Shown here: positions 1 to 64,000 of the stretch, one piece after another | Layout of the letters: the number at the start of each line of letters is the position of its first letter | How positions within the stretch are numbered: position 1 is the stretch's first letter | Assembly (NCBI GenBank): GCA_016795285.1 | Contig: JAEUIC010000035.1 | Span: 1-64,000 of the forward strand | Source of the DNA: Planctomycetota bacterium | Lineage (GTDB): Bacteria; Planctomycetota; B15-G4; SIAN01 | Length of the DNA stretch: 64,000 nucleotides | Direction of reading: 5' to 3' | Notes under the pieces: generated by a model | Database searches by the model: none | What the model saw: only the letters and a program-made list of their open reading frames with translations | What the model was told of the DNA's origin: nothing | Position numbers and translations under genes: made by a program

Positions 1-206
1 AAGCGCGGGTGGTCGAACGGGACGGCGCTGCAGCGCACCGTGTCGCCGATCGCGCAGCCGGCAAGGCTCCCTGCCACCGTGTGGCGCACGCCGTCGCGCG
101 CCAGCAGCTCGGCGACGACGTAGTCGCGCTCCGGGCTCGCGTAGACCTCCCGTTCGAGGAGCCCCTCGAGCTCGACCGCGACAGAAGGAGCGCCATCACC
201 CGTCAT
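1..206 (-). CDS. recD2: RecD2-like helicase, N-terminal fragment (runs off window)
   Basis: The frame opens with ATG at 206 on the minus strand and stays open to the window edge, giving 68 residues. The residues VELEGLLEREVYASPE, then HTVAGSLAGCAIGDTVRC and FDHPRF, follow the pattern of the N-terminal OB-fold of RecD2-type ATP-dependent DNA helicases (an EG-x-V-E opening, V-x-G-x-L, then a pG-D/E segment and an HP-R/K-F end). RecD2 proteins are 5'-3' superfamily 1 helicases acting in DNA repair. The helicase motors lie outside the window, so the call rests on this short domain only. A TATCGT hexamer lies about 10 bases upstream of the ATG and no clear ribosome site is seen, so transcription may start close to the start codon. 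Confidence 0.5.
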   Translation of the reverse strand, partial: MTGDGAPSVAVELEGLLEREVYASPERDYVVAELLARDGVRHTVAGSLAGCAIGDTVRCSAVPFDHPR

Positions 207-255
207 GCGGCGCGGCACGATAGCGGCGAGCGGGAGAGGGGGCGGCAACGCCAGT

Positions 256-322
256 TGGCGGGGAGAAAACGGCGGTCAGATCCGCACGGGTGGCGGGGGG
301 AAAACGGCGGTCAGATCCGCAC
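256..322. repeat. Two tandem 32-bp direct repeats
   Basis: Two 32-bp copies (256-287 and 291-322) are separated by GGG and differ at one base. Both end in GGCGGTCAGATCCGCAC. The array fills the gap between the divergently ending RecD2-like start and the 3' end of the beta-helix gene. A GTCAGATC core, with otherwise different flanks, recurs at 45437-45444 and on the other strand at 52966-52973. The repeat may belong to a dispersed short element; its nature is unknown. Confidence 0.7.
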
Positions 323-348
323 CCAGTGCGATGGCTCGCTGGCCGCAG

Positions 349-2655
349 TCAGTCGATCTCGACGCGCACGACGTTCGAGAGATTCCCGGCGTCGCCGAGG
401 AAGCTCGCGACCTGGACGAAGTAGACACCCACGATCGCGGGATCGAACGGCACGTCGACGACGACATCGCTCGGCACGTTCGCCCAAGTCATCGATTGCA
501 GCGGTGCCGCAACGTCGAGCAACAACGCGCCAAAGTGCGGGATCTCGGAGATGCCGGCTGCCGTGCCGAGGAACAGCCAGGTCAGGTCGTTCGGCGTCCC
601 CCGCAACGCAAGAGCGAGGCTGCCGCCGAGCTGCGCGGCCCCGCTGACCGACGCGCGCACGTGCGAGAACTCATGCGCCCCTCGATCGACTCGCAGCGCC
701 CGGTCGAGATCGCCGTCGAGCAACCGCGGCATGCCGGCGATCCCAGCGCCAAGCGATGCCGTCGCCGGATCACCGCTGTCGACGGCCGGCGAGTCGACGC
801 GCAGCGTCCAGTCGCCTCGTCCCGGATCGGCGAAGAGCGGGTCGACGTCGAGCAGGTCGTTCGAGGGGTCGCCGATCAGCGAGCCCCCGGCCGTGTCGCC
901 AACCAGGTTCCAGCCAAGCGTCGGATAGCCGCCGACGAAGTCGTGCCGGATGCCGTCAGCGCTCGAGTTCCCAGCGATCACCACCCCCGACAGCGACACG
1001 TCCGCCGCGTCCGAGGACCAATCGTCGATGGCCAGCCCTCCGCAGTGGAAGTAGCCCCCGCTCGCGACGTTCCCCGCGATCGTGCACCGTTCCAGCGTCA
1101 CGTCGGCGCGGTAGCCGCCGCAGTAGAGCCCAGCCCCAAAGCCCGACTCCTCGGCCTCGGCGATCTCGTTCCCGACGAATTCGCAGTCGCGGAGGCTCGC
1201 CGTCCGGCTGTCGAGGCTGCAGCCTCCGCCGAACGAGTCGACCCGGAAGCCGGCGACGATCCGATTGCGGGCGATGCGCACTCGTTCGAGCAGCGACTCG
1301 GAGTTGCCGAGGTAGAGCCCGGCACCTTGCGCGGCGACGTTCGGCCCCGAGCTCGGCACGAGCGATACGTTGTCCACGAACTCGGAATCGCGCACGACTA
1401 CCGACGCGCCGAAGAACTGCGCCCCGCCGCCGACTCCTCCCGACCCGTACAGCGCACCCTTCCGCTTGGCGAGTCCGCTTGCGGTGTTGCCACGGAAGGC
1501 GCAGCGATCGATGGTCGCCGCGCCTTGCCAGCTCACCGAGATGCCGCCGCCGAGCTCGCCTCGATTGCCGTCGAACGTGCAGTCGGCGATCCGCAGGGAG
1601 CCGGAGCCGCCGCCACCCGCCGAAAGCGCGCCTCCCGTGCCGGTCGGCGCCTGGTTCGCGACGAAAGTGCAGCGATCGAACGAGAGCTCTGTCGCTTCGC
1701 CGAGAGCGAGCTCGACGGCGCCGCCAGGGTGGCCGTAGGGATCCGCGACGCTGCTGGCGCGGTTGCGCTCGAAACGGCAGTCGACGAATGCCGCCGACGT
1801 CGCGGTGTCGCCGCGAATCTGGACCGCGCCGCCCGACAGCGCGCTGCCGTCGAGGAACGAGCAACGCTCGAAGACGGCATCGAACGAACTGGAGATCGCG
1901 TTCCCGATCGCGATGGCCCCGCCGGGGCTCCTGGCGCTGTTCCTGCTGAACTCGCAATCGCGGAAGACGTAGCTGCCGCGGGGCTGCTCCACGTTGATGG
2001 CGCCGCCGCTCCCATCGCTGGTGTTCGAGGTGAACACGCTGTCGATGCAGGTGACCGCGCCGCGCTCCGACCAGACGGCGTTGGCGAGGCCGACGACGGT
2101 GCACTCCTCCAGCGCGAGGTCGGAGTCGAAGCAGAGGATCCCGAACTCGTCGTTCCGCAGCGTCGTCTGCCGCAGCGACAGCGACGCGTCCTCCGCCGCG
2201 ATCGTCGCGCCATCGACGCAGTCGGTGAGTTCGCACCCCTCGAGCTCGAGCGTCGCGCCGTCGACCCAGATTCCAGCCGCGACGCCGCCTGGCACCTGGA
2301 GGCCGCTTCGCACGGTGATCCCGACCATGCGCACCGATGCGCCGCCGCTGACATGGAGAGGTCGATGCAAGCGCCGGGCGTCGATCACCGTCGCAGCGCT
2401 GCCGTCGACTCCGACGAGATCGACGTCGAAATCGATCGACAGCGGCGCCTCGGGGTAGTTCCCCCCCGCGATCCAGACCGTGTCGCCAGCACCAGCGCGG
2501 GCGATCGCTTCGCCGATCGTGCAGAACGGTCGCGCGGCGCTGCCGTCGGCACCGGCGCAGTTCGTCGCCGCGGCATCCACATGCCAATCAGCAGCGGATG
2601 CGGACGGCAAGCCGAGGCTGGAGACAACCCAACAAGCGAGCCACGCTGATGACAT
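349..2655 (-). CDS. Secreted right-handed beta-helix protein, choice-of-anchor-Q type
   Basis: A 768-residue exported protein. A signal peptide of about 21 residues ends at ASA-AD. The next segment, WHVDAAATNC to DGSAARPFCTIGEAIARA, is the usual entry to bacterial parallel beta-helix proteins with polymorphic-outer-membrane-like repeats. Residues of about 80-560 consist of repeated coils such as CEFSRNSARSPGGAIAIGNA, each with FxxN and GGAI/GGG turns. At about 600-670 comes the choice-of-anchor-Q pattern (DPLFADPGRGDWTLRVDSPA, then RGAHEF). A final all-beta segment of about 100 residues may anchor or cap the helix. The start is supported by GGAGG nine bases upstream. Such proteins usually sit on the cell surface or are shed; no catalytic residues for a polysaccharide lyase can be picked out. 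Confidence 0.8.
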   Translation of the reverse strand: MSSAWLACWVVSSLGLPSASAADWHVDAAATNCAGADGSAARPFCTIGEAIARAGAGDTVWIAGGNYPEAPLSIDFDVDLVGVDGSAATVIDARRLHRPLHVSGGASVRMVGITVRSGLQVPGGVAAGIWVDGATLELEGCELTDCVDGATIAAEDASLSLRQTTLRNDEFGILCFDSDLALEECTVVGLANAVWSERGAVTCIDSVFTSNTSDGSGGAINVEQPRGSYVFRDCEFSRNSARSPGGAIAIGNAISSSFDAVFERCSFLDGSALSGGAVQIRGDTATSAAFVDCRFERNRASSVADPYGHPGGAVELALGEATELSFDRCTFVANQAPTGTGGALSAGGGGSGSLRIADCTFDGNRGELGGGISVSWQGAATIDRCAFRGNTASGLAKRKGALYGSGGVGGGAQFFGASVVVRDSEFVDNVSLVPSSGPNVAAQGAGLYLGNSESLLERVRIARNRIVAGFRVDSFGGGCSLDSRTASLRDCEFVGNEIAEAEESGFGAGLYCGGYRADVTLERCTIAGNVASGGYFHCGGLAIDDWSSDAADVSLSGVVIAGNSSADGIRHDFVGGYPTLGWNLVGDTAGGSLIGDPSNDLLDVDPLFADPGRGDWTLRVDSPAVDSGDPATASLGAGIAGMPRLLDGDLDRALRVDRGAHEFSHVRASVSGAAQLGGSLALALRGTPNDLTWLFLGTAAGISEIPHFGALLLDVAAPLQSMTWANVPSDVVVDVPFDPAIVGVYFVQVASFLGDAGNLSNVVRVEID

Positions 2656-2738
2656 GGTCGTCCTCCCTCCGGGTGACGCGGGGAGAGAAGAGATAGCGCG
2701 GTTCCTTCAGCCGTGGCGACCTCCGCGCGCCTCCCCCC

Positions 2739-3941
2739 TCACCTCCCCTGCCCGCTCCACACCACCTGCGCCACCTCCGCTGCCAGCGCGCGGTTGCCCT
2801 CGGGCGCGAGGTGGACCCAGCTCAGCAGCTGGTCGCGCTCGCCGGCGCGGTCGAGCGCGGCGATGCCGTCGGCGTACTCGACGCCGTTGCTCTGCGCCCA
2901 CTGGCGCTGCGCCTCCATCAGCTCGGCGTGCAGCAGGAACTGCAGCTCGCGCAGCGAGAGCGAGGTGCCCTGCGCGAGGCGCGCCTCGACCTGCGCCACC
3001 TCCTGCGCATACGTCACTTCGGCCAGCCGCTCGCGCGCGAGCGTCTCCGACTGCGCCTGCTGCGCGGTGACGATCAGGCGGATCGACCGCTCGCGGCAGT
3101 GGCCGCGCAGCTGCTCCAGCTGGTGGAGGAACTGCTCCACCTTGCCGACCCGCGCGGCCGCGAGGTCCTCCGCATCGAACGACGCGAACCACGGCGTCGC
3201 GACCTGATAGACGAGCTGCCCCGCCACCAGCCGCTTCGACAGCGTGTGGAGCCACTGCTCGGGCCCCGACGGCTCGAGGCGGCGCGTCTCGTTCACCCCT
3301 TCATAGAAGACGACGACGTCGGGCTCGAGCGGCAGCGCCTCGGCCACGAAGAGCGCCACGATGTTCGCCGCGTTCAGGTGCGGGATGCCGAGGTTCAGCA
3401 CCTCGTACGCGGTGATGCCCGGCTGCGGCTCCTGCGCCAGCCGCGCGTTCAGTTGCTGCTCGAGGTAGACGGGCCACGTCTCGTCGTCGCGATCGTGGTA
3501 GCCGAAGGTCGACGACGCGCCGAGCGCCACCACGCGCACGACGCCCGCCCGCTTCGCCCCGAACTCCGCGCCGCGGAAGCCTTGGCCGTTGATCCCGACC
3601 TGGTACTGCACGCCGTGCTGGTCGAAGCCGTCCTTCTTCTGGTGCGGGTGGTACTTCAGGTAGCCCGCGTCGCCACCGCCCACCTGCTTCTGGTTCTTCT
3701 CGGCCAGCGCGATCTGCTCGTGCCACGGGCGCTCGGCCATCTTGGTGGGCTGCAGCGCTTGCTTCGCGAGCGGCGTCCCGTAGGCCAGCACCGACGGCCC
3801 GAGCTTGAACGCCACCGCCGCGCGCAGCCCCGCCTCCACGCCGACGCCGAGCAGCAGCGCGATCAGCAGCCGATAGGCGAGGCGACGGCGCCACGAGCGG
3901 CGCACGGGCGATCGAGGCGGCGTCGGGGCGGGCGACGTCAT
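2739..3941 (-). CDS. Membrane-anchored SGNH/GDSL-family hydrolase
   Basis: 400 residues with one N-terminal membrane segment at about 23-45 after a proline/arginine-rich cytoplasmic tail, so the catalytic domain should face the periplasm. Block I is VVALGASSTFGY with candidate nucleophile Ser143; the oxyanion Asn is in YEGVNETRR; block V gives His377 in VHLAPEGN. The GINGQGFRG segment before block I is typical of this SGNH subgroup, often found next to polysaccharide or lipid-modification genes. The Asp of the usual DxxH pair is replaced by Ser374, so the triad may be a dyad or use another acid. The substrate cannot be told from sequence. The gene is divergent from the gene at 4115. Confidence 0.75.
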   Translation of the reverse strand: MTSPAPTPPRSPVRRSWRRRLAYRLLIALLLGVGVEAGLRAAVAFKLGPSVLAYGTPLAKQALQPTKMAERPWHEQIALAEKNQKQVGGGDAGYLKYHPHQKKDGFDQHGVQYQVGINGQGFRGAEFGAKRAGVVRVVALGASSTFGYHDRDDETWPVYLEQQLNARLAQEPQPGITAYEVLNLGIPHLNAANIVALFVAEALPLEPDVVVFYEGVNETRRLEPSGPEQWLHTLSKRLVAGQLVYQVATPWFASFDAEDLAAARVGKVEQFLHQLEQLRGHCRERSIRLIVTAQQAQSETLARERLAEVTYAQEVAQVEARLAQGTSLSLRELQFLLHAELMEAQRQWAQSNGVEYADGIAALDRAGERDQLLSWVHLAPEGNRALAAEVAQVVWSGQGR

Positions 3942-4114
3942 CGGGGGGATCTCGCGGAGGAACGCGCGGGCCGCGGCCCAACCGGGCGAGCAGCGGACGG
4001 CGCCAAACGGGCGGCGAAGTTTGCCTCGCGCCGCGCCCGTTGCCGAGAGGCGCCCCGAATTCGGCGCCAGAGCGGCAAGATCGTCCGCTCGAGAGGCAGC
4101 ACGAGGGAGCAGCG

Positions 4115-5542
4115 ATGAGCGCGGGGCGCAGCGAGAGCGGCGGCGGAAGCGGCGGAGCTGGCAGCGCGAGCGGCGGCGCCAAGGCGAGCGGCGCGCGCGG
4201 CGTCGGCCTCGACACGCGCGCCCGCGTCGCCACCGCGCTCGGCGAACTCGAGCGGGTCGCCCGCGAGCTGCTGCAGGCAGAGCAGGCCGTCGCGCCCGAG
4301 GCGAAGCTCGACGCGGTCGAGCTGCCGCTGATGCTCTCCTTCCACGGCGCCGACTCGCGCCTCGCGCAGGAGTTCCGCGGCGCCGAGGCGGAGAAGATCG
4401 TCGCGCTGCTGCGGCAGCGGGTGCGCGACGCGCTGCTGAACGCGGTCGCCTTCGAGCGCGGCCACGTCTACTGCCTGCGCTGCGAGAGCTCGCGCTGCAG
4501 CCACTCGCTGCCGCCGACCGCGAAGAGCGTCTTCGCCGGCTACGAGGAGACCGGCCGCCCCGACTGGGTCGAGCTCGACAAGCTGCTCCACCGCAAGAAC
4601 GACGCGCGCATCGAGCGGCTCTACGGCGGCCAGGGCGCCGATCGCGAGCTGGTCGCGCTGGCGCTCCATCGCGACGAGCTCTACGGCCGCCTGCTGCCCG
4701 GCTTCGAGGAGCCGCGCTGGCGCTGCTACGTGCTGGGGCAGCTGGTCCTCGGCTGGTTCGCGCCGCAACTCGGCAGCGACGGCGGCGGCGCGCGCGGCGG
4801 CCCGCACGACGACGAGCCGCACCGCCGCGATCGCCGCCATGCCGGCCCGCGCGACACGCGCCACGCGATGGCGCTCACGATCCAGCTGGTGCGCACCGAG
4901 AAGCAGCCGGAAGGAGCGCTGCTCGGCTTGAACCTGGTCGGCAAGTGGCCCGACGCGCTCGCCGCGCGGGCACCGGCGGGACCGCTCGAGGAGACGCTGC
5001 TGCCGGCGCTGCCCGACGCGTTGCGGCAGCTGCGCCGCGAGATCGCCGTCTTCTCGGGACGCGGCGGCGATCGCGTGCCGGGCATCGGCGTCGCGCTCGA
5101 GCGGCTCACCAACCGCTGCCACGCGCTGCTGCGCGACGCCGCGCGCGACATCGAGCATCGCCGGCGCAGCGACGGCCGGCGCACCGACCACGCCAACGAT
5201 CGCGCGCGCCAAGGCGATCGGCCGACCCACAAGGCGTTCGAGGATGCGCGCGCTGCGCCCGACGACCACCTCGGCTGGGACACGCAGGAGGAGACGGTCG
5301 TGGTGCTGGGACCGTCAGGGCGCGTCCACTTCTTCGCGCTGCACGGCAAGCACGTGAGCAGCGTCGTCTACCCCGGCCGCATCATCGAGCAGAGGAAGAG
5401 CCAAGGGCGCTGGGTGCCGCTCGACGACGACAAGCGGGCGCGGCTGCGCGGCTCGCTCGATCGGCACCAGGCCGCGCAAGCGACCGCAGCCGCGCGCCGC
5501 GCCGCCGCCCCGCCGCCGAGCGAGAAGCCGCCCGCGCCGTAG
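4115..5542 (+). CDS. Hypothetical protein with CxxCx4CxH motif
   Basis: 475 residues, cytoplasmic by composition, with no signal peptide or membrane segment. ATG at 4115 is chosen over an upstream in-frame ATG at 4040 because GAGGGA precedes it and the first 25 residues of the longer form look like read-through of the gap. A glycine/serine-rich leader is followed by a helical domain and VYCLRCESSRCSHSLP at about 125-140, which resembles a zinc site (SWIM-like CxC...CxH but with CxxC spacing). The middle is rich in Arg and His. The C-terminal part has a conserved-looking block, ETVVVLGPSGRVHFFALHGK, followed by VYPGRIIEQRKSQGRWVPL. I do not recognise the family. The next gene also carries Cys clusters, but no function follows from this. 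Confidence 0.7.
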   Translation: MSAGRSESGGGSGGAGSASGGAKASGARGVGLDTRARVATALGELERVARELLQAEQAVAPEAKLDAVELPLMLSFHGADSRLAQEFRGAEAEKIVALLRQRVRDALLNAVAFERGHVYCLRCESSRCSHSLPPTAKSVFAGYEETGRPDWVELDKLLHRKNDARIERLYGGQGADRELVALALHRDELYGRLLPGFEEPRWRCYVLGQLVLGWFAPQLGSDGGGARGGPHDDEPHRRDRRHAGPRDTRHAMALTIQLVRTEKQPEGALLGLNLVGKWPDALAARAPAGPLEETLLPALPDALRQLRREIAVFSGRGGDRVPGIGVALERLTNRCHALLRDAARDIEHRRRSDGRRTDHANDRARQGDRPTHKAFEDARAAPDDHLGWDTQEETVVVLGPSGRVHFFALHGKHVSSVVYPGRIIEQRKSQGRWVPLDDDKRARLRGSLDRHQAAQATAAARRAAAPPPSEKPPAP

Positions 5543-5656
5543 CAAACGCTTGCGGCCGCTAACGCAGCTCGGGCCATGCCCCGCGAAGGGCGCCGCGGCC
5601 GCTTCGCGTTCGCAGCAGGGGCGGACGCCAGGGACGGCGCCGCCGCGAGGACTCGC

Positions 5657-6658
5657 ATGGCGCTCCCGGTCGGGCCAACGACACTGCCGATGCAACGGCC
5701 GCCGCCGCCGCCGTTCGCGCCGCCGACCTGCGGCGTCTGCGGAGAGGTGCGCTGCGCCGACCTCGCCTGCCGCCATGTCGCCGCGCAGCAGCCGAAGATG
5801 GAGCCGTTCGCCTGGCGGAACTTCGTCGCGTTCCAGGGCCGCCTCATCCGCGAGCGGCGCGCGCGCGACCGCGGCCGCAAGGAGAACCAGCGGCGCATCG
5901 AGGCGCTCGAAGCGGAGGAGAGCGCCGCGCTGCTCGAGCGCTACCGCCGCGACCACCCCGAACTCCCCGCCGAGCAGGTGCGCGTCGTCGACCTGCCGAG
6001 CGGCCTGTCGCAGCTCGCGCCGCTGCCGCCCGAGCGCATCGCCCGCTTCCGCCGCCGCCTCGAGCTGCTGATCGCGCGGGCGCAGCGTTACGCCGACGCC
6101 GACGCGGTGCCGCCCGACCAGCACCACCGCGCGCGGGCGCGCTCGCTGCAGGGCGAGGCGCTCCTGGCGCAGCAACCGGCGCTGAAGTCGGCGTGCGAGC
6201 AGCTCTGCGGCGCCTGCCGCGGCGCCTGCTGCACCGAAGGGGGCGACCACGCCTACCTCTCGACGGCGATCCTGCGCCGCGAGCTCGACCGAGCGCCGCA
6301 CCTCACTGCCGAGCAGCTGCGCGACCGCTACCTCGCGCAGCTGCCCGCCGCCTCGATCGTCGGCTCCTGCCTCTTCCAGTCGGCCACCGGCTGCGCCTTG
6401 CCGCGCGAGCAGCGCGCCGACCTCTGCAACGCCTACTTCTGCGAGCCGCTCGCGGCGCTGCAGCGCGCCGGCGCCGCCGCGCTCCCGCAGCAGCTCCTCG
6501 TGGTGCAGCGCGCGAACCACCAGTGGAATCGCTTCGACACCGACGCACGCAACGCCGTCGTGCGCGTCGCGCCGCTCGCGCTGGCGCCACCGCCGGCCGC
6601 GACTCCCCCCGTCGCGCCGGGCGAGCGAGTACAGTCTCCGCCGCTTGGCACCTCCTGA
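5657..6658 (+). CDS. YkgJ-like Cys-cluster protein
   Basis: 333 residues from the ATG at 5657, which has GAGG six bases upstream; a longer form from 5576 is possible. The N-terminus has CGVCGEVRCADLAC. The C-terminal third has CEQLCGACRGACC, then GSCLFQSATGCALP and RADLCNAYFC, the Cys spacing of the YkgJ (zinc- or iron-chelating) family. The middle is a charged, probably coiled, helical region. YkgJ-family proteins are small proteins of unknown role thought to bind a metal or Fe-S cluster; this one is longer because of the N-terminal Cys cluster and helical part. Its stop overlaps the TTG start of the pseudouridine synthase that follows, so the two may be co-translated. Confidence 0.65.
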   Translation: MALPVGPTTLPMQRPPPPPFAPPTCGVCGEVRCADLACRHVAAQQPKMEPFAWRNFVAFQGRLIRERRARDRGRKENQRRIEALEAEESAALLERYRRDHPELPAEQVRVVDLPSGLSQLAPLPPERIARFRRRLELLIARAQRYADADAVPPDQHHRARARSLQGEALLAQQPALKSACEQLCGACRGACCTEGGDHAYLSTAILRRELDRAPHLTAEQLRDRYLAQLPAASIVGSCLFQSATGCALPREQRADLCNAYFCEPLAALQRAGAAALPQQLLVVQRANHQWNRFDTDARNAVVRVAPLALAPPPAATPPVAPGERVQSPPLGTS

Positions 6659-7706
6659 CGCTCCCGACGAACCCGACGACGCCGATCCCGAGGCGGGCAA
6701 GCTCCTCTCGTTGCGCACGCGGCTGCGGCTGGTGGTGGCGCCCGACGAAGCGGCGCTGCGGCTCGACCACTTCCTCGCCAAGCGCTGCCCGTGGCGCTCG
6801 CGCACGAAGATCGAGGAGTTGATCCAGCGCGGCCAGGTCGAACTCGCCGACCGCGTGGCGCGACCGGCGCGCAAGGTCCACGCGGGCGAGACGATCGTCG
6901 TCCACCTGCCGCGCCCGAAGCGCGAGGCCGACTTCGCGGCGCGCGGCGAGGCGCCGGAGCTCCCGCTGCTCTACGAGGACGACGACCTGCTGGCGGTCGA
7001 CAAGCCGGCCGGTATCCCGGTCCACCCCGGCGGACGGCTGTTGGAAGACACGGTCATCACGCGGCTCCACCGCCGCTTCGGAGTCGGCGCGCCCGGCTTC
7101 GATCCCGAGCGCCACGTGACGCCGAAGCTCTGCCACCGCCTCGACCTCGAGACGAGCGGCGTGCTGCTGGTGGCGAAGAGCGACGCGGTCGCCGCCGAGA
7201 TGAACCGGCAGCTGCGCACGCGCGAGGTGGTGAAGGAGTACCTCGCGCTGGTGCACGGCGTCGTGCGCGAGGAGGAGTTCCTGGTCGACGGGCCGCTCGG
7301 CGACCATCCGTCGAGCCTGGTCGCGAACCGGCGCGCCGTCGTGCCGGGTGGCAGCCCCAGCAAGACCGGCTTCAAGGTCGAGCGGCGCTTCGCCGACTTC
7401 ACGCTGCTGCGCTGCCGGCTGTGGACCGGCCGGCGCCACCAGATCCGCTGCCACCTCCAGCACGCCGGCTACCCGATCGTCGGCGACAAGCTCTACGGCC
7501 TCGACGAGGGCTACTTCCTCGCCTACTACGAGGAGCGCCTGGACGACGCGATGCGCGCTCGCCTGCTGCTGCCGCGCCAGGCGCTGCACGCCGCACGCCT
7601 CGTCGTCACCCACCCGAAGAGCGGCGCGCCGCTCGAGCTCACCGCCCCGCTGCCGCGCGACATCGCCGAGCTGATCGCGACGCTCACGACGACGCGCGAT
7701 CGCTGA
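6645..7706 (+). CDS. RluC/RluD-family 23S rRNA pseudouridine synthase
   Basis: 353 residues. An S4 RNA-binding domain at about 30-90 (RLDHFLAKRCPWRSRTKIEEL) precedes the TruA/Rlu-type catalytic domain. The catalytic Asp is Asp167 in CHRLDLETSGVLLVAK. LLAVDKPAGIPVHPG and WTGRRHQIRCHLQHAGYPI are the other family blocks. The enzyme isomerises uridine to pseudouridine in rRNA (or tRNA); the exact target site cannot be assigned between RluC- and RluD-type members. The start is TTG, inside the end of the previous gene, with TACAGT at 6630 as a possible -10 element that would leave almost no leader. Its 3' end overlaps the convergent hybrid kinase gene by 23 bases. Confidence 0.85.
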   Translation: MAPPDAPDEPDDADPEAGKLLSLRTRLRLVVAPDEAALRLDHFLAKRCPWRSRTKIEELIQRGQVELADRVARPARKVHAGETIVVHLPRPKREADFAARGEAPELPLLYEDDDLLAVDKPAGIPVHPGGRLLEDTVITRLHRRFGVGAPGFDPERHVTPKLCHRLDLETSGVLLVAKSDAVAAEMNRQLRTREVVKEYLALVHGVVREEEFLVDGPLGDHPSSLVANRRAVVPGGSPSKTGFKVERRFADFTLLRCRLWTGRRHQIRCHLQHAGYPIVGDKLYGLDEGYFLAYYEERLDDAMRARLLLPRQALHAARLVVTHPKSGAPLELTAPLPRDIAELIATLTTTRDR

Positions 7707-10700
7707 GCCGCGTCTTCAGCGCGCGCGCCAACGCCTCGGCGAGGCTGCGCAGGTCGAACGGCTTGTAGAGCAGCTCGACGATGCCGTGCGCCGCCAGCTC
7801 GTCGCGGACGATGCCGGTGAGGTAGCCGGTGACCAGCACCATCGGCAGCCCGGGCGAGAGCTGCTGGAGGCGGCGCGCCAGCTGCACGCCGTTCAGGTCG
7901 GGCATCGAGAGGTCGTTCACCACGACGTCGAAGCCGGTCGGCGTCGCCTCGACCTGCGCGATCGCCGCCGCCGGATGGGCGCACGCGGTGACCGCGTAGC
8001 CGAGCCGCTCGAGCATGCGGCGGCCGAGCTCGAGCACCGCGCTCTCGTCGTCGACCAGCAGCACGCGCTGGCCGCTGCCGCGCGGCAGCTCGTCGGGCAG
8101 CGGCTGCTCGACCTCGCTGGCGGCGCGCACGATCGGCAGCCAGACCTCGACGCGCGTCCCCTTGCCGACCGCGCTCGACACGGTGACCGCGCCGTCGTGC
8201 GAGCCGACGATGCCGTGCACCATCGCCAGCCCGAGGCCGGTCCCCTCGCCCGGCCCCTTCGTGGTGAAGAACGGCTCGAAGACGCGCTCCATCACCTCGG
8301 CGCTCATGCCGACGCCGTCGTCGGCCACCGACAACCGCAGCCAGCGGCCGGGCCGCAGCCGCGGCACGCTGCGCGCCAGCTCCTCGTCGACGTCGACCTC
8401 GGCGAGGTTCACCTCGATCTTCCCCTTGCCGGCCGGCATCGCCTGCGCGGCGTTGGTGCAGAGGTTCACCACCACCTGGTGGATCTCGGTCGGATCGGCC
8501 ATCACCGTGCCGCCCGGCGCGGTGACCACCACCGACAGCTCGACGTCGGCCGGGAACGACGAGCGCACCATCCGGCACGCCTCGCGCACGACCGAGTCGA
8601 CCACCACCAGCGCGCGCTGCTGCTCGCCGCGGCGGCTGAAGCGGAGGATCTGGCGCACCAGGTCGCGCGCGCGCCCCGACGCCTGCCGGATCTCGATCAG
8701 CCCGTCGATCGCCTCGTCGGTCGCCGGCGCCTCCTGGCGCAGCGCCGCCTCGGCGAGCTCCGCGTGGCCGAGGATCGCGGTCAGCAGGTTGTTGAAGTCG
8801 TGCGCGATGCCGCCGGCCAGCGTGCCGATCGCCTCGAGCTTCTGCGACTGGCGCAGCTGCGCCTCGAGCTCGCGGTGCGCCTGCTCGGTGGCGACCCGCT
8901 CGGAGAGGTCGCGCGCCACCAGCGACAGGAACTCGACGCGGCCGTCCGGCAGCTCGTGGCGCAGCAGCGAGGCGAGCACCGGCACCGCGCGCCCGCCGGC
9001 GCCTTCGAGCAGCGTCTCGCCGGTCCAGCGGCCGCGCGCGCGCAGCTCCGGCAGCGCGTCCTGCTCGAAGAGCGGCCGCACCGACGGCGCGACCAGGTCG
9101 AGCAAGCTCTCGACCCGCGCGGTCCGTCCGACGCCGCCCAGGATGGCGCGCCCCGCCTCGTTCAACGCGGTGACGCGACCGGCCGGGTCGGCGAAGCAGA
9201 CCAGCTCGTCGGTGGCGGAGAGGAGCAGCTCGGAACGGGCGTGCGCCGCCGCCAGCGCCTCGGCCGCGGCGATCCGCTCGCGCGCGCGGCGGGCGGCGAC
9301 GCGATCGGCCAGCACGTAGACCAGCGCGAGGCCGCCGACCAGCGCGGCGCCGAGCGCGAACTTGAAGCTCTTCGTCTGCCACCAGAAGGGCGGCACCAGC
9401 AGCTCGACGGTCGTGAGCGACTGCGACCAGCGGCCGTCGCCGTTGCTGGCGCGCAGCTCGAAGCGATGGAGCCCGGCGGGCAGCTCCGGGAACTCGAGCA
9501 GCCGCTCGGGGCCGACCTTGACGAAGCGCGCGTCGGGGGCGCTGCGGTAGGCGAGCTGCACCCCTTCGGCGCCGCGCATCACCGGCACCGAGAAGGCGAG
9601 TCGCACGCTGCTCGCGCCGGCCGGCAGCGAGACGCGCACCTGGCCGCGCTCGACCCGCCGCGCGACGCCGTCGACGATGCACTCGTCCAGCACCACCATC
9701 GGCAGCCGCTCGAGCGGCTGCGCCGCCGCCGGATCGAGCCACGCGAGCCCGGTCGCGGTGGCGAACCAGAGGCGGCCGTCGGCGTCCTGCGCGATGCGGC
9801 GCGATTCGCTGCCGGCCGTCTGCGAGGTCGGCAGGCCGTCGGCGATCGAGAGGCGCAGCGGCGCCGGCGGCGCGGGCGCCGCGAGGTCGGCCCACCAAAG
9901 ACGCAGCTCGTCGATGGCGAAGCGGCGCAGCGCGTCGTCGCCGTTCAGCCAGACGTGCGCCCCGACCACGGCGAACTCGCTGGTCGCGAGGTCGCTCACC
10001 AAGCGCCGCGCGCGCAGCGTGGCGCCGTCGCGGCGCGCGAGCGCCACGCAGCGCGCCCCCGCCACCAGCGAGAGCAGCGCGAAGTCGTCGTCGAGCCAGC
10101 GGAGCGCGCGCACCGGCCGCGCGACGAGCGGCTCGCCGTCGAGTTCGAGCGCGATCGGCGCGAACGCGACCCCTTCGGCGCGATGGACGCCCGCCGAGCC
10201 GCAGCTCCAGACCGCGCCGCCGCGATCGAGCGAGAGGTCGCGCACCGACGCGCCTTCGGGCAGCCCCTCGCACCGCGCGAGCGACTCGCCGACCAGCCGC
10301 CACGCGCCGCTCGACGAGCCGAACCAGAGGGCGTCGCCGCGCGGGAGGAAGGCGCCGACGTCGCAACCGACGCGCTCGGCCGGAACGCGCTCGACGAGCG
10401 CATCCCCGACCGCGCTCCAGAGCCCCGTCTCCTTGGTGCCGATCCACAGCGTGCCGTCGGCGGCCGCCTCGACGCCGCGGATCTGCGTCGTGCCGACACG
10501 GTGGCGCAACTGCAGCAACGGCTTCGGGTGGCCGCCCTCGAGGGCGACGAGGTTGCCGGCGGCGTTGGCCGCCAGCAGCCGGCCGCTCGGCTCGACGGCG
10601 AAGCAGCAGACGGCGTCGTCGAGCGAGTAGGCGCCGCCGAGGTGGACGTCGCGCACGCGGCGCGGCGTGAGGCTCGCGAGGCCGCCGCCGCCCGTGCCGA

Positions 10701-11694
10701 CGTGGATCACGCCGTCGGCGTCCTCGAGCAGCGCGGCGATGTTGCTGGAGAGCAGCTCGGTGCCGAGCGCAGCCACCAGCGGCGGCGCGCCGCCCGGCGG
10801 CAGCAGCGCGAGGCCGTAGGAGAAGCTGCCGACCCAGAGGTTGCCGGCGCTGTCCTCGAGGAGCGTGGCGAAGTCGCTGCCGAGCTCGGGCGGCACCGGC
10901 CGCGACTCGACCTCGCGCCCCGCGACGAGGCGGCGAGCGCGGCCGCCCGCGACCAGCCAGAGCCCGCCCGCCCGCGACCGCGCGATGCCGCGCACCGTGC
11001 TGCCGAGCGCCGCCGCGTCGGCCACCACGTCCCACCCTTCGCCGCGCCGACGCGCCACCACGCTCTCGCACGCGGCGTGGAGGACGCCGTCGGCATCGCA
11101 CGCGAGCTGCCAGCCCGAGTGGTCGGCGGGGTCGCGCGGCGGCGGCTCGATGCGGTGCGCGCGGTCGAGCGGGTCGATCGAGTGGAGCGTCGGTCCGCCG
11201 CACCAGACCGTGCCATCCCCCGCTTCGGCCAGCGAGACGATCGGGCCGCTCTGCTCGTCGATGCCCTCGATCGGGTACCAGCCGCTGCGGTCGAGGCGGC
11301 GCAGGCTGTGCATGCCGCCCGCCCACAACCGTCCGGAGCGATCGCAGAGCAGGCCGACGAAGGCATCCTCGACCAGCTCCGGCTGCTGCGCCACGCGCGC
11401 CACCCGGAAGCGGCGGCCGTCGAAGCGCGCGAGCCCCTCGAACGTGCCGACCCAGAGGAAGCCGTCCGGCCCTTGCGCCAGCGCGCGCGCGACGACGTCG
11501 GGCAGCCCTTGGTCGCGGAGGTTGAAGCGGGCGCGGAAGAGATCGGAGAGGCGCGCGGCCGCCGGCGCGGGCGAGTCGAACGCCGCTCGCGTCTCGGCAC
11601 GCGCCGGCCAGGCGACGCCCGCGAGCAGCGCGCTCGCGAGCACTCCCCATCGGGCCAGCTGCGCCCTCTCTCGCCGCGGCGCCGAGATCCCCAT
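7684..11694 (-). CDS. Hybrid two-component sensor kinase with beta-propeller sensor
   Basis: 1336 residues. A signal peptide (to about 34, WPARA-ET) leads to a periplasmic region of about 740 residues made of Reg_prop-like propeller blades ([30 protein letters not shown]) and a YYY-type beta domain just before the membrane segment at about 775-797. Next come a PAS-like domain (about 825-930), a HisKA domain with [19 protein letters not shown] (His near 966), a HATPase domain ([26 protein letters not shown]) and a C-terminal receiver (LLVDDESAV, phospho-acceptor Asp in [18 protein letters not shown]). It resembles the hybrid sensors used for polysaccharide or sugar sensing, but has no DNA-binding output domain, so a phosphotransfer partner must lie elsewhere. 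No response regulator is adjacent. The gene upstream on the same strand encodes a sulfatase-fold protein. Confidence 0.9.
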
Positions 11695-11810
11695 CGATGA
11701 CTCCCGAGCCGAAGCGAGCCCTCGGGCGCGAGACCGGGGCGACGGTCACGACGCACTCGCGATGGCGCGGCAAAGCGTAGCGCGACGGTCGACAGGCGCC
11801 GCGGAGCGAC

Positions 11811-12875
11811 TCAGCGCGGAGCTGCCGGCCAGCGGGCTGCGCCGCTCGCGTCGACCCGCCAGTGGAACGCCGACTCGAGCAGCCGGCGCAGCTCCGCGCG
11901 GATGCGCTCGTCGTCGCCAGCGGCGCCGCTGGCCGCGAGCGGCGGATCGCCTGGCTGCGCGGCGCGGCGCGGCGCGACGCTCTCCGCCGGCGTCGCGCGC
12001 GGGTCGCAGCGGTAGGCGAAGCGGCCGGCGAGCAACGTCACCGCGTCGGCGTCCTGGTCGGGCGCCGGCAGCGGCTCGGCGAAGGCGAAGAAGCGGGCGG
12101 CGCGCGTGCGCGGCGCCAGCAGGAACGGCTCCATCCAGCCCGACGGGACCGGCACGCCGTAGAGCTCGCACAAGGTCGGCGCGATGTCGAGCAGCGAGAC
12201 CTCACGCGGGTCGGGGGCGTGGCCGATCAGGTCGCCCGGCACGCGCAGCGCCAGGCGCGGCGTCGCGCGCGACTCGAGCTCGAGCGACGCGATCACCAGC
12301 CGATCGCGGAGCGGCCCGCTCGCCAGCAGCTCGAGGAAGGTCGGCGGCGTCGCGGCGGGCCACGCGTCGACGTGCAGCCACGCGAGCGCCGGCGCGTCGC
12401 GCTCCTGCGCGATCAGCCAGTTCGCCGCGCGCGTCGCCACCGTCGCCGGATCGCCCCCCTCCTCGAAGAGCAGCGCGGCGCCGCGCCCGAGGCCGCTCTC
12501 GCGGAAGGAGAGGCGCGAGCTGCAGAAGAGCGCCGTGGTGAAGCGCAGGCGCTGCAGCTGCTCGGCGAGCGTCAGCACCCCCGGCGCCAGCCGATCGCCG
12601 TCGCGCACCACGCCGACCTCGCGCGGCATGCGGCTGGTGGCCAGCGCGGCGAGGCTCGCGGCGAGCTCGCTCGAGACGCCGTGCGCGGCGGGGAAGCGGA
12701 CCGCGCTCGACTCGAAGGGACCGAGGCCGAGCGCGCCCTCGCCGACGGTGATCAAGAGGATCGAGCCGGGCTGGATCGGCAGCGTCGCGCCGCGGCCGAA
12801 TCGCGCCTTCGCCGCCACCAGCGCCAGCACGACGCCGAGCGCCACCATGCCCGTCACCAGCCATCGTCCACGCAC
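11811..12875 (-). CDS. Membrane-anchored degenerate sulfatase/alkaline-phosphatase-fold protein
   Basis: 354 residues from a GTG at 12875 that has GGAGAG five bases upstream; longer forms would translate an Arg-rich stretch of the gltX leader. One N-terminal membrane segment (WLVTGMVALGVVLALVAA) is followed by a periplasmic domain. ASLAALATSRMP, REVGVVRDGDRLAPG and TLAEQLQRLRFTTALF match the N-terminal part of sulfatases, and SLLDIAPTLCELYGVPVP the C-terminal part. The metal-binding Asp pair expected after SILLITV is replaced (SILLITVGEGALGLG), and no CxPSR/SxPSR formylglycine motif is present. It is therefore probably not an active sulfatase. The function is unknown; a binding role is possible. 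It lies 116 bases upstream of the hybrid sensor gene on the same strand, which may be coincidence or a shared transcript. Confidence 0.65.
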   Translation of the reverse strand: MRGRWLVTGMVALGVVLALVAAKARFGRGATLPIQPGSILLITVGEGALGLGPFESSAVRFPAAHGVSSELAASLAALATSRMPREVGVVRDGDRLAPGVLTLAEQLQRLRFTTALFCSSRLSFRESGLGRGAALLFEEGGDPATVATRAANWLIAQERDAPALAWLHVDAWPAATPPTFLELLASGPLRDRLVIASLELESRATPRLALRVPGDLIGHAPDPREVSLLDIAPTLCELYGVPVPSGWMEPFLLAPRTRAARFFAFAEPLPAPDQDADAVTLLAGRFAYRCDPRATPAESVAPRRAAQPGDPPLAASGAAGDDERIRAELRRLLESAFHWRVDASGAARWPAAPR

Positions 12876-13017
12876 GCGCGCTCTCCACCGGGCGCCCGAG
12901 CGCGACCTGGCGCGCGGGCGCGAGCGGCGCGTTCTACCGCGCGCGACCGGCGGCTCGCGCGCCGCTGGTACACTCCCCCGCCCTTTTCTGCCCGCGACTC
13001 CATCGAGCGAGCGAGCC

Positions 13018-14505
13018 ATGACCGTCCGCGTCCGCATCGCGCCGAGCCCCACCGGCGACCCGCACGTCGGCACCGCCTACGTCGGCCTCTTCAACTGGCT
13101 GTACGCGAAGAAGCACGGCGGGCAGTTCCTCCTGCGCATCGAGGACACCGACCAGGTGCGCAGCACGCCGGAGAGCGAGCGGTCGATCATGCGCGCCATG
13201 AAGTGGCTCGACCTCGCCTACGACGAGGGGCCCGACATCGGCGGCCCGTGCGGTCCCTACCGCCAGTCGGAGCGGACCGAGCATTACCGCAAGCACACGC
13301 AGCTCCTGCTCGACAAGGGGGCGGCCTACCGCTGCTTCTGCACCGACGAGCGCTTGGGCCTCATGCGCGAGCGGCAGAAGGCGGCGAAGCTGCCGCCCGG
13401 CTACGACGGCCTCTGCCGCAGCCTGTCGAAGGAGGAGTCCGACCGGCGCGCGGCGGCGGGCGAGAAGTTCGTCGTGCGCATGAAGATCGACAAGTCGGGC
13501 AAGACGATCGTGAAGGACGTGCTGCGCGGCGACATCGAGTTCAGCCACGTCGAGATCGACGACCAGGTGCTGATGAAGTCGGACCACTTCCCGACCTACC
13601 ACCTCGCCAACGTCGTCGACGACCGCCTCATGGGGATCACCCACGTGCTGCGCGCCGAGGAGTGGATCTCGTCGACGCCGAAGCACGTGCTGCTCTACGA
13701 GGCGTTCGGCTGGCCGGCGCCGGTCTTCTGCCACCTGCCGCTGCTGCGCAACGCCGATCGCACCAAGATCAGCAAGCGCAAGAACCCGACCTCGCTCGAC
13801 TGGTACCGTGCGCAGGGCTACCTGCCCGAGGCGCTGATCAACTTCCTCGCGCTGATGGGCTTCGCCCCGGCCGAGGGCGAGGGGAGCGAGATCTTCGATC
13901 GCGCGCAGCTGATGGCGCGCTTCGACCTCGACAAGATCTCGCTCGGCGGGCCGGTCTTCGACCTCACCAAGCTCGAGTGGCTGAACGGCGAGTGGATCCG
14001 CCGCCTCCCCGCCGACGTGCTGGCCGAGCGGATCGTCGCCTGGATCGCGAACGACGGGCCGGCCGAGCTGCGCGCCAGCGCGCCGCCGCTCGACTTCGTG
14101 AAGAAGGTGGTGCCGCTGATCCAGGAGCGCATGAAGAAGCTCTCCGAGTGGGACGAGTGGACCGACTACTTCTTCAAGGAGTCGGTGGTCCTCACCAAGG
14201 AGGCGTTCCGGCGCGCCAAGCTGCCGCCGCCGCAGCTCGCCGCGGTGGTGACCGCCTGCGCCGACCTGCTCGCGCCGCACGGCGAGATCGTGCCGACCCG
14301 CGACGAGCCGGCGCTGCGCGAGCTCGCCGGCAAGCTCGGCGTGAAGGTGGGCGACCTCTTCATGGCGCTGCGCGTGGCGATCACCGGCAAGTCGGCGACC
14401 CCGCCGCTGCTCGAGTCGATGGCGCTGCTCGGCGCGGCGAAGAGCGTGGCGCGGCTGCGCGCCGCCGCGAAGTTCCTGGCGGAGAGCGACCCGGGCGAGC
14501 TCTGA
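13018..14505 (+). CDS. gltX: Glutamyl-tRNA synthetase
   Basis: 495 residues, the normal size for a discriminating or non-discriminating bacterial GluRS. It charges tRNA(Glu) in the cytoplasm. The class I signature is PSPTGDPHVGTA at 9-20 (HVGT in place of HIGH) and the second signature is KISKRKNP near 251. The zinc-site segment YRCFCTDERL ... YDGLC is present between the two. The anticodon-binding alpha-helical domain fills the last third. ATG at 13018 begins directly with the conserved MTVRVRIAPSPTG, so the start is secure. A TACACT hexamer at 12969 followed by a run of C is a possible -10 element. Confidence 0.96.
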   Translation: MTVRVRIAPSPTGDPHVGTAYVGLFNWLYAKKHGGQFLLRIEDTDQVRSTPESERSIMRAMKWLDLAYDEGPDIGGPCGPYRQSERTEHYRKHTQLLLDKGAAYRCFCTDERLGLMRERQKAAKLPPGYDGLCRSLSKEESDRRAAAGEKFVVRMKIDKSGKTIVKDVLRGDIEFSHVEIDDQVLMKSDHFPTYHLANVVDDRLMGITHVLRAEEWISSTPKHVLLYEAFGWPAPVFCHLPLLRNADRTKISKRKNPTSLDWYRAQGYLPEALINFLALMGFAPAEGEGSEIFDRAQLMARFDLDKISLGGPVFDLTKLEWLNGEWIRRLPADVLAERIVAWIANDGPAELRASAPPLDFVKKVVPLIQERMKKLSEWDEWTDYFFKESVVLTKEAFRRAKLPPPQLAAVVTACADLLAPHGEIVPTRDEPALRELAGKLGVKVGDLFMALRVAITGKSATPPLLESMALLGAAKSVARLRAAAKFLAESDPGEL

Positions 14506-14608
14506 GAGCGGAGCAGGACTCGCGGACGGAACCGCCGGGAGCGGCGGCGCGTACCATCGCGCACCTTCCGGCGGCGCGCCTTCGCCGCCCCTCCCGCGAG
14601 GCCCCACG

Positions 14609-16612
14609 ATGCTCCGTGCGCTCCACCGCCTGCTCGCCCTCGGACCCGCTCGCCCGCCGCGGCTCGCCCTCCTCGCCGCGCTGCTCGCCCTGTTCGCGCT
14701 CGCGCGACCGGCACAGGCGGGCGCCACCCCGCAAGAGGCGAAGGTCACCTTCGAGGAGTGGCAGCTGATGTACATGGACGAGGCCAAGGTCGGCTTCGTC
14801 CACGTGCTGCAGGAGGAGGTGGTGCGCGATGGCGTGCCGCTGCTCTGCACCACCAGCGACTCGTCGATGACCATCAACCGCCTCGGCACCAACATCACGG
14901 TGCTGCAGCTGCAGAAGATGTGGGAGGACGCCGACGGGAAGATCGTCTCGATCGAGGGCGAGTCGAACACGTCGATCGCCAAGTCGCGCACCAAGGTGAC
15001 CGTGAACGGCGATCGCGCCGAGGTGGTGAAGCAGATCGCCGGCCCGCCGCAGGTGACGACGATCGACTGGAAGAAGGAGTGGCTCGGCACCGTCGCGATG
15101 GAGGCGCAGGTGCGGCGCCGCATCGACGCCGGCGAGAAGACCTTCACCATCGAGTCGTGGTCGCCCGACCTCGGCCCCACCGTGATGAGCTACGAGCTGC
15201 TCGGCCCCGCCGAGATCGACGTGCCCGGGCTCGGCAAGCGCGAGCTGATCCACGCGCGCAGCACGATCGACGTGCAGCCGGGGATGCTGACCGACGCGTA
15301 CGCCGATCCCGACACGCTGCTGACGGTGATGACGTCGACCAAGATCATGGGCATGCGGATCATGACCGTGGTCTCGACCAAGGCGGAGTGCCTGGCCGCG
15401 TTCGCCAAGCCCGACACGCCCGAGGTCTTCAACCGCCTCTCGCCGCGCACCAACGTGCGCCTCCCCGACCCCTACCGCACCGACGAGCTCCTCCTGCACG
15501 TCACCGCCGGCGACGCCGAGGTGCCGCTGCCGCCGCTCGCCGACGAGCGGCAGACCGTCGTCGAGCAGCGCGGCCCGAACGACCTCGTCCTGCGCATCCG
15601 TCGCGTCGTGCCCGACCAGGCGTTCACGCTGCCGCTCGCCGGCCTCACGCAAGAGGAGCAGGAGTGCCTGCAGCCGAACCTGCAGATCGAGAGCGACCAT
15701 CCGGCGCTCGTCGCGCTGGCGAAGCAGGCGATCGGCGGCGAGACCGACGCCTGGAAGGCGGCCGCCAAGCTCGAGCGCTTCGCCTACCAGTACATCTCGA
15801 ACAAGAGCCTCTCCGCGCTGCTCGAGACCGCCGCCAAGGTGGTCGAGACCAAGACCGGCGACTGCACCGAGCACGGCGTGCTGCTGGCCGGGCTGTGCCG
15901 CGCGGTCGGCATCCCGGCGCGCGTCGCCGTCGGCTTCCTCTACTTCCAGGGCATCTGGGGCGGCCACATGTGGGCCGAGGTGTCGCTCGGCGGCAAGTGG
16001 TACGCGCTCGACGCGGTGCTCGGCCACGGCAGCGTCGACGCGGCCCACATCCGGCTGGCCGCCGACTCGCTGAAGGACGCCGAGATCAGCCGCGTCTTCG
16101 CCAACGTCGCCCTCGGCATGACGATGAAGATCGACCTGCTGTCGTTCCGCCACGGCGACAAGGAGGTGAAGGTCGGCGAGAACCCGGTGGTCTTCACGGT
16201 CGACGCCGGCCGCTACCAGCACCTGCTCTTCGACGTGTCGGTCACGGCGCCCGACGGGATCGAGGTGGTGCCCAATCGCGCCATCACGCTCGGCGACAAC
16301 GAGATCGTCGAGTTCCGCCGGCCCGGCGGCGGCAGCGTCGAGATCGACGTGGTCGACGTCACCTACGACTTCAAGCTCGACGACGCCAAGGCGATGCTCG
16401 AGGCGGGCGGCTTGTCGCGCGTGAAGTCGAGCGAGCGCACCATCGACGGCCGCCCCGGCCGCCTCTTCCGCGGCAAGAAGAACAAGGCGGACGCGCTCTG
16501 CGCCGCGGTCGTGCGCGATCAGGTGCTGGTGCTGGTGATGGGCTCGGCGAAGGATCCCGCCGACGAGGCGCTCTTCGAGGCGCTGGTCGGAACGCTCGAC
16601 CTCGATCGCTGA
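14609..16612 (+). CDS. Exported transglutaminase-like protein
   Basis: 667 residues. The N-terminal signal peptide has a hydrophobic core at about 18-34 and a likely cut after AQA. The transglutaminase core has Cys419 in GDCTEHGVLLAGLCRAVGIPAR, His453 in GHMWAEV and Asp468 in WYALDAV, the complete Cys-His-Asp triad. The first 380 residues form a beta-rich domain and the last 170 a second domain of unknown type. Bacterial exported members act as proteases, protein cross-linkers or peptidoglycan-related enzymes; the substrate is not evident here. The gene stands alone, with TACCAT at 14552 as a possible -10 and a strong terminator 27 bases after the stop. Confidence 0.85.
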   Translation: MLRALHRLLALGPARPPRLALLAALLALFALARPAQAGATPQEAKVTFEEWQLMYMDEAKVGFVHVLQEEVVRDGVPLLCTTSDSSMTINRLGTNITVLQLQKMWEDADGKIVSIEGESNTSIAKSRTKVTVNGDRAEVVKQIAGPPQVTTIDWKKEWLGTVAMEAQVRRRIDAGEKTFTIESWSPDLGPTVMSYELLGPAEIDVPGLGKRELIHARSTIDVQPGMLTDAYADPDTLLTVMTSTKIMGMRIMTVVSTKAECLAAFAKPDTPEVFNRLSPRTNVRLPDPYRTDELLLHVTAGDAEVPLPPLADERQTVVEQRGPNDLVLRIRRVVPDQAFTLPLAGLTQEEQECLQPNLQIESDHPALVALAKQAIGGETDAWKAAAKLERFAYQYISNKSLSALLETAAKVVETKTGDCTEHGVLLAGLCRAVGIPARVAVGFLYFQGIWGGHMWAEVSLGGKWYALDAVLGHGSVDAAHIRLAADSLKDAEISRVFANVALGMTMKIDLLSFRHGDKEVKVGENPVVFTVDAGRYQHLLFDVSVTAPDGIEVVPNRAITLGDNEIVEFRRPGGGSVEIDVVDVTYDFKLDDAKAMLEAGGLSRVKSSERTIDGRPGRLFRGKKNKADALCAAVVRDQVLVLVMGSAKDPADEALFEALVGTLDLDR

Positions 16613-16638
16613 CCCGCCAGGCGGCAACGGTTGCTCGT

Positions 16639-16682
16639 GCCGGCGGTCGCTTCCCGAGGGGGGCGACCGCCGGCCGTTTTTT
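16639..16682 (+). terminator. Rho-independent terminator after the transglutaminase gene
   Basis: A perfect 12-bp stem (16639-16650 with 16663-16674, GCCGGCGGTCGC and its complement) with a 12-base loop is followed by CG and six T. This is the cleanest intrinsic terminator in the window. Confidence 0.92.
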
Positions 16683-16818
16683 CCGCCGCAGCGCGGAACC
16701 CCCTCGTTGAGGCGGCGCGCGCCGCGCGTCGATCGGCGCTGCGGAGGGGCGGAGCTTCGGGGCTGGCGGAGGCCAGGCGAGGCGAGGAGCGGGCCGCGCG
16801 GACGGCCCGAGGATCCAT

Positions 16819-18459
16819 TTGCCAGCGCAGAGCGACGAATCGAGCAAGGAGGTCGCGATCAGCCTTCGCGTGAAGGCGATGGCGGCCGCGGCGGTGCTGA
16901 TCGCCGCCAGCGCGACGGCCATCGGCTGGTCGGTGCTCGACGCCGCGCGCGACCAGATGCGCCGCGCCCACGTCGAGCGCGTCGACAGCGCCTCGCGCGC
17001 CACCGCGCAGAGCCTCCTGCCCGCGCTGCTGCCCGAACGAGACGTGAACGAGCTCACCCGCCTCGCCCATGCGGCGCTGCGCACCAGCGGCGTGCTGCTC
17101 TGCGCCTGCTTCGACGCCGAGGGCGAGCTGCTGGCGCTGGCGAGCGTCCCCGAGTTCGAGGGGCCGCTGCGGCCGCTCGTGGCGGCGATCGGCCCGCGCC
17201 CGCGACAGGACTCCACGCTGCGCACGCGGCGCGGCGAGAGCGTGGCGCTGCGCGCGACGTCGGTGGTGGCGCGCCCGACGCGCGAGAGCGTGCCGATCGA
17301 GGCGGCGGCGGGCCGCGCCGGCAGCGACGTGGTGGCGACCGTGGTGATCGGCTCGAGCGACGCGCCGGTCGACGCGGAGCACGGCCCGCTGCAGCTGCGC
17401 GTCTGGACGCTGGTGGCGGGCGTCGCGGCGGCCACCGCGCTGCTCGCCTGGCTGCTCGCCCGCTCGCTGGTGCGCCCGATCCAGGCGCTGGTCACCGGCA
17501 CGCGCCACCTCGCCGACGGCGACTTCGCCCATCGCGTCGACGTGCGGACGCGCGACGAGATCGCGCTGCTCGCCGACTCGTTCAACCGGATGACCGCCGA
17601 GCTCGGCGAGTCGCGCGCGCGGCTCGCCCGCCACCAGGAGCTGCTCGAGGAGACGGTGCGGCAGCGCACGCGCGAGCTGCGCGAGGCGTACGCCGAGCTC
17701 AAGGTGGTCGACCAGCTGAAGGACAGCTTCCTCAGCTCGATCAGCCACGAGTTCCGCACGCCGATCACGTCGATCCGCGCGTCGGCCGAGATCCTCGAGC
17801 AGGACGACGCCATGGACGCGCTGACGCGGCGCGAGTTCGCCGGGATGATCGTCGCCGCCAGCGAGCGGCTCGGCCACCTCGTCGACGACGTGCTGGAGAT
17901 GGCGCAGCTCGAGTCGGGCGAGATGCCGTTCCGCTTCGTCGCCACCACGCCGCGCCGCCTCGTCGAGGGCGCCTGCGCGCAGGTGCAGGCGGCCGCGGCC
18001 GCACGCCCGGTCACGCTCCGCTGCGAGGTCGCGGCCGACGCGCCCGAAGCGCTGCGCTGCGACGAGCGCAAGCTGGTGCGCCTGCTCGTCGAGCTGCTGC
18101 GCAACGCGGTCCGCTACGCGCCGGAGGGCGGCGCGGTCGAGCTGACCGCGCGGCGCTGCGCCGAGGGGGTGCGCTTCGACGTGCGCGACGACGGACCGGG
18201 CATCCCGGTCGCCGAACTCGAGACGGTCTTCGAGAAGTTCCGCCAGTCGGGCGAGCTGCTGACCGGGAAGCCGCAGGGGCAGGGGCTCGGCCTCGCGCTC
18301 TGCCGGCTGATCGCGCAGCGCCACGGCGGCCGCGTCTTCGCGCTCGCCGAGCCGCGCGGCGCGCACCTCGTCGTCCTGCTGCCGCTCGCGCCGATCGCCG
18401 AACCGGTCGCGCGGCCGCGGCTCGATCCGGCCGGCGAGCCGGTCGCCGTCGCCCGCTGA
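16819..18459 (+). CDS. Membrane sensor histidine kinase with HAMP domain
   Basis: 546 residues from a TTG at 16819 that has GAGGA five bases upstream; no ATG lies near. A first membrane segment (AMAAAAVLIAASATAIGWSV) and a second (about 197-217, WTLVAGVAAATALLAWLLA) enclose a periplasmic sensor domain of about 150 residues. A HAMP domain follows (RPIQALVTGTRHLADGDF), then a coiled coil, a HisKA domain with His310 in SSISHEFRTPITSIR, and a HATPase domain with LLRNAVRYAP, DDGPGIP and GQGLGLAL. It should autophosphorylate and pass phosphate to a response regulator that is not encoded nearby (orphan). The signal sensed is unknown. Confidence 0.93.
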   Translation: MPAQSDESSKEVAISLRVKAMAAAAVLIAASATAIGWSVLDAARDQMRRAHVERVDSASRATAQSLLPALLPERDVNELTRLAHAALRTSGVLLCACFDAEGELLALASVPEFEGPLRPLVAAIGPRPRQDSTLRTRRGESVALRATSVVARPTRESVPIEAAAGRAGSDVVATVVIGSSDAPVDAEHGPLQLRVWTLVAGVAAATALLAWLLARSLVRPIQALVTGTRHLADGDFAHRVDVRTRDEIALLADSFNRMTAELGESRARLARHQELLEETVRQRTRELREAYAELKVVDQLKDSFLSSISHEFRTPITSIRASAEILEQDDAMDALTRREFAGMIVAASERLGHLVDDVLEMAQLESGEMPFRFVATTPRRLVEGACAQVQAAAAARPVTLRCEVAADAPEALRCDERKLVRLLVELLRNAVRYAPEGGAVELTARRCAEGVRFDVRDDGPGIPVAELETVFEKFRQSGELLTGKPQGQGLGLALCRLIAQRHGGRVFALAEPRGAHLVVLLPLAPIAEPVARPRLDPAGEPVAVAR

Positions 18460-18602
18460 CGCGCCGCGCACCGCGCGCGTCACCGCCGCTCGCGAGCGAC
18501 GTCTTGCGCGTGCGCGGAACGCCTCGACGCACGGTCGCGTCGGCGTCGCTCTCGGCCGCCACTCCCGCGCGGCGCGGCCGTGCCCAACGGAAGGAGAGGA
18601 CC

Positions 18603-19415
18603 ATGTTCCCTGCGACCACGCTCTCGATCTGCACCCTGCTCGTCGCGCTGCACGGCGGCGGCGACGTGCCCGACCAGAAGGGGCCGCCCGCGGCGCCCGC
18701 GGCGAAGGGCGCCACCGCGAAGGCGGCGGAGCGGCCCGACCCGCTCGCCGAGGCGAACCGGCTGAAGCGCTCCGCGGCCGGACAGGAGGGCGAGGCGAAG
18801 CACGCCGCGCTGCTCGCGGCCGCCGCCGAGTACGAGAAGGTCGCGAAGGGGGCCGGCGAGGAGGGGGCGCTCGTCGCCGAGGCGAGCTTCCGCGCCGGCG
18901 AGCTGTGGCGCACCTTGAAGCGCGAGGAGGAGGCGCAGCGCTGCTTCGAGCGCGCCACGGCGCACGTCGCGGCGGCACCGCGCGTCGCCGCGCGCGCCTG
19001 GCTCGAGCTCGGCCACGCGCAGCGGCGCGCCAAGCAGTTCGACGCGGCGGAGCGGCTCTACCAGCGCGTCCTCTCGATCGTGCCGGAGCAGCGGCGCGAG
19101 TCGGCGATGGCGCTCGGCTGGCAGGGCAAGTCGCTGCTGGCGAAGGGCGAGCTGGCGCAGGGCCACGCGCTGCTGCTCGCCGTCGGCGCGCGCTATCCCG
19201 AGTTCCGCACCGATGACATCCGCCACGTCGATCAGGTCGCCTGCGACTGGATCGAGGCCAACCGCCGCGAGGAGGCGCGCGCGCTGGTGGCCGACTGCCT
19301 CGCCCGCCACGCCGAGCCCGATGAAGGCGACGAGGAGGTCGACGCCGCGGTTCGCCGCGCGCTCGACAAGATGAAGAGCCGCAAGCTCCTCCTCGAGCCG
19401 CCCGCCAAGCAGTGA
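18603..19415 (+). CDS. Exported TPR-repeat protein
   Basis: 270 residues. The ATG has GGAGAGG seven bases upstream. A short hydrophobic leader (TTLSICTLLVALHGGG) may be a signal peptide or anchor, followed by an Ala/Pro/Lys-rich linker. From about 55 on the protein is alpha-helical with TPR-like units (AEASFRAGELWRTLKREEEA; AWLELGHAQRRAKQFDAAE; YQRVLSIVPE). TPR domains mount protein complexes; the partner is unknown. It lies downstream of the histidine kinase gene with a 143-base gap. Confidence 0.75.
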   Translation: MFPATTLSICTLLVALHGGGDVPDQKGPPAAPAAKGATAKAAERPDPLAEANRLKRSAAGQEGEAKHAALLAAAAEYEKVAKGAGEEGALVAEASFRAGELWRTLKREEEAQRCFERATAHVAAAPRVAARAWLELGHAQRRAKQFDAAERLYQRVLSIVPEQRRESAMALGWQGKSLLAKGELAQGHALLLAVGARYPEFRTDDIRHVDQVACDWIEANRREEARALVADCLARHAEPDEGDEEVDAAVRRALDKMKSRKLLLEPPAKQ

Positions 19416-19508
19416 CCGCAGCGCCGTGACCGTCGCGTCGCCGCCGCGGCCCACCCCGCCCGGCGGCGCGCGGTCCCCCGCGCCCGTCGCTCTACCCCTC
19501 AGCGCCGC

Positions 19509-19559
19509 GCGTGACGGCGCCGCGCGTCGCCAGCCGCGTCACGCGTGACGGCGCCGCGC
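19509..19559. repeat. Direct repeat pair flanking a palindrome
   Basis: The 17-mer GCGTGACGGCGCCGCGC occurs at 19509-19525 and 19543-19559. Between and within it lies a 14-bp perfect palindrome CGTCACGCGTGACG (19537-19550). The element lies between the 3' ends of the TPR gene and the convergent ugd gene, so it may be a transcription end site or simply GC-rich low complexity; there is no T run. Confidence 0.5.
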
Positions 19560-19656
19560 CGGGGTGGCAGATGCGAGGAGGAGCGTCCCGAAGCTGTGTC
19601 CGCAGGACACTGCGATGGGCGCTCCGACGACGCAGATGCCGCCCCGCCGCAAGCCG

Positions 19657-20955
19657 TCAGAGGCCGATGCCGATGTAGTGGTACCCCTGCGCCCGCAGTT
19701 CCTTGGCGTCGTAGAGGTTGCGGCCGTCGAGGATGGTCGGCTCGCGCAGGAGCGACTTCAGCCGCTCGAAGTCGGGGTTGCGGAACTCGTTCCACTCGGT
19801 GACGACCATGAGGGCGTCGCACCCTTCGGCGGCTTCGTACATGCCCTTGCACATCGTGACGGCGTCGCCGACCACCTTCTTGGTCGGCTCCATGGCGACC
19901 GGGTCGAACGCCTTCACCGTCGCGCCCGCCTTGCGCAGCAGGTCGATCAGCACCAGCGCCGGCGCCTCGCGGATGTCGTCGGTGCGCGCCTTGAACGCGA
20001 GCCCCCACAGCGCGACCGTCTTGCCGGCGAACGCGCCCTTCCAGTGCTTGGCGAGCCGATCGAAGAGGTGGCGCTTCTGCGCGTGGTTCACCTCCTCGAC
20101 CGCCTCCATGACGCGGAAGCGGTAGCCGTACTCCTTGGCGGTCGAGACGATCGCCTTGCTGTCCTTCGGGAAGCAGGAGCCGCCGTAGCCGACGCCCGGG
20201 AAGAGGAAGCTGTGGCCGATGCGCGTGTCGCTGGCGATCCCCTCGCGCACCTTGTTGACGTCGGCGCCGACCCGCTCGCAGATCTGCGCGATCTCGTTCA
20301 TGAACGAGATGCGCGTGGCCAGCATCGCGTTGGCGGCGTACTTGGTGAGCTCGGCGCTGACGACGTCCATCACGATGACCGGGTTGCCGGTGCGGACGAA
20401 CGGCGCGTAGAGGCGCTTCATCACCTCGGCGGCGCGCGGCTCGTCGCAGCCGATCACCACGCGGTCGGGCTTCAGGAAGTCGTTGACCGCGTTGCCTTCC
20501 TTGAGGAACTCGGGGTTGCTCACCACCGCGATCGGGTGGCTCGTCTCCCCCTGCGCGGCCGCCTTCACCTTCGCGGCGGTGCCGACCGGGACGGTCGACT
20601 TGTCGACGATCACCTTCGGGCCGTTGGCGGCCTTGCCGATGCTGCGCGCCGCGGCCAGCACGTACTGGAGGTCGGCCGAGCCGTCCTCGCCCGACGGCGT
20701 CCCGACCGCGATGAAGATCACCTCGGCGGCGCGCACGGCGGCCGCGAGGTCGGTCGTGAAGGAGAGCCGCTTCTCCTCCTTGTTGCGCTTCACCAGCGGC
20801 TCGAGCCCCGGCTCGTAGATCGGGATCTCGCCGGCGTTCAGGCGGGCGATCTTCTTGTCGTCGATGTCGACGCAGGCGACGGTGTTGCCCGTCTCGGCCA
20901 GGCACGACCCGGCCACCAACCCGACGTACCCGGTGCCCACCACGGCGATCTTCAT
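19657..20955 (-). CDS. ugd: UDP-glucose 6-dehydrogenase
   Basis: 432 residues. The enzyme oxidises UDP-glucose to UDP-glucuronate with two NAD+, giving the uronic-acid precursor for acidic polysaccharides. The NAD-binding motif GTGYVGLVAG is at 7-16; the catalytic Cys (near 260) lies in GVGYGGSCFPKD; NPEFLKEGNAVNDF and KYAANAMLATRISFMNE are the other family blocks, and the C-terminal UDP-binding domain is complete (WGLAFKARTDDIREAPA). It is divergent from tRNA-Val and the polysaccharide operon that starts 630 bases away, so a shared role in polymer synthesis is likely though not proven. Confidence 0.95.
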   Translation of the reverse strand: MKIAVVGTGYVGLVAGSCLAETGNTVACVDIDDKKIARLNAGEIPIYEPGLEPLVKRNKEEKRLSFTTDLAAAVRAAEVIFIAVGTPSGEDGSADLQYVLAAARSIGKAANGPKVIVDKSTVPVGTAAKVKAAAQGETSHPIAVVSNPEFLKEGNAVNDFLKPDRVVIGCDEPRAAEVMKRLYAPFVRTGNPVIVMDVVSAELTKYAANAMLATRISFMNEIAQICERVGADVNKVREGIASDTRIGHSFLFPGVGYGGSCFPKDSKAIVSTAKEYGYRFRVMEAVEEVNHAQKRHLFDRLAKHWKGAFAGKTVALWGLAFKARTDDIREAPALVLIDLLRKAGATVKAFDPVAMEPTKKVVGDAVTMCKGMYEAAEGCDALMVVTEWNEFRNPDFERLKSLLREPTILDGRNLYDAKELRAQGYHYIGIGL

Positions 20956-21277
20956 CGCAGCTCTTCTCCCGCCTTCCAGCTGACGCTCGGCGCGCGCTGG
21001 CCGGCGCCGGCGAAGGCGCTCGGCTCGGCCGAGGGGGCGACCCTTATAGTTGCCCCCGTTTCCCCCGCAATCGGCGCGGACGTGCCTCCCTCATCGGGCA
21101 TGGCCTCGCACGACCTCAAGTCGCAACCGCGAGCGGCACGTTCGAGCCGCCACCGCGGGACGCGACTCGCCACCGCCACCGCAACGACGTCTTCAAGCCG
21201 CGCGCCGTGCCGAGAGGCACGACCCGGCGCACCGGCCTCGCGAACGCGCAACGTTCTCCGATCGCAACGATCCCTCC
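20956..21277. other. Intergenic region between ugd and tRNA-Val
   Basis: A 322-base stretch without a credible gene. It should hold the ugd promoter (minus strand) and the tRNA promoter (plus strand). TTATAGTT at 21042-21049 is the most AT-rich word and could serve as a -10 element in either direction; on the plus strand it is followed by a C run like other candidate promoters in the window. No matching -35 box is obvious. Confidence 0.4.
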
Positions 21278-21354
21278 GGGCGATTAGCTCAGCTGGCTAG
21301 AGCACCCGCCTTACACGCGGGCTGTCGCGGGTTCGAATCCTGCATCGCCCACCA
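21278..21354 (+). tRNA. tRNA-Val (anticodon TAC)
   Basis: A complete cloverleaf can be drawn: acceptor GGGCGAT paired with ATCGCCC, D arm GCTC/GAGC, anticodon stem CCCGC/GCGGG with loop CTTACAC, T arm GCGGG-TTCGAAT-CCTGC. The anticodon is TAC, so it reads valine codons GUA and GUG. The discriminator A and a genome-encoded CCA (21352-21354) follow. It is a solitary tRNA directly upstream of the polysaccharide operon. Confidence 0.97.
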
Positions 21355-21588
21355 CCGTCGCGCCCGCGCACCGCGCCGCGGCGAGCCGCGCTGCGGGCCG
21401 CCGCTGGCGCGCGGCGATCCAGCCGATGGACCGCGCCTCCAGCCCTTGGATCGCGTGGACGGTCCGCCGCGCACGAGTTGCACTCCCCGAGCGCGCCCGC
21501 GGTGGCACGACGGGAAGCTCCTGCACGATCGGCCCGCTTCATCAACCCTTCATCGACGGTCCCGCCTTTGCCCAAGGCGTCCACCGTC

Positions 21589-23949
21589 ATGCGACTCCGC
21601 CGCTCCACCACCTTCGTCACCCTCCGCGCCACCGCGCCGCTGCTGCTGCTCGCCAGCGCCGCCTGCGGCCGCCGCTTCGAGGCGGCGCGCCTCCCCGCGC
21701 CCGGCGGCAGCAACCCGCCTCCGGTCGACCCGCCGATCGCGGTGATCGAGACGGGCGCGGCGCGCTTCGGCGGGGTCGCCGGCCTCACGCCGCTCGCCGA
21801 CGGCTTCGTGGTCGAGTGGGAGCCGCTGCGGCTCGACGACGGCAGCGCCGATCCGAACTTCGCCTACGACCTCTTCGCGACGCTCGACGGTTCGTCGCCC
21901 GACGTCGACGGCGTGCCGACCCTCACCACCGCCCCCGGTGCCGAGCGGGCGACGCTCGCCGGCCTCGCGCTCGGGACGCGCCTCCACGTCGCGGTCCGCG
22001 CCTTCGAGCTCGCGCCCGGCGGCTCGCTCGATCGCAACCCGGTGGTCCTCTCCGGCGAGGTGCGGCCGCTCTTCTGGATCGACGCGGCGGCCGGCGGCGG
22101 CGGCGACGGCAGCGCGCCCGATCGGCCGCTGCAGCGGATCAACGACGCGGTCGGCGCGGCCTTCGTCAGCGGCGGCAACTTCCTGCTCGCCGAAGGGACC
22201 TACGTCGAGGAGGTCGCCCTCTTCGGCGGCATGCACCTCTACGGCGGCTACCCGACCGGCTTCACCTCGGACGAGCGCGCCGCGCAGCGCACCGTGATCG
22301 CCCCGGCCGACGGCGCCGCCGTCGCGATCCGCCTCTTCTCCAGCAGCAAGCCGACCACCGTCGACCGCGTCGAGCTCGCGGGCGGCGGCACGGTGAGGAA
22401 CGGCCTCGACCTCCGCGACGCCGACCTGCAGCTCGCGCGCGTCGCCATCAGCGGCTTCGCGGCCGAGGGGATCGCGCTCTCGAGCCGGCAGCGCGTCTCG
22501 CAGCTCCGCTTCCAGCAGCTCGTCGTCAGCGGTTGCGGCGCCGAGGGGATGCAGGCGCAGGGCAGCGTCGACGCGCTCTTCGCGCAGGCGAGCTTCCTCG
22601 GCAACGCGCACGAGGGGCTCGAGTTCGACGACCTCACCGCCGAGCCGAACGAGACCAGCGTGCTCCGGCTCTGGCGCTGCAACGGCTCGGGCAACGGCGA
22701 GGAGGGGCTCGACGCCGACCTCGACGAGCTCGATCCGCTGAGCGGCACGAGTTCCAACGACGGCGAGATCGAGGTCGTGCTCGACGCGTCGGCCTTCGAG
22801 GAGAACGGCAGCGACGGCGTCCTGCTCGACATCGACTACGACGCGGCCGACGGCCTCTTCGCGCGCGCCCTGCTGCGCGACTGCCGCTTCCGCGGGAACG
22901 GCGGCTACGGCCTGCAGCTCGACGGCGACCAGGCGGGCCTCTACGTGCTCTCCGGCAACCGCGTCAGCGCCAATCGCCTCGGCGGCGTGCTGGCCGGCAG
23001 CGATTCGCCCGATGGCGGCCGCGCGCTCTACCTCGCCGCCAACCACGTCGACCTCGGCAACGGCGGCAGCGGCTGGCAGGTGGTCGGCCCGGCCGACACC
23101 GCGCTCTCCCACTTCGTCTCGCTCGGCGCGAACGGCGCGGCGCTGGCCGGCAACGGCGCACTGCGCTGCGCGAACGGCGCGTTCTGGAACGGCGGCGCGC
23201 CGCAGACGGCCGCGGTCGAGTGGTCGCTGCTCGCCGGCGGCGGGCGCGGCTGCTTCAGCGGCCCGCTCGAGTTCGCCGCGACGCCGCGCGCGACCTTCTT
23301 CACCGCCGCCGCCGACGGCGCCGATCGCGTGCGCGTGCCGTCCGGCGTCGCCGTCGCGCTCGGCGACTTCCTCGAACTCGACGACGACGACGTGGCGCGC
23401 GAGGTGGTCGCGCTCGCCGGCGATCGCGCCCTCTTCAGCCCGCCGCGCGCCGGCGGCGTGCCGGCCGCGACCTTCGTCGCCCTGCTGCCCGGCAACAGCG
23501 CGAGCGAGGACTTCACGCTGCGCGCGGGCTCGAGCTGGCGCGATCGCGGCGACCCGCTCGAGCGCGACCGCGACGACTCGACCACCGACGTCGGCCGCGA
23601 CGGCGGCCTCCTCGCCGACTTCGCGCCGACCGCCGCGCGCCGCCTCCCGTTCGTGGTCGAAGCGCTGCTGCCGGGCGGCGGAGTCGCCGCCGTCGCGCCG
23701 ACCGCGCTCGAGGTCCGCTTCACCCGCGCCGTGCGCGCGAGCAGCGTCGACGCGGCGAGCTTCGCGGTCACGCTCGACGGCAACCCGGTCGCGGGCAGCC
23801 GCAGCGTCGCCGGCGACACGCTCCGTTTCGTGCCGGCAGCGCCGTTCGCGAGCGGCGCCCTCGAGGTCGCCCTCTCCGCCGAGCTGCAGGCCGACGCCGA
23901 CGGCAGCCCGCTCGCGCTGCCGCTGCGCTCCACGCTGGTGCTGCCATGA
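21589..23949 (+). CDS. Beta-helix lipoprotein, first gene of polysaccharide operon
   Basis: 786 residues from the ATG at 21589, which begins a standard lipoprotein signal (MRLRRSTTF, then LLLLASAAC with lipidated Cys26). A fibronectin-like region (about 45-165) is followed by a right-handed beta-helix entry (FWIDAAAGGGGDGSAPDRPL, then LLAEGTYVEEVALFGGMHLYGG) and about 350 residues of helix coils with NGSGNGEEGLDA and FRGNGGYGLQL turns. The C-terminal 100 residues look like a SbsA-type Ig-like domain (AVAPTALEVRFTRAVRASSVD). Helices of this fold in export systems include the AlgG epimerase type, but no catalytic His/Asp motif can be assigned. Its TGA overlaps the ATG of the next gene, so it belongs to the operon. 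Confidence 0.8.
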   Translation: MRLRRSTTFVTLRATAPLLLLASAACGRRFEAARLPAPGGSNPPPVDPPIAVIETGAARFGGVAGLTPLADGFVVEWEPLRLDDGSADPNFAYDLFATLDGSSPDVDGVPTLTTAPGAERATLAGLALGTRLHVAVRAFELAPGGSLDRNPVVLSGEVRPLFWIDAAAGGGGDGSAPDRPLQRINDAVGAAFVSGGNFLLAEGTYVEEVALFGGMHLYGGYPTGFTSDERAAQRTVIAPADGAAVAIRLFSSSKPTTVDRVELAGGGTVRNGLDLRDADLQLARVAISGFAAEGIALSSRQRVSQLRFQQLVVSGCGAEGMQAQGSVDALFAQASFLGNAHEGLEFDDLTAEPNETSVLRLWRCNGSGNGEEGLDADLDELDPLSGTSSNDGEIEVVLDASAFEENGSDGVLLDIDYDAADGLFARALLRDCRFRGNGGYGLQLDGDQAGLYVLSGNRVSANRLGGVLAGSDSPDGGRALYLAANHVDLGNGGSGWQVVGPADTALSHFVSLGANGAALAGNGALRCANGAFWNGGAPQTAAVEWSLLAGGGRGCFSGPLEFAATPRATFFTAAADGADRVRVPSGVAVALGDFLELDDDDVAREVVALAGDRALFSPPRAGGVPAATFVALLPGNSASEDFTLRAGSSWRDRGDPLERDRDDSTTDVGRDGGLLADFAPTAARRLPFVVEALLPGGGVAAVAPTALEVRFTRAVRASSVDAASFAVTLDGNPVAGSRSVAGDTLRFVPAAPFASGALEVALSAELQADADGSPLALPLRSTLVLP

Positions 23950-25160
23950 GCCGCGCGCGCCGCCTGCTGATCTACTCGCCCGACTCGTTCGGCCTCGGCC
24001 ACTTCCGCCGCTGCCTCTCGATCGCGCGCGAGCTCTCGATCGCCGATCCGGCGCTCTCGGTGCTCTGCCTCACCGGCTCGCCGAAGCCCTCGCTCTTCGC
24101 CTACCCCCGCGGCTTCGACACGGTGAAGCTGCCGTCGCTGACCAAGGACGCCGACGGCGCCTACCAGTCGCTGTCGGGGAACCTCGAGCTCGCGCGCCTG
24201 GCCGCGCTGCGCACCTCGATCGTCGACGCGACGCTGCGCGACTTCGAGCCCGATCTCCTCCTGGTCGACCACGCGCCGCTCGGCACGCTCGGAGAGCTGT
24301 TGCCGGTGCTCGAGCGGCTGCGTGGCGATCCTTCGGTCACCACGGTGCTCGGCCTGCGCGACGTGATCGACAGCCCCGAGCGGACCGCCGCCGAGTGGGC
24401 CGAGCGCGACCTCGCGCGCCGCGTCCCCGAGCTCTTCGATCGCGTGCTGGTCTACGGCGACCCGCGCGTCTGGAACACGATCGAGCGCTACGGCCTCGGC
24501 GCGGCGCTCGGCGAACGCGCGACGCACACCGGCATCGTCTGCCGCTGCATGCCGAAGCCGGCGCGCCCGAGCGGCTTCGACGGCCCGGCGCGCCGCGGCC
24601 GCGTGCTGATCACCACGGGCGGCGGCGCCGACGGCCTGCCGATCGTCGAGGACGCGCTCCACGCGCTGGCCGGCTGGAACGGGCCGGTGCGCGCCATCCT
24701 CGGCCCGCTCGCCGATCCGCAGGTGGGCGAGCGGCTGCGGGCGTTGGCGCGCGCGCTGCCCGACTGCACGCTGATCGGCTCGAGCCGCGCGATGTGCCGC
24801 GAGGTGCGCGACGCCGACGCGGTGATCGCGATGGCGGGCTACAACACCGCCTACGAGACGCTGCGCGCCGGTCGCCTCTTCTTCGCGGTGCCGCGCCACG
24901 GCCCGCGCCTCGAGCAGCGGGTGCGCGCCGCGCGACTGGCCGAGCTCGGGCTCGCGGTCGCCGTCGACTCCGATCCCGCGTCCCGCCGCGCGAGCCTCGC
25001 GCACGCCCTCTCCACCACCCGCAGCGCCGACCTCCCGCCGGCTGCGCTGCGCCCCGACTTCCGCGGCGCGCGACGCGCCGCCGCCCACCTGCACGAGTGG
25101 CTCCTGGCGAGCCCGCGCGCCGCCGCGCCGCTCTCGCAGGCCGCTGGAGGCGCCCCGTGA
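23946..25160 (+). CDS. GT-B glycosyltransferase, COG4671-like
   Basis: 404 residues; the ATGA overlap with the previous gene fixes the start. The N-terminal LLIYSPDSFGLGHFRRCLS and PDLLLVDHAPLGTLGEL are typical of the MurG-related predicted glycosyltransferases of COG4671. The C-terminal half has RVLITTGGGADG and AVIAMAGYNTAYETLRAGR, the nucleotide-sugar-binding part of a GT-B fold. It should transfer a sugar from an NDP-sugar in the cytoplasm. Two more glycosyltransferases and an ABC exporter follow in the same transcript. Confidence 0.85.
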   Translation: MSRARRLLIYSPDSFGLGHFRRCLSIARELSIADPALSVLCLTGSPKPSLFAYPRGFDTVKLPSLTKDADGAYQSLSGNLELARLAALRTSIVDATLRDFEPDLLLVDHAPLGTLGELLPVLERLRGDPSVTTVLGLRDVIDSPERTAAEWAERDLARRVPELFDRVLVYGDPRVWNTIERYGLGAALGERATHTGIVCRCMPKPARPSGFDGPARRGRVLITTGGGADGLPIVEDALHALAGWNGPVRAILGPLADPQVGERLRALARALPDCTLIGSSRAMCREVRDADAVIAMAGYNTAYETLRAGRLFFAVPRHGPRLEQRVRAARLAELGLAVAVDSDPASRRASLAHALSTTRSADLPPAALRPDFRGARRAAAHLHEWLLASPRAAAPLSQAAGGAP

Positions 25161-26410
25161 GCCGCGTCGGTTACGTGCTGAAGAAGTTCCCGCGCTTGAG
25201 CGAGACGTTCATCCTCACCGAGCTGCTCGCGCTCGAGGAGCGCGGCGTGCCGCTGGTGATCTATTCGCTGCGCACGCCCGACGACCCGCGCTTCCACCCC
25301 GAGCTCGCGAAGCTGCGCGCCGAGGTGCGCTACGTGCAGGCCGGCAGCTTCGCCGACGCGCTCGCCCGCCTCACGCGCCGCGCGCTGCCGGAGCAGCGCC
25401 ACGCCATGGTCGCGCGCGCGCTCACCTTCGCCGCCGATCCGGCGCTGGCGCCCGAGGGCCAGACGCCCGCCGCGCTGCTCGACGAGGCGGCCGCCGCGAT
25501 CCGCATCGCCGAGCTCGCCGAGCGCGACGGCGTCGGCCACCTGCACGCCCACTTCGCCACCGTCGCCGCGCGCGTCGCGGCGCTGGCCGGCGCGCTGCGC
25601 GGCATCCCCTACAGCGTCACGGGCCACGCGAAGGACCTCTACCGCGAGACGGTCAACCCGCGCCTGCTCGACCGGCTGGCGCGCGATGCCGCCGCGTTCG
25701 TCACGGTGTGCGACGCCAACGTCGACCACCTGCGCCGCACGCTCTCGCCGGCCGGCTTCGCGCGCGTCCGGCGCATCTGGAACGGCATCGACCTCGCCGC
25801 GTTCGGCGCCGTCGAGCGGCGCCCCGCCTCGGCGCCCACCGTGCTGGCGATCGGCCGCCTCGTGAAGAAGAAGGGGCTGCACGTGCTGCTCGACGCGCTG
25901 GCGCTGCTGGCGGCGCGCGGGCGCGCCCCGCAGCTGCGCATCGTCGGCGACGGCGAGGAGCGCGCCGCGCTCGAGCAGCAGGCGCGCACGCTCCACCTCG
26001 CCGACCGCGTCGCCTTCGTCGGCGCGCAGCCCTCCGACGGCGTGCGCCGCGAACTCGCCACCGCGACCCTCTTCGCGCTGCCGTGCGTCACCGACGACGA
26101 CGGCAACCAGGATGCGCTGCCGACCGTGCTGCTCGAGGCGATGGCGGCCGGCGTCGCGTGCGTCAGCACGACGCTCGGTGGCGTGCCCGAGATCCTCGAC
26201 CACGGTCGCGCGGGGCGCCTCGTCGCGCAGGAGGACGCCGCCGGACTCGCCGACGCGCTCGACGCGCTGCTCGCCGACGGCGCCGCCCGCGAGCAGCTCG
26301 CCGCCGCCGGCCGCGAGCGCGCGCAGCGCTGCTTCGATCGCCGCCAGGCTGCCGCCGAGCTCGCCGCGATCTACGCCGGCCAGCCGGTGGCCGCGGAAGC
26401 GAGCGCCTGA
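25157..26410 (+). CDS. GT4-family glycosyltransferase
   Basis: 417 residues from GTG at 25157 (GTGA overlap with the previous stop; GGAGG lies seven bases upstream). The N-terminus YVLKKFPRLSETFILTEL is the classic opening of colanic-acid-type (WcaL-like) GT4 enzymes. Also present are HLHAHFA, IPYSVTGHAKDLY, the donor-binding IGRLVKKKGLHVLLDA, and LLEAMAAGVACVSTTLGGVPEIL. A retaining transferase of cytoplasmic location that extends a lipid-linked or nascent polysaccharide is the usual role. Confidence 0.92.
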   Translation: MSRVGYVLKKFPRLSETFILTELLALEERGVPLVIYSLRTPDDPRFHPELAKLRAEVRYVQAGSFADALARLTRRALPEQRHAMVARALTFAADPALAPEGQTPAALLDEAAAAIRIAELAERDGVGHLHAHFATVAARVAALAGALRGIPYSVTGHAKDLYRETVNPRLLDRLARDAAAFVTVCDANVDHLRRTLSPAGFARVRRIWNGIDLAAFGAVERRPASAPTVLAIGRLVKKKGLHVLLDALALLAARGRAPQLRIVGDGEERAALEQQARTLHLADRVAFVGAQPSDGVRRELATATLFALPCVTDDDGNQDALPTVLLEAMAAGVACVSTTLGGVPEILDHGRAGRLVAQEDAAGLADALDALLADGAAREQLAAAGRERAQRCFDRRQAAAELAAIYAGQPVAAEASA

Positions 26411-27564
26411 TGCGCCTCGCCGACGCGCACCTCGCCTACCTCTCGACCGATCCGGGCATCTCGGCGGCCGGCACGAAGGGCGCCGCGCAGCACGTGCGCG
26501 AGATCAGCGAGACGCTTGCGCGCCGCTCGCGTCGCGCCACGCTCGCCGTCGCGCGCCGCGACGGCCCCGAGCCGCTGCCGGAGTTGCCGCTCTGCACGCC
26601 CGACGAGCTGCTGGCCGCGGTCGGCGCGCCGGGCGCCGCGCCGCTCGACCTGCTGGTCGAACGGTACGCGCTCGGCAGCACGCTCGGCCGCGCCATCGTC
26701 CGCGCCAGCGGTGCGCGCCACTGGCTCGAGGTGAACGCGCCGTTGATCGAGGAGGCGCAGGTGCATCGCGGCCTCGACGCCGCTGCCGCCGCTCGCGAGC
26801 GCGAGCAGTTGCGGGCGCTGCTGGCCGCCGTCGACGGCGTGCTCTGCGTCTCGCCGCCGCTCGTGCGCTGGTGCCTCGACCACGGCGCCGACCCGGCGCG
26901 CGTCCACCTCTTCCCGAACGGCTTCTGCGCGCGCCGCTTCGCCGCCCCGCCGCCGCGCGCCGCCGCGCGCGCTGCGCTGCGATTGGCCGACGACGCCTTC
27001 GTCGCGCTCTTCGCCGGCGGCTTCCGTCCCTGGCACGACCTGCCGACCCTGCTCGACGCCTTCGAGCAGCTGCGCGCCACCCATCCGCACGCGCGCCTCC
27101 TCCTCGCGGGCGACGGCCCCGAGCGGCGCGCGCTCGACGCGACGCGCTTGGCCTGCCTCGACGTGGTCGATCTCGGCCACGTGCCGGCGCGCGCGCTGCC
27201 CGCCGTGATGGCGGCGGCCGACGTCGGCCTCTCGCCCAATCGCGCGCGCGGCGGCGACTGGTTCTGCCCGCTGAAGATCGCCGAGTACCAGGCGGCCGGC
27301 CTCGCGGTGATCGCCACCGAAGGGACCGGCGGCCACGCGCCGCTCGACCACGGGACGACCGGGTTGCTGGTGCGCGAGGGCGACGCGGCGGCGCTGGCCG
27401 CGGCGCTGCGCACGCTGGCCGACGATCGCGCGCAACGCCTCGCGCTGGCGACGGCGGGACAGGCGCAGGCGCTCGCGCTCCACTCGTGGGAGCGGCGCGT
27501 CGACACGCTCGAGGGCTGGCTCTCCGCGCCGCGCGCGTCCGTTGCCGCCGGAGGCGTCGCATGA
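26410..27564 (+). CDS. Second GT4-like glycosyltransferase
   Basis: 384 residues; the ATG overlaps the previous stop as TGATG. The N-terminal domain (AYLSTDPGISAAGTKGAAQH) and C-terminal domain (LFAGGFRPWHDLPTLLDAFEQL; LKIAEYQAAGLAVIATEGTGG) fit a GT4/GT-B enzyme. The acceptor cannot be read from sequence. It follows another GT4 gene and precedes the ABC exporter, so it probably adds a further sugar to the same product. Confidence 0.87.
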   Translation: MRLADAHLAYLSTDPGISAAGTKGAAQHVREISETLARRSRRATLAVARRDGPEPLPELPLCTPDELLAAVGAPGAAPLDLLVERYALGSTLGRAIVRASGARHWLEVNAPLIEEAQVHRGLDAAAAAREREQLRALLAAVDGVLCVSPPLVRWCLDHGADPARVHLFPNGFCARRFAAPPPRAAARAALRLADDAFVALFAGGFRPWHDLPTLLDAFEQLRATHPHARLLLAGDGPERRALDATRLACLDVVDLGHVPARALPAVMAAADVGLSPNRARGGDWFCPLKIAEYQAAGLAVIATEGTGGHAPLDHGTTGLLVREGDAAALAAALRTLADDRAQRLALATAGQAQALALHSWERRVDTLEGWLSAPRASVAAGGVA

Positions 27565-29330
27565 GCGGCGCGCGCCTCCCGTCGCCGCGCCTCTGGGCGC
27601 GCCTCTTCCGCCGCCTCGCGCCGCACCTGTCGAAGCAGCGCGGCCGCTTCGCGATCGCAGCACTCGGCACGCTCGGCGCCATCGCCGTGGAGCTGCTGGC
27701 GCCGTGGCCGCTCAAGATCGTGGTCGACACCGTGCTCGGCGAGCGGCCGCTCGCGTGGCTGCCGGCGTGGCTCTCGGGCCCCGAGGCGCACGGCCGATTG
27801 CTCGCCGCGTGCGCCGTCGCGCTGGTGGCGTTGGCGGCGCTCGGCGGGCTGTTCGCGTTCGTGCGCGACCTCTTCGGCGCGGCCGCCGGCCAGCGCGTCG
27901 TGATGAGCGTGCGCGAGGAGGTGCACCGCCACGTGCAGGCGCTCGGCGCCGACTTCCACCTCGCGTCGCGCCACGGCGACCTGCTGCTGCGCCTCACCGG
28001 CGACCTCACGCTGGTTCGCGAGCTGCTGGTCGACGCGCTCCTCGAGATCGGCCGCCACCTGCTGCTGATCGTCGGCATGGCGACCGCGCTGGTGGTGATG
28101 GCTCCGAAGCTCGGCCTCGTGGCGCTGGCGGTGGTGCCGCTGATCGCGCTGCTGCAGCAGCTCTTCCAGAAGCGGATCGCCGCCACGGCCGCGAAGACGC
28201 GCGAGAACGAGGCGAAGCTCGCCGCGCACACCGGCGAGATGCTGACGGCGATGGAGCTGGTCCACGCCTACCAGCTCGAGGAGCGGCTCACCGAGCGCTT
28301 CCACGACAGCAACAGGAAGAGCCTCAAGTCGGGCCTCGCCGGCACCAAGCTGCAGGCGCGGCTGGCCCGCTCGCTCGAGCTCGCGCTGGCGATCGGCGTG
28401 GCGGCGACGCTCTGGCTCGGCGCGCGCGAGGTGCAGGCGGGCGCGCTGACCGTCGGCAGCCTGCTGATGCTGCTCGCCTACGTGAAGGACTCCTACAAGC
28501 CGTTGCGCCAGCTCTCGCAACGAGCGGCGCGCGCCGCCAAGGCGGCCGGCGCGGCGACGCGGCTGCTCGAGCTGCTCGAGATCGCGCCGACCGTGGTCGA
28601 GAAGGCCGACGCGCGCGAGCTGCCGGCGAACGCGCCGGCGCGCCTCGCCTTCCGCGGCGTCGGCGTCCGCTTCGGCCCGGCCGAGACCCGCGTGCTGGAG
28701 CAGCTCGACCTCGTGGTCGAGCCGGGCCGCCGCGTGCTGCTGCTCGGCCGCAACGGCGCCGGCAAGAGCACGCTCCTCTCGCTGGTGCCGCGTCTGCGCG
28801 ATCCGGCGCAGGGCGTCGTCGAGGTCGGCGGCGTCGACGTGCGCGACCTGACGTTGGCGTCGCTGCGCTCGCGCATCGGCTGGCTGCCGCAGGAGCCGGC
28901 GCTCTTCGACGGCACCATCGCCGACAACCTGCGGCTCGGCCGCGCCGACGCCAGCGCTGCGGAGCTGCGCGAGGCGGCGACGCGCGCCGGGCTCCCGGCC
29001 GCGTTCGGCGACGAGCTGCCGATCGACGAGCTGCTCGAGCGCAAGGTCGGCGAGCGCGGCCGCAAGCTCTCCGGCGGCCAGCGCATGCGCGTCGCGCTCG
29101 CGCGGCTGCTGCTGCGCCGTCCGGCCATCGTCCTGCTCGACGAGCCGGAGGCGGCGGTCGACGCCCGCTCGCGCGGCGCGTTGCTGCGCGCGCTCTTCGC
29201 GGCGCTGCCCGACGCGACGGCGCTGGTCGTCTCGCACGCGGTGAGCGCACCGGAGCTCTTCGACGAGGCGGTGTTGCTCGACGACGGTCGCATCGTCGCG
29301 CGCGGGCCGGTCGCGGAGGTGGTGCCGTGA
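27561..29330 (+). CDS. ABC exporter (fused membrane and ATPase domains)
   Basis: 589 residues with ATGA overlap. The transmembrane part (about 25-315) has a type IV exporter layout with five to six hydrophobic segments. The ATPase domain carries Walker A GRNGAGKST (about 395-403), Q-loop WLPQEPALFDG, signature LSGGQRMRV (about 503), Walker B IVLLDEPE and H-loop VVSHAVS. As a half transporter it must dimerise. Members of the MsbA-like group flip lipids, lipid-linked glycans or peptides. Set among glycosyltransferase genes, it probably carries a glycan or glycoconjugate across the inner membrane. Confidence 0.93.
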   Translation: MSGARLPSPRLWARLFRRLAPHLSKQRGRFAIAALGTLGAIAVELLAPWPLKIVVDTVLGERPLAWLPAWLSGPEAHGRLLAACAVALVALAALGGLFAFVRDLFGAAAGQRVVMSVREEVHRHVQALGADFHLASRHGDLLLRLTGDLTLVRELLVDALLEIGRHLLLIVGMATALVVMAPKLGLVALAVVPLIALLQQLFQKRIAATAAKTRENEAKLAAHTGEMLTAMELVHAYQLEERLTERFHDSNRKSLKSGLAGTKLQARLARSLELALAIGVAATLWLGAREVQAGALTVGSLLMLLAYVKDSYKPLRQLSQRAARAAKAAGAATRLLELLEIAPTVVEKADARELPANAPARLAFRGVGVRFGPAETRVLEQLDLVVEPGRRVLLLGRNGAGKSTLLSLVPRLRDPAQGVVEVGGVDVRDLTLASLRSRIGWLPQEPALFDGTIADNLRLGRADASAAELREAATRAGLPAAFGDELPIDELLERKVGERGRKLSGGQRMRVALARLLLRRPAIVLLDEPEAAVDARSRGALLRALFAALPDATALVVSHAVSAPELFDEAVLLDDGRIVARGPVAEVVP

Positions 29331-30697
29331 CGGCCGCTGCGCTCTCGACCGGCGGCTTCCGCCTCCCCCACGCGGCGCGCGCGCTCGACGTCGCGGCCAT
29401 CACCGCGCGGCTGCAGGCGACGCTCTTCGCCGACGGTCCGCGGCTGCTGCGCGCGCGGCCGTGCTACCTGCGCCTGAAGCCGGGCACCGCGCTCTTCGTG
29501 CTCTGGGAGGTCGAGTTCACGGCCGCGGACGCGCCGAGCGACGCCGCGGCGCACGACGCGCAGCGCTCCCTGCAGCGGGACTACGTCGAGCTCTCGACCG
29601 GCGCCGGCGGACTCGTCCCCGAGGAACGGCGCAAGTGGGAGACGCTCCACCCGAGCCTCGCGCCGCGCGAGCGCTTCCTCGACTTCGACGCCGCGCACGA
29701 CACGATCCTGGCGCGCCTCCCCTTCGATCTCGAGTTGCGCCGACTGCCGCGCCTGCTCGATCCGGAGGGGATCAAGCGGGTGGTCGAGACGCTGCCCGAT
29801 CCGTTCGGCGACGGCCGCGCCGTGGCGATCCGCGCGCGCGGCTCGAGCGGCGCGCTGCAGAGCTTCCGGCCGCGCCGCCGCGCCGTGGTGCGCCTCGAAC
29901 TGCGCGGGCGCGACGGCGAGGAGACGGTGCTCCGCCGCGCCATCGCGCGCGAGTTCGCCGCTCCGCCGGCGAGCGGGCTCGCGTGGCGCGTCGGCCTGGC
30001 GGCCGGCCCGTGGCCGCGCCTCCTCTCGGCCAGCGCCGACCAGACGTTCCTGCTCGAGGAGCTGCTGCCCGGCGCGCCGTGGAGCGGGGCCACCCCCTTC
30101 CCGTGCGCCGCCGCGGGCGAGCAGCTCGGTCGCTTCCACGCCGCCACGCGCGCTGCGCTGCCGCGCTTCGCGGTCGCGCGCATGAGCTGGGCGCGCGAAC
30201 TCGAGGCGGCGCGGCAAGTGGTGCTCGACATCGCGGCGCTGGCGCCCGAACTGGCCGACCTCGCCGAGCGGAGCTGGCGTACGCTGCCCGTCGACGCGCC
30301 GCGCAGCGACGACCTCGTCGGAGTGCACGGCGATCTGCACGCGGGCCAGCTGCTGCAGGACGACGCCGGCCAGCTCACCTGGTGCGATCTCGATCGTGCG
30401 CGGCCGGGCGCGCCGGCGAAGGACCTCGGCCGCTTGATCGCCGATCTCGAGCAGCGCGACGCGTTGCCGACCGACGGCGTCGCGGCGCTGCTCGAAGGGT
30501 GGGCGAGCCGCAGCGGCTGCGCGCGGCTCTCCGCCGACTCGCTCGCGCCGTGGATCGCCCTGGCGCACCTGCAGGCGGCGAGCGAGCCGCTGCGCCGCTG
30601 CCGGCCCGACGCGCTGACCGCGACGGTGCGCGCGCTCGAGTCCGCGGCGCGCCACGGCCAGCGGGCCGCGCCCGCCAACGCGAAGGGGGCGTCATGA
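29327..30697 (+). CDS. APH-fold phosphotransferase 1
   Basis: 456 residues from GTG at 29327 (GTGA overlap). The first 180 residues are an unassigned N-terminal lobe. The catalytic core has GVHGDLHAGQLL with Asp336 and LTWCDLDRARPGAPAKDLGRL, the Brenner-type HGD and metal-binding DxD of the aminoglycoside phosphotransferase/choline kinase superfamily. Resistance is not implied; many APH-fold enzymes phosphorylate sugars, lipids or alcohols. In this operon a sugar or carrier-lipid substrate is most plausible. A second APH-fold gene follows directly. Confidence 0.8.
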   Translation: MTAAALSTGGFRLPHAARALDVAAITARLQATLFADGPRLLRARPCYLRLKPGTALFVLWEVEFTAADAPSDAAAHDAQRSLQRDYVELSTGAGGLVPEERRKWETLHPSLAPRERFLDFDAAHDTILARLPFDLELRRLPRLLDPEGIKRVVETLPDPFGDGRAVAIRARGSSGALQSFRPRRRAVVRLELRGRDGEETVLRRAIAREFAAPPASGLAWRVGLAAGPWPRLLSASADQTFLLEELLPGAPWSGATPFPCAAAGEQLGRFHAATRAALPRFAVARMSWARELEAARQVVLDIAALAPELADLAERSWRTLPVDAPRSDDLVGVHGDLHAGQLLQDDAGQLTWCDLDRARPGAPAKDLGRLIADLEQRDALPTDGVAALLEGWASRSGCARLSADSLAPWIALAHLQAASEPLRRCRPDALTATVRALESAARHGQRAAPANAKGAS

Positions 30698-31893
30698 CCC
30701 GCGCGGCGAAGGCGACCGTCCCGACGACCCTGCTGCCGAGCGCCGCCTCGCTCGCCACGCTGCTCGAGCCGCACGTCGGCTGGGTCGGCGCGCTGCAAGG
30801 CGGCGACTTCCACCTCGAGCGGTGGCTGCGCTGGCCGGGCGACGAGCTCGGCGGCCGCTACCGCATCGAAGTGCTCCGTCCGCTGCGCGGCGCGATGGAT
30901 GGCTGCCTCTTCGTGCGGTGCGGCACGGAGGTCCGCTCGCGCCACGAGATCGCGCTGCCCGAAGCGGGCGTCGTCTTCCTCCCCTATCCGCGCGACGACG
31001 CGCTGCCGGGGCTCCATGCGCTGGTGCGCGGCGGCGCGCGGCCGCTCGCGTGGCGGCCGGGGCGGCGCGCGGTGGTGCTCGAGCGCGCGGCCGATGGCGC
31101 GCGCTCCTGGAAGGTGCTCGAGCGCGCGGGCTTCACGCGGCTCGCGGAGAAGGTGCGCGCGCCAGCGTGGCGCGCGCTCGAAGCGGCGGGGCTGGTCGCG
31201 GTGACCGCCGTCGACGAGGAGCGGCGCGCCATCGCCTTCGCCGCCGCGCGCGGCGCGAGCCTGCACGCGCTGCTGGCGCGTGGCGCCGCGCCCGCAGCCG
31301 AACTCCTCGCCGCCGGCCTCGCCCGCTTCGCGACTGCCGACGCCGCCTATATCGCGGCGGGCGGCGTGCTGCCCGAGTTCGCCGTCGACGAGGAGCTCCA
31401 CGCGCTGCAGCGCGCCTGCGACCTGGCCGGCCGCGTGGTGCCGGAACTTGCCGCCCCGCTCGCGCGCGGCGTCGCGGCGCTGCGACGGCCGAGCGCGCTC
31501 GGCCCAGAGGGGCTGCTCCACCGCGACCTCCACGACAAGCAGCTCTTCCTCGACCTCGAGGGGCGCGGCGCCGACGATCCGGCCGCGCTGCAGCTGATCG
31601 ACGCCGACACCGTCGCGCACGGGCCGCTCGCGCTGGATGTGGCGAACCTCGCCGCCCACTTCGTGCTGCGCGAGCTGCAAGGGCTCGCGCGCGACGGCCG
31701 CGAGCGGGCGCGCGCGCTGCTCGCCGCGGCGAAGTGCTCGACGCGCGGCGCCGCCTCCCCCGCCCGCTTCTTCCTCGCCACCAGCCTCCTGCGCCTCGCC
31801 GCCGTCTACGCCTTGCGCCCGCGCCACGCCGCGCTGGTCGCACCGCTCCTCGAGCGCGCGCAGCAGGTCATCGCCAAGGGAACGCTCTCGTGA
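30694..31893 (+). CDS. APH-fold phosphotransferase 2
   Basis: 399 residues with ATGA overlap. The catalytic segment is LLHRDLHDKQLFLD with Asp278, followed by LQLIDADTVAHGPLALDVANL as the metal-binding segment. The N-terminal lobe differs from that of the preceding gene, so the pair is not a simple recent duplication. The HRD form is closer to lipopolysaccharide-kinase-like members than the HGD of its neighbour. The substrate is unknown; phosphorylation of a sugar or lipid moiety of the exported product is an inference from context. Confidence 0.77.
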   Translation: MTRAAKATVPTTLLPSAASLATLLEPHVGWVGALQGGDFHLERWLRWPGDELGGRYRIEVLRPLRGAMDGCLFVRCGTEVRSRHEIALPEAGVVFLPYPRDDALPGLHALVRGGARPLAWRPGRRAVVLERAADGARSWKVLERAGFTRLAEKVRAPAWRALEAAGLVAVTAVDEERRAIAFAAARGASLHALLARGAAPAAELLAAGLARFATADAAYIAAGGVLPEFAVDEELHALQRACDLAGRVVPELAAPLARGVAALRRPSALGPEGLLHRDLHDKQLFLDLEGRGADDPAALQLIDADTVAHGPLALDVANLAAHFVLRELQGLARDGRERARALLAAAKCSTRGAASPARFFLATSLLRLAAVYALRPRHAALVAPLLERAQQVIAKGTLS

Positions 31894-33680
31894 CGCCCGC
31901 CCACCCCGCCACCACCCGCGCCGCCACCGCTGCGCTCCGAGTCGCGCCGCGCCTCGCGCTCCTGCTGCCGCTCGCCGCCGCCGGCTGCATCGGCCCCTTC
32001 GCGCCGCCGCGCGTGCTCGAGCCGGGGCTGCGCGTCGAGATCGAGGCCGACGTCGCGACGCCGGGCGCCGCGATCGAAGTCGACGAGAAGACGGTGGCCG
32101 ACGGGCTCGACGTCACGGCACCGATCGAGCGGCTCGCCGACGGATCGCCGGCGCTGCTCGGCGTGCGCCTCTCGCTGTCGAAGAGCGTCGATTGGGAGGA
32201 CGCCGACAAGCAGGCGATCGAGCCGTTCCCGCTCGAGCCCGGCACCTGGGTGCGCGCGCGCGGCAGCGAACGCGACGGCGCCTTCCATGTGCGACTGCTG
32301 CGCCGGGCGGCGCCGCGCGAGCGCATCGAGGTCGAGGGCGTGGTGAGCGCCGTCGAGGGCGATCCCGCCGCGCCGAGCCGCCTCGCGCTGGCGCCCTTCG
32401 CCTTCGCGCTCGCCCCCGGCGCCGACGTCACCGTGGCGCCCGACTCGCCGGCGTGGCGGCAGTTCTTCGAGCAGGGGCCGCTCGCGCGGCGTGCCGCGAA
32501 GGAGCAGAAGTTCGTCCCCTTCACGCTGGCGATCGGCGACTCGATCCGCCTCGGCGGGCAGCTCGCCGGCGAGATGGCGCGCGAACGCGACTTCGACCTC
32601 GACCGCTCGCGCGAGCGCGATGCGGTGAAGAGCAGCGCGACCGCGGAGCTGCACGGCCTCTGGCGCTTCGCCGGCGACGCCTTCCTGCTGGCGTCGCTGG
32701 AGCAGCGCGCGGCGCACGACCGTGTCGAGCGGCGCGGCAGCGAGCACGACCACGGCACGCGGCCGAAGGAGGCGTACCTCTTCCTGCCCGACGTCGGCGT
32801 CGACGGCCTCCACCTGCAGCTCGGCCGCCAGGACCTCGACGAGCGGCGCGAGTGGCTCTACGACGAGACGGTCGACGGCGTGCGCGCCTACCTCGAGCTC
32901 GGCCGCCTGGCGCTCGAGGGGTCGGCGACGGTGATGCCGCACGCGCTGGCCGACGACCTCGACTTCGCGCAGAACCTGATCGCGAACGCGACGTGGCGCG
33001 CCAGCGAGGAGTGGTTCCTCGACGCCTACGTGATCGATCGGCGCAGCCGCGACCTCGACGAGTTCAGCCCGCTCCACTACGGCCTGCGCAGCTACGCGAA
33101 GCCCGACACGGGGCTCGCCCACTGGCTCGAGCTGGCGCGCGTCGACGGCCTCGCCGACGGCCGGCGGCTGCGCGGATGGGCGATCGACGGCGGCGCCACC
33201 TTCGTCGCCGACCTGCCGCTCGAGCCGTCGCTCACCGCCGGCTACGCGATCGGCAGCGGCGACCGCTCGACGAGCGGCGACGACGCCACCTTCCGCCAGA
33301 CCGGCCTGCAGGACAACAACGGCAAGTGGAACGGCGTGACGTCGTTCCGCTACTACGGCGAGGTGCTCGACCCCGAGCTCTCGAACCTCGAGGTCGCCAC
33401 GCTCGGCGTCGGCGTGCGGCCGTGGCGGCAGCTCTCGGTCGACCTGGTCGCCCACGCCTACCGCCAGCGGGTCGCCGTCGCGCAGGCGCTGCGCGCCGAG
33501 ATCGACGAGACGACCGACGGTGCCCACCGCGCGCTCGGCCGCGAGCTCGACCTGATCGTCGGCTGGCGCACCCGCTACGTCACCAGCGAGCTGGTGGCGG
33601 GCCTCTTCGACCCCGGTCGCGCCTTCGTGAACGACGACCGCGCCTGGCTCGTCGCGGCGCAAGTGCGCTGCAAGTTTTGA
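31890..33680 (+). CDS. Lipidated AlgE-type outer-membrane export barrel
   Basis: 596 residues from GTG at 31890 (GTGA overlap). The signal peptide ends in a lipobox LAAAGC (Cys33), unusual for a beta-barrel. Residues of about 40-195 form a small beta domain resembling a DUF5666/OB unit (RIEVEGVVSAVEGD). The rest matches the alginate-export family: LGGQLAGEMARERDFDLD, LQLGRQDLDERREWLYDE, GYAIGSGDRS, FRQTGLQDNNGKWNGVTSFRYYGE and LDPELSNL are family hallmarks. It probably forms the outer-membrane pore of the polysaccharide system. It is the last gene of the operon. Confidence 0.85.
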   Translation: MTPAHPATTRAATAALRVAPRLALLLPLAAAGCIGPFAPPRVLEPGLRVEIEADVATPGAAIEVDEKTVADGLDVTAPIERLADGSPALLGVRLSLSKSVDWEDADKQAIEPFPLEPGTWVRARGSERDGAFHVRLLRRAAPRERIEVEGVVSAVEGDPAAPSRLALAPFAFALAPGADVTVAPDSPAWRQFFEQGPLARRAAKEQKFVPFTLAIGDSIRLGGQLAGEMARERDFDLDRSRERDAVKSSATAELHGLWRFAGDAFLLASLEQRAAHDRVERRGSEHDHGTRPKEAYLFLPDVGVDGLHLQLGRQDLDERREWLYDETVDGVRAYLELGRLALEGSATVMPHALADDLDFAQNLIANATWRASEEWFLDAYVIDRRSRDLDEFSPLHYGLRSYAKPDTGLAHWLELARVDGLADGRRLRGWAIDGGATFVADLPLEPSLTAGYAIGSGDRSTSGDDATFRQTGLQDNNGKWNGVTSFRYYGEVLDPELSNLEVATLGVGVRPWRQLSVDLVAHAYRQRVAVAQALRAEIDETTDGAHRALGRELDLIVGWRTRYVTSELVAGLFDPGRAFVNDDRAWLVAAQVRCKF

Positions 33681-33750
33681 GCGTCCGCGCCGCCCCAACG
33701 ACATCGATCCACCCTTGCCCATTCCCCATCCCCATCCGAGGAGGAGTCCG

Positions 33751-35316
33751 ATGCAGTTGCGTTCCTGGATCCTGGCGAGCGGCCCTGCCCTCGCCGCGCT
33801 GCTTGCGCATGGCGCGCACGCGCAGACCTTCGTGACCGGCACCGTGGTCGACAGCGGCGGCGCGCCGATCGCCGGCGCCGACCTCGACCTGTTCCACCAG
33901 GACGGCGACGAGTCGGGCACCCGCAGCGACGGCACCGCTTCCGACGGCACCTTCACCACCGAGGTGCGCGACGGCCCCGACACCTACGACGTGCGAGTCA
34001 ACCCGCCTTACGGCGCAGCGCTGCTGCCGGGCGAGGTGAACGACGTCCTCGTGGTCGGCACCAAGAACCTCGGCACGATCACGCTGCCGGCCGGCTTCCT
34101 GGTCGAGGGACGCACGCTGAACGCGATCGGCCAACCGGTCGCTGCCGTGTCGGTGAAGGTCTTCGACAGCGCGACGGGCGACCCGATCTTCATCCCCCAC
34201 TCGGCCACCGATGCGCTGGGCGAGTTCAAGTTCGCCGTGCCGAGCGGCACCTACGACATCGTCTTCGACACCAGCGCGCTGATCGGACCGCTGCTCGCTC
34301 CGGCGCAGCGCTTCGCCACCAGCGTGACCGGCGCGCTCGACCTCGGCGACGTGACGCTGCCCGACGGCTACCTGCTGTCGGCCACCTGCAAGCGCAGCAA
34401 CGGCACTGCGATCCTCGGCGTCGACGTCGACGTGATCGACACGGCGACCGGGAACCTCCTCTACACGCCGGGCGACGGCAGCGACGCGCTCGGCTTCGTC
34501 GACGTGGTCGTGCCGGCCGGCACCTTCGACGTGCAGTTCCAGATCGACCCGGCCACCAAGCTCGTCTCGCGCGAGCTCGCCGGCACGGTCGTGACCGGCA
34601 CGACCAACCTCGGCACGCTCACCTTCGTGAACGGCTTCTTCCTGTCGGGCACCGTCACCGCGGCCGCCACCGGACTACCGGTCGCGGCCGTCGACGTCGA
34701 CGTGATCGACCCGGTGACCGGCAGCGAGGTCTACCTCGTCGACGACAACAGCTCGGCGAGCGGCACCTACCAGGTCGTCGTCCCGGCCGGCACGTGGAAC
34801 GTCGACTTCGATCCGCCGCTCGCGCTCGACCTCGCGGCGAAGCTGGTCACCGGCGTCTTCGTCAACGCCGACAAGGTGCAGCACTGCGCGCTCGACGCCT
34901 GCGGGCAGGGCGTCCACTACGGGACGGCGGTGGCCGGCACTGGCGGCTTCGTCCCGACCGTGGCGAGCGTCGGCGACCCGGTGCGCCTCGGCGCGCTGAA
35001 CGTCGACCTGCAGATCAGCGGCGGGCTCGGCGGCGCCACCTGCTTCTTCTCGATCGGCACCGGCAGCGCGGCGATCCCGTTCAAGGCGGCGGCGCTGCTG
35101 GTCGACCCGGCCGGCGGCTTCTACGTGATGGTCCCGTTGCCGCTCTCCGGACCCGCCGGCGTGCCGGGCGCGGGCAGCTTCGACATCGTCGACGAGATCC
35201 CGAACGACCCGGTGCTCGAAGGCGTCCACCTCTACGCGCAGGTGCTGGTGGTCGACGCCGGCGCGGCGAAGAAGGTGGCGATGTCGGACGGCCTCGACCT
35301 CACCATCTGCCGCTGA
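33751..35316 (+). CDS. Secreted protein with four CnaB-like/carboxypeptidase-regulatory repeats
   Basis: 521 residues from ATG at 33751, preceded by GGAGGAG. The signal peptide ends at AHAQ. Four tandem beta-sandwich units of about 85-90 residues follow; each has a G-x-V start, VDVDVID or VKVFD in the middle, and GTFDV/GTYDI near the end, and they are joined by linkers such as TTNLGTLTFVNGFFLSG. A different C-terminal domain (about 390-521) follows. Such repeats are structural and occur in adhesins and surface proteins. No sortase signal, membrane anchor or catalytic site is seen. The 3' end converges on the membrane sigma-factor gene, whose own C-terminal part has the same type of domain. 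Confidence 0.8.
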   Translation: MQLRSWILASGPALAALLAHGAHAQTFVTGTVVDSGGAPIAGADLDLFHQDGDESGTRSDGTASDGTFTTEVRDGPDTYDVRVNPPYGAALLPGEVNDVLVVGTKNLGTITLPAGFLVEGRTLNAIGQPVAAVSVKVFDSATGDPIFIPHSATDALGEFKFAVPSGTYDIVFDTSALIGPLLAPAQRFATSVTGALDLGDVTLPDGYLLSATCKRSNGTAILGVDVDVIDTATGNLLYTPGDGSDALGFVDVVVPAGTFDVQFQIDPATKLVSRELAGTVVTGTTNLGTLTFVNGFFLSGTVTAAATGLPVAAVDVDVIDPVTGSEVYLVDDNSSASGTYQVVVPAGTWNVDFDPPLALDLAAKLVTGVFVNADKVQHCALDACGQGVHYGTAVAGTGGFVPTVASVGDPVRLGALNVDLQISGGLGGATCFFSIGTGSAAIPFKAAALLVDPAGGFYVMVPLPLSGPAGVPGAGSFDIVDEIPNDPVLEGVHLYAQVLVVDAGAAKKVAMSDGLDLTICR

Positions 35317-35409
35317 GCGGTCGCTGACCGACGGCTCCACCGCGCGTGCGTCACGACGACGGCGCGCGGCGTCCCTGACCCCTTCGCGACCCCGTGCCGT
35401 CCGCCGATC

Positions 35410-37422
35410 TCACCGATCGTCGGGCGGTGCGGGGTCGCTCTGTTCGACCGGGAGGGGGCGCAGCACCACTTCGACCGGAGCGCGATCGGGCAGCGCCAAG
35501 TCGACTTCGAAGCGGTCGCTCGTGAAGCCCTGGCAGCGCACCTGCAACGAGAGGCGCGCGGCTGGCAGCTGCAGCAGCCGGAAGTGGTTCGGCGCGGGCC
35601 GCGTGATGGCGAACTCGCAGCACGCGAGCGCCGGAGTCTCGGGCCGCGGCAGCAGCGCGTCGGCGTCGCTGCGCGCGCGATCGGCGACGCCGGCGAGGAG
35701 CGCGTGGAGGTCGAACTGCGGCATCCCGGTGGCGATCGCGACCGAATCGCCGTACCGGATTCCGTCCCCCTCCCACTCGGGTGGCAACCGCTCGCACTGC
35801 CCCTCGAGCGGCGGCGGGCCGTGGCGGCGGCGCACCGCGTCGCCATCGGTGCCGCCGTCGAGCGTGAACGCGATGTGCTCGAAGAGGAGGTCGAAGTGGA
35901 TCGGCGGCGGCAGGCTCTCCGAGTCGGGCGCCCAGACGCCGACGAACGGCGCGCCGTCGCCATCGAGCAGGAGCAGGTCGAGCGACTGCGGCGGCGCGAG
36001 GTGGAGTTCGAGCGACTGGTGCGCGCCGCTCGCGAGTTCGATCGCCACCGTCGGTTGCAGGCGCGCCGACTCGTCGAGCGGCCGCACGAAGTACCAGCCG
36101 GCCGCGAGCCGATCGAAGCGGAAGCGGCCGTCGGCGCCGACCTCCACCAGCGACCGATCCCAGAACCAGCCACAGCAGGGCGACTTCGGCAACGGCTGCG
36201 CGCCAAGCGCGAGCGTCTCGTCCTGCACCGGTTCGACCGTCGCGTCACCGCAGCGCGGGCAGGCGCTGCGGCCGTCGCCGCGCAGCTCGACGAAGGCGCG
36301 CCGGTTCGCCGCATTCCCGTGGCGGACGAGGCGCCCTTCGAGCGTCGCGGTGCCGCGCGACAGCGCGAGCGTGCCGAGATCGAGGCGGCCGTCGGCGGCG
36401 ATCGACTGCTGCGCGAGCAGCAGCGGCTCGTAGCCGGGCGCGTGCAGTGCGAGGTCCCAGTCGCCCGCGGTGAGGCGCAGCTCCCCCTCGGCCGGGGCGA
36501 AGTCGCTGGTGGCGAAGCGCGCCTCCGCCAACGCCCGCAGCGTCGCCTTCGGCAGCAGCGCGCCGGTGGCGCCGTCGACGGCGCGCAGCGCGAGCGTGCC
36601 GCTCGGCGGGACGGAGCGCGTCAGGGAGTTCGGGTCGATCGTGAACCCGGGCGGAGCGGCCGCCGCGGGCTCGCGCGTCGCGGCGACCGGCAGCGGCGAC
36701 GCCGCCGCGGCGCCGAGAGCCTCCCGCTCGGCGACGGTGGCGACTTCCGGCCGCGGCGCCTGCGCGACGAGGGGCTCGTCGACGGGGGCCGGCGGCGGCA
36801 GCAGCGCGAGCGTGCCGACCGCGAGGAAGCTCGCCGCGACGGCCAACAGCGCCTTGCTGCCGAGCGCGAACGGCGCGACTCCGCTGCCCGGCGCGAGGAG
36901 CGCGATCCAGCCCTGCCGTCCGCCCGGTGCGTCGCGATCGAGGCGCGCGCGCAGCGTCTCGATGGCGCGCGCGAGGCGGGCGCGCACGGTGCTCTCGCTC
37001 AGTTCGAGCGCGGCCGCGATGGCGGCGCTGCTGCGCCCCTCGAAGTAGCGCAGCAGCACGACATCGCGCTCGGCGGGCGGCAGCTCGCGCACGGCGCAGA
37101 GCAGCTGCGACTCGAGGTCGAGGCGGCCGACCAGCTCGGCGCTCGAGGGCAGCGCTTCGGGCGTCGCGGCGAGCTGCTCGCGCCGCTGCAACCGCCCCTT
37201 GCTGCGCAGCCGCTTCGCCGCGAGGTTGCGCACCGTGGTCGCGATCCACGCCGGCAGCGTCGTGGCGGAGCGGGGCGGGCGCTCCAACGCGGCGAGCGCG
37301 ACCTCCTGGCGGACGTCGTCGCGATCGGCCGGATCGACGAGGCGATGGATCAGCCGGGCGAGCTGGCCCTTGTGGCGAGCCAGCAGTTCGACGGCGTCGA
37401 GGCGCGGTTCGGGAGGGGGCAA
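35410..37422 (-). CDS. Membrane-anchored ECF sigma factor with exported C-terminal domain
   Basis: 670 residues from TTG at 37422; the ribosome site is weak and the exact start is uncertain. Residues of about 15-80 are sigma region 2 (DDVRQEVALAALE; LPAWIATTVRNLAAKRLR), and 103-162 region 4 (LPPAERDVVLLRYFEGRSSAAIAAALELSESTVRARL, given here as a description of its span). A single hydrophobic segment at about 190-209 follows, then about 460 residues that would lie outside the cytoplasmic membrane. That part has carboxypeptidase-regulatory-like beta units and two Cys motifs (CPRCGD; CCGWFWD). It looks like a sensor and sigma factor in one chain, with no separate anti-sigma factor nearby. Release by proteolysis is one way it could work; this is inference. 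Confidence 0.85.
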   Translation of the reverse strand: MPPPEPRLDAVELLARHKGQLARLIHRLVDPADRDDVRQEVALAALERPPRSATTLPAWIATTVRNLAAKRLRSKGRLQRREQLAATPEALPSSAELVGRLDLESQLLCAVRELPPAERDVVLLRYFEGRSSAAIAAALELSESTVRARLARAIETLRARLDRDAPGGRQGWIALLAPGSGVAPFALGSKALLAVAASFLAVGTLALLPPPAPVDEPLVAQAPRPEVATVAEREALGAAAASPLPVAATREPAAAAPPGFTIDPNSLTRSVPPSGTLALRAVDGATGALLPKATLRALAEARFATSDFAPAEGELRLTAGDWDLALHAPGYEPLLLAQQSIAADGRLDLGTLALSRGTATLEGRLVRHGNAANRRAFVELRGDGRSACPRCGDATVEPVQDETLALGAQPLPKSPCCGWFWDRSLVEVGADGRFRFDRLAAGWYFVRPLDESARLQPTVAIELASGAHQSLELHLAPPQSLDLLLLDGDGAPFVGVWAPDSESLPPPIHFDLLFEHIAFTLDGGTDGDAVRRRHGPPPLEGQCERLPPEWEGDGIRYGDSVAIATGMPQFDLHALLAGVADRARSDADALLPRPETPALACCEFAITRPAPNHFRLLQLPAARLSLQVRCQGFTSDRFEVDLALPDRAPVEVVLRPLPVEQSDPAPPDDR

Positions 37423-37676
37423 CGGCAGGCTCGGCGAGGGAGAGAGGAGAGGCTCCCTTCAAGTACCCGCGACCGCGCGACGCGCCAGCCCCTGCCCCTC
37501 GCGCGGCGGCGAATCGGGTGCGCGCCGGGTCGCGCTGCGCGGCCGTCCGCACCCGCGGCGAAAACTCCCCGGCCACGCGGGAGGGCGCGGCGGCAATAAT
37601 CGCCCCCCTTCCGCGCCGCGCCGTGAGGCGGCTCGGCACGCCCCACCCCCATTCGCGAAGGACGCGCACCGCCGAC

Positions 37677-38462
37677 GTGGACGCCACCTCGTTGCTGCAG
37701 CAGATGATCGAGACGCGGCTCACTCCTCCGGCGCGCGCCTGGCTGGCCGCGACGATCGCGGAACTGGCGCGCGACGGGAGCCCCGAGACCTTCGGCGCCC
37801 GCCTCTCCGGCGCGTCGCGCCACGCACGCCGCACCCCTCTTTCACCGAGCGACGCGGAGCGCGCCGCGCTGCGCGCCGCCGCCGACGGCCTCGACTGCGA
37901 GCGCTGGACGCTGCTCGAGGCGGTGCGCGTGCGACTGGTGCTGGCGCGCGGCGACCTCGCGGGCGACGGCGTCGTCGCGGCGCTCGAGGCGGCCTTCCGC
38001 TTCGCCGACGAAGGCGAGCTCTGCGCGCTCTACCGGTCGCTGGCGCTGCTGCCGCGGCCGGAGCGCTTCGCATGGCGCGCCGGCGAGGGGTGCCGCTCCA
38101 ACATGCGCACCGTCTTCGAGGCGACCGCCTGCGACACGCCCTACCCGGCGCGCTGCTTCGACGACCTCGCCTTCCGCCAGTGCGTGATGAAGGCGCTCTT
38201 CGTCGGCGCGCCGGTCGCGCGCATCCAGGGGCTCTCGCGACGCCGCGACGCCGAGCTTTGCCGGATGGCGCTCGACCTCGCCGACGAGCGCAAGAGCGCC
38301 GGGCGGCCGCTGCCGATCGAGCTCGCGCTGGCGATCGGGATGGAGGGCGGCGCGCGAGCGACCGCGACGCTCGAAGAGGAAGCGGCGCACGCGGCCGATC
38401 CCGGCGCGCGCGCTGCGGCCGCCGCGCTGCTCGCGCAACGCCGCTCTGCTGGAGTCCGCTGA
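37677..38462 (+). CDS. eboA: EboA-family protein
   Basis: 261 residues from GTG at 37677; an ATG at 37704 is an alternative and neither has a clear ribosome site. The family-defining region is LALLPRPERFAWRAGEGCRSN, then FEATACDTPYPARCFDDLAF, VMKALFVGAPVARIQGLSRR and a helix ending DERKSAGRPLP. This corresponds to the EboA pattern (eGxRSNM, PYPaeyFde, KALFVGxPxxRIxGL, ERxxAGR). EboA is part of the ebo cluster, linked in cyanobacteria to moving scytonemin precursors to the periplasm; its biochemical role is unknown. AATAAT followed by a C run at 37595 may be the promoter -10. The next gene overlaps as TGATG. Confidence 0.85.
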   Translation: MDATSLLQQMIETRLTPPARAWLAATIAELARDGSPETFGARLSGASRHARRTPLSPSDAERAALRAAADGLDCERWTLLEAVRVRLVLARGDLAGDGVVAALEAAFRFADEGELCALYRSLALLPRPERFAWRAGEGCRSNMRTVFEATACDTPYPARCFDDLAFRQCVMKALFVGAPVARIQGLSRRRDAELCRMALDLADERKSAGRPLPIELALAIGMEGGARATATLEEEAAHAADPGARAAAAALLAQRRSAGVR

Positions 38463-39358
38463 TGCGCTACTTCGATCCGCACATCCACATGACGTCGCGC
38501 ACCACCGACGACTACGAGGCGATGGCGCGCGCCGGCATCCGCGCCGTCGTCGAACCCGCCTTCTGGGTCGGCCAGCCGCGCACCACGGTCGGCGCCTTCC
38601 TCGACTACTTCTCGAGCCTGGTCGGCTGGGAGCGCTTCCGGGCCGCGCAGTTCGGCATCAGCCACTACTGCGCGATCGGGCTCAACTCGAAGGAGGCGAA
38701 CCACGAGGCGCTGGCGAAGGAGGTGCTGGAACTCGTGCCGCGCTTCGCGCTGAAGGAGGGGGTCGTCGCGGTCGGCGAGATCGGCTACGACGAGATCACG
38801 CCGGCCGAGGAGCGCGCCTTCGCGTGGCAGCTCGACTTCGCGGCGAAGAACGACCTGGTCGTGATGGTCCATTCGCCCCATCGCGACAAGAAGCGCGGCA
38901 TCGTGCGCAGCCTCGACCTGGCGGCCGAGTGCAAGGTGCCGATGGGCAAGCTGATCATCGACCACAACAACGAGGAGACGGTCGAGTCGGTGCTGCAGCG
39001 CGGCGCGTGGGCGGCGTTCACGATCTACCCGCACACCAAGATGGGCAGCGAGCGGATGGTCGAGATCGTGCGCAAGTACGGCCCCGAGCGGATCATCGTC
39101 GACAGCTCGGCCGACTGGGGCGTCTCCGATCCGCTCGCCGTGCCGAAGACGGCGCAGCTGATGCGCGAGCGCGGCATCGCCGAGGCGGCGATCGAAGCGA
39201 CCTGCTGGGGCAACGCGCTCTCGGCCTACGGGCAGAGCGGGCAGATCGACGCCGAAGCGCTCCAGCGGCCGCTCGTGATCGACCAGAGCCGCACGTTCAA
39301 CGACAACTCGGTGCTGCGCGGGCAGGCGCCGAAGGTCTCGGCCGGGATCCCGAACTGA
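38462..39358 (+). CDS. eboB: TatD-family metal-dependent hydrolase, EboB type
   Basis: 298 residues. Metal ligands typical of TatD/amidohydrolase barrels are visible: FDPHIHM (His7, His9), VGEIGYDE (Glu), MVHSPH, IIDHNNEE and VDSSADWGVSDPLAVPK. The block AFWVGQPRTTVGAFLDYFSSL and the end TFNDNSVLRGQAPKVS are typical of the TatD subgroup in ebo clusters. The substrate is unknown. It is translationally coupled to eboA. The usual followers eboC (UbiA-like), eboD, eboE and eboF are absent here; instead a flavin monooxygenase comes next after a 15-bp repeat array. Confidence 0.87.
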   Translation: MRYFDPHIHMTSRTTDDYEAMARAGIRAVVEPAFWVGQPRTTVGAFLDYFSSLVGWERFRAAQFGISHYCAIGLNSKEANHEALAKEVLELVPRFALKEGVVAVGEIGYDEITPAEERAFAWQLDFAAKNDLVVMVHSPHRDKKRGIVRSLDLAAECKVPMGKLIIDHNNEETVESVLQRGAWAAFTIYPHTKMGSERMVEIVRKYGPERIIVDSSADWGVSDPLAVPKTAQLMRERGIAEAAIEATCWGNALSAYGQSGQIDAEALQRPLVIDQSRTFNDNSVLRGQAPKVSAGIPN

Positions 39359-39433
39359 GCGACGCGGGGCGAGGCGACGCCGCACGACGCGACGCCGTGC
39401 GCGGCGACGCCGTCCGAGGCGACGAGGGTGCGC
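39359..39433. repeat. Five 15-bp tandem repeats after eboB
   Basis: Starting on the base after the eboB stop, a 15-bp unit is repeated five times with consensus near GCGACGCCGNNCGAG (39359-39373, 39374-39388, 39389-39403, 39404-39418, 39419-39433). All five begin GCGACG. The array fills almost the whole 79-base gap to the monooxygenase start. Confidence 0.85.
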
Positions 39434-39437
39434 GAGC

Positions 39438-40574
39438 ATGAAGATCACGATCGTGGGCGGCGGGCCGGCCGGTCTCTGGTTCGCGCTGCTGATGAAGAAG
39501 CGCGACCCGACGCTCGAGGTGACGCTGCTCGAGCGCAACGCCGCCGACAACACCTTCGGCTTCGGCGTGGTCTTCTCGCGCAAGACGACCGAGCTGCTGC
39601 GCGCCTGCGACGACGAGCTGTTCCGCCGCGCCGAAGGGGTGATCACCACCTGGGACCACGTCGACATCGTGCGCGACGGCGTGCGCACCACGATCGGCGG
39701 CAACCACTTCGCGGGCGTGGCGCGCCTCGAGTGGAACCGCCTGCTGCAGGAGCGCTGCCGCGAGCTCGGCGTCGACCTGCGCTTCAGCTGCAACGTCCCC
39801 GACCCGCGCGCGCTGCAGTCGGGCTGCGACCTGCTGGTCGGCGCCGACGGCATCGGCAGCGTCGTGCGCGAGACGTGGAAGGCGCAGTTCCAGCCGACCA
39901 TCGACCCGCGCCGCAACCGCTACATCTGGCTGGCCACGCCGCACCTCTTCCAGGGGCTGACGCTCACCTTCCGCAACACGGCGGACGGGCTGTTCATGGC
40001 GCACTCCTACAAGTTCAGCCGCGCGCAGAGCACCTTCATCGTCGAGTGCGGCGAGGCGCCGTGGCGCGCCGCCGGCTTCGACGTGCTCGAGGAGTCGGCG
40101 ACGCTGACGCGCCTCGCCGAGCTCTTCGCCGACGACCTGCACGGCGCGCCGCTGATCGGCAACCGCAGCAAGTGGATCCAGTTCCTGCTGGTGAAGAACC
40201 GGCGCTGGGTGCACGAGAACGTCGTGCTGCTCGGCGACTCGGCCCACACCGCCCACTTCTCGATCGGGTCGGGCACCAAGCTCGCCATGGAGGACTCGAT
40301 CGCGCTCGCGCAGAGCTGCGCGCGCCACCCCCGCATCGCCGACGCGCTCGCCGACTTCGAGCGGACCCGGAAGCCGGTGGTCGACGACTACCAGGAGGCG
40401 GCCTTCGCCAGCACGCTCTGGTTCGAGGAGGCGGCGCAGAAGATGGGGCTCGCCGAGGTGCCCTTCGCCGCCGACTGCATGTTCCGCAGCGGCAAGATCG
40501 ACCTCGACAACTTGCGCCGCCGCGACCCCGCCTTCGCCGCCCGTTACGAGGCGTGGAAGGCGGGGGCGAGCTGA
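39438..40574 (+). CDS. FAD monooxygenase, salicylyl-CoA 5-hydroxylase/VioD type
   Basis: 378 residues. The Rossmann motif IVGGGPAGLW at 6-14 binds FAD; LLVGADGIGS is the DG motif and VVLLGDSAHTAHFSIGSGTK with LAMEDSIAL is the GD motif in the form specific to this subgroup. NRYIWLATPHLFQGLTLTF, HSYKFSRAQSTFIVECGEAPW and ALADFERTRKPVV match both the N-terminal half of bifunctional salicylyl-CoA 5-hydroxylases and the tryptophan-ring hydroxylase VioD. The C-terminal old-yellow-enzyme domain of the bifunctional type is missing, so it is a stand-alone aromatic-ring hydroxylase. It lies 79 bases after eboB on the same strand and may act on a pigment-like aromatic substrate; that is inference. Confidence 0.87.
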   Translation: MKITIVGGGPAGLWFALLMKKRDPTLEVTLLERNAADNTFGFGVVFSRKTTELLRACDDELFRRAEGVITTWDHVDIVRDGVRTTIGGNHFAGVARLEWNRLLQERCRELGVDLRFSCNVPDPRALQSGCDLLVGADGIGSVVRETWKAQFQPTIDPRRNRYIWLATPHLFQGLTLTFRNTADGLFMAHSYKFSRAQSTFIVECGEAPWRAAGFDVLEESATLTRLAELFADDLHGAPLIGNRSKWIQFLLVKNRRWVHENVVLLGDSAHTAHFSIGSGTKLAMEDSIALAQSCARHPRIADALADFERTRKPVVDDYQEAAFASTLWFEEAAQKMGLAEVPFAADCMFRSGKIDLDNLRRRDPAFAARYEAWKAGAS

Positions 40575-40586
40575 GCGGCGGGCGCC

Positions 40587-40608
40587 GGGGCCGGGGCCGG
40601 GGCCGGGG
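40587..40608 (+). repeat. GGGGCC hexanucleotide repeat, G-quadruplex motif
   Basis: Four runs of exactly four G separated by CC occupy 22 bases, 13 bases after the monooxygenase stop. The sequence meets the standard intramolecular G-quadruplex pattern on the plus strand. Confidence 0.9.
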
Positions 40609-40708
40609 TGCGCGCCGCGACGGCGCGGAGGCCCCGCCGCGAGCCGATCGGAAGGAAGCGCCGCACCGGCGGCGGCGGACGACCTGTCGACAGTTGCTCC
40701 GCTCGCGC

Positions 40709-40715
40709 TAACAAT
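40709..40715 (+). promoter_or_regulatory. Possible -10 element of the ECF sigma gene
   Basis: TAACAAT sits nine bases before the ATG of the sigma factor gene and is followed by a short C run, like other candidate promoters in the window. If used, the transcript would have almost no leader. No good -35 box is seen at 17 bases. Confidence 0.35.
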
Positions 40716-40723
40716 GGCCCCTG

Positions 40724-41344
40724 ATGACTGATGAGACCCGAAGGTTGGTGAGCCAGGCCTCGCAGGGCGATCGCCCCGCGGTCGAGCAGCTGTTGCAGCG
40801 CTACCTGCCGGGGCTGCGCGCCTTCATCCGCATGCGCGCCGGACCGATGATCCGCCGCCGCGAGTCGGAGAGCGACCTCGCGCAGTCGGTCTGCCGCGAG
40901 GTGCTGGAGCACGTCGACAAGTTCCAGTACGGGAACGAGACCGGCTTCAAGCGGTGGCTCTACACCACGGCGCTCCGCAAGATCCTCCATCGCTACGAGT
41001 ACTACGCCGCCGACAAGCGCAACGTGCTGCTCGAGACGCCGTTGGCCGGGAACGGCGACAGCTCGCGCTCGAACGAGCAGCTGCTGGCCGACGCCTACCG
41101 CACCTTCTCGACGCCGAGCCAGAACGCGATGAAGCGCGAGGAGATCGAGCGGGTCGAGAAGGCGTTCGATCGCCTGAAGGACGAGCAGCGCGAGGTGATC
41201 TCGCTGGCGCACGTGGTCGGCCTGTCGCGCGCCGAGATCGCCGAGCAGATCGGCAAGAGCGAGGGGGCGGTGCGCACGATGCTGTCGCGCGCGCTCGCGG
41301 AGCTCTCCGAGCTGCTCGAGGATCCGGACGCCGCGTCGAGCTGA
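40724..41344 (+). CDS. ECF-type sigma-70 factor, planctomycete-like
   Basis: 206 residues. Region 2 spans about 20-95 (VEQLLQRYLPGLRAFIRMRA; SESDLAQSVCREVLEHVDKF; GFKRWLYTTALRKILHRYEY). Region 4 spans about 145-200 (LKDEQREVISLAHVVGLSRA; IGKSEGAVRTMLSRALAEL). The region-2 wording with S-D-L-x-Q-S and FKRWL is like that of sigma factors abundant in Planctomycetota. No anti-sigma gene is next to it. Downstream lies the five-gene array of secreted proteins on the same strand, which it might control; the 254-base gap and separate promoter signals make co-transcription unlikely. Confidence 0.9.
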   Translation: MTDETRRLVSQASQGDRPAVEQLLQRYLPGLRAFIRMRAGPMIRRRESESDLAQSVCREVLEHVDKFQYGNETGFKRWLYTTALRKILHRYEYYAADKRNVLLETPLAGNGDSSRSNEQLLADAYRTFSTPSQNAMKREEIERVEKAFDRLKDEQREVISLAHVVGLSRAEIAEQIGKSEGAVRTMLSRALAELSELLEDPDAASS

Positions 41345-41598
41345 GCGTCGGAGCGGGCGGTCGGCCGGCGCGCTCGCTCGTCGCACGTCGCGCGACGCGG
41401 AACGCGAAACGACTGCGCTGAAGCGCCGCGAGCGCCGCGCGACCGGAAAGCTCTGCTGCACCGCAGCCGTCGAGCCGGCCCGCGCCGCGCAGTGGGCTAA
41501 CTCCCCCGCGCCGCCATCCGGCGGACCGGCGCGCCACGCCAAAGACCAAGACGGCGTCGCGCTCGGCCCCTCCCCCCACGATCGGAGTTCGACGTTCC

Positions 41599-42600
41599 AT
41601 GCTGCGACCGCTCCCCCTCGCGCTCGGCCTGTTGGCCCTCGCGCCCGCCGCGCGCGCCCAGAGCTGCGATGGATTGAAGGGTTGGCACCTCGACATCCCG
41701 GCGCAGATCGAGATCGGCTCGGTGGCCGACGTCGACTTCACCGGCCCGGCGCACGAGATGGCGCTGTTGATGGTGTCGCTCGGCCAGGGCCCGGTGAAGA
41801 GCGGCTACGGGACGATCTGCCTCGACTTCCCGCTGCTGGCGCAGGTGATGCTCGGCCTCGACGCCGCCGGCAAGGCGCTGCTGCAGTTCGACATCCCGTG
41901 CGATCCGGCGCTGGTCGACGTCACGGTCTACTCGCAGTTCATCACCTGTCGCCCCAACAAGGGCATCTCGAACCAGGTCGCGTCGACCTTCATCGACGCG
42001 CTCCATTCCGGCGATCTCTGCACCTACACGCAGGGCGGGTGGGGAGCGGACTGCCACGGCGGCAACCCCGGCTGCCTGCTCGAGACGTGGTTCCCGACGC
42101 TCTTCCCGAACGGGCTCGCGATCGGCGATCCCGACGGCGTCTTCGACAACGATGGCGTCTTCGCGGCGCGTTGGGACAGCGCTGCGGCGGTGAACCGATT
42201 CCTGCCGATCGGCGGCGGTCCCGGCCCGCTCACCTACGACGCGGTCGATCCGGCCACGCTGCCGGCGTGCGTCTTCGCCGGCCAGCTGGTCGCCGCGAAG
42301 CTCAACTGCGCGTTCGATGACGCCGGCCTGTTCGACGGCGGCAAGTGCCGCGACGATCTCAAGCTCTGCGACCTCGTCTTCGTCGCGGGCGTGCACCAGA
42401 AGCTGCTCGGCTGGACGGTGCGCGACCTGATCGACCTGGCCGACCAGGCGATCGCTTGCGCGCTCGGCGCCGGGCCGTTCGACATCGACGGCGACCAGAT
42501 CGGCGACGTGACCTACGCCGACCTGAACGACGCGCTCGACGCCTTCAACCGCAACTTCGACAACTGCAGCAGCAACCTCGGCTACCTCGGATTGGAGTGA
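41599..42600 (+). CDS. Secreted Cys-rich array protein A, dockerin-like end
   Basis: 333 residues with a signal peptide ending ARA-QS. It is the first of five tandem paralogs. Family blocks: HEMALLMVSLGQGPVKSGYG, then TICLDFP, IPCDPALVDVTVYSQFITC, LCTYTQGGWGADC with PGC, KCRDDLKLCDLVFVAG and GWTVRDLIDLADQAI. At least eight Cys positions are shared across the family and probably form disulfides. Near the C-terminus, FDIDGDQIGDVTYADLNDAL looks like one EF-hand/dockerin-type calcium loop. I know no named family for the main body. GGAG lies 11 bases before the ATG; TAACTC followed by a C run at 41498 is a possible -10. It is closest to copy B. Confidence 0.85.
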   Translation: MLRPLPLALGLLALAPAARAQSCDGLKGWHLDIPAQIEIGSVADVDFTGPAHEMALLMVSLGQGPVKSGYGTICLDFPLLAQVMLGLDAAGKALLQFDIPCDPALVDVTVYSQFITCRPNKGISNQVASTFIDALHSGDLCTYTQGGWGADCHGGNPGCLLETWFPTLFPNGLAIGDPDGVFDNDGVFAARWDSAAAVNRFLPIGGGPGPLTYDAVDPATLPACVFAGQLVAAKLNCAFDDAGLFDGGKCRDDLKLCDLVFVAGVHQKLLGWTVRDLIDLADQAIACALGAGPFDIDGDQIGDVTYADLNDALDAFNRNFDNCSSNLGYLGLE

Positions 42601-42619
42601 ACTCGACCGCAGCGACTCC

Positions 42620-42660
42620 GGCCGCCGCAGGTCGCCGCCGTACCGCGACCTGCGGCGGCC
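42620..42660 (+). terminator. Long hairpin after array gene A
   Basis: A perfect 16-bp stem (42620-42635 with 42645-42660, GGCCGCCGCAGGTCGC and complement) with a nine-base loop lies 20 bases after the stop. It is followed by TCCGTT only, so it may stop transcription or stabilise the mRNA end. Confidence 0.7.
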
Positions 42661-42797
42661 TCCGTTCCGGGAGCGCCGCCGGCCGCGCATCGACGCGTCC
42701 GGTCTGCCCCTCGGCCCCGCGACGAGCGACGCGCCAGCGCGTCGCCGCTGCAGGCGGACCCCAGGAGTGGTCGCCAGTTCGAGACCGTCCCTGAGGC

Positions 42798-42826
42798 CTG
42801 TACGAAACGCGACGCGCCGCTAGGTT
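42798..42826 (+). promoter_or_regulatory. Candidate promoter of array gene B
   Basis: CTGTAC (42798-42803) is separated by 17 bases from TAGGTT (42821-42826). The match to sigma-70 consensus is modest; the spacing is exact and a C-rich run follows the -10 as at other genes here. Confidence 0.35.
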
Positions 42827-42902
42827 CTCCTTCCCACCGAACGGCGAGCGAGCCGTTCGAATCCGATCCTCCGCCCCCCGTTCGTTCCGGAGAACTCCCC
42901 TC

Positions 42903-43898
42903 ATGCGTCAGTCCTTCGCGCTCCTTTCCCTCTTCGCGTTCGCGAGCCCGGTCGCCGTGGCCGGCGATTGCGACGGCACGCCCGGCTGGGTCCTCACCGC
43001 GCCGAGCGAAGTCGCGATCGGCTCCACCGTCGACGTCTGCCTCTCCGGGCCGGCGAACGAGATGGCGCTGCTCATGGTCTCGGGCGGCACCAGCGTGTTG
43101 CCGAGCCGCTACGGGAACATCTGCGTCGAGTTCCCGCTGATCGGCGAGTTCATGGTGACGCTCGACGCGAGCGGCCAGCACTGCTTCCAGGCCGAGATCG
43201 ACTGCGATCCGTCGCTGATCGGCCTCACGGTCTATTCGCAGTTCATCACCTGCCGCCCGAACAAGGGCGTCTCCAACCTCGTCGCGACGACCATCACCGA
43301 CGGGCTCTGCGCCGGCGACCTCTGCACCTTCACGCAGGGCGGCTGGGGGACGAACTGCAGCGGCAACAATCCGGGTTGCCGGCGCGACCAGTACTTCGCC
43401 AGCGTCTTCCCGAACGGCCTCAAGATCGGCGACGCCGACGGCATCGACGGCGACGGCGAGTTCGCGCTGCACTTCAGCAGCTCGGCGGCGGTCGCAGCGT
43501 TCCTCCCGGCGGGCGGCAAGGGCGGCGCGCTGAACGGCGACGCGCACGATCCGCTCTCGAGCTCGGCGGGCGTGTTCGCGGGCCAGCTCGTCGCGGCGAA
43601 GCTCAACCTCGCGTTCGATGACGCGGGCGCGCTCGACGACTGCAAGGGGCGCACCGACCTCGACCTCGGCGACCTCGTCTACGTCGCGGGCGTCGACAGC
43701 GACCTGCTCGGCTGGAGCGTGCGCGACGTGATCGACCTCGCCGACCAGGCGATCTCGGGCGCGCTCGGCAGCTCGATCGATCTCGACGGCGACGGCGGCG
43801 GCGACCTCACGATCGGCGACCTGAACACCGCGCTCGACCTGCTGAACAACAACTTCGACAACGGCACGCAGAACCTCGGCTACCTCGGCATCTCCTGA
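42903..43898 (+). CDS. Secreted Cys-rich array protein B, dockerin-like end
   Basis: 331 residues. The signal peptide ends near VAVAGD. It shares with copy A the blocks NEMALLMVS, SRYGNICVEFP, TVYSQFITCRPNKGVSN, LCTFTQGGWGTNC, NPGC, AAKLNLAFDDAG and WSVRDVIDLADQAI. The calcium-loop-like end reads DLDGDGGGDLTIGDLNTAL, the closest of the five to a canonical EF-hand loop. GGAGAA lies 11 bases before the ATG. It is probably transcribed alone, with a hairpin before it and one after it. Confidence 0.85.
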   Translation: MRQSFALLSLFAFASPVAVAGDCDGTPGWVLTAPSEVAIGSTVDVCLSGPANEMALLMVSGGTSVLPSRYGNICVEFPLIGEFMVTLDASGQHCFQAEIDCDPSLIGLTVYSQFITCRPNKGVSNLVATTITDGLCAGDLCTFTQGGWGTNCSGNNPGCRRDQYFASVFPNGLKIGDADGIDGDGEFALHFSSSAAVAAFLPAGGKGGALNGDAHDPLSSSAGVFAGQLVAAKLNLAFDDAGALDDCKGRTDLDLGDLVYVAGVDSDLLGWSVRDVIDLADQAISGALGSSIDLDGDGGGDLTIGDLNTALDLLNNNFDNGTQNLGYLGIS

Positions 43899-43909
43899 AT
43901 CGATGCGCT

Positions 43910-43950
43910 CGATCGCCGCGCGGCGCCAACTCGGCGGCGCGCGGCGATCG
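43910..43950 (+). terminator. Hairpin after array gene B
   Basis: A 12-bp perfect stem CGATCGCCGCGC (43910-43921) pairs with 43939-43950, with a GC-rich 17-base loop that can pair further. No T run follows, so intrinsic termination is uncertain. Confidence 0.6.
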
Positions 43951-44115
43951 TCCCGACCAAGCTGCGCAGCCCGGTGACGGGCATGCATCCGACGTTCGCT
44001 CGCGGGGGCGGTCCGTGATCCGGGCCGCCCTCGCTCGTTGGGTCGGTTGCCGCGCGGATCGCGAGCGGCGCCCCCGCGGCGGCCGTTCCGTCACAGCTCG
44101 GTGCCAGCCCACCCC

Positions 44116-44144
44116 TCGACGGATCACGGGCAGGAGCCTACGGT
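44116..44144 (+). promoter_or_regulatory. Candidate promoter of array gene C
   Basis: TCGACG (44116-44121; four of six consensus bases) and TACGGT (44139-44144) are 17 bases apart, 67 bases before the GTG start. Confidence 0.4.
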
Positions 44145-44210
44145 CCGCGCTCCAAGCGGTCCGTGATGTCCGCGGAGCGCATCCCCCCGTCCTGGTTCGA
44201 GGAGTCTGCC

Positions 44211-45230
44211 GTGAAGTCGATGTTCCTGCCCGCGTTACTGCTCGCATGGTCCTTCGCCCCGTCGGCCCACGCCCAGTGCACCGGCACCGGCGCGTCGTTG
44301 AGCATCCCCAACACGGTCGCCATCGGCGAATCGGTGACGGTGCAGATGCACGCCGATCTGCCGGTCACCACGATCCTGCTCTTCATCTCGCTCGGCGACG
44401 GGCCGGTGAACGGCGGCAGCTACGGCACGCTCTGCGTCGACTTCCCGCCGGCCGCGTCGATGCTCTTCGTGCTCGACCCCAACGGCGACGCCTCCTTCTC
44501 GGAGGAGGTGCCGTGCGACCCGTCCTTCCTGAACCAGACCTTCTACTCGCAGTTCATCACCTGCAGCCCGGGCGGCGGCCGCGGCTCGCACGGCGCCTCC
44601 AACATGGTCGACACGACCATCGTCGACGGGCTCGGCAGCGACTCGTTCTGCACCTACACGCAGGAGAGCTGGGGCGATGACTGCGCCACGTCGAGCATCG
44701 CCTGCATGCTGGAGCAGGAGTTCGACAACCTCTTCCCGAACGGCTTCCTGATCGGCGATTCCGACGGCCCCTTCGACGGCGACACGCTCTTCGCCGCGCG
44801 CTTCGACAGCGCCGCCGCGCTGAAGGCGTTCCTGCCGATCTACTTCAACCCGGCCGCGCTCGACGCGGACGTGGTCGATCCGCTGTCGGTCATCGCGTGC
44901 GGGTTCGCCGGCGAGCTGGTCGCGGCGAAGCTGAACGTCGCGTTCGACGACGCGGCGCTCTTCGATCCGTTCAAGTGCCGCACCGACCTCAAGCTCGGCG
45001 ACCTCTTGCTGGTGCAGAAGGTCCACAAGTCGCTGCTCCAGTGGACGGTGCGCGACCTCATCGACCTCTGCGACCTGGCGATCTCGGGCGCGTTCCCGAG
45101 CGGGCTGATCGACGTCGATGGCGACGGCACCCTCGACCTCTCGATCGCCGACCTGAGCAACGCGCTCAACTCCGTGAACCGCAACTTCGAAGGCTGCGCC
45201 AGCAACCTCGGCTACCTCGGCATCCCGTGA
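44211..45230 (+). CDS. Secreted Cys-rich array protein C (mosaic copy)
   Basis: 339 residues from GTG at 44211, chosen because GAGGAG precedes it by six bases exactly as in copy D, and because it gives a clean signal peptide (MKSMFLPALLLAWSFAPSAHA). The first 145 residues resemble copies D and E (CTGTGASLSIPNTVAIGE; TTILLFISLGDGPVNGGSYG; CSPGGGRGSHGASNM). From TQESWGDDC onward it follows copies A and B (FPNGFLIGDSDGPFDGD; FAARFDSAAALKAFLP; GCASNLGYLGIP). The calcium-loop-like segment is DVDGDGTLDLSIADLSNAL. The copy is therefore either the result of recombination between the subtypes or an ancestor-like form. Confidence 0.85.
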   Translation: MKSMFLPALLLAWSFAPSAHAQCTGTGASLSIPNTVAIGESVTVQMHADLPVTTILLFISLGDGPVNGGSYGTLCVDFPPAASMLFVLDPNGDASFSEEVPCDPSFLNQTFYSQFITCSPGGGRGSHGASNMVDTTIVDGLGSDSFCTYTQESWGDDCATSSIACMLEQEFDNLFPNGFLIGDSDGPFDGDTLFAARFDSAAALKAFLPIYFNPAALDADVVDPLSVIACGFAGELVAAKLNVAFDDAALFDPFKCRTDLKLGDLLLVQKVHKSLLQWTVRDLIDLCDLAISGAFPSGLIDVDGDGTLDLSIADLSNALNSVNRNFEGCASNLGYLGIP

Positions 45231-45305
45231 TCGCAGCGCGATCGGGTGACCCGCGCCGAACGCCCTCCAGCGAGGCGTGACGCGCGGGCGTGAAGCAGAT
45301 GACGG

Positions 45306-45340
45306 GCGGGCGGCTCCTTGCGGGGCCGCCCGCTTTCGTT
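45306..45340 (+). terminator. Terminator after array gene C
   Basis: A 9-bp perfect stem GCGGGCGGC (45306-45314) with 45325-45333 is followed by TTTCGTTT and further T-rich bases to about 45353, fitting an intrinsic terminator. Confidence 0.8.
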
Positions 45341-45444
45341 TCGGGTTTCGTTTCGAGCGGCTTCGGCGATGACTGTCGCGATCCGCGATGCCGTGAGTCG
45401 CTCCACCACCCCTGTCGATCTGAAACAGCACTACGTCAGATCAC

Positions 45445-45473
45445 TTGATGGACTAAGTGTTTTCACCTAACCT
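45445..45473 (+). promoter_or_regulatory. Promoter of array gene D
   Basis: TTGATG (45445-45450) and TAACCT (45468-45473) are 17 bases apart, in the most AT-rich stretch of the region, 75 bases before the GTG start. It is one of the two best sigma-70-like promoters in the window. GTCAGATC, the core of the repeats at 256-322, lies directly upstream. Confidence 0.6.
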
Positions 45474-45548
45474 CCCGCGCCGTTTCCGAGCCGCTGCGCC
45501 CCTTGGGGGCGTCCCGCGGTCCCCCCATCGAGAAGACGAGGAGTCTCC

Positions 45549-46574
45549 GTGAGCCGAGCCAGCATCGCCGTCGCCCTTCTTTCGACCTGCGCCTTCGCGG
45601 GCACCGCCGCCGCCCAATGCGAGGGCACCGGCGCCGTCCTCGACCTGCCGACCACGGTCGCGATCGGCGATCTCATCACCGCGCAGATGCATGCCGATCC
45701 GCCGGCCACCACGATCCTGCTGTTCTCGTCGCTCGGCGACGGTCCGGTCGACGCCGGCAGCTACGGCACGCTCTGCCTCGACTTCCCGCCGATCCTGCAG
45801 CAGCTCTTCCTGCTCGACCAGAACGGCGACGCGTCGTTCACCGACGAGATCCCGTGCGATGCCGGCTTCATCGGCCAGACGTTCTACGTCCAGTTCATCA
45901 CCTGCAGCCCGGGCAAGGGCCGCCTGTCGCACGGCGCGTCGAACATGGTGCCGGTGACCATCGTCGACGGCATCGGCAGCGACTCGTTCTGCACCTGGAC
46001 GCAGGAGGACTTCAACCTCGAGTGCAGCCGCGGCGGCGCGGCCGGCTGCCTGCTGCAGGAGAACTTCGCCAAGGTGTTCCCCGCCGGCGTGATGATCGGC
46101 GATCAGGACGGCAACCTCGACAACAACTGCTACTCGACGCTGTGGGACAACCCCAACGCCATCGAGAACTACCTGATGCAGGACACCGGTTGCAGCCAGC
46201 TGACCGGCGACCACCGGAACCCGCGCAGCGAATCGGGCTTCCGGTTCGGCGCCGAGCTGCTGGTGGCGAAGTTGAACGTGGGCTTCGACGACGCCGGCAT
46301 CTACGACGGCTCGAAGTGCCGCGTCGACCTCAAGGTCGGTGACCTGCTCTTCGTCGGCTGCGTCGACGAGGACCTGATCGGCTGGAAGGTGCGCGACCTG
46401 ATCGACCTGTGCGACGCTGCGATCTCGTGCGAGCTCGGCAAGGGCCCGTTCGACATCGACGGCGACCGCCAGGCCGACGTCACCTGCGACGACCTGATGG
46501 AGGCGCTCGCCGCCTTCAACGCCAACTTCCGCGCCTGCGCCGTCGATGAAGGGTGCCTCGGCATCGACAGCTGA
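45549..46574 (+). CDS. Secreted Cys-rich array protein D
   Basis: 341 residues from GTG at 45549 with GAGGAG five to six bases upstream. The signal peptide ends at AAA-QC. The D/E subtype blocks are CEGTGAVLDLPTTVAIGD, TTILLFSSLGDGP, FYVQFITCSPGKGR, FCTWTQEDFNLEC and ESGFRFGAELLVAKLN. The common family blocks (KCRVDLKVGDLLFVGCVDE; GWKVRDLIDLCDAAI) follow. The calcium-loop-like segment is DIDGDRQADVTCDDLMEAL, less canonical because of Arg and Ala in the loop. The end is CLGIDS, as in copy E. Confidence 0.85.
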   Translation: MSRASIAVALLSTCAFAGTAAAQCEGTGAVLDLPTTVAIGDLITAQMHADPPATTILLFSSLGDGPVDAGSYGTLCLDFPPILQQLFLLDQNGDASFTDEIPCDAGFIGQTFYVQFITCSPGKGRLSHGASNMVPVTIVDGIGSDSFCTWTQEDFNLECSRGGAAGCLLQENFAKVFPAGVMIGDQDGNLDNNCYSTLWDNPNAIENYLMQDTGCSQLTGDHRNPRSESGFRFGAELLVAKLNVGFDDAGIYDGSKCRVDLKVGDLLFVGCVDEDLIGWKVRDLIDLCDAAISCELGKGPFDIDGDRQADVTCDDLMEALAAFNANFRACAVDEGCLGIDS

Positions 46575-46601
46575 TCCCGCTGTCGAACGCTGAGGTTCCT
46601 G

Positions 46602-46640
46602 CCGGGGCGGTCGCTTCACAGCGGCCGCCCCGGTCGTTTT
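46602..46640 (+). terminator. Terminator after array gene D
   Basis: A 13-bp stem with one G-T pair (46602-46614 with 46621-46633) and a six-base loop is followed by TCGTTTT. Its core CCGGGGCGG is the same as in the terminator of array gene E. Confidence 0.88.
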
Positions 46641-46790
46641 CCGAGCGATCGGGTCGCGCGATGAGGTGACGGCTCGACGATTCCACTCCCGTTTGCCAAA
46701 TTGCCGACCCCGTTCCGGGACCCCGGCACCCTCGTCGAGTCAAACCGGAACCTCCCTGATCTGCACGGCCATCCGCAAGGAGTCTCCCCA

Positions 46791-47819
46791 GTGAAGCGTT
46801 CGTTGCTCTCCACCTTGATCGTCTGCGGCGCGTTCGGCTCCGCCAACCTGCGCGCGCAGAACTGCGATGGCACCGGCGCGACGCTCGACCTGCCCGACAC
46901 GGTCGCCATCGGCGAGTTCGTGACGGCGCTGATGCACGCCCCGCCGCCCGCCACCACCATCCTGTTGATGGCCTCGCTCGGCGACGGCCCGAACAGCGGC
47001 GGCAGCTACGGCACCCTCTGCCTCGACTTCCCGCCGGTCCTCCAGCAGATCTTCGTGCTCGACGCCAACGGCGACGCCTCGCTGACCGAGGAGATCCCGT
47101 GCGATCCGGGCTTCATCGGCCAGACCTTCTACGTGCAGTTCATCACCTGCAGCCCCGGCAAGGGGCGCGCGTCGCACGGCTCGTCCAACATGAAGTCGGT
47201 GACGATCGTCGACGGCATCGGCACCGACTCCTTCTGCACCTTCACGCAGGAGGACTTCAACCTCGAGTGCGGCAAGGGCAGCCCCGCCGGCTGCTACCTG
47301 CGCGACCACTTCGAGCACGCCTTCCCGAAGGGCGTGCTGATCGGCGACCAGGACGGCGATGACGCCGACCAGTGCTACGCGGCGCTCTGGACGCGCGCCG
47401 GGACGATCGAGAACTTCCTGATCCAGGACTACCGCTGCGCGCAGCTCGACGGCGATCGCAAGGATCCGAAGGGCGAGTCGGGCTTCAAGTTCGGCGCCGA
47501 GCTGCTGGTCGCCAAGCTGAACCTCGGCTTCGATGACGCCGGCATCTACGACAGCGCCAAGTGCCGCGTCGACCGCAAGGTCGGCGACCTCGTCTTCATC
47601 GCCTGCGTCGACGAGCACCTGATCGGCTGGAGCGTGCGCCAGCTGATCGACTTCGCCGACCTCGCCATCTGCGGCGAGCTCGGCGCCGGGCCGTTCGACC
47701 TCGACGGCGACCAGAAGGCGGACGTCACCTGCGACGACCTGATGGACGCGCTCGAGGTCTTCAACGGCAACTTCCGCGAGTGCTCGATCGACAACGGCTG
47801 CCTCGGCATCGACAGCTGA
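46791..47819 (+). CDS. Secreted Cys-rich array protein E
   Basis: 342 residues from GTG at 46791, with AAGGAG nine to ten bases upstream; an in-frame ATG at 46701 would add 30 residues without a signal peptide at its start. The signal peptide is MKRSLLSTLIVCGAFGSANL followed by RAQNC. It is the close sister of copy D: TTILLMASLGDGPNSGGSYG, FYVQFITCSPGKGRASHG, FCTFTQEDFNLEC and ESGFKFGAELLVAKLN. The C-terminal loop-like segment is DLDGDQKADVTCDDLMDAL and the end CLGIDS. The family is probably exported to the surface or medium; no enzymatic motif is visible. Confidence 0.85.
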   Translation: MKRSLLSTLIVCGAFGSANLRAQNCDGTGATLDLPDTVAIGEFVTALMHAPPPATTILLMASLGDGPNSGGSYGTLCLDFPPVLQQIFVLDANGDASLTEEIPCDPGFIGQTFYVQFITCSPGKGRASHGSSNMKSVTIVDGIGTDSFCTFTQEDFNLECGKGSPAGCYLRDHFEHAFPKGVLIGDQDGDDADQCYAALWTRAGTIENFLIQDYRCAQLDGDRKDPKGESGFKFGAELLVAKLNLGFDDAGIYDSAKCRVDRKVGDLVFIACVDEHLIGWSVRQLIDFADLAICGELGAGPFDLDGDQKADVTCDDLMDALEVFNGNFRECSIDNGCLGIDS

Positions 47820-47848
47820 GCGAGACCGCGACGATCTGCTGATCCCCG

Positions 47849-47887
47849 CCGGGGCGGCCGCGACGAGCGGTCGCCCCGGTTCCTTTT
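47849..47887 (+). terminator. Terminator after array gene E
   Basis: A 13-bp stem with one G-T pair (47849-47861 with 47867-47879) and loop GACGA is followed by TTCCTTTT. It is a near copy of the terminator after array gene D, which supports duplication of the whole unit. Confidence 0.87.
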
Positions 47888-47913
47888 CCGGCGCGCTTCG
47901 GTTCAATGCGCCG

Positions 47914-48726
47914 ATGGCCCGCCCCCCACCGCCCGCTGCGCCGCCGCTCGATCGCCCGCCGCTCGACCGCCACGCGCTCTACGAGCTCTGCACGCAGACG
48001 ACCGAGCGCGACGTGCCCCTGCTGCGCGCGATCCACGGCGGCGCGCCACGCGTGCTCGGCGAGGACTTCGCCGGCACGGCCGCGCTGTCGCGCACCTGGG
48101 TCCGCCTCGTCCGCGGCGGACGCGCCATCGCCGTCGACCACGACGCGGAGCCGCTGGCGCGCGCCGCCGGAGTGCGACGAGTCGAGCGCCACGTCGCCGA
48201 CGTGACCGCGGTGCGCGCCCGCTGCGACCTGCTGGTCGCCTTCAACTTCTCGATCGGCGAATGGCACGCGCGCGCCGAGCTGCTGCACTACCTGCGCCAC
48301 GCCCGCGCGCGGCTCGCGAAGGGGGGACTCTTCGCGTGCGACCTCTACGGCGGCGCCGGCGCCTTCACGCCCGGGGTGCTGCACGAGACGCGTCGGCTCC
48401 CCGACGGCGCGACCGTCCGCTACTCGTGGGAGCAACGGCGCGCCGATCGGCTGACGCACGAGGTCGAGAACGCGCTCCACTTCCGCCTGACGCCGGCCGG
48501 CGGCGGCAAGCCGCTCGCGCTGCGCGACGCCTTCGTCTACCGCTGGCGGCTCTGGTCGCTGCCGGAGCTGCGCGACGCGCTTCGCGAAGCGGGCTTCGCC
48601 GCCAGCGAAGTCTGGTCGCGCTTCGAGCACGCCATCGACGGACGCGGCCGCCTCCATCCGTTGCGCCACGCGACCGGCGACGAGCTGCCCGACGACTGGT
48701 GCGTCTTCGTGGTCGGTCGGCGCTGA
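47914..48726 (+). CDS. Class I SAM-dependent methyltransferase
   Basis: 270 residues. The SAM-binding motif I region is RVLGEDFAGTAALSRTWV, followed by AIAVDHDAEPLARA (acidic motif II), CDLLVAFNFSIGEW (motif IV region) and LRHARARLAKGGLFACDLYG. The last third (WRLWSLPELRDALREAGFAA) is the usual methyltransferase C-terminal helix and strand pair. The substrate is unknown. The gene starts 27 bases after the terminator of the Cys-rich array and is followed 55 bases later by a DUF4432 gene on the same strand. Confidence 0.82.
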   Translation: MARPPPPAAPPLDRPPLDRHALYELCTQTTERDVPLLRAIHGGAPRVLGEDFAGTAALSRTWVRLVRGGRAIAVDHDAEPLARAAGVRRVERHVADVTAVRARCDLLVAFNFSIGEWHARAELLHYLRHARARLAKGGLFACDLYGGAGAFTPGVLHETRRLPDGATVRYSWEQRRADRLTHEVENALHFRLTPAGGGKPLALRDAFVYRWRLWSLPELRDALREAGFAASEVWSRFEHAIDGRGRLHPLRHATGDELPDDWCVFVVGRR

Positions 48727-48781
48727 GGGGGACGCGATCCGCGACCGGCGACGCCGCGCTCGCGTTCGAGGAGGACGATCG

Positions 48782-49966
48782 ATGGCGAGCGAGGCGGGTA
48801 CCGTGCGGCTGGTCGACGAATCGAGCGAGGGGCGCTGGCAAACGAGCTGGGAGCACGCCTCGCCCTCGGCGACGGTGCCGTGGAGCGCGACCAAGCGGAC
48901 GCTGCGCGGCGGCGTGCGCGACGGCGTCGAGGTGGTGGAGCTCCGCGCTGGCGCGCTGCGCTGCGTCGTGGTGCCGTCGCGCGGCATGGCGCTCTGGAAG
49001 GCGTGGGCCGGCGACGTCGAGCTCGGCTGGCAGGCGCCCGCGCGCGGCCCGGTCCATCCGCGCTTCGTGCCGCTCGCCGAGCCGAGCGGCTTCGGCTGGC
49101 TCGACGGCTTCGACGAACTGCTCTGCCGCTGCGGCCTGCGCAGCAACGGCGCGCCCGAGTGGGACGAGCGCGGCCGGCTGCGTCACGGGCTGCACGGGCG
49201 GATCGGCAACCTGCCGGCCCACCGGCTCGCGCTCGACGTCGAATCGGCGGGCGGCGGTGCGCTCGCGCTGCACGGGACGATCGACGAGGGGCGCCTGTTC
49301 GGCGGCAAGGTGCGCCTCGAATCGACGACGCGGCTCTGCTTCGACGCGCCGCGGATCGAGGTGGTCGACACGGTGACGAACCTCTCGGGCGAGGCGACCG
49401 ACGTGCAGCTGCTCTACCACGTGAACTTCGGCGCGCCGCTCGCGGTGGCCGGGGCGCGGCTGCGGGCGCCAGTGCGCGAGCTCTGCCCGCGCGATGCGCG
49501 TGCGACGGCGCGGGCGGCCGAGTGGGACGCGCTCGGCGCGGCGGAGGCGGGGCGGCCCGAGGAGGTCTTCTTCGCGGAGCTCCACGCCGACGACGCCGGG
49601 TGGACGCGCGCGCTGCTCGAGGGGCCGCGCGGCGAGCGCGGCGTGACGCTCGCGTGGGACGCGGGGGCGTTGCCCTGCTTCTCGCTCTGGAAGAACCCGC
49701 AGCTGCCGGCCGACGGTTGCGTCACCGGCCTCGAGCCGGCCACCAACTATCCGAACGTCCGCAGCTTCGAGGAGCGCCACGGCCGCGTCGTCGCGTTGGC
49801 GCCAGCGGGGTCGGCGGGCGACGCGCGGCAGTTCGCGCTGTCGCTCGAGTTCCACGGCGATGCGGCGGCGGTGGCGGGCGCGCGCGCCGCGGTCGACGTG
49901 CTGCAGCAACGCGGGGCCGCGCGCCTGCACAAGACGCCGCGCGCCGATTGGTCGCCGGGCGGCTGA
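48782..49966 (+). CDS. DUF4432 / aldose-1-epimerase-like protein
   Basis: 394 residues; GAGGAGG precedes the ATG. The family pattern is clear: LRCVVVPSRGMALWKAWAGD, FDELLCRCGLRSNGAP, RHGLHGRIGNLPAHRL, LLYHVNFGAPL, FSLWKNPQLPADGCVTGLEP and TNYPNVR. DUF4432 proteins share the galactose-mutarotase fold and are thought to act on sugars. The exact reaction is unknown. No signal peptide is present, so it should be cytoplasmic. Confidence 0.87.
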   Translation: MASEAGTVRLVDESSEGRWQTSWEHASPSATVPWSATKRTLRGGVRDGVEVVELRAGALRCVVVPSRGMALWKAWAGDVELGWQAPARGPVHPRFVPLAEPSGFGWLDGFDELLCRCGLRSNGAPEWDERGRLRHGLHGRIGNLPAHRLALDVESAGGGALALHGTIDEGRLFGGKVRLESTTRLCFDAPRIEVVDTVTNLSGEATDVQLLYHVNFGAPLAVAGARLRAPVRELCPRDARATARAAEWDALGAAEAGRPEEVFFAELHADDAGWTRALLEGPRGERGVTLAWDAGALPCFSLWKNPQLPADGCVTGLEPATNYPNVRSFEERHGRVVALAPAGSAGDARQFALSLEFHGDAAAVAGARAAVDVLQQRGAARLHKTPRADWSPGG

Positions 49967-50035
49967 AGGCGGCGCGCGTCGATCCGGGGAAGCGCGCCGG
50001 GCGCCTGGAGCGGCGGGAGCGGAACGCCGCGCCGG

Positions 50036-51625
50036 CTACGCCTTGCCGACGGGCCGCAAGCGGGCGAGCAGCGCTGCTCGCTCGGCGCGATCGGTCGCGC
50101 ACCAGAGGCCGACGAGCGCGGCCGGCAGCGCAACGACGACGCCGCGCGCCAAGAACGAGAGCAGCGACGTGACCGGCAGCGCGTCGGCGACCAGCCGATC
50201 GACCGCCCCCATCACGAGGATCGCCGGCACCGCCGCTCGCAGCGTGTCGAACGCGAAGCGCTTCCAGTCGAGCTCGAGCTCGCGCAGCAGGTGGCGCGGC
50301 TGGACGAACCCCTGCATCAGCGCGACCGGGATCAGCGTCGCCACCGCCACGCCCACCAGCCCCCAGCGCCGCACGAACCAGATCGAGAGCGCCACGTTGA
50401 TGACCGCCTCGATCAGCACCAGGAAGCCGAGGTAGCGCACCTCGCGCATCGCGAAGAGCGCTTGGCGGCCGGCGCTCTGGCTGGCGCGGATCAACGTCGC
50501 GAAACCCAGCACCGCCAGCACGACGGCGCAGGTCGGGAAGAGCGGTCCGGCGACGAAGTCGGGCTTGAGCCAGATCGAGAGGAACTCCTGGCCGAGGAAG
50601 AGCATCCCGCCGGCGATCAGCGCGGCGAGCAGCGTGACCCCGCGCGTCCCGCTGCAGAGCAGCCTTCGCACGTCGTCGACCTGGCCGATCGCGAAGCGGC
50701 CGGTGAAGTGGGGCGTGAACGACCACGTCACCGACTGAACGAGCTGCATGAAGTAGGGGATCAGCGTGGTCGCCGGCACCACGTAGTAGGCGACCGCCGT
50801 CTCGTCGTGCAGCGCCTGCATGATCACGAAGCCGCTGGTGTAGAGCAGCACCGTGTCGCCGACGTTCACCAGCACGTTGAAGCCGCCGTAGCTGAAGAGG
50901 TCGCGCGCCGCCGCCTTGGTGCAGCGGCTGAAGGAGAGCGCCAGCTCGGGCAGCACCCGGTAGGCGCAGACGATCGATGCGATCCAGGCGAGCACGTTGC
51001 AGCCGATCGCCACGCACGCCAGCCCGATCAGCCCGTGGCCTGCGCGCAGGACCCACCAGGTCAGCGCAGCGCGCACCAGCACCTGGCTGATGCCGATGGC
51101 GTTCTGGATGCCGATGCGTTGCACCGAGTAGATCACGGTGCCGTAGAGCGCCATCGGGAACTGCAGAGCGAAGCCGGCGCCCATCACCCAGACGACGACG
51201 CGCAGCGTGGCGGGATCGTCGAGCGCCGACTTCGTGTCGAGCGCGGTGTCGCCGCTCGCCAGCTTGAGTTCGTTGATCCAGCGGTACCAATCGGGCAGGC
51301 GATCGCCCGCGAACCACGAGACGAGCCCTGCCAGCAGCGCCACCACCAGCATCAGCGCCATCGCCGTGCTGAGCGTCTGGTTGACCTTCGCCTCGTCGCG
51401 CTGCGCGTGGTAGGTCGCGACGTAGTGGCCGACCGCCGAACGGATGCCGACGTCGAGCAGCCCGTAGTAGCCGACGAACGAGACGACCAGCGACCAGATG
51501 CCGTACGCCCCCTTGCCGAGCGTGTCGATCACGTAGGGCGTCATCAGGAAGGCCACCGCGACGTTGATCGCGTAGCCGACCGAGTTGCTGCCGACGTTCT
51601 TCAGGATGGTGCGCGAGTTCGACAT
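50036..51625 (-). CDS. Wzx-type polysaccharide flippase (MATE/MOP family)
   Basis: 529 residues from ATG at 51625, which opens with MSNSRTILKNVGSNSVGY as expected for the family; an in-frame ATG 24 bases upstream is also possible. About 12-14 hydrophobic segments are spread along the chain (first VAFLMTPYVIDTLGKGAYGI, a family hallmark). Wzx proteins flip undecaprenyl-linked oligosaccharides across the inner membrane. It is not linked to glycosyltransferases here, but a PilZ-domain gene lies on the same strand upstream. Confidence 0.88.
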   Translation of the reverse strand: MSNSRTILKNVGSNSVGYAINVAVAFLMTPYVIDTLGKGAYGIWSLVVSFVGYYGLLDVGIRSAVGHYVATYHAQRDEAKVNQTLSTAMALMLVVALLAGLVSWFAGDRLPDWYRWINELKLASGDTALDTKSALDDPATLRVVVWVMGAGFALQFPMALYGTVIYSVQRIGIQNAIGISQVLVRAALTWWVLRAGHGLIGLACVAIGCNVLAWIASIVCAYRVLPELALSFSRCTKAAARDLFSYGGFNVLVNVGDTVLLYTSGFVIMQALHDETAVAYYVVPATTLIPYFMQLVQSVTWSFTPHFTGRFAIGQVDDVRRLLCSGTRGVTLLAALIAGGMLFLGQEFLSIWLKPDFVAGPLFPTCAVVLAVLGFATLIRASQSAGRQALFAMREVRYLGFLVLIEAVINVALSIWFVRRWGLVGVAVATLIPVALMQGFVQPRHLLRELELDWKRFAFDTLRAAVPAILVMGAVDRLVADALPVTSLLSFLARGVVVALPAALVGLWCATDRAERAALLARLRPVGKA

Positions 51626-51746
51626 GGGACGCCGCGAAGGATGGTGCAACGGCGCGCAGAGTCAAGCGCGCGTCGCGACCGGGGCCGGCGAGCGATCGCC
51701 GCGGGAGTGATCGGCGCAGCGCTCGCGTCGCCGCGGGACCGCTCGC

Positions 51747-52118
51747 TCAGAGCAGCGTCCAGGCGTTCTCGGGCGCCGTGCCGAGCCCGACGTCGGGCTG
51801 CGTCGCCTCGACCCAGGTGAGCTCGACGCCGACCCGCCAGCCGGTGTCCTCCAGCGTGCAGCGCGCGACGCGCCCGAGCGCCGAGAGCGGCGGCCCGCCG
51901 ATCTCCCGCTCGAGTTCGAGCGCGATCGCGCTGTCGACGACGAGCTCGACATCGGAGAGGAAGGCGAGCCCGCCCTCGCTGAAGTCGCAAGTCGCCGTGT
52001 GGCGCATCGCGGCCGGGTCGAGCGACTTCGCCGGGTGGTGCGTGTCAAGATCGACCGGCTGCCAGCTCACGCGGAGCGCGAGCGGGCGGCGCGGATGCTT
52101 GCGACGTTCGATCGCCAT
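51747..52118 (-). CDS. PilZ-domain protein
   Basis: 123 residues with GAGAGG before the ATG. The two c-di-GMP binding motifs are seen: RRKHPR (5-10, RxxxR form) and DFSEGG (45-50, DxSxxG). The rest fits a single PilZ beta-barrel (LGRVARCTLEDTGWRVGVEL). It probably binds cyclic di-GMP and controls a partner, perhaps the flippase gene that follows 121 bases downstream or pilus functions of the pseudopilin gene upstream. Confidence 0.87.
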   Translation of the reverse strand: MAIERRKHPRRPLALRVSWQPVDLDTHHPAKSLDPAAMRHTATCDFSEGGLAFLSDVELVVDSAIALELEREIGGPPLSALGRVARCTLEDTGWRVGVELTWVEATQPDVGLGTAPENAWTLL

Positions 52119-52259
52119 GGAACCTCTCGGTCGCCGCGGGCGGCGCTGTGGCTCGCCCCTCCGCGAGGAGGATCGGCCGCGACCGCTCCGCAGCTCCCGG
52201 CCCGAGCGCCGCGCCGCAGCGGAAACCCTTGCGCCTCGGCGCGCGGCGCGGCCGCTGCT

Positions 52260-52868
52260 TCAGCGCAACGGCGCGCGGCGGGAGGGCGACTTGTCGACGA
52301 CCACCTCGATGAGATCGTCGCCCGCCTCGACCGCGTCGCGCGGCGAACCGTAGTTGCCGTCCATCCGCCCGTTCGGGCCGGACGAGATCACGATGCAGTC
52401 GCGGTCGTCTTCGAGGGCGAGCGGGTAGACGACGACGACGTAGGCGTAGCCCCACGGGTCGGCGGTGAGGCGCTCGAGGTAGGGGCCCTTCCAGTCGGGG
52501 TAGCCCGGCTGCCGCTTCCCCTGCGGCGCGTTCGCCATCAGGTGGTCGGCGAGGTTGCCTTGGTGCTCGTCGGGGTAGTAGTAGGTCCCCTCGGCGATCA
52601 AGCCCGGGCCGAGCAGCCGGTGGAGCGCGCGCGGCGCGCCGTCCTTGCCGCGCGTCGGCGGGAGCGCGGTCGTCTCCATGAAGCGGAAGAGCCCGGCGCC
52701 GATCGCGGCCATCTCCTGGCGCGCTCGCTGCTCGGTCTGCCACTGCCGCCACGTCCGGAAGGCGGGCAGCACGAGGCCCGAGAGCATCACGACGAGCGAG
52801 GCGCTGATCGCCATCTGCACGGTGCGCGGCGGGAAGACACTCGGTTGGCTCGCGGGCGAGCGCGCCAT
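52260..52868 (-). CDS. Type II secretion GspG-like pseudopilin
   Basis: 202 residues from ATG at 52868, which has GGAG six bases upstream. A hydrophobic N-terminal helix (VQMAISASLVVMLSGLVLPA) is followed by an amphipathic stretch (QRARQEMAAIGAGLFRFMET) and a C-terminal part with GPYLERLTADPWGYAYVV and VISSGPNGRMDG, the DPWGxxY and SxGxDG-like signature of major pseudopilins. The helix lacks the usual G-F-T-L-I-E cleavage site, so processing by prepilin peptidase is doubtful. Confidence 0.75.
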   Translation of the reverse strand: MARSPASQPSVFPPRTVQMAISASLVVMLSGLVLPAFRTWRQWQTEQRARQEMAAIGAGLFRFMETTALPPTRGKDGAPRALHRLLGPGLIAEGTYYYPDEHQGNLADHLMANAPQGKRQPGYPDWKGPYLERLTADPWGYAYVVVVYPLALEDDRDCIVISSGPNGRMDGNYGSPRDAVEAGDDLIEVVVDKSPSRRAPLR

Positions 52869-53454
52869 CAGCGGCTCCGTCGAGAAGTGCGCCCGATCAC
52901 GGGAGTCGCTGGCCGCTTCGGCTCCGCCACCCACTCCGCTTGATCGGAATCGATGAGCGGAAACAGATCTGACACCGCAGCGGGATGAGAAGTGCTCGGA
53001 AAGCGACCTTAGATGGATCGCAATCCGATCCAGACCGGGAATTCCACGACTCCCGCACTGTTGATTTGGCGTCCCGGCGGCGGAATCCTAGGCGCCACTT
53101 CGCGGATCGCACCATCCGCAGCCCCCGCACCCCGCCCCATGGGCGCGTCCGGGGAGCGCGATCGCGAATCGACCGTTGGGCGCTAGGCGAGCATCCAACG
53201 GCCCGAGTTCGAGCAACTGGCTTCGAGCGAACGTCGGCGACCAGGCAGGCGACCTGGCCGAGCGGCGACAGGGAGAGGCTCCGTAGCGAGCGCTCCCGTT
53301 TGGGAGGAAGAGCGTCACGGCCCGGATTCCGGGTCGATTCTTTCATGCGCTTCACGGCGCGAAGGGCTCGGGCGGTTGGTCGCACGACGTCACCTGGCAC
53401 CCGCTCGGCGGGCGTCGAGCCTGGGCTCTTTCGGTTCATTGAGGAGGAGAGTGG
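52869..53454. other. 586-base intergenic region upstream of the porin gene
   Basis: No credible gene is seen on either strand. It is less GC-rich than its surroundings near 52945-53070. AGATCTGAC, the reverse complement of the GTCAGATC core, occurs at 52967. TTGATTTGGC at 53061 could be a -35 element, but the -10 partner at 17 bases is poor. A long untranslated leader or small RNA is possible. Confidence 0.5.
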
Positions 53455-54966
53455 ATGCGTAAGGCAGGTGCGATGTCGGTCCTGGCACTCGGTGCAGGAT
53501 CGCTGGCGTTCGGGCAGGACGCCTCGTCCCAGGCGCAGAAGATCGCCGAGCTGCAGAAGCAGGTCGATGCGATGCAGGCGCAGCTGCGGGCGCTGCAGAC
53601 CGAGACGCCGAGCGTCGGCCTCGAGGCCCGCCTCGACGGTGCGGTCCGCAACAGCCCGGTCGAGGCGCTGCGCGAGCCGCGCCGCTTGAACATCAGCGCC
53701 CCGGGGCTCGACGGCCTGAACATCGACGGCCTCGTCCACATCCGTGGCGACTACTGGGCCAACTTCGACTCGGGCGGCGGCAACAACGACGTCAGCTCGT
53801 TCGGCACCGAGGCGCAGCTCGGCTTCGATGCGCGCGTCTCCGAGAAGACCTCGGTCCGCATCGGCCTGCACTACTCCGACATCTGGGGCAACGACACGAA
53901 CCACGGCCTCGGCGGGACGAGCCGGCTCACCGATGACTCGACCACGAGCTCGGACGGCGACATCAACGCCCAGGAAGTGCTGCTCCGCGTCGGCGACCTC
54001 TACGGCACCGGCGTCGACATGACCGTCGGCCGCCAGCGCATCGAGCTCGGCGCCGAGCGCATCATCGGCGACGACGACTGGCGCCTCACCCGGACCTCAT
54101 TCGACGGCTTCCGCTTCGACAACGACCTCGGCGACGCGGCCGGCCGCTGGACGCTGATGGCGCTGCGCCTGCACGACGCCGACAACAGCGGCAACCGCGA
54201 GCTGCTGCCGAGCTCGCCGAGCGCTCCGGGCAACAACCCGCTGAACAACGCCGACCTCTACGGCTTCTACTACACGGTCATGCCGCGGGACATCGGCACG
54301 ATCGACGCGTACTTCTTCCACCTCGAGGACTTCAACTACCCGGCCGGCATGGAGCGCACGCGCTTCTCGACCTACGGCGCGCGCTGGGCGAGCCCGGACT
54401 GGGAGGGGCTCAACTTCGAGGCCGAGGGCGCCACGCAGTTCGGCGAGATCTTCGGCCAGAAGACGCACAACTACGGCTTCGGCACCTACGCGCTGCACGG
54501 CAGCGCCGCGTTCGAGCCGCGCGACGTCGAGTACTTCGACAGCGTCTACGCCGCCTACGACTACGCGACCGGCGGCGACAGCCTCGAGGAGAACTTCCAG
54601 CAGCTCTTCCCGTCGCTGCACGGCTGGTTCGGCCTCACCGACATGTTCGGCTGGTCGAACATCCAGCACACGACGCTCGGCGCGTCCTTCGACCTCGGCG
54701 AAGGGCAGCTGAACCTCGGCTACCACTGGAGCCGCCGCGCGACCACCAGCGCCGGCTTCGGCGGCTACAACATCTCGGCGGCCAGCTCGGGCGGCAACAA
54801 GTCGCTCGGCGAGGAAGTCGACCTCACCTACGTGATGCAGTGCTCGAAGTCGACGACCGTGGGCATGGGCCTCGGCTACTTCTTCGCGGGCAACGGCTTC
54901 CACGACCTGACCGGCAACGCCGACAACATGATGTTCAGCTACTTCGCGTTCAGCACCCGCTTCTGA
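53455..54966 (+). CDS. Outer-membrane porin, alginate-export-like, coiled-coil N-terminus
   Basis: 503 residues; GAGGAGGAG precedes the ATG. A signal peptide of about 20 residues ends AFGQ. A short coiled coil follows (AQKIAELQKQVDAMQAQLRA), common in planctomycete and proteobacterial porins. The barrel from about 85 has RGDYWANFDSG, VDMTVGRQRIELGAERIIGD, WRLTRTSFDGFRFD and alternating strands up to the terminal SYFAFSTRF, whose last residue is Phe as in most outer-membrane barrels. The substrate is unknown. A hairpin follows the gene. Confidence 0.82.
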   Translation: MRKAGAMSVLALGAGSLAFGQDASSQAQKIAELQKQVDAMQAQLRALQTETPSVGLEARLDGAVRNSPVEALREPRRLNISAPGLDGLNIDGLVHIRGDYWANFDSGGGNNDVSSFGTEAQLGFDARVSEKTSVRIGLHYSDIWGNDTNHGLGGTSRLTDDSTTSSDGDINAQEVLLRVGDLYGTGVDMTVGRQRIELGAERIIGDDDWRLTRTSFDGFRFDNDLGDAAGRWTLMALRLHDADNSGNRELLPSSPSAPGNNPLNNADLYGFYYTVMPRDIGTIDAYFFHLEDFNYPAGMERTRFSTYGARWASPDWEGLNFEAEGATQFGEIFGQKTHNYGFGTYALHGSAAFEPRDVEYFDSVYAAYDYATGGDSLEENFQQLFPSLHGWFGLTDMFGWSNIQHTTLGASFDLGEGQLNLGYHWSRRATTSAGFGGYNISAASSGGNKSLGEEVDLTYVMQCSKSTTVGMGLGYFFAGNGFHDLTGNADNMMFSYFAFSTRF

Positions 54967-55022
54967 GCCAGCGCTCGAGCGGACGCACCGCCGCGCTCGT
55001 CGCGGCCTGATCGGATCGCTGC

Positions 55023-55054
55023 AGCCCGGCGGAGGGAATCCCTTCCGCCGGGCT
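55023..55054 (+). terminator. Hairpin after the porin gene
   Basis: An 11-bp stem AGCCCGGCGGA (55023-55033) pairs with 55044-55054 and can be extended through GGGAATCCC. The following GTTCTCG is only weakly T-rich. Confidence 0.75.
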
Positions 55055-55095
55055 GTTCTCGTCGCTGCGCCGTTCTCGTTGCAGCGCCATCGCCG

Positions 55096-57282
55096 TCAAT
55101 CGCGGCCGCTCTTCCCGCTCGACGCCGCGGCCGGCTCGACGATCCGCACCGCACCGGCCGGCGCGAGCCGCACCGCGACGACGCCGCGCCGACCGTCCTC
55201 CACCACCCGGCCCGCCGCCTCGCCGAGCGGCACGACCTCGAGCGATCGCGCGGTCGGGAGCGCCAGCTCGAACTCGAGCGGCCGATCGAGCGCCGGCGCT
55301 GGCACCGCGGTCCACTCGCGCCGACCTTCGCGCTGCCGCTCGCGGAGGTGGACCCGTCCGATCGCCGCGCCGTCGAGTCGCGCGACGCCGCCCGCGCGCG
55401 CGCCCTCGATCCAGCCGCGCAGCGCCGCGGCCGTCGCGTGCAGCGCCGCACGCGCCTCGTCCGGCGGGCCGCGCACGCAGCCGCCGACGCGCGCGTCGAG
55501 GTAGAGCGTGCGACCGCTCGCGAGGCGCCGCTCGAAGCCGAGCGCGGTCCGTTGCGTGCCCAAGCGCGCCGAGAGCGCTTCGCCTTCGGCCGGTGTGAGC
55601 AGCAGCGGCTCGCGTCGCTTCGCATCGGCGGCGACGCTCTCCTCGAGGTCGTCGAGGTCGCGCCCCATCTCCCGCTCCACGCCGAAGAGGCGCGCGAGCG
55701 CCCCGCCGTCGCGACCGCGCAAGGACTCGTCGAAGAGCGCCGCATGCGCATCGCCGAGCAGCGCACCCCCCGCCGCCACCCACCGCTCGAGCTCTGCGAG
55801 CAGCGGCTCGCCGATCGCGAACGCCTCGCTCAGCACGACCAGCGTCTCGCCCGGCGCCGCGAGCGCCTCGGCCGGCAACCCGGCGCGCTCGTCGAAGAAG
55901 CGCCACGGCAACCCGAGCGCGAGCAGCAGCTCGACCCACCCCTCGCGCGCCGTCGCGGTCGACGAGCGGTCGCTCTCCCACGAGGTGAGGCGGTTGCGCC
56001 ACGTGCGGCCGTCCTCCCAGGAGTCGACCATCCAGCCGGCGCGCGCGGCCGCTTGGCTGACCGCGATCAAGACGCGCGGCGGCGCCGGCGTCGAGCCGCG
56101 CTGCTGCGCGCGCAACTCGCGGCCGAGCGCCACGAAGCGCGCCAGCTCCCGCCCCGCCTCGGTCAACGCCGCGCCGTCGGCCTCCCCTTCGCCGCGGAGC
56201 AGCAGCGGACCGCTCGACCAGGCGACCACGCCGTCGTCGCCGCGCGCGATCCGCGTCAGCAGCTCGCGCGGCTGCCAGCCGGGACGCGGCGCATCGGGGA
56301 CGAAGAGGGTCGAGACGATGCGCGCCGTCGGCTCCGCCAGCGAGTGGACCAGCTCCGGCGCCGCTCCCGTCTCGTACGGCTCGTGCAACGAGAGCGCCGG
56401 CGCGAGCAGCCCCCAGTCGAAGCCGCCGAACGCCGACGGGAAGCTGCCGCCCGTGAAGCCGATCGGCGCGTCGCGATCGCGCGCGGTCGCGCGCGCCGCG
56501 AGATCGACCAGCCGTCGCGCGAGCGCCACCCCCATGAACTCGCGATGGGCGCTCCACGCCGCGAAGTTCAACCGCTCCAGCGCGACGTCGTCGGCCGCTT
56601 CGCGCGCCTCGCCAGTCGTCGGCGGCAGCAGCTCCGCGTACGACGCGAAGCGACTCCCCCACGCCGCGTTCAGCGCCGCGATGGGGCCGTGGCGCTCCGC
56701 GAGCCAGGCGCGGAACGCCGCGAGCGTCGCCGGCGCGAAGCAGTAGTCCATCGGATTGACGCCGCGCGTCACCGACAGCTCGTCGTCGAGCACGTAGCCG
56801 AGCGGCGCGTGGGCGGCGTGGCGTTCGAGCCCGGCGTCGACGCGCGCGCGCAGCCGCTCGGCGAGCGCGTCGTCGCAGAGTCCGCTCGGTCGCTGCGGAC
56901 GGTGGTGGCGCGGATCGTCAGCGAGGGCGGCGCGGTCGCGCTCGAAGACGGGGGGTCGCAGGTAGAGATCGCCCTTGCCGGCGAGGTGGTCGATGTAGAC
57001 GTCGAGACCCGCCGCGTACGCCGCGGCGCCGTCGTCGCTCGCCTCGACGTTGCAGCCGCCGAGTCCCGCCGCGCGCAACGTCGCGAAGGGGCGCGGACCC
57101 GGCGGCGGCCCGCCGTGGAACCAGACGAAGACCGGGAACGCCTCCCAGCGCTCGTCGCGAGCGCGGCGCGCCGACTCGACCGCCCCCTCCGGCACCGCCG
57201 GCGCGCCCGCCTCCTGTCCCTGCGCCCCGCCGGCGACGGCGAGCGCGCTCGCGAGCGATGCGGCGAGCCACGCCGCGCTCAC
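55096..57282 (-). CDS. Secreted GH42-like glycoside hydrolase
   Basis: 728 residues from GTG at 57282, which overlaps the helicase stop as GTGA and has GGAGG seven bases upstream. The signal peptide is MSAAWLAASLASALAVAGG. FPVFVWFHGGPPPGPRPFAT, LGYVLDDELSVTRGVNPMDY, TLAAFRAWLAERHGPIAALN with AAWGSRF, and ALSLHEPYETG fit a clan GH-A enzyme similar to beta-galactosidase family 42; the two Glu residues in DDEL and HEPYE are candidate catalytic acids but unproven. A later domain (LVVLSEAFAIGEPLLAELER; LERWVAAGGALL) matches the GH42 trimerisation-like fold. It probably cleaves a polysaccharide outside the cytoplasm. Confidence 0.72.
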   Translation of the reverse strand: MSAAWLAASLASALAVAGGAQGQEAGAPAVPEGAVESARRARDERWEAFPVFVWFHGGPPPGPRPFATLRAAGLGGCNVEASDDGAAAYAAGLDVYIDHLAGKGDLYLRPPVFERDRAALADDPRHHRPQRPSGLCDDALAERLRARVDAGLERHAAHAPLGYVLDDELSVTRGVNPMDYCFAPATLAAFRAWLAERHGPIAALNAAWGSRFASYAELLPPTTGEAREAADDVALERLNFAAWSAHREFMGVALARRLVDLAARATARDRDAPIGFTGGSFPSAFGGFDWGLLAPALSLHEPYETGAAPELVHSLAEPTARIVSTLFVPDAPRPGWQPRELLTRIARGDDGVVAWSSGPLLLRGEGEADGAALTEAGRELARFVALGRELRAQQRGSTPAPPRVLIAVSQAAARAGWMVDSWEDGRTWRNRLTSWESDRSSTATAREGWVELLLALGLPWRFFDERAGLPAEALAAPGETLVVLSEAFAIGEPLLAELERWVAAGGALLGDAHAALFDESLRGRDGGALARLFGVEREMGRDLDDLEESVAADAKRREPLLLTPAEGEALSARLGTQRTALGFERRLASGRTLYLDARVGGCVRGPPDEARAALHATAAALRGWIEGARAGGVARLDGAAIGRVHLRERQREGRREWTAVPAPALDRPLEFELALPTARSLEVVPLGEAAGRVVEDGRRGVVAVRLAPAGAVRIVEPAAASSGKSGRD

Positions 57283-59255
57283 CACGGCGCCTCCTCCTCG
57301 CCGCCGAGCGGGATCTCCTCGCCGTCGCGCAGCACCAGCTTCGGGCAGTCGGGCAGCGCCTCGAGGAAGAGCCGGCCGTAGCGACGCTGGATGATCCGCG
57401 CATCGAGCACGGTGACGACGCCGGTGTCGTCCTTGCGGCGGATCAGCCGCCCGAAGCCCTGCTTGAAGCGCAGCACCGCCTTCGGCAACGAGAGGGTCAT
57501 GAAGGGATCGGCGCCGCTCTTCTGCGCGCGATCGCTGCGCGCCTTCTCGAGCGGATGGTCGGGCATCGGGAACGGCAGCCGCGTCAGGACCACGTGCGAG
57601 AGCTCCTGCCCCGGCACGTCGACCCCTTCCCAGAACGACGCCAGGCCGAAGAGCGCCGCCGGCTGCGACGCGCGGAACTCCTCCACCATGCGGCTGCGTG
57701 GCAATCCTTGCCCCTGCACCAGCAAGCGGATCCCGGCGCGCTCGAGCGCCGCCTGCGTGCCGGCTGCGACCGCTTCCATCGTCTTGCGGCTGGTGAAGAG
57801 CACGAAGGCGCGCCCCTCGCTGCGGCGCAGGTGGCCGGGCAGCCGCTCGATCATCGCGGCGAGCCACGCCTCGGGCTGCGTCGGCTCGGGGAGCGGGTCG
57901 ATGACCAGGCGCGCCTGGCGGCGGTAGTCGAACGGCGAGGCGAGCACGAGCTTGCGCGCGTCGCGGATGCCGCTGCCGCGCGCGAGCCAGGAGAAGCGAT
58001 CGGGCGGCGGCGCGACCGCGAGCGTCGCGCTGGTCAGCACCACCGACTGCAGCGGCGCGAAGAGCTCCTTCGCCAGCACCGGGCCGGGATCGATCGGCGC
58101 GGCGCAGAGCGAGACGTCGCCCCCCTCCTCGCCGCGCTCGACGTAGGCGACCTCCTCGGCACTGCTGCCGGCCAGCGCGCGCGCCACCTGCTCGGCCTGC
58201 TCCTGCACGACGCGCGCGCGCGCCGAGAGATCGCCCTTCAGCGCCTCGTCGCGCTCGCGCTCGGCGTGGTCGGCGAGCCGGTCGTGCAGCTCGTGGAGCG
58301 CGGTCGGCAGCCCGCGCGGCAGCGCCTCGGGCGTCGCGATCGGCGCCAGCAAGCGCGGCCCGGCGAAGCGCGCGGCCTTCTCGAAGAGCTCCTGCGTCGC
58401 GTAGCGCGCGCGGGTCAGGGCGTGGTGCGCCGCATCGCTCGCCCCCTCCTCGAGCTCGTCCAGCACGCGCTGCGCCTGCTTCAACGCCGAGAGCACGCCG
58501 CCGCGCGAGACGCGCCCGCCGAGGTGCTCGGAGGCGATCTCCTCGAGGTGGTGCGCCTCGTCGATGATCAAGTAGGCGTAGGGCGGCAGCACCGCGCCGC
58601 CGCTGCGCTTCAGCTTCAAGTCGGCGAGCAGCAGCGCGTGGTTCACCACCAGCACGCCGGCGTCGCGCACGCGCTTCTTCGCATCCTGCCACGCGCACGC
58701 CTCGAAGTGGGGCGAACGGGTGCCGAGGCAGTTGCCGCGCTCGGCGCGCACCGCCGCCCACGACTCGTGGCGCGGCTCGAAGTCGAGGCTGCTGCGCGTC
58801 CCCTTCGGATCGGTGGCGGCCCACGCGACCAGCTGGTTCAGCTCGCGCGCGGCGACCGGCGACTCGAAGAGCAGGTCGGTGCGCCGCAGCGCCAGCTCGG
58901 CGCGCCGCCGGCAGACGTAGTTCTCGCGCCCCTGCACGAGCGCCGCCTCGAGCGGCACGCCGAGGATCTCGCGCAGGAAGGGCAGGTCGCGCTCGACGAG
59001 CTGCTCCTGCAGGTTGCGCGTCCAGGTCGAGACGACGACGCGGCGATCGGGCAGGTCGGCATGGAGCAGCGCCGGCAGCAGGTAGGCGAAGGTCTTGCCG
59101 GTGCCGGTCCCCGCCTCGACGAAGAGGCGGGCGCGATCGTGGAAGGCGCGATCGACCGCCTCGGCCATGGCGATCTGGCTCTCGCGCTCCTCGAACGCGC
59201 CGTAGCGCGCCGCGATCGCTCCCCCGGGACCGAGCAGCTCCCGCATCCGCGTCAT
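57279..59255 (-). CDS. DinG/XPD-family ATP-dependent DNA helicase
   Basis: 658 residues. Walker A is EAGTGTGKT (47-55), the DEAH box IDEAHH (231-236), with LTSATL, FASFWEGVDVPG-like GLASFWEGVDVPG and QGFGRLIRRKDDTG as motifs III, V and VI. The Fe-S region keeps Cys115 (NYVCRRR), Cys176 (NCLG) and Cys187 (FEAC), but the second Cys of the usual CLGxxCPxxxxC run is Ser181. The family unwinds R-loops, forks or damaged DNA 5'-3'. It ends overlapping the start of the hydrolase gene by four bases. Confidence 0.93.
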   Translation of the reverse strand: MTRMRELLGPGGAIAARYGAFEERESQIAMAEAVDRAFHDRARLFVEAGTGTGKTFAYLLPALLHADLPDRRVVVSTWTRNLQEQLVERDLPFLREILGVPLEAALVQGRENYVCRRRAELALRRTDLLFESPVAARELNQLVAWAATDPKGTRSSLDFEPRHESWAAVRAERGNCLGTRSPHFEACAWQDAKKRVRDAGVLVVNHALLLADLKLKRSGGAVLPPYAYLIIDEAHHLEEIASEHLGGRVSRGGVLSALKQAQRVLDELEEGASDAAHHALTRARYATQELFEKAARFAGPRLLAPIATPEALPRGLPTALHELHDRLADHAERERDEALKGDLSARARVVQEQAEQVARALAGSSAEEVAYVERGEEGGDVSLCAAPIDPGPVLAKELFAPLQSVVLTSATLAVAPPPDRFSWLARGSGIRDARKLVLASPFDYRRQARLVIDPLPEPTQPEAWLAAMIERLPGHLRRSEGRAFVLFTSRKTMEAVAAGTQAALERAGIRLLVQGQGLPRSRMVEEFRASQPAALFGLASFWEGVDVPGQELSHVVLTRLPFPMPDHPLEKARSDRAQKSGADPFMTLSLPKAVLRFKQGFGRLIRRKDDTGVVTVLDARIIQRRYGRLFLEALPDCPKLVLRDGEEIPLGGEEEAPW

Positions 59256-59323
59256 GGCCGGCCCGCCGCGCGGCTGCCCGGCGCCGCCGCGGCGCGCGGG
59301 GGCTCGCGCCGCGGCCCGCGCTG

Positions 59324-59352
59324 TTGCCGGTCCGGCACCAGCGGCCTACGAT
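59324..59352 (+). promoter_or_regulatory. Promoter of the small lipoprotein gene
   Basis: TTGCCG (59324-59329) and TACGAT (59347-59352) are separated by exactly 17 bases, 29 bases before the ATG. A C-rich run follows the -10. Confidence 0.6.
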
Positions 59353-59381
59353 CCTCCGCCTCGTTCTCCCGGGAGCTTTCC

Positions 59382-59942
59382 ATGAGCTGGCGCGGTCCTC
59401 TCGTCCTGGTCGCCGTGATGGCGGCGGTCTCGGGCAGTTCGCTCCTCGGCGGCTGCTCTGCCACCCACGATGGGGCGGCGAGCAGCGGCGAGGGCGACGT
59501 CGCGAACGACGCCATGCCCCGGGGCGCCGCCCAGCCGTGGGAAGTCGACCCGTACAGCCGGACGGAGGAGATCTTCGTCGACGGCGAGCCGGTCGGCTAC
59601 CTCGTCTCCTATGACGCCATTCCCGACGGGTTGGTGCTGGAGCGCGCGATGCCGGCCGGGAGCGCCCGCATCCAGGATCGCGAGTTCGAGGATGTCGGCT
59701 TCGTCTCGCCGCGCGGCCTCTTCTTCCGCCACGCGGCGAAGGGGGCAGAGGCGCTGGGCTACCACCCGCTCGACGAGGGGTTGCGCCTCTTCTTCGGCAG
59801 CGGGCGGCAGGTGAAGCTCACCGCGTTGGTTCCGAGCGCCCGCAAGCCGGCGGCCGCCCCCTCCGAGGGGGGCGACGAGCTCGTCGAAGAGGGCTCCGAG
59901 GGCGGCGAAGAGGTCGCGGACGAAGGGGACGACGAGGGGTGA
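59382..59942 (+). CDS. Small lipoprotein of unknown function
   Basis: 186 residues. The signal peptide has a lipobox SLLGGC with Cys25. The folded part is short (SRTEEIFVDGEPVGYLVSYD to about 145, RLFFGSGRQVKLTALVPS) and the last 40 residues are a Glu/Gly/Asp-rich, probably disordered tail. I do not recognise the family. It is divergent from the helicase and convergent with the HAMP-like gene. Confidence 0.75.
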   Translation: MSWRGPLVLVAVMAAVSGSSLLGGCSATHDGAASSGEGDVANDAMPRGAAQPWEVDPYSRTEEIFVDGEPVGYLVSYDAIPDGLVLERAMPAGSARIQDREFEDVGFVSPRGLFFRHAAKGAEALGYHPLDEGLRLFFGSGRQVKLTALVPSARKPAAAPSEGGDELVEEGSEGGEEVADEGDDEG

Positions 59943-59950
59943 AACGAGTC

Positions 59951-59980
59951 GCGGAGGACGACGTCACCGTCGCCCTCCGC
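59951..59980. terminator. Possible bidirectional hairpin
   Basis: A 12-bp stem with one mismatch (59951-59962 with 59969-59980) and loop GTCACC lies between the convergent lipoprotein and HAMP-like genes. No strong T run on either side. Confidence 0.5.
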
Positions 59981-60030
59981 GTTCGGTCGAACCGGGTCGC
60001 GCGCCCGCTCGCGCGCGCGTGCCCCTTCGG

Positions 60031-60744
60031 TCAGTCGCGCGACTTCGCGCTGGCGAGCGTCGTCTTCGCCACGGCCGCCTCGCTCATCGGCTCGATCGCC
60101 TTCTCGCCCGGCCCCTGGCCGATCGGCTCGCACATCGGCGCGCAGGTCAGCAGCTCGAAGGCGTCGACCTCCCGCTCGAGCTTCGCGAGCGCCGCGAGCG
60201 CCTCCTGGCCCGCTTCGCCGGTCGCCGGCCCGAGCGCCTGACGCGCCTTCGCCAGCGCCGTCTTCGTCTCGCCGCGCACCGTCGCGAGCTGGTCGTGCAC
60301 GACGACGAGCGCCTGGTGGAACTCGGCCGCGGTGTCCTGCAGCAGGTCGCTCTTGCGCACCTGCACGCCGCGCGGGACGCGCAGCCGCGACAGGTCGCGC
60401 ATCACCGCCTTGAAGCGGAAGTTCGGGCCGGCGATGCGGAAGGTCTCCAGCACGCCGTGCGCGAAGAGGCAGAGGAAGGTGCAGACCAGCGGCGCGAGGA
60501 TCAGCCGCATCAGCACCTCGACGCGGAACGCCGTCTCCATCAGCGCCCACTCCGGCGGATCGCCGAGGAAGGTGAAGACGACCGGCGCCACGATGGCGAT
60601 CACGAGGAAGAGCAGCAGGTAGAAGAGCAGGAAGCCGCCGAGGCGGCCGATGAAGCGCAGCTGGAAGTCCCGATCGATCAGGACGGTCTTGCGCCGTTCG
60701 AGCTGGTTCGGATGGGCCATCGCGGTCACTTCCTCGCTTTCCAT
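60031..60744 (-). CDS. Membrane protein with HAMP-like region
   Basis: 237 residues from ATG at 60744 (GGAGG nine bases upstream); an ATG at 60720 is an alternative. Two hydrophobic segments (FLLFYLLLFLVIAIVAPVVF; LMRLILAPLVCTFLCLFAHG) are followed by AGPNFRFKAVMRDLSRLRVP and VQVRKSDLLQDTAAEFHQAL, the wording of HAMP domains without a kinase or methyl-acceptor output. A coiled coil and a charged tail end the protein. Such HAMP-only proteins sit near pilus genes in some bacteria; the role is unknown. It lies 17 bases after the TPR gene. Confidence 0.7.
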   Translation of the reverse strand: MESEEVTAMAHPNQLERRKTVLIDRDFQLRFIGRLGGFLLFYLLLFLVIAIVAPVVFTFLGDPPEWALMETAFRVEVLMRLILAPLVCTFLCLFAHGVLETFRIAGPNFRFKAVMRDLSRLRVPRGVQVRKSDLLQDTAAEFHQALVVVHDQLATVRGETKTALAKARQALGPATGEAGQEALAALAKLEREVDAFELLTCAPMCEPIGQGPGEKAIEPMSEAAVAKTTLASAKSRD

Positions 60745-60761
60745 TTCGGTCGGCCTCCGCC

Positions 60762-61619
60762 TCATCGGCGACGCAGGTTCCATTCCTTCAGCCAAGCTTG
60801 GTGGCGCGCCGCGTTCGCGGGGTCCTGGAGCAGCTTCCCGTAGAGGTCGACCAGCACCTGGTGCGGTTTCGGGTCGTCCCCCCAGACGCGCGCCGCCTCC
60901 TCGAGTTCGGCGGCGGCCTCGGGCAGCTTGCGGCCGTTCAGCAGCGCCTGGATCAGCCGCCAGCGCAGCGGAGCATCGCCGGGGACCGCGGCGAGCAGCG
61001 GGCGCAGCTCGGCAGCTGCCTCCTCCCACGCCTCGCGCTTCTCATGGACCGTGGCGACCTTCTCGGCGATCGCGCGCTCCTTCGGCGCGAGCGCGCGCGC
61101 CTGCGCCAGCACGGCCAGCGCGTCGTCCCACGACTCCTCGCCGATGCAGCACTCGGCGAGCTCGAGGTAGAGCGGCAGCGTCGGGCCGCTCTTCTTCAGC
61201 AGGTCGGTCAGCAGGTCCTTCGCCGCGCCCCACTCGCCGAGCCGCCGGTGGCAGCTCGCCAGCAGGAGCTGCAGCTCGCCGTTGGCGGGCGCTCGGTTCA
61301 GCGCCTCGGTGAGGAAGAGGGTCGCCTGCTGGTCGTCGCCCGACGCCGCCGCGCACCAACCGCGCACGCGCCATGGCAGCTCGTAGGCGCCATCGAGGGC
61401 GGACGACTTGGCGGCCAGCGCGTCGGCGCGCTTCCACTCGCCCTTCTCGAACCAGGCGATCGCCTGCTGCGCGAGCGAGCGCGCCTCGACCTGCGCCGGC
61501 GTGCGCTCGACGACGACCTCCTCGGCGGGCGCGCCGCTCGGCGCGGGAGTCGGCGCCTGCTGCGCGGGCGCGAGGAACGCGGCGGCAGCCGTGAGGAGGA
61601 GCGGGAGGGCGTGGCGCAT
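60762..61619 (-). CDS. Exported TPR-repeat protein in pilin gene group
   Basis: 285 residues from ATG at 61619 with GGAG five bases upstream; an ATG at 61640 overlaps the upstream stop and is less likely. The signal peptide ends near LAPAQQ. A Pro/Ala linker precedes TPR-like units: IAWFEKGEWKRADALAAKSS, WCAAASGDDQQATLFLTEAL, LELAECCIGEESWDDALAVL and ALLNGRKLPEAAAELEEAAR. It probably scaffolds an envelope complex. It shares a likely transcript with the PulJ-like and HAMP-like genes. Confidence 0.78.
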   Translation of the reverse strand: MRHALPLLLTAAAAFLAPAQQAPTPAPSGAPAEEVVVERTPAQVEARSLAQQAIAWFEKGEWKRADALAAKSSALDGAYELPWRVRGWCAAASGDDQQATLFLTEALNRAPANGELQLLLASCHRRLGEWGAAKDLLTDLLKKSGPTLPLYLELAECCIGEESWDDALAVLAQARALAPKERAIAEKVATVHEKREAWEEAAAELRPLLAAVPGDAPLRWRLIQALLNGRKLPEAAAELEEAARVWGDDPKPHQVLVDLYGKLLQDPANAARHQAWLKEWNLRRR

Positions 61620-61636
61620 CGCGGGCTCCGTTCGAT

Positions 61637-62218
61637 TCATCGCTGCGGCGAGACGCGCAGGTGGTGGAGCGAGTGCTGCATGACGCCGGCAGCGCCGGCC
61701 GCCTCGCGGAAGAAGCCGATCTGGACGTCGACGCGGCCGAGCGAGTCGACGGTGAAGTCGAGCGACTCGACGTTGTTGACGATCGGCGTGGTCACCCCGT
61801 CCTGGCGGCGGACCAGCTGGTTGCCGTCGCGGAACAGCTCGATCTCGCTCGACCAGATCGGCACGATCTCCGCGCCGTTCTCGCCGAACTCGGCGACGCG
61901 GCGGAAGGTCATCGTCTCCGAGCCCTCCTCGCCGCTCACTTCCATGTAGGGATTGCCGAGCACGTCGGTGTCGCGCGAGCTGTTGCGCAGCTCGTTGACG
62001 ACGCGCTGCAGCGATTGCTGCGCCTTCGCGCCGCGCTCGATCTCGCTCATGCCGAACTCGCCGCTGCGCGTCATGACCAGCGTCGCCGAGACGGCGGTCT
62101 GCATCACGAGGGCGAGGATCGCGCTCGAGACGGCCGCTTCGAGCAGCGTGAAGCCGCCCTGGCCGGCGCGGCCGCGGAGGCGGCGGCGCGATCGACGGTG
62201 CGACATGGATCCGGTCAT
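61637..62218 (-). CDS. PulJ-like minor pseudopilin
   Basis: 193 residues from ATG at 62218 (GAGGG eight bases upstream); ATGs at 62233 and 62206 are alternatives. The prepilin site is GQGGFTLLEAAVSSAILALV, with cleavage expected between Gly and Phe. The rest (QSLQRVVNELRNSSRDTDVL; FGENGAEIVPIWSSEIELFR) is typical of minor pseudopilins of type II secretion or type IV pili. It follows the large PilX/DUF4900-like gene by 28 bases. Confidence 0.85.
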   Translation of the reverse strand: MTGSMSHRRSRRRLRGRAGQGGFTLLEAAVSSAILALVMQTAVSATLVMTRSGEFGMSEIERGAKAQQSLQRVVNELRNSSRDTDVLGNPYMEVSGEEGSETMTFRRVAEFGENGAEIVPIWSSEIELFRDGNQLVRRQDGVTTPIVNNVESLDFTVDSLGRVDVQIGFFREAAGAAGVMQHSLHHLRVSPQR

Positions 62219-62246
62219 CACGGGAGCCCTCATGGTGTGGAGCGCG

Positions 62247-64000
62247 TCACTGGCCGAGCGTGCCGGTCTTGCCGGTCGTCCCGGTCTTGCCGGTCGTCCC
62301 GGTCGTGCCGGTCGTCCCGGTCGTGCCCGTCGTCCCGGTTCGACCGCCCGTGCCGGCGCGGCGCTGGACGACCGAGCCGGGATCGATCCGCTCGAGCGTG
62401 CCCTCGCGGACCCCCTTCTTCAGGTCGTTCACGCCCCAGTCGAAGCGCTGCTGCGTCGTCCAATCGCGCAGCTCGTCGAACCCCTTCAAGCCGGTGAGGC
62501 GGTTGACGCCCGCGTCGGGGACGCCGCCGCCGGCGCTGGTCGCATGCGAGCCGTTGAAGCGGACCGTCTCGAGGAACGCGAGGGTCTCCTCGTTCGGGAA
62601 GCCGGGCGGCGGGTCGTTCAGCGCCGACTGGTCGTAGGCCGAGGCGCCCGCCTTGAAGCCGTGCGTCACCGCGCCGCTGGTGTCGATCAACGTCGCCACC
62701 GGCCGCTTGTTGCACATCACGCTGCCGAAGCGGCGCAGCGACGTCTTCACCGAGGCGCTGCCGCTGCGCGTCGGCGTCCCGGCGCCATCCAGCACGATCC
62801 CCTCCATGGCGATCGTGCCGGTCGTCGAGACGAAGTTGCCGTTGATCTCGAGGCTGGTCGGCGCGCTGCGGCCGTAGACGATGTCGCCCTTCGCGATCAC
62901 GCCGAGCGCGTGGTTGCGCGCGAAGGCGGGGTTGGCCGCGTAGTCGCCGCTCGCCGGCGTGGTGCCGTTCAGGTAGGCGTAGTCGTTCTGCGCATCGATG
63001 TAGCGCAGGTGGCTGGTGATCTTCGCGGTCGACTCGGTGACCACGGTCACCTTGCCGTTGAGGTCGCCCTGCAGCACGCGGATCGCGTCGGGGAAATAGA
63101 AGATGCCGGAAGCGGGGTAGCTCGTGGTCGAGACCAGCGCGCCGGCGACCGTCTGGTTCTGGTTCTCCCAGTAGGTCTCGGTGCCCATCACCGGCACCAG
63201 CTCGAGCACCTCGTAGGTCCCGTCGGGGATCTTGACCTTGGTCCAGACGTCCTCCCAATAGGTCTCGGTGAGCCAGTAGCCGGTCGTGCCGCCGCCGCCG
63301 CCGACGTCCGTGCCGCCGCCGGCGACCGTGCCGGTGGTGTCGATCCAGGTCTTCTTCGTCTTCTTGGTGCTGACCCACTGCCACTCGTAGCGGTAGTTGG
63401 TCTTGGTGACGAGCTTCAGCTCCGTGCCGATCTGCACGGAGCGGGTCTTCTGCACGGCGACGACCTGCACCGAGTCCTTCTCGTAGAGCTTCACCTGCAG
63501 CGTCGTCTTGGCGAGGCGCACTTCGGCGACCAGGTTCTCGGGGGCGACGTAGGCCGCCTGCGCCTTCAGCCCCGCGAAGTCGATCTTGCCCAGCAGCCCC
63601 TTCTCGGCGGCGGCCGCATCCGCGCCGCGCAGGAACGTGGTGTTCTCCGCCGTCGCGCCGCTCTTGTAGGCGAAGCCGCTGCCCGCCGACACGTAGCCGT
63701 CGTACGCGCCGTCGGCGAAATAGAACTCGAGCGTCTTGTTGGTGAAGATCCGGCCCTTCGGCTTGCCCGACACGCCGAGGTTGTGCGACTCGACGTAGTA
63801 GTTGTAGGCGGTGTAGGAGAGGCCGTCGCGGATCAGGCAGCTCGCCGCGCCCACGGTCATGCCGAAGTCGTTGGTCGACGAGAGGCGGTACCAGCGCGAC
63901 GGACCGGCCGGCTCGATGGCGACCGGCGTGCCCTCGATCAGCGGCGGATCGGCCGCCAGCGCGGCGACGATCACGTCGTTCTTCCCGTCGGTGTAGCTCG
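62247..64000 (-). CDS. PilX/DUF4900-like surface protein with collagen-like tail (5' end outside window)
   Basis: The reading frame is open to the window edge, so the N-terminus is missing; at least 584 residues are visible, beginning SYTDGKNDVIVAAL. The upstream half (FGMTVGAASCLIRDGLSYTA; YVESHNLGVSGKPKGRIFTN) and the block ASGIFYFPDAIRVLQGDLNG, KVTVVTESTAKITSHLRYID, GVIAKGDIVYGRSA and TSLEINGNFVST resemble PilX/DUF4900-type proteins that accompany pilins. A Gly-rich linker GGGTDVGGGGGTTG lies mid-protein. The last 35 residues are Gly-X-Thr triplets. It is the first visible gene of the group PulJ-TPR-HAMP. Confidence 0.75.
   Translation of the reverse strand, partial: SYTDGKNDVIVAALAADPPLIEGTPVAIEPAGPSRWYRLSSTNDFGMTVGAASCLIRDGLSYTAYNYYVESHNLGVSGKPKGRIFTNKTLEFYFADGAYDGYVSAGSGFAYKSGATAENTTFLRGADAAAAEKGLLGKIDFAGLKAQAAYVAPENLVAEVRLAKTTLQVKLYEKDSVQVVAVQKTRSVQIGTELKLVTKTNYRYEWQWVSTKKTKKTWIDTTGTVAGGGTDVGGGGGTTGYWLTETYWEDVWTKVKIPDGTYEVLELVPVMGTETYWENQNQTVAGALVSTTSYPASGIFYFPDAIRVLQGDLNGKVTVVTESTAKITSHLRYIDAQNDYAYLNGTTPASGDYAANPAFARNHALGVIAKGDIVYGRSAPTSLEINGNFVSTTGTIAMEGIVLDGAGTPTRSGSASVKTSLRRFGSVMCNKRPVATLIDTSGAVTHGFKAGASAYDQSALNDPPPGFPNEETLAFLETVRFNGSHATSAGGGVPDAGVNRLTGLKGFDELRDWTTQQRFDWGVNDLKKGVREGTLERIDPGSVVQRRAGTGGRTGTTGTTGTTGTTGTTGKTGTTGKTGTLGQ
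62250..62346 (-). repeat. 9-bp tandem repeats encoding collagen-like Gly-X-Thr
   Basis: About ten 9-bp units of GGCAAGACC/GGCACGACC type (minus strand) encode GRT, GTT, GKT and GTL triplets up to the stop codon. The repeat is in phase with the protein. Confidence 0.85.

Follow-up and report, generated by a model that had tools for sequence, protein, structure and literature searches.

Five tandem paralogs of a lake-dwelling planctomycete encode secreted two-domain proteins with a probable extracellular binding or matrix function

Type I dockerins are separate modules of about 60 to 70 residues with two tandem loop-helix repeats, and in cellulosome-like systems dockerin-bearing components plug into cohesin scaffolds. 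Ig/FnIII-like beta sandwiches, the second described system of relevance here, are recognized by their fold similarity to solved Ig-like domains. The proteins compared with both systems are secreted paralogs encoded by an array of five plus-strand genes in a lake-dwelling planctomycete, located in the window, which is the whole 64,000-nucleotide stretch of DNA that was analyzed. The genes are as follows.

41599..42600, plus strand, gene 1: 333 aa; signal peptide, Ig-like N-domain and TQGGWG C-domain, from ORF, translation and alignment
42903..43898, plus strand, gene 2: 331 aa; architecture as gene 1; protein used for modeling
44211..45230, plus strand, gene 3: 339 aa; GTG start at 44211, with GAGGAG ahead
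45549..46574, plus strand, gene 4: 341 aa; GTG start, with GAGGAG ahead
46791..47819, plus strand, gene 5: 342 aa; GTG start, with AAGGAG ahead

The open reading frames, the signal peptides and the similarity among the paralogs confirm a secreted tandem array on one strand, as had been proposed from the DNA sequence. The gene 2 protein is 43 to 60% identical to the other four (E values from 3.6e-116 to 1.3e-61, far beyond chance), and identities within the array span about 43 to 71%. A signal peptide with an AxA-type cleavage site is visible in the sequence of all five proteins. Gene 5 is a recent duplicate of gene 4, and gene 1 has a clear one-to-one ortholog in a sister species (G119). Seven cysteines are invariant across the array (C23, C74, C101, C117, C141, C152, and C159 in gene 1 numbering) and an eighth, C250, is found in four of the five paralogs, so the earlier note's count of at least eight conserved cysteines was slightly high. 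The sequence blocks it listed are present but not uniform: YSQFITC occurs in genes 1 to 3 and reads YVQFITC in genes 4 and 5, KCRxDLKxGDL is exact in genes 3 and 4, and RDLIDL is found in genes 1, 3, and 4. The body was said to belong to no named family, and the profile search agrees, with zero Pfam and NCBIfam matches for the five proteins at an E value of up to 1. PHROGs and PDB sequence searches with the array proteins or the C-domain returned nothing credible, and a scan of the named genome collection with array-specific patterns gave matches in two congeners only. Codon use is strongly G/C-ending (GC3 of 0.94 to 0.98). By simple counting, pN/pS among the paralogs is near 1, with pS depressed relative to the neighboring genes, and we therefore do not claim positive selection.

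Each gene is followed by one strong hairpin of its own, as the earlier note had it, with folding z values from -3.0 to -4.3. An ECF sigma factor gene lies directly upstream of the array.

40724..41344, plus strand, ECF sigma factor gene: Pfam Sigma70_r2, r4 and ECF matches; possible regulator
42620..42660, plus strand, hairpin after gene 1: folding z -4.3
43910..43950, plus strand, hairpin after gene 2: folding z -3.4
45306..45333, plus strand, hairpin after gene 3: folding z -3.0; T-rich tail next
46602..46633, plus strand, hairpin after gene 4: folding z -3.3
47848..47880, plus strand, hairpin after gene 5: folding z -4.1; T-rich tail next

Having its own terminator-like hairpin, each paralog could be expressed separately. 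The four candidate promoters suggested previously are unsupported, because the sigma-70-like promoter scan found no site in the array region and no upstream dyad or motif shared by the five genes rose above shuffles. Since no upstream motif common to the five genes was found, it is the neighborhood that points to the ECF sigma factor as perhaps controlling the array; a similar ECF gene stands divergently beside a family member in two other genomes (G019 and G179).

Every array protein is composed of two domains, an Ig/FnIII-like beta sandwich (residues ~22 to 135) and a C-terminal TQGGWG domain (residues ~137 to 331), hereafter the N-domain and the C-domain. The AlphaFold model of the gene 2 protein has a pLDDT of 95.5 over the whole protein, and the C-domain reaches 96.5 with a pTM of 0.93.

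41659-42006, plus strand, N-domain of gene 1
42963..43310, plus strand, N-domain of gene 2: beta-only model, PDB matches to Ig-like folds
44271-44636, plus strand, N-domain of gene 3
45615-45977, plus strand, N-domain of gene 4
46851-47222, plus strand, N-domain of gene 5
42007-42597, plus strand, C-domain of gene 1
43311..43895, plus strand, C-domain of gene 2: alignment, model and profile matches
44637-45227, plus strand, C-domain of gene 3
45978-46571, plus strand, C-domain of gene 4
47223-47816, plus strand, C-domain of gene 5

The N-domain model is all-beta, and the Foldseek search against the PDB results in Ig-like folds (E value ~1e-5, probability 1.0, TM score by target up to 0.62), although the Ig-like subclass is uncertain because the rmsd to these matches is high. 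The same module is found on secreted planctomycete subtilase, FG-GAP, kelch, TSP_C, and GH38-C2 proteins, and as a sequence family it was found only in Planctomycetota in the searches made here. Profile matches in unrelated proteins split cleanly into those covering the N-domain only (positions ~7 to 140) and those covering the C-domain only (~140 to 340), showing that the two modules lead separate lives.

We define the C-domain family by a full-length profile match together with invariant F, G, and N positions, all of which the array proteins show. The profile is present in 17 of 392 Planctomycetota genomes and in 11 of the 14 genomes of the host's class, with one to six copies per related genome and none found in the other three of the class. 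Comparison with Pfam, NCBIfam, and the PDB, by profile or by fold, gave only scattered single-member matches (best E value 0.0078). Across 27 C-domains, G, P, A, L, F, and V make up most of the positions with at least 80% conservation, joined by T142, Q145, W148, C152, D177, N235, and N315 (gene 2 numbering); His, Glu, Lys, Arg, and Ser are all absent from this list, leaving the domain without a catalytic set. The W, Q, N, T, and D residues among them might line a binding pocket, or else an unusual active site. In proteins that otherwise differ, the C-domain repeatedly follows a beta-rich or Ig-like segment, and charged or low-complexity tails are also fused to it; in one genome (G058) it is preceded by a DUF7507 match (E value 1.6e-05) that falls short of the DUF7507 cut-off. 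With 195 residues, a confident predicted fold, and neither a solved relative nor a named family, the C-domain is a clear structure target.

Two acidic loops lie within the C-domain, IGDxDGxDxDG near its start and DxDGDxxxD near its end.

43428..43463, plus strand, first acidic loop of the C-domain, gene 2: GDADGIDGDGEF; optional in the family, by alignment
42481..42522, plus strand, terminal acidic DxDGDxxxDxxxxD loop, gene 1
43779..43820, plus strand, terminal acidic loop, gene 2: flanked by helices 253-265 and 284-297 (mature-protein numbering)
45111..45152, plus strand, terminal acidic loop, gene 3
46452..46493, plus strand, terminal acidic loop, gene 4
47697..47738, plus strand, terminal acidic loop, gene 5

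The terminal loop is found once in each of the five proteins and has the features of a DxDxDG-type calcium loop, with D at position 1, D or N at 3 and 5, an acidic residue at 9, and a helix next. The earlier note had expected a calcium loop at this end in a structure model, and the model does place the acidic loop between two helices. Both loops are optional in the family and probably bind calcium and so make the domain more rigid, the C-domain being perhaps calcium-stabilized, as judged from the loop sequences; for each loop, the family supplies clean natural examples of its presence and its absence.

That the proteins are dockerin-bearing components of a cohesin scaffold is by now very improbable and largely refuted. 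One loop and helix per protein end does resemble half a dockerin: as in type I dockerins, the C-terminus of each array protein has a DxDGD loop and then a helix. Here, however, the loop is single rather than one of two tandem repeats, its closing D is at position 14 rather than 12, and it is integral to the 195-residue C-domain, where it sits as an optional insertion separating two helices and is missing from seven relatives in which the following helix is retained. Dockerin_1 (PF00404) had no match on the five proteins at an E value of up to 1 and no site in the genome over the curated cut-off. The search for cohesin-like partners (PF00963) gave zero matches in the genome at an E value of up to 0.1, with positive control genomes and an assembly that is 91% complete, in contrast to a cohesin-dockerin system. 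The dockerin-like end as a separate module is thus rejected, and the example illustrates a trap: a single C-terminal DxDGD loop does not make a dockerin. The C-domain as a secreted enzyme of a new family, such as a hydrolase or lyase, is an unlikely reading. It would account for the near-invariance of a few polar residues (T142, Q145, W148, N235, and N315) in a compact domain, and the adjoining Ig-like domain also occurs on secreted enzymes. Speaking against it are the lack of a conserved set of His, Glu, Lys, Arg, or Ser, the absence of enzyme relatives in Pfam, NCBIfam, and the PDB, and the beta-rich segments, and tails of charged or low-complexity sequence, to which the domain is fused.

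Five tandem paralogs on one strand might also be a store of variants whose copies recombine for surface variation, and pN/pS between gene 5 and its ortholog in G214 is higher than in the neighboring genes. The low pS may, however, come from codon bias; the array shows no sign of an expression site, a silent fragment, or a promoter-inversion repeat, and every copy is complete with a start and a hairpin. The paralog identities of only about 43 to 71% and the clear ortholog of gene 1 argue against frequent exchange among the copies, so surface variation, raised in the earlier note, finds no specific support and we regard it as quite improbable. Unlikely, too, is a structural role in which the proteins assemble into an outer lattice, stalk, or matrix, with several versions kept for different conditions, rather than bind ligands. 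Secretion, conserved cysteines, the high GC3, and the terminator-like hairpins fit such a role, but the one to six C-domain copies in related genomes and the three class genomes where none was found do not, and to our knowledge the size and domain make-up of the array proteins are unlike those of known S-layer proteins.

We favor a matrix or binder role, both of which the earlier note raised: the array probably encodes separately transcribed, non-catalytic, extracellular two-domain proteins. The five proteins would be exported by the Sec pathway and lose their signal peptide, the N-domain would serve as a spacer or docking domain, and the C-domain would be the functional part. Binding of a surface or polymer ligand, or construction of the cell envelope or matrix, is their most likely task. 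The paralogs would have arisen by tandem duplication and since diverged, being separately expressible, with the neighboring ECF sigma factor as a possible regulator.

Outside Planctomycetota, the C-domain was looked for by fold search, and the match is an "Ig family protein" of Tupanvirus deep ocean (A0A6N1NZ86; E value 9.8e-16, TM score 0.81 by query, 30% identity over 208 columns). Searches of viral contigs, phages, and plasmids revealed no relatives; the single plasmid match covers 29% of the query and lies under an IS5 transposase annotation. A literature search for the TQGGWG motif, Planctomycetota dockerins, and the Tupanvirus protein found nothing relevant. Tentatively, the C-domain might be an undescribed extracellular fold, a binding module behind Ig-like segments that passed between Planctomycetota and one or more giant viruses of amoebae and was expanded in the host's class as tandem, separately expressed surface or matrix proteins. 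If the viral match is real homology, secreted planctomycete proteins are linked to a giant-virus protein.

Compared with known Ig/FnIII-like domains, the predicted N-domain fold matches the complement C5 complex (chain 5b71_E), SoxZ (2ox5), and the beta-sandwich of a GH3 beta-glucosidase (5xxm), and differs in lacking a Pfam match and in carrying four cysteines conserved in the array. The C-domain proteins of five other Planctomycetota genomes (G020, G058, G109, G149, and G178) are for the most part larger than the array proteins, differently built at the N-terminus, and devoid of the terminal acidic loop, but have the TQGGWGxxxxGNNPG, FLPxGG, GQ(L/V)(A/V)A..LN, and NENF blocks in common with them. 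The Tupanvirus protein differs as a viral protein of 606 aa to which no function is assigned, and has the same C-domain fold as the array.

The five paralogs that the earlier note had described on one strand are confirmed as complete forward-strand open reading frames, with gene 2 being 43 to 60% identical to the other four (E-values of 3.6e-116 to 1.3e-61). The window is C5:1-64000 of the source assembly G000 (47 contigs, 5.77 Mb), and the congeners among the compared genomes are Planctomycetota MAGs.

41599-42600, + strand, gene 1, complete ORF
42903-43898, + strand, gene 2, complete ORF
44211-45230, + strand, gene 3, complete ORF
45549-46574, + strand, gene 4, complete ORF
46791-47819, + strand, gene 5, complete ORF

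Each of the five proteins carries a typical Sec signal at its N-terminus (such as MRQSFALLSLFAFASPVAVA ahead of GDC), and genes 3 to 5 have GTG starts preceded by GAGGAG or AAGGAG. The count of at least eight conserved cysteines is slightly high: seven are invariant, and an eighth is present in four of the five proteins.

The AlphaFold2 model of the mature gene 2 protein, built with 24 aligned rows (pLDDT 95.5, pTM 0.86), is all beta over residues 10 to 112, followed by a mixed, mainly helical domain. The top PDB matches are Ig-like domains (E-value about 1e-5, probability 1.0), placing the N-domain in a known fold class. The C-domain modelled alone (pLDDT 96.5, pTM 0.93) has no PDB match (best E-value 4.1) and is absent from Pfam and NCBIfam as well. 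Among viral models it has one strong match, the Tupanvirus deep ocean “Ig family protein” (A0A6N1NZ86; E-value 9.8e-16, TM 0.81, 30% identity), a single fold comparison on which a possible homology would rest. We describe the array as secreted Ig-plus-module paralogs, a known kind, and do not call it categorically new, the C-domain having been compared with these three databases and, by fold, with viral models.

The profile built from all five array members (A1) matches 45 of 392 Planctomycetota genomes, the matches being full length, N-part only (profile positions of about 7 to 140), or C-part only (about 140 to 340). The N-part is found in many larger secreted proteins, where it follows a subtilase domain, FG-GAP repeats, a TSP_C domain, or a GH38 C-terminal sandwich, or precedes kelch repeats or, in other proteins, SdrD_B repeats. 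One such protein of 1161 residues (L076, 242-3724) carries the N-domain ahead of seven SdrD_B repeats and two DUF7467 domains. In a protein of the source genome (L079, 4248-5177; C24:153388), the N-domain runs into a long Asp/His/Gly-rich repeat tail (CDDDKDGHGHGDGHGDDDDD...), and this protein is possibly metal binding or mineral binding. The C-part is located C-terminal to beta-rich N-termini or ahead of charged low-complexity tails, and a 27-row profile of it alone (A3) matches 17 of the 392 genomes, comprising 11 of the 14 of this class and six in five other families.

At a conservation threshold of 80%, the C-domain columns that remain hold chiefly the structural residues G, P, A, L, F, and V; T, Q, W, C, D, and N also occur, and His, Glu, Lys, Arg, and Ser are absent. 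Together with secretion, the Ig-like partners, and the optional acidic loops, this make-up points by inference to binding or a matrix role outside the cell rather than to catalysis. Among the paralogs pN/pS is near 1. We do not take this as a sign of positive selection, because pS is lower than in neighbouring genes of comparable pN; strong codon bias could be the source.

In the C-domain tree, gene 1 pairs with its counterpart in the sister species G119 (73% identity), and genes 4 and 5 group together with the G214 copy outside. Therefore, at least two lineages are older than the divergence of these species, and the duplication that gave genes 4 and 5 is more recent. The gene-5-like copy in G214 shares its downstream neighbours with the window: a methyltransferase-like, a DUF4432, and a flippase-like gene. 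This copy (L013, 312-1158) is split over two reading frames near the contig start and lacks profile positions 83 to 168, so that it is either a pseudogene or the product of an assembly fault. Genomes G225 and G045 hold tandem pairs as well, and a sixth full-length member lies at C16:110565-111539 of the source genome; it and the gene directly after it span L078, 5485-9991, and that gene likely encodes a protein kinase, its start resembling serine/threonine kinases.

Each array gene is indeed followed by its own hairpin (42620, 43910, 45306, 46602, and 47848; folding z-scores of -3.0 to -4.3), two of the five having a T-rich tail in a strict scan. The four candidate promoters were not recovered, the promoter scan of the array region finding no sigma-70-like site, and no upstream dyad common to the five genes or to the family stood convincingly above Markov shuffles. 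An ECF sigma factor gene (40724-41344) lies directly upstream of the array, and a similar one (54% identity) is the divergent neighbour of a family member in both G019 and G179, which are two congeneric species from another family of the same order (L067, 4279-4878; L066, 1286-1876). This recurrence, equal to one further event in genomes where ECF genes are abundant, hints at a regulatory tie. Elsewhere in the window, 7687-11694 encodes a 1336-residue hybrid two-component protein that combines a Reg_prop propeller with PAS, histidine kinase, and response regulator parts, and 53455-54963 encodes an outer-membrane porin of the Alginate_exp family (E-value 5.6e-28), near which lies a polysaccharide flippase-like gene (50039-51649).

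The dockerin-like ends proposed in the earlier note do not hold up. The DxDGDxxxD loop lies inside the C-domain, between helices 253-265 and 284-297 (numbering of mature gene 2 protein), and is missing in seven relatives of the 27-row alignment (L020, L021, L025, L026, L027, L029, and L069), where the following helix (..AL...N.NF) is kept. A second acidic stretch earlier in the domain, IGDxDGxDxDG, is also missing in some relatives. In the source genome, Dockerin_1 gave nothing over the cut-off, and cohesin, the partner that was to be sought, was not found. A dockerin forms a module of its own, made of two loop-helix repeats, whereas the array proteins have one loop only, and its closing Asp is at position 14 rather than 12. 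The end is thus an EF-hand-like decoration of the C-domain that probably holds calcium.
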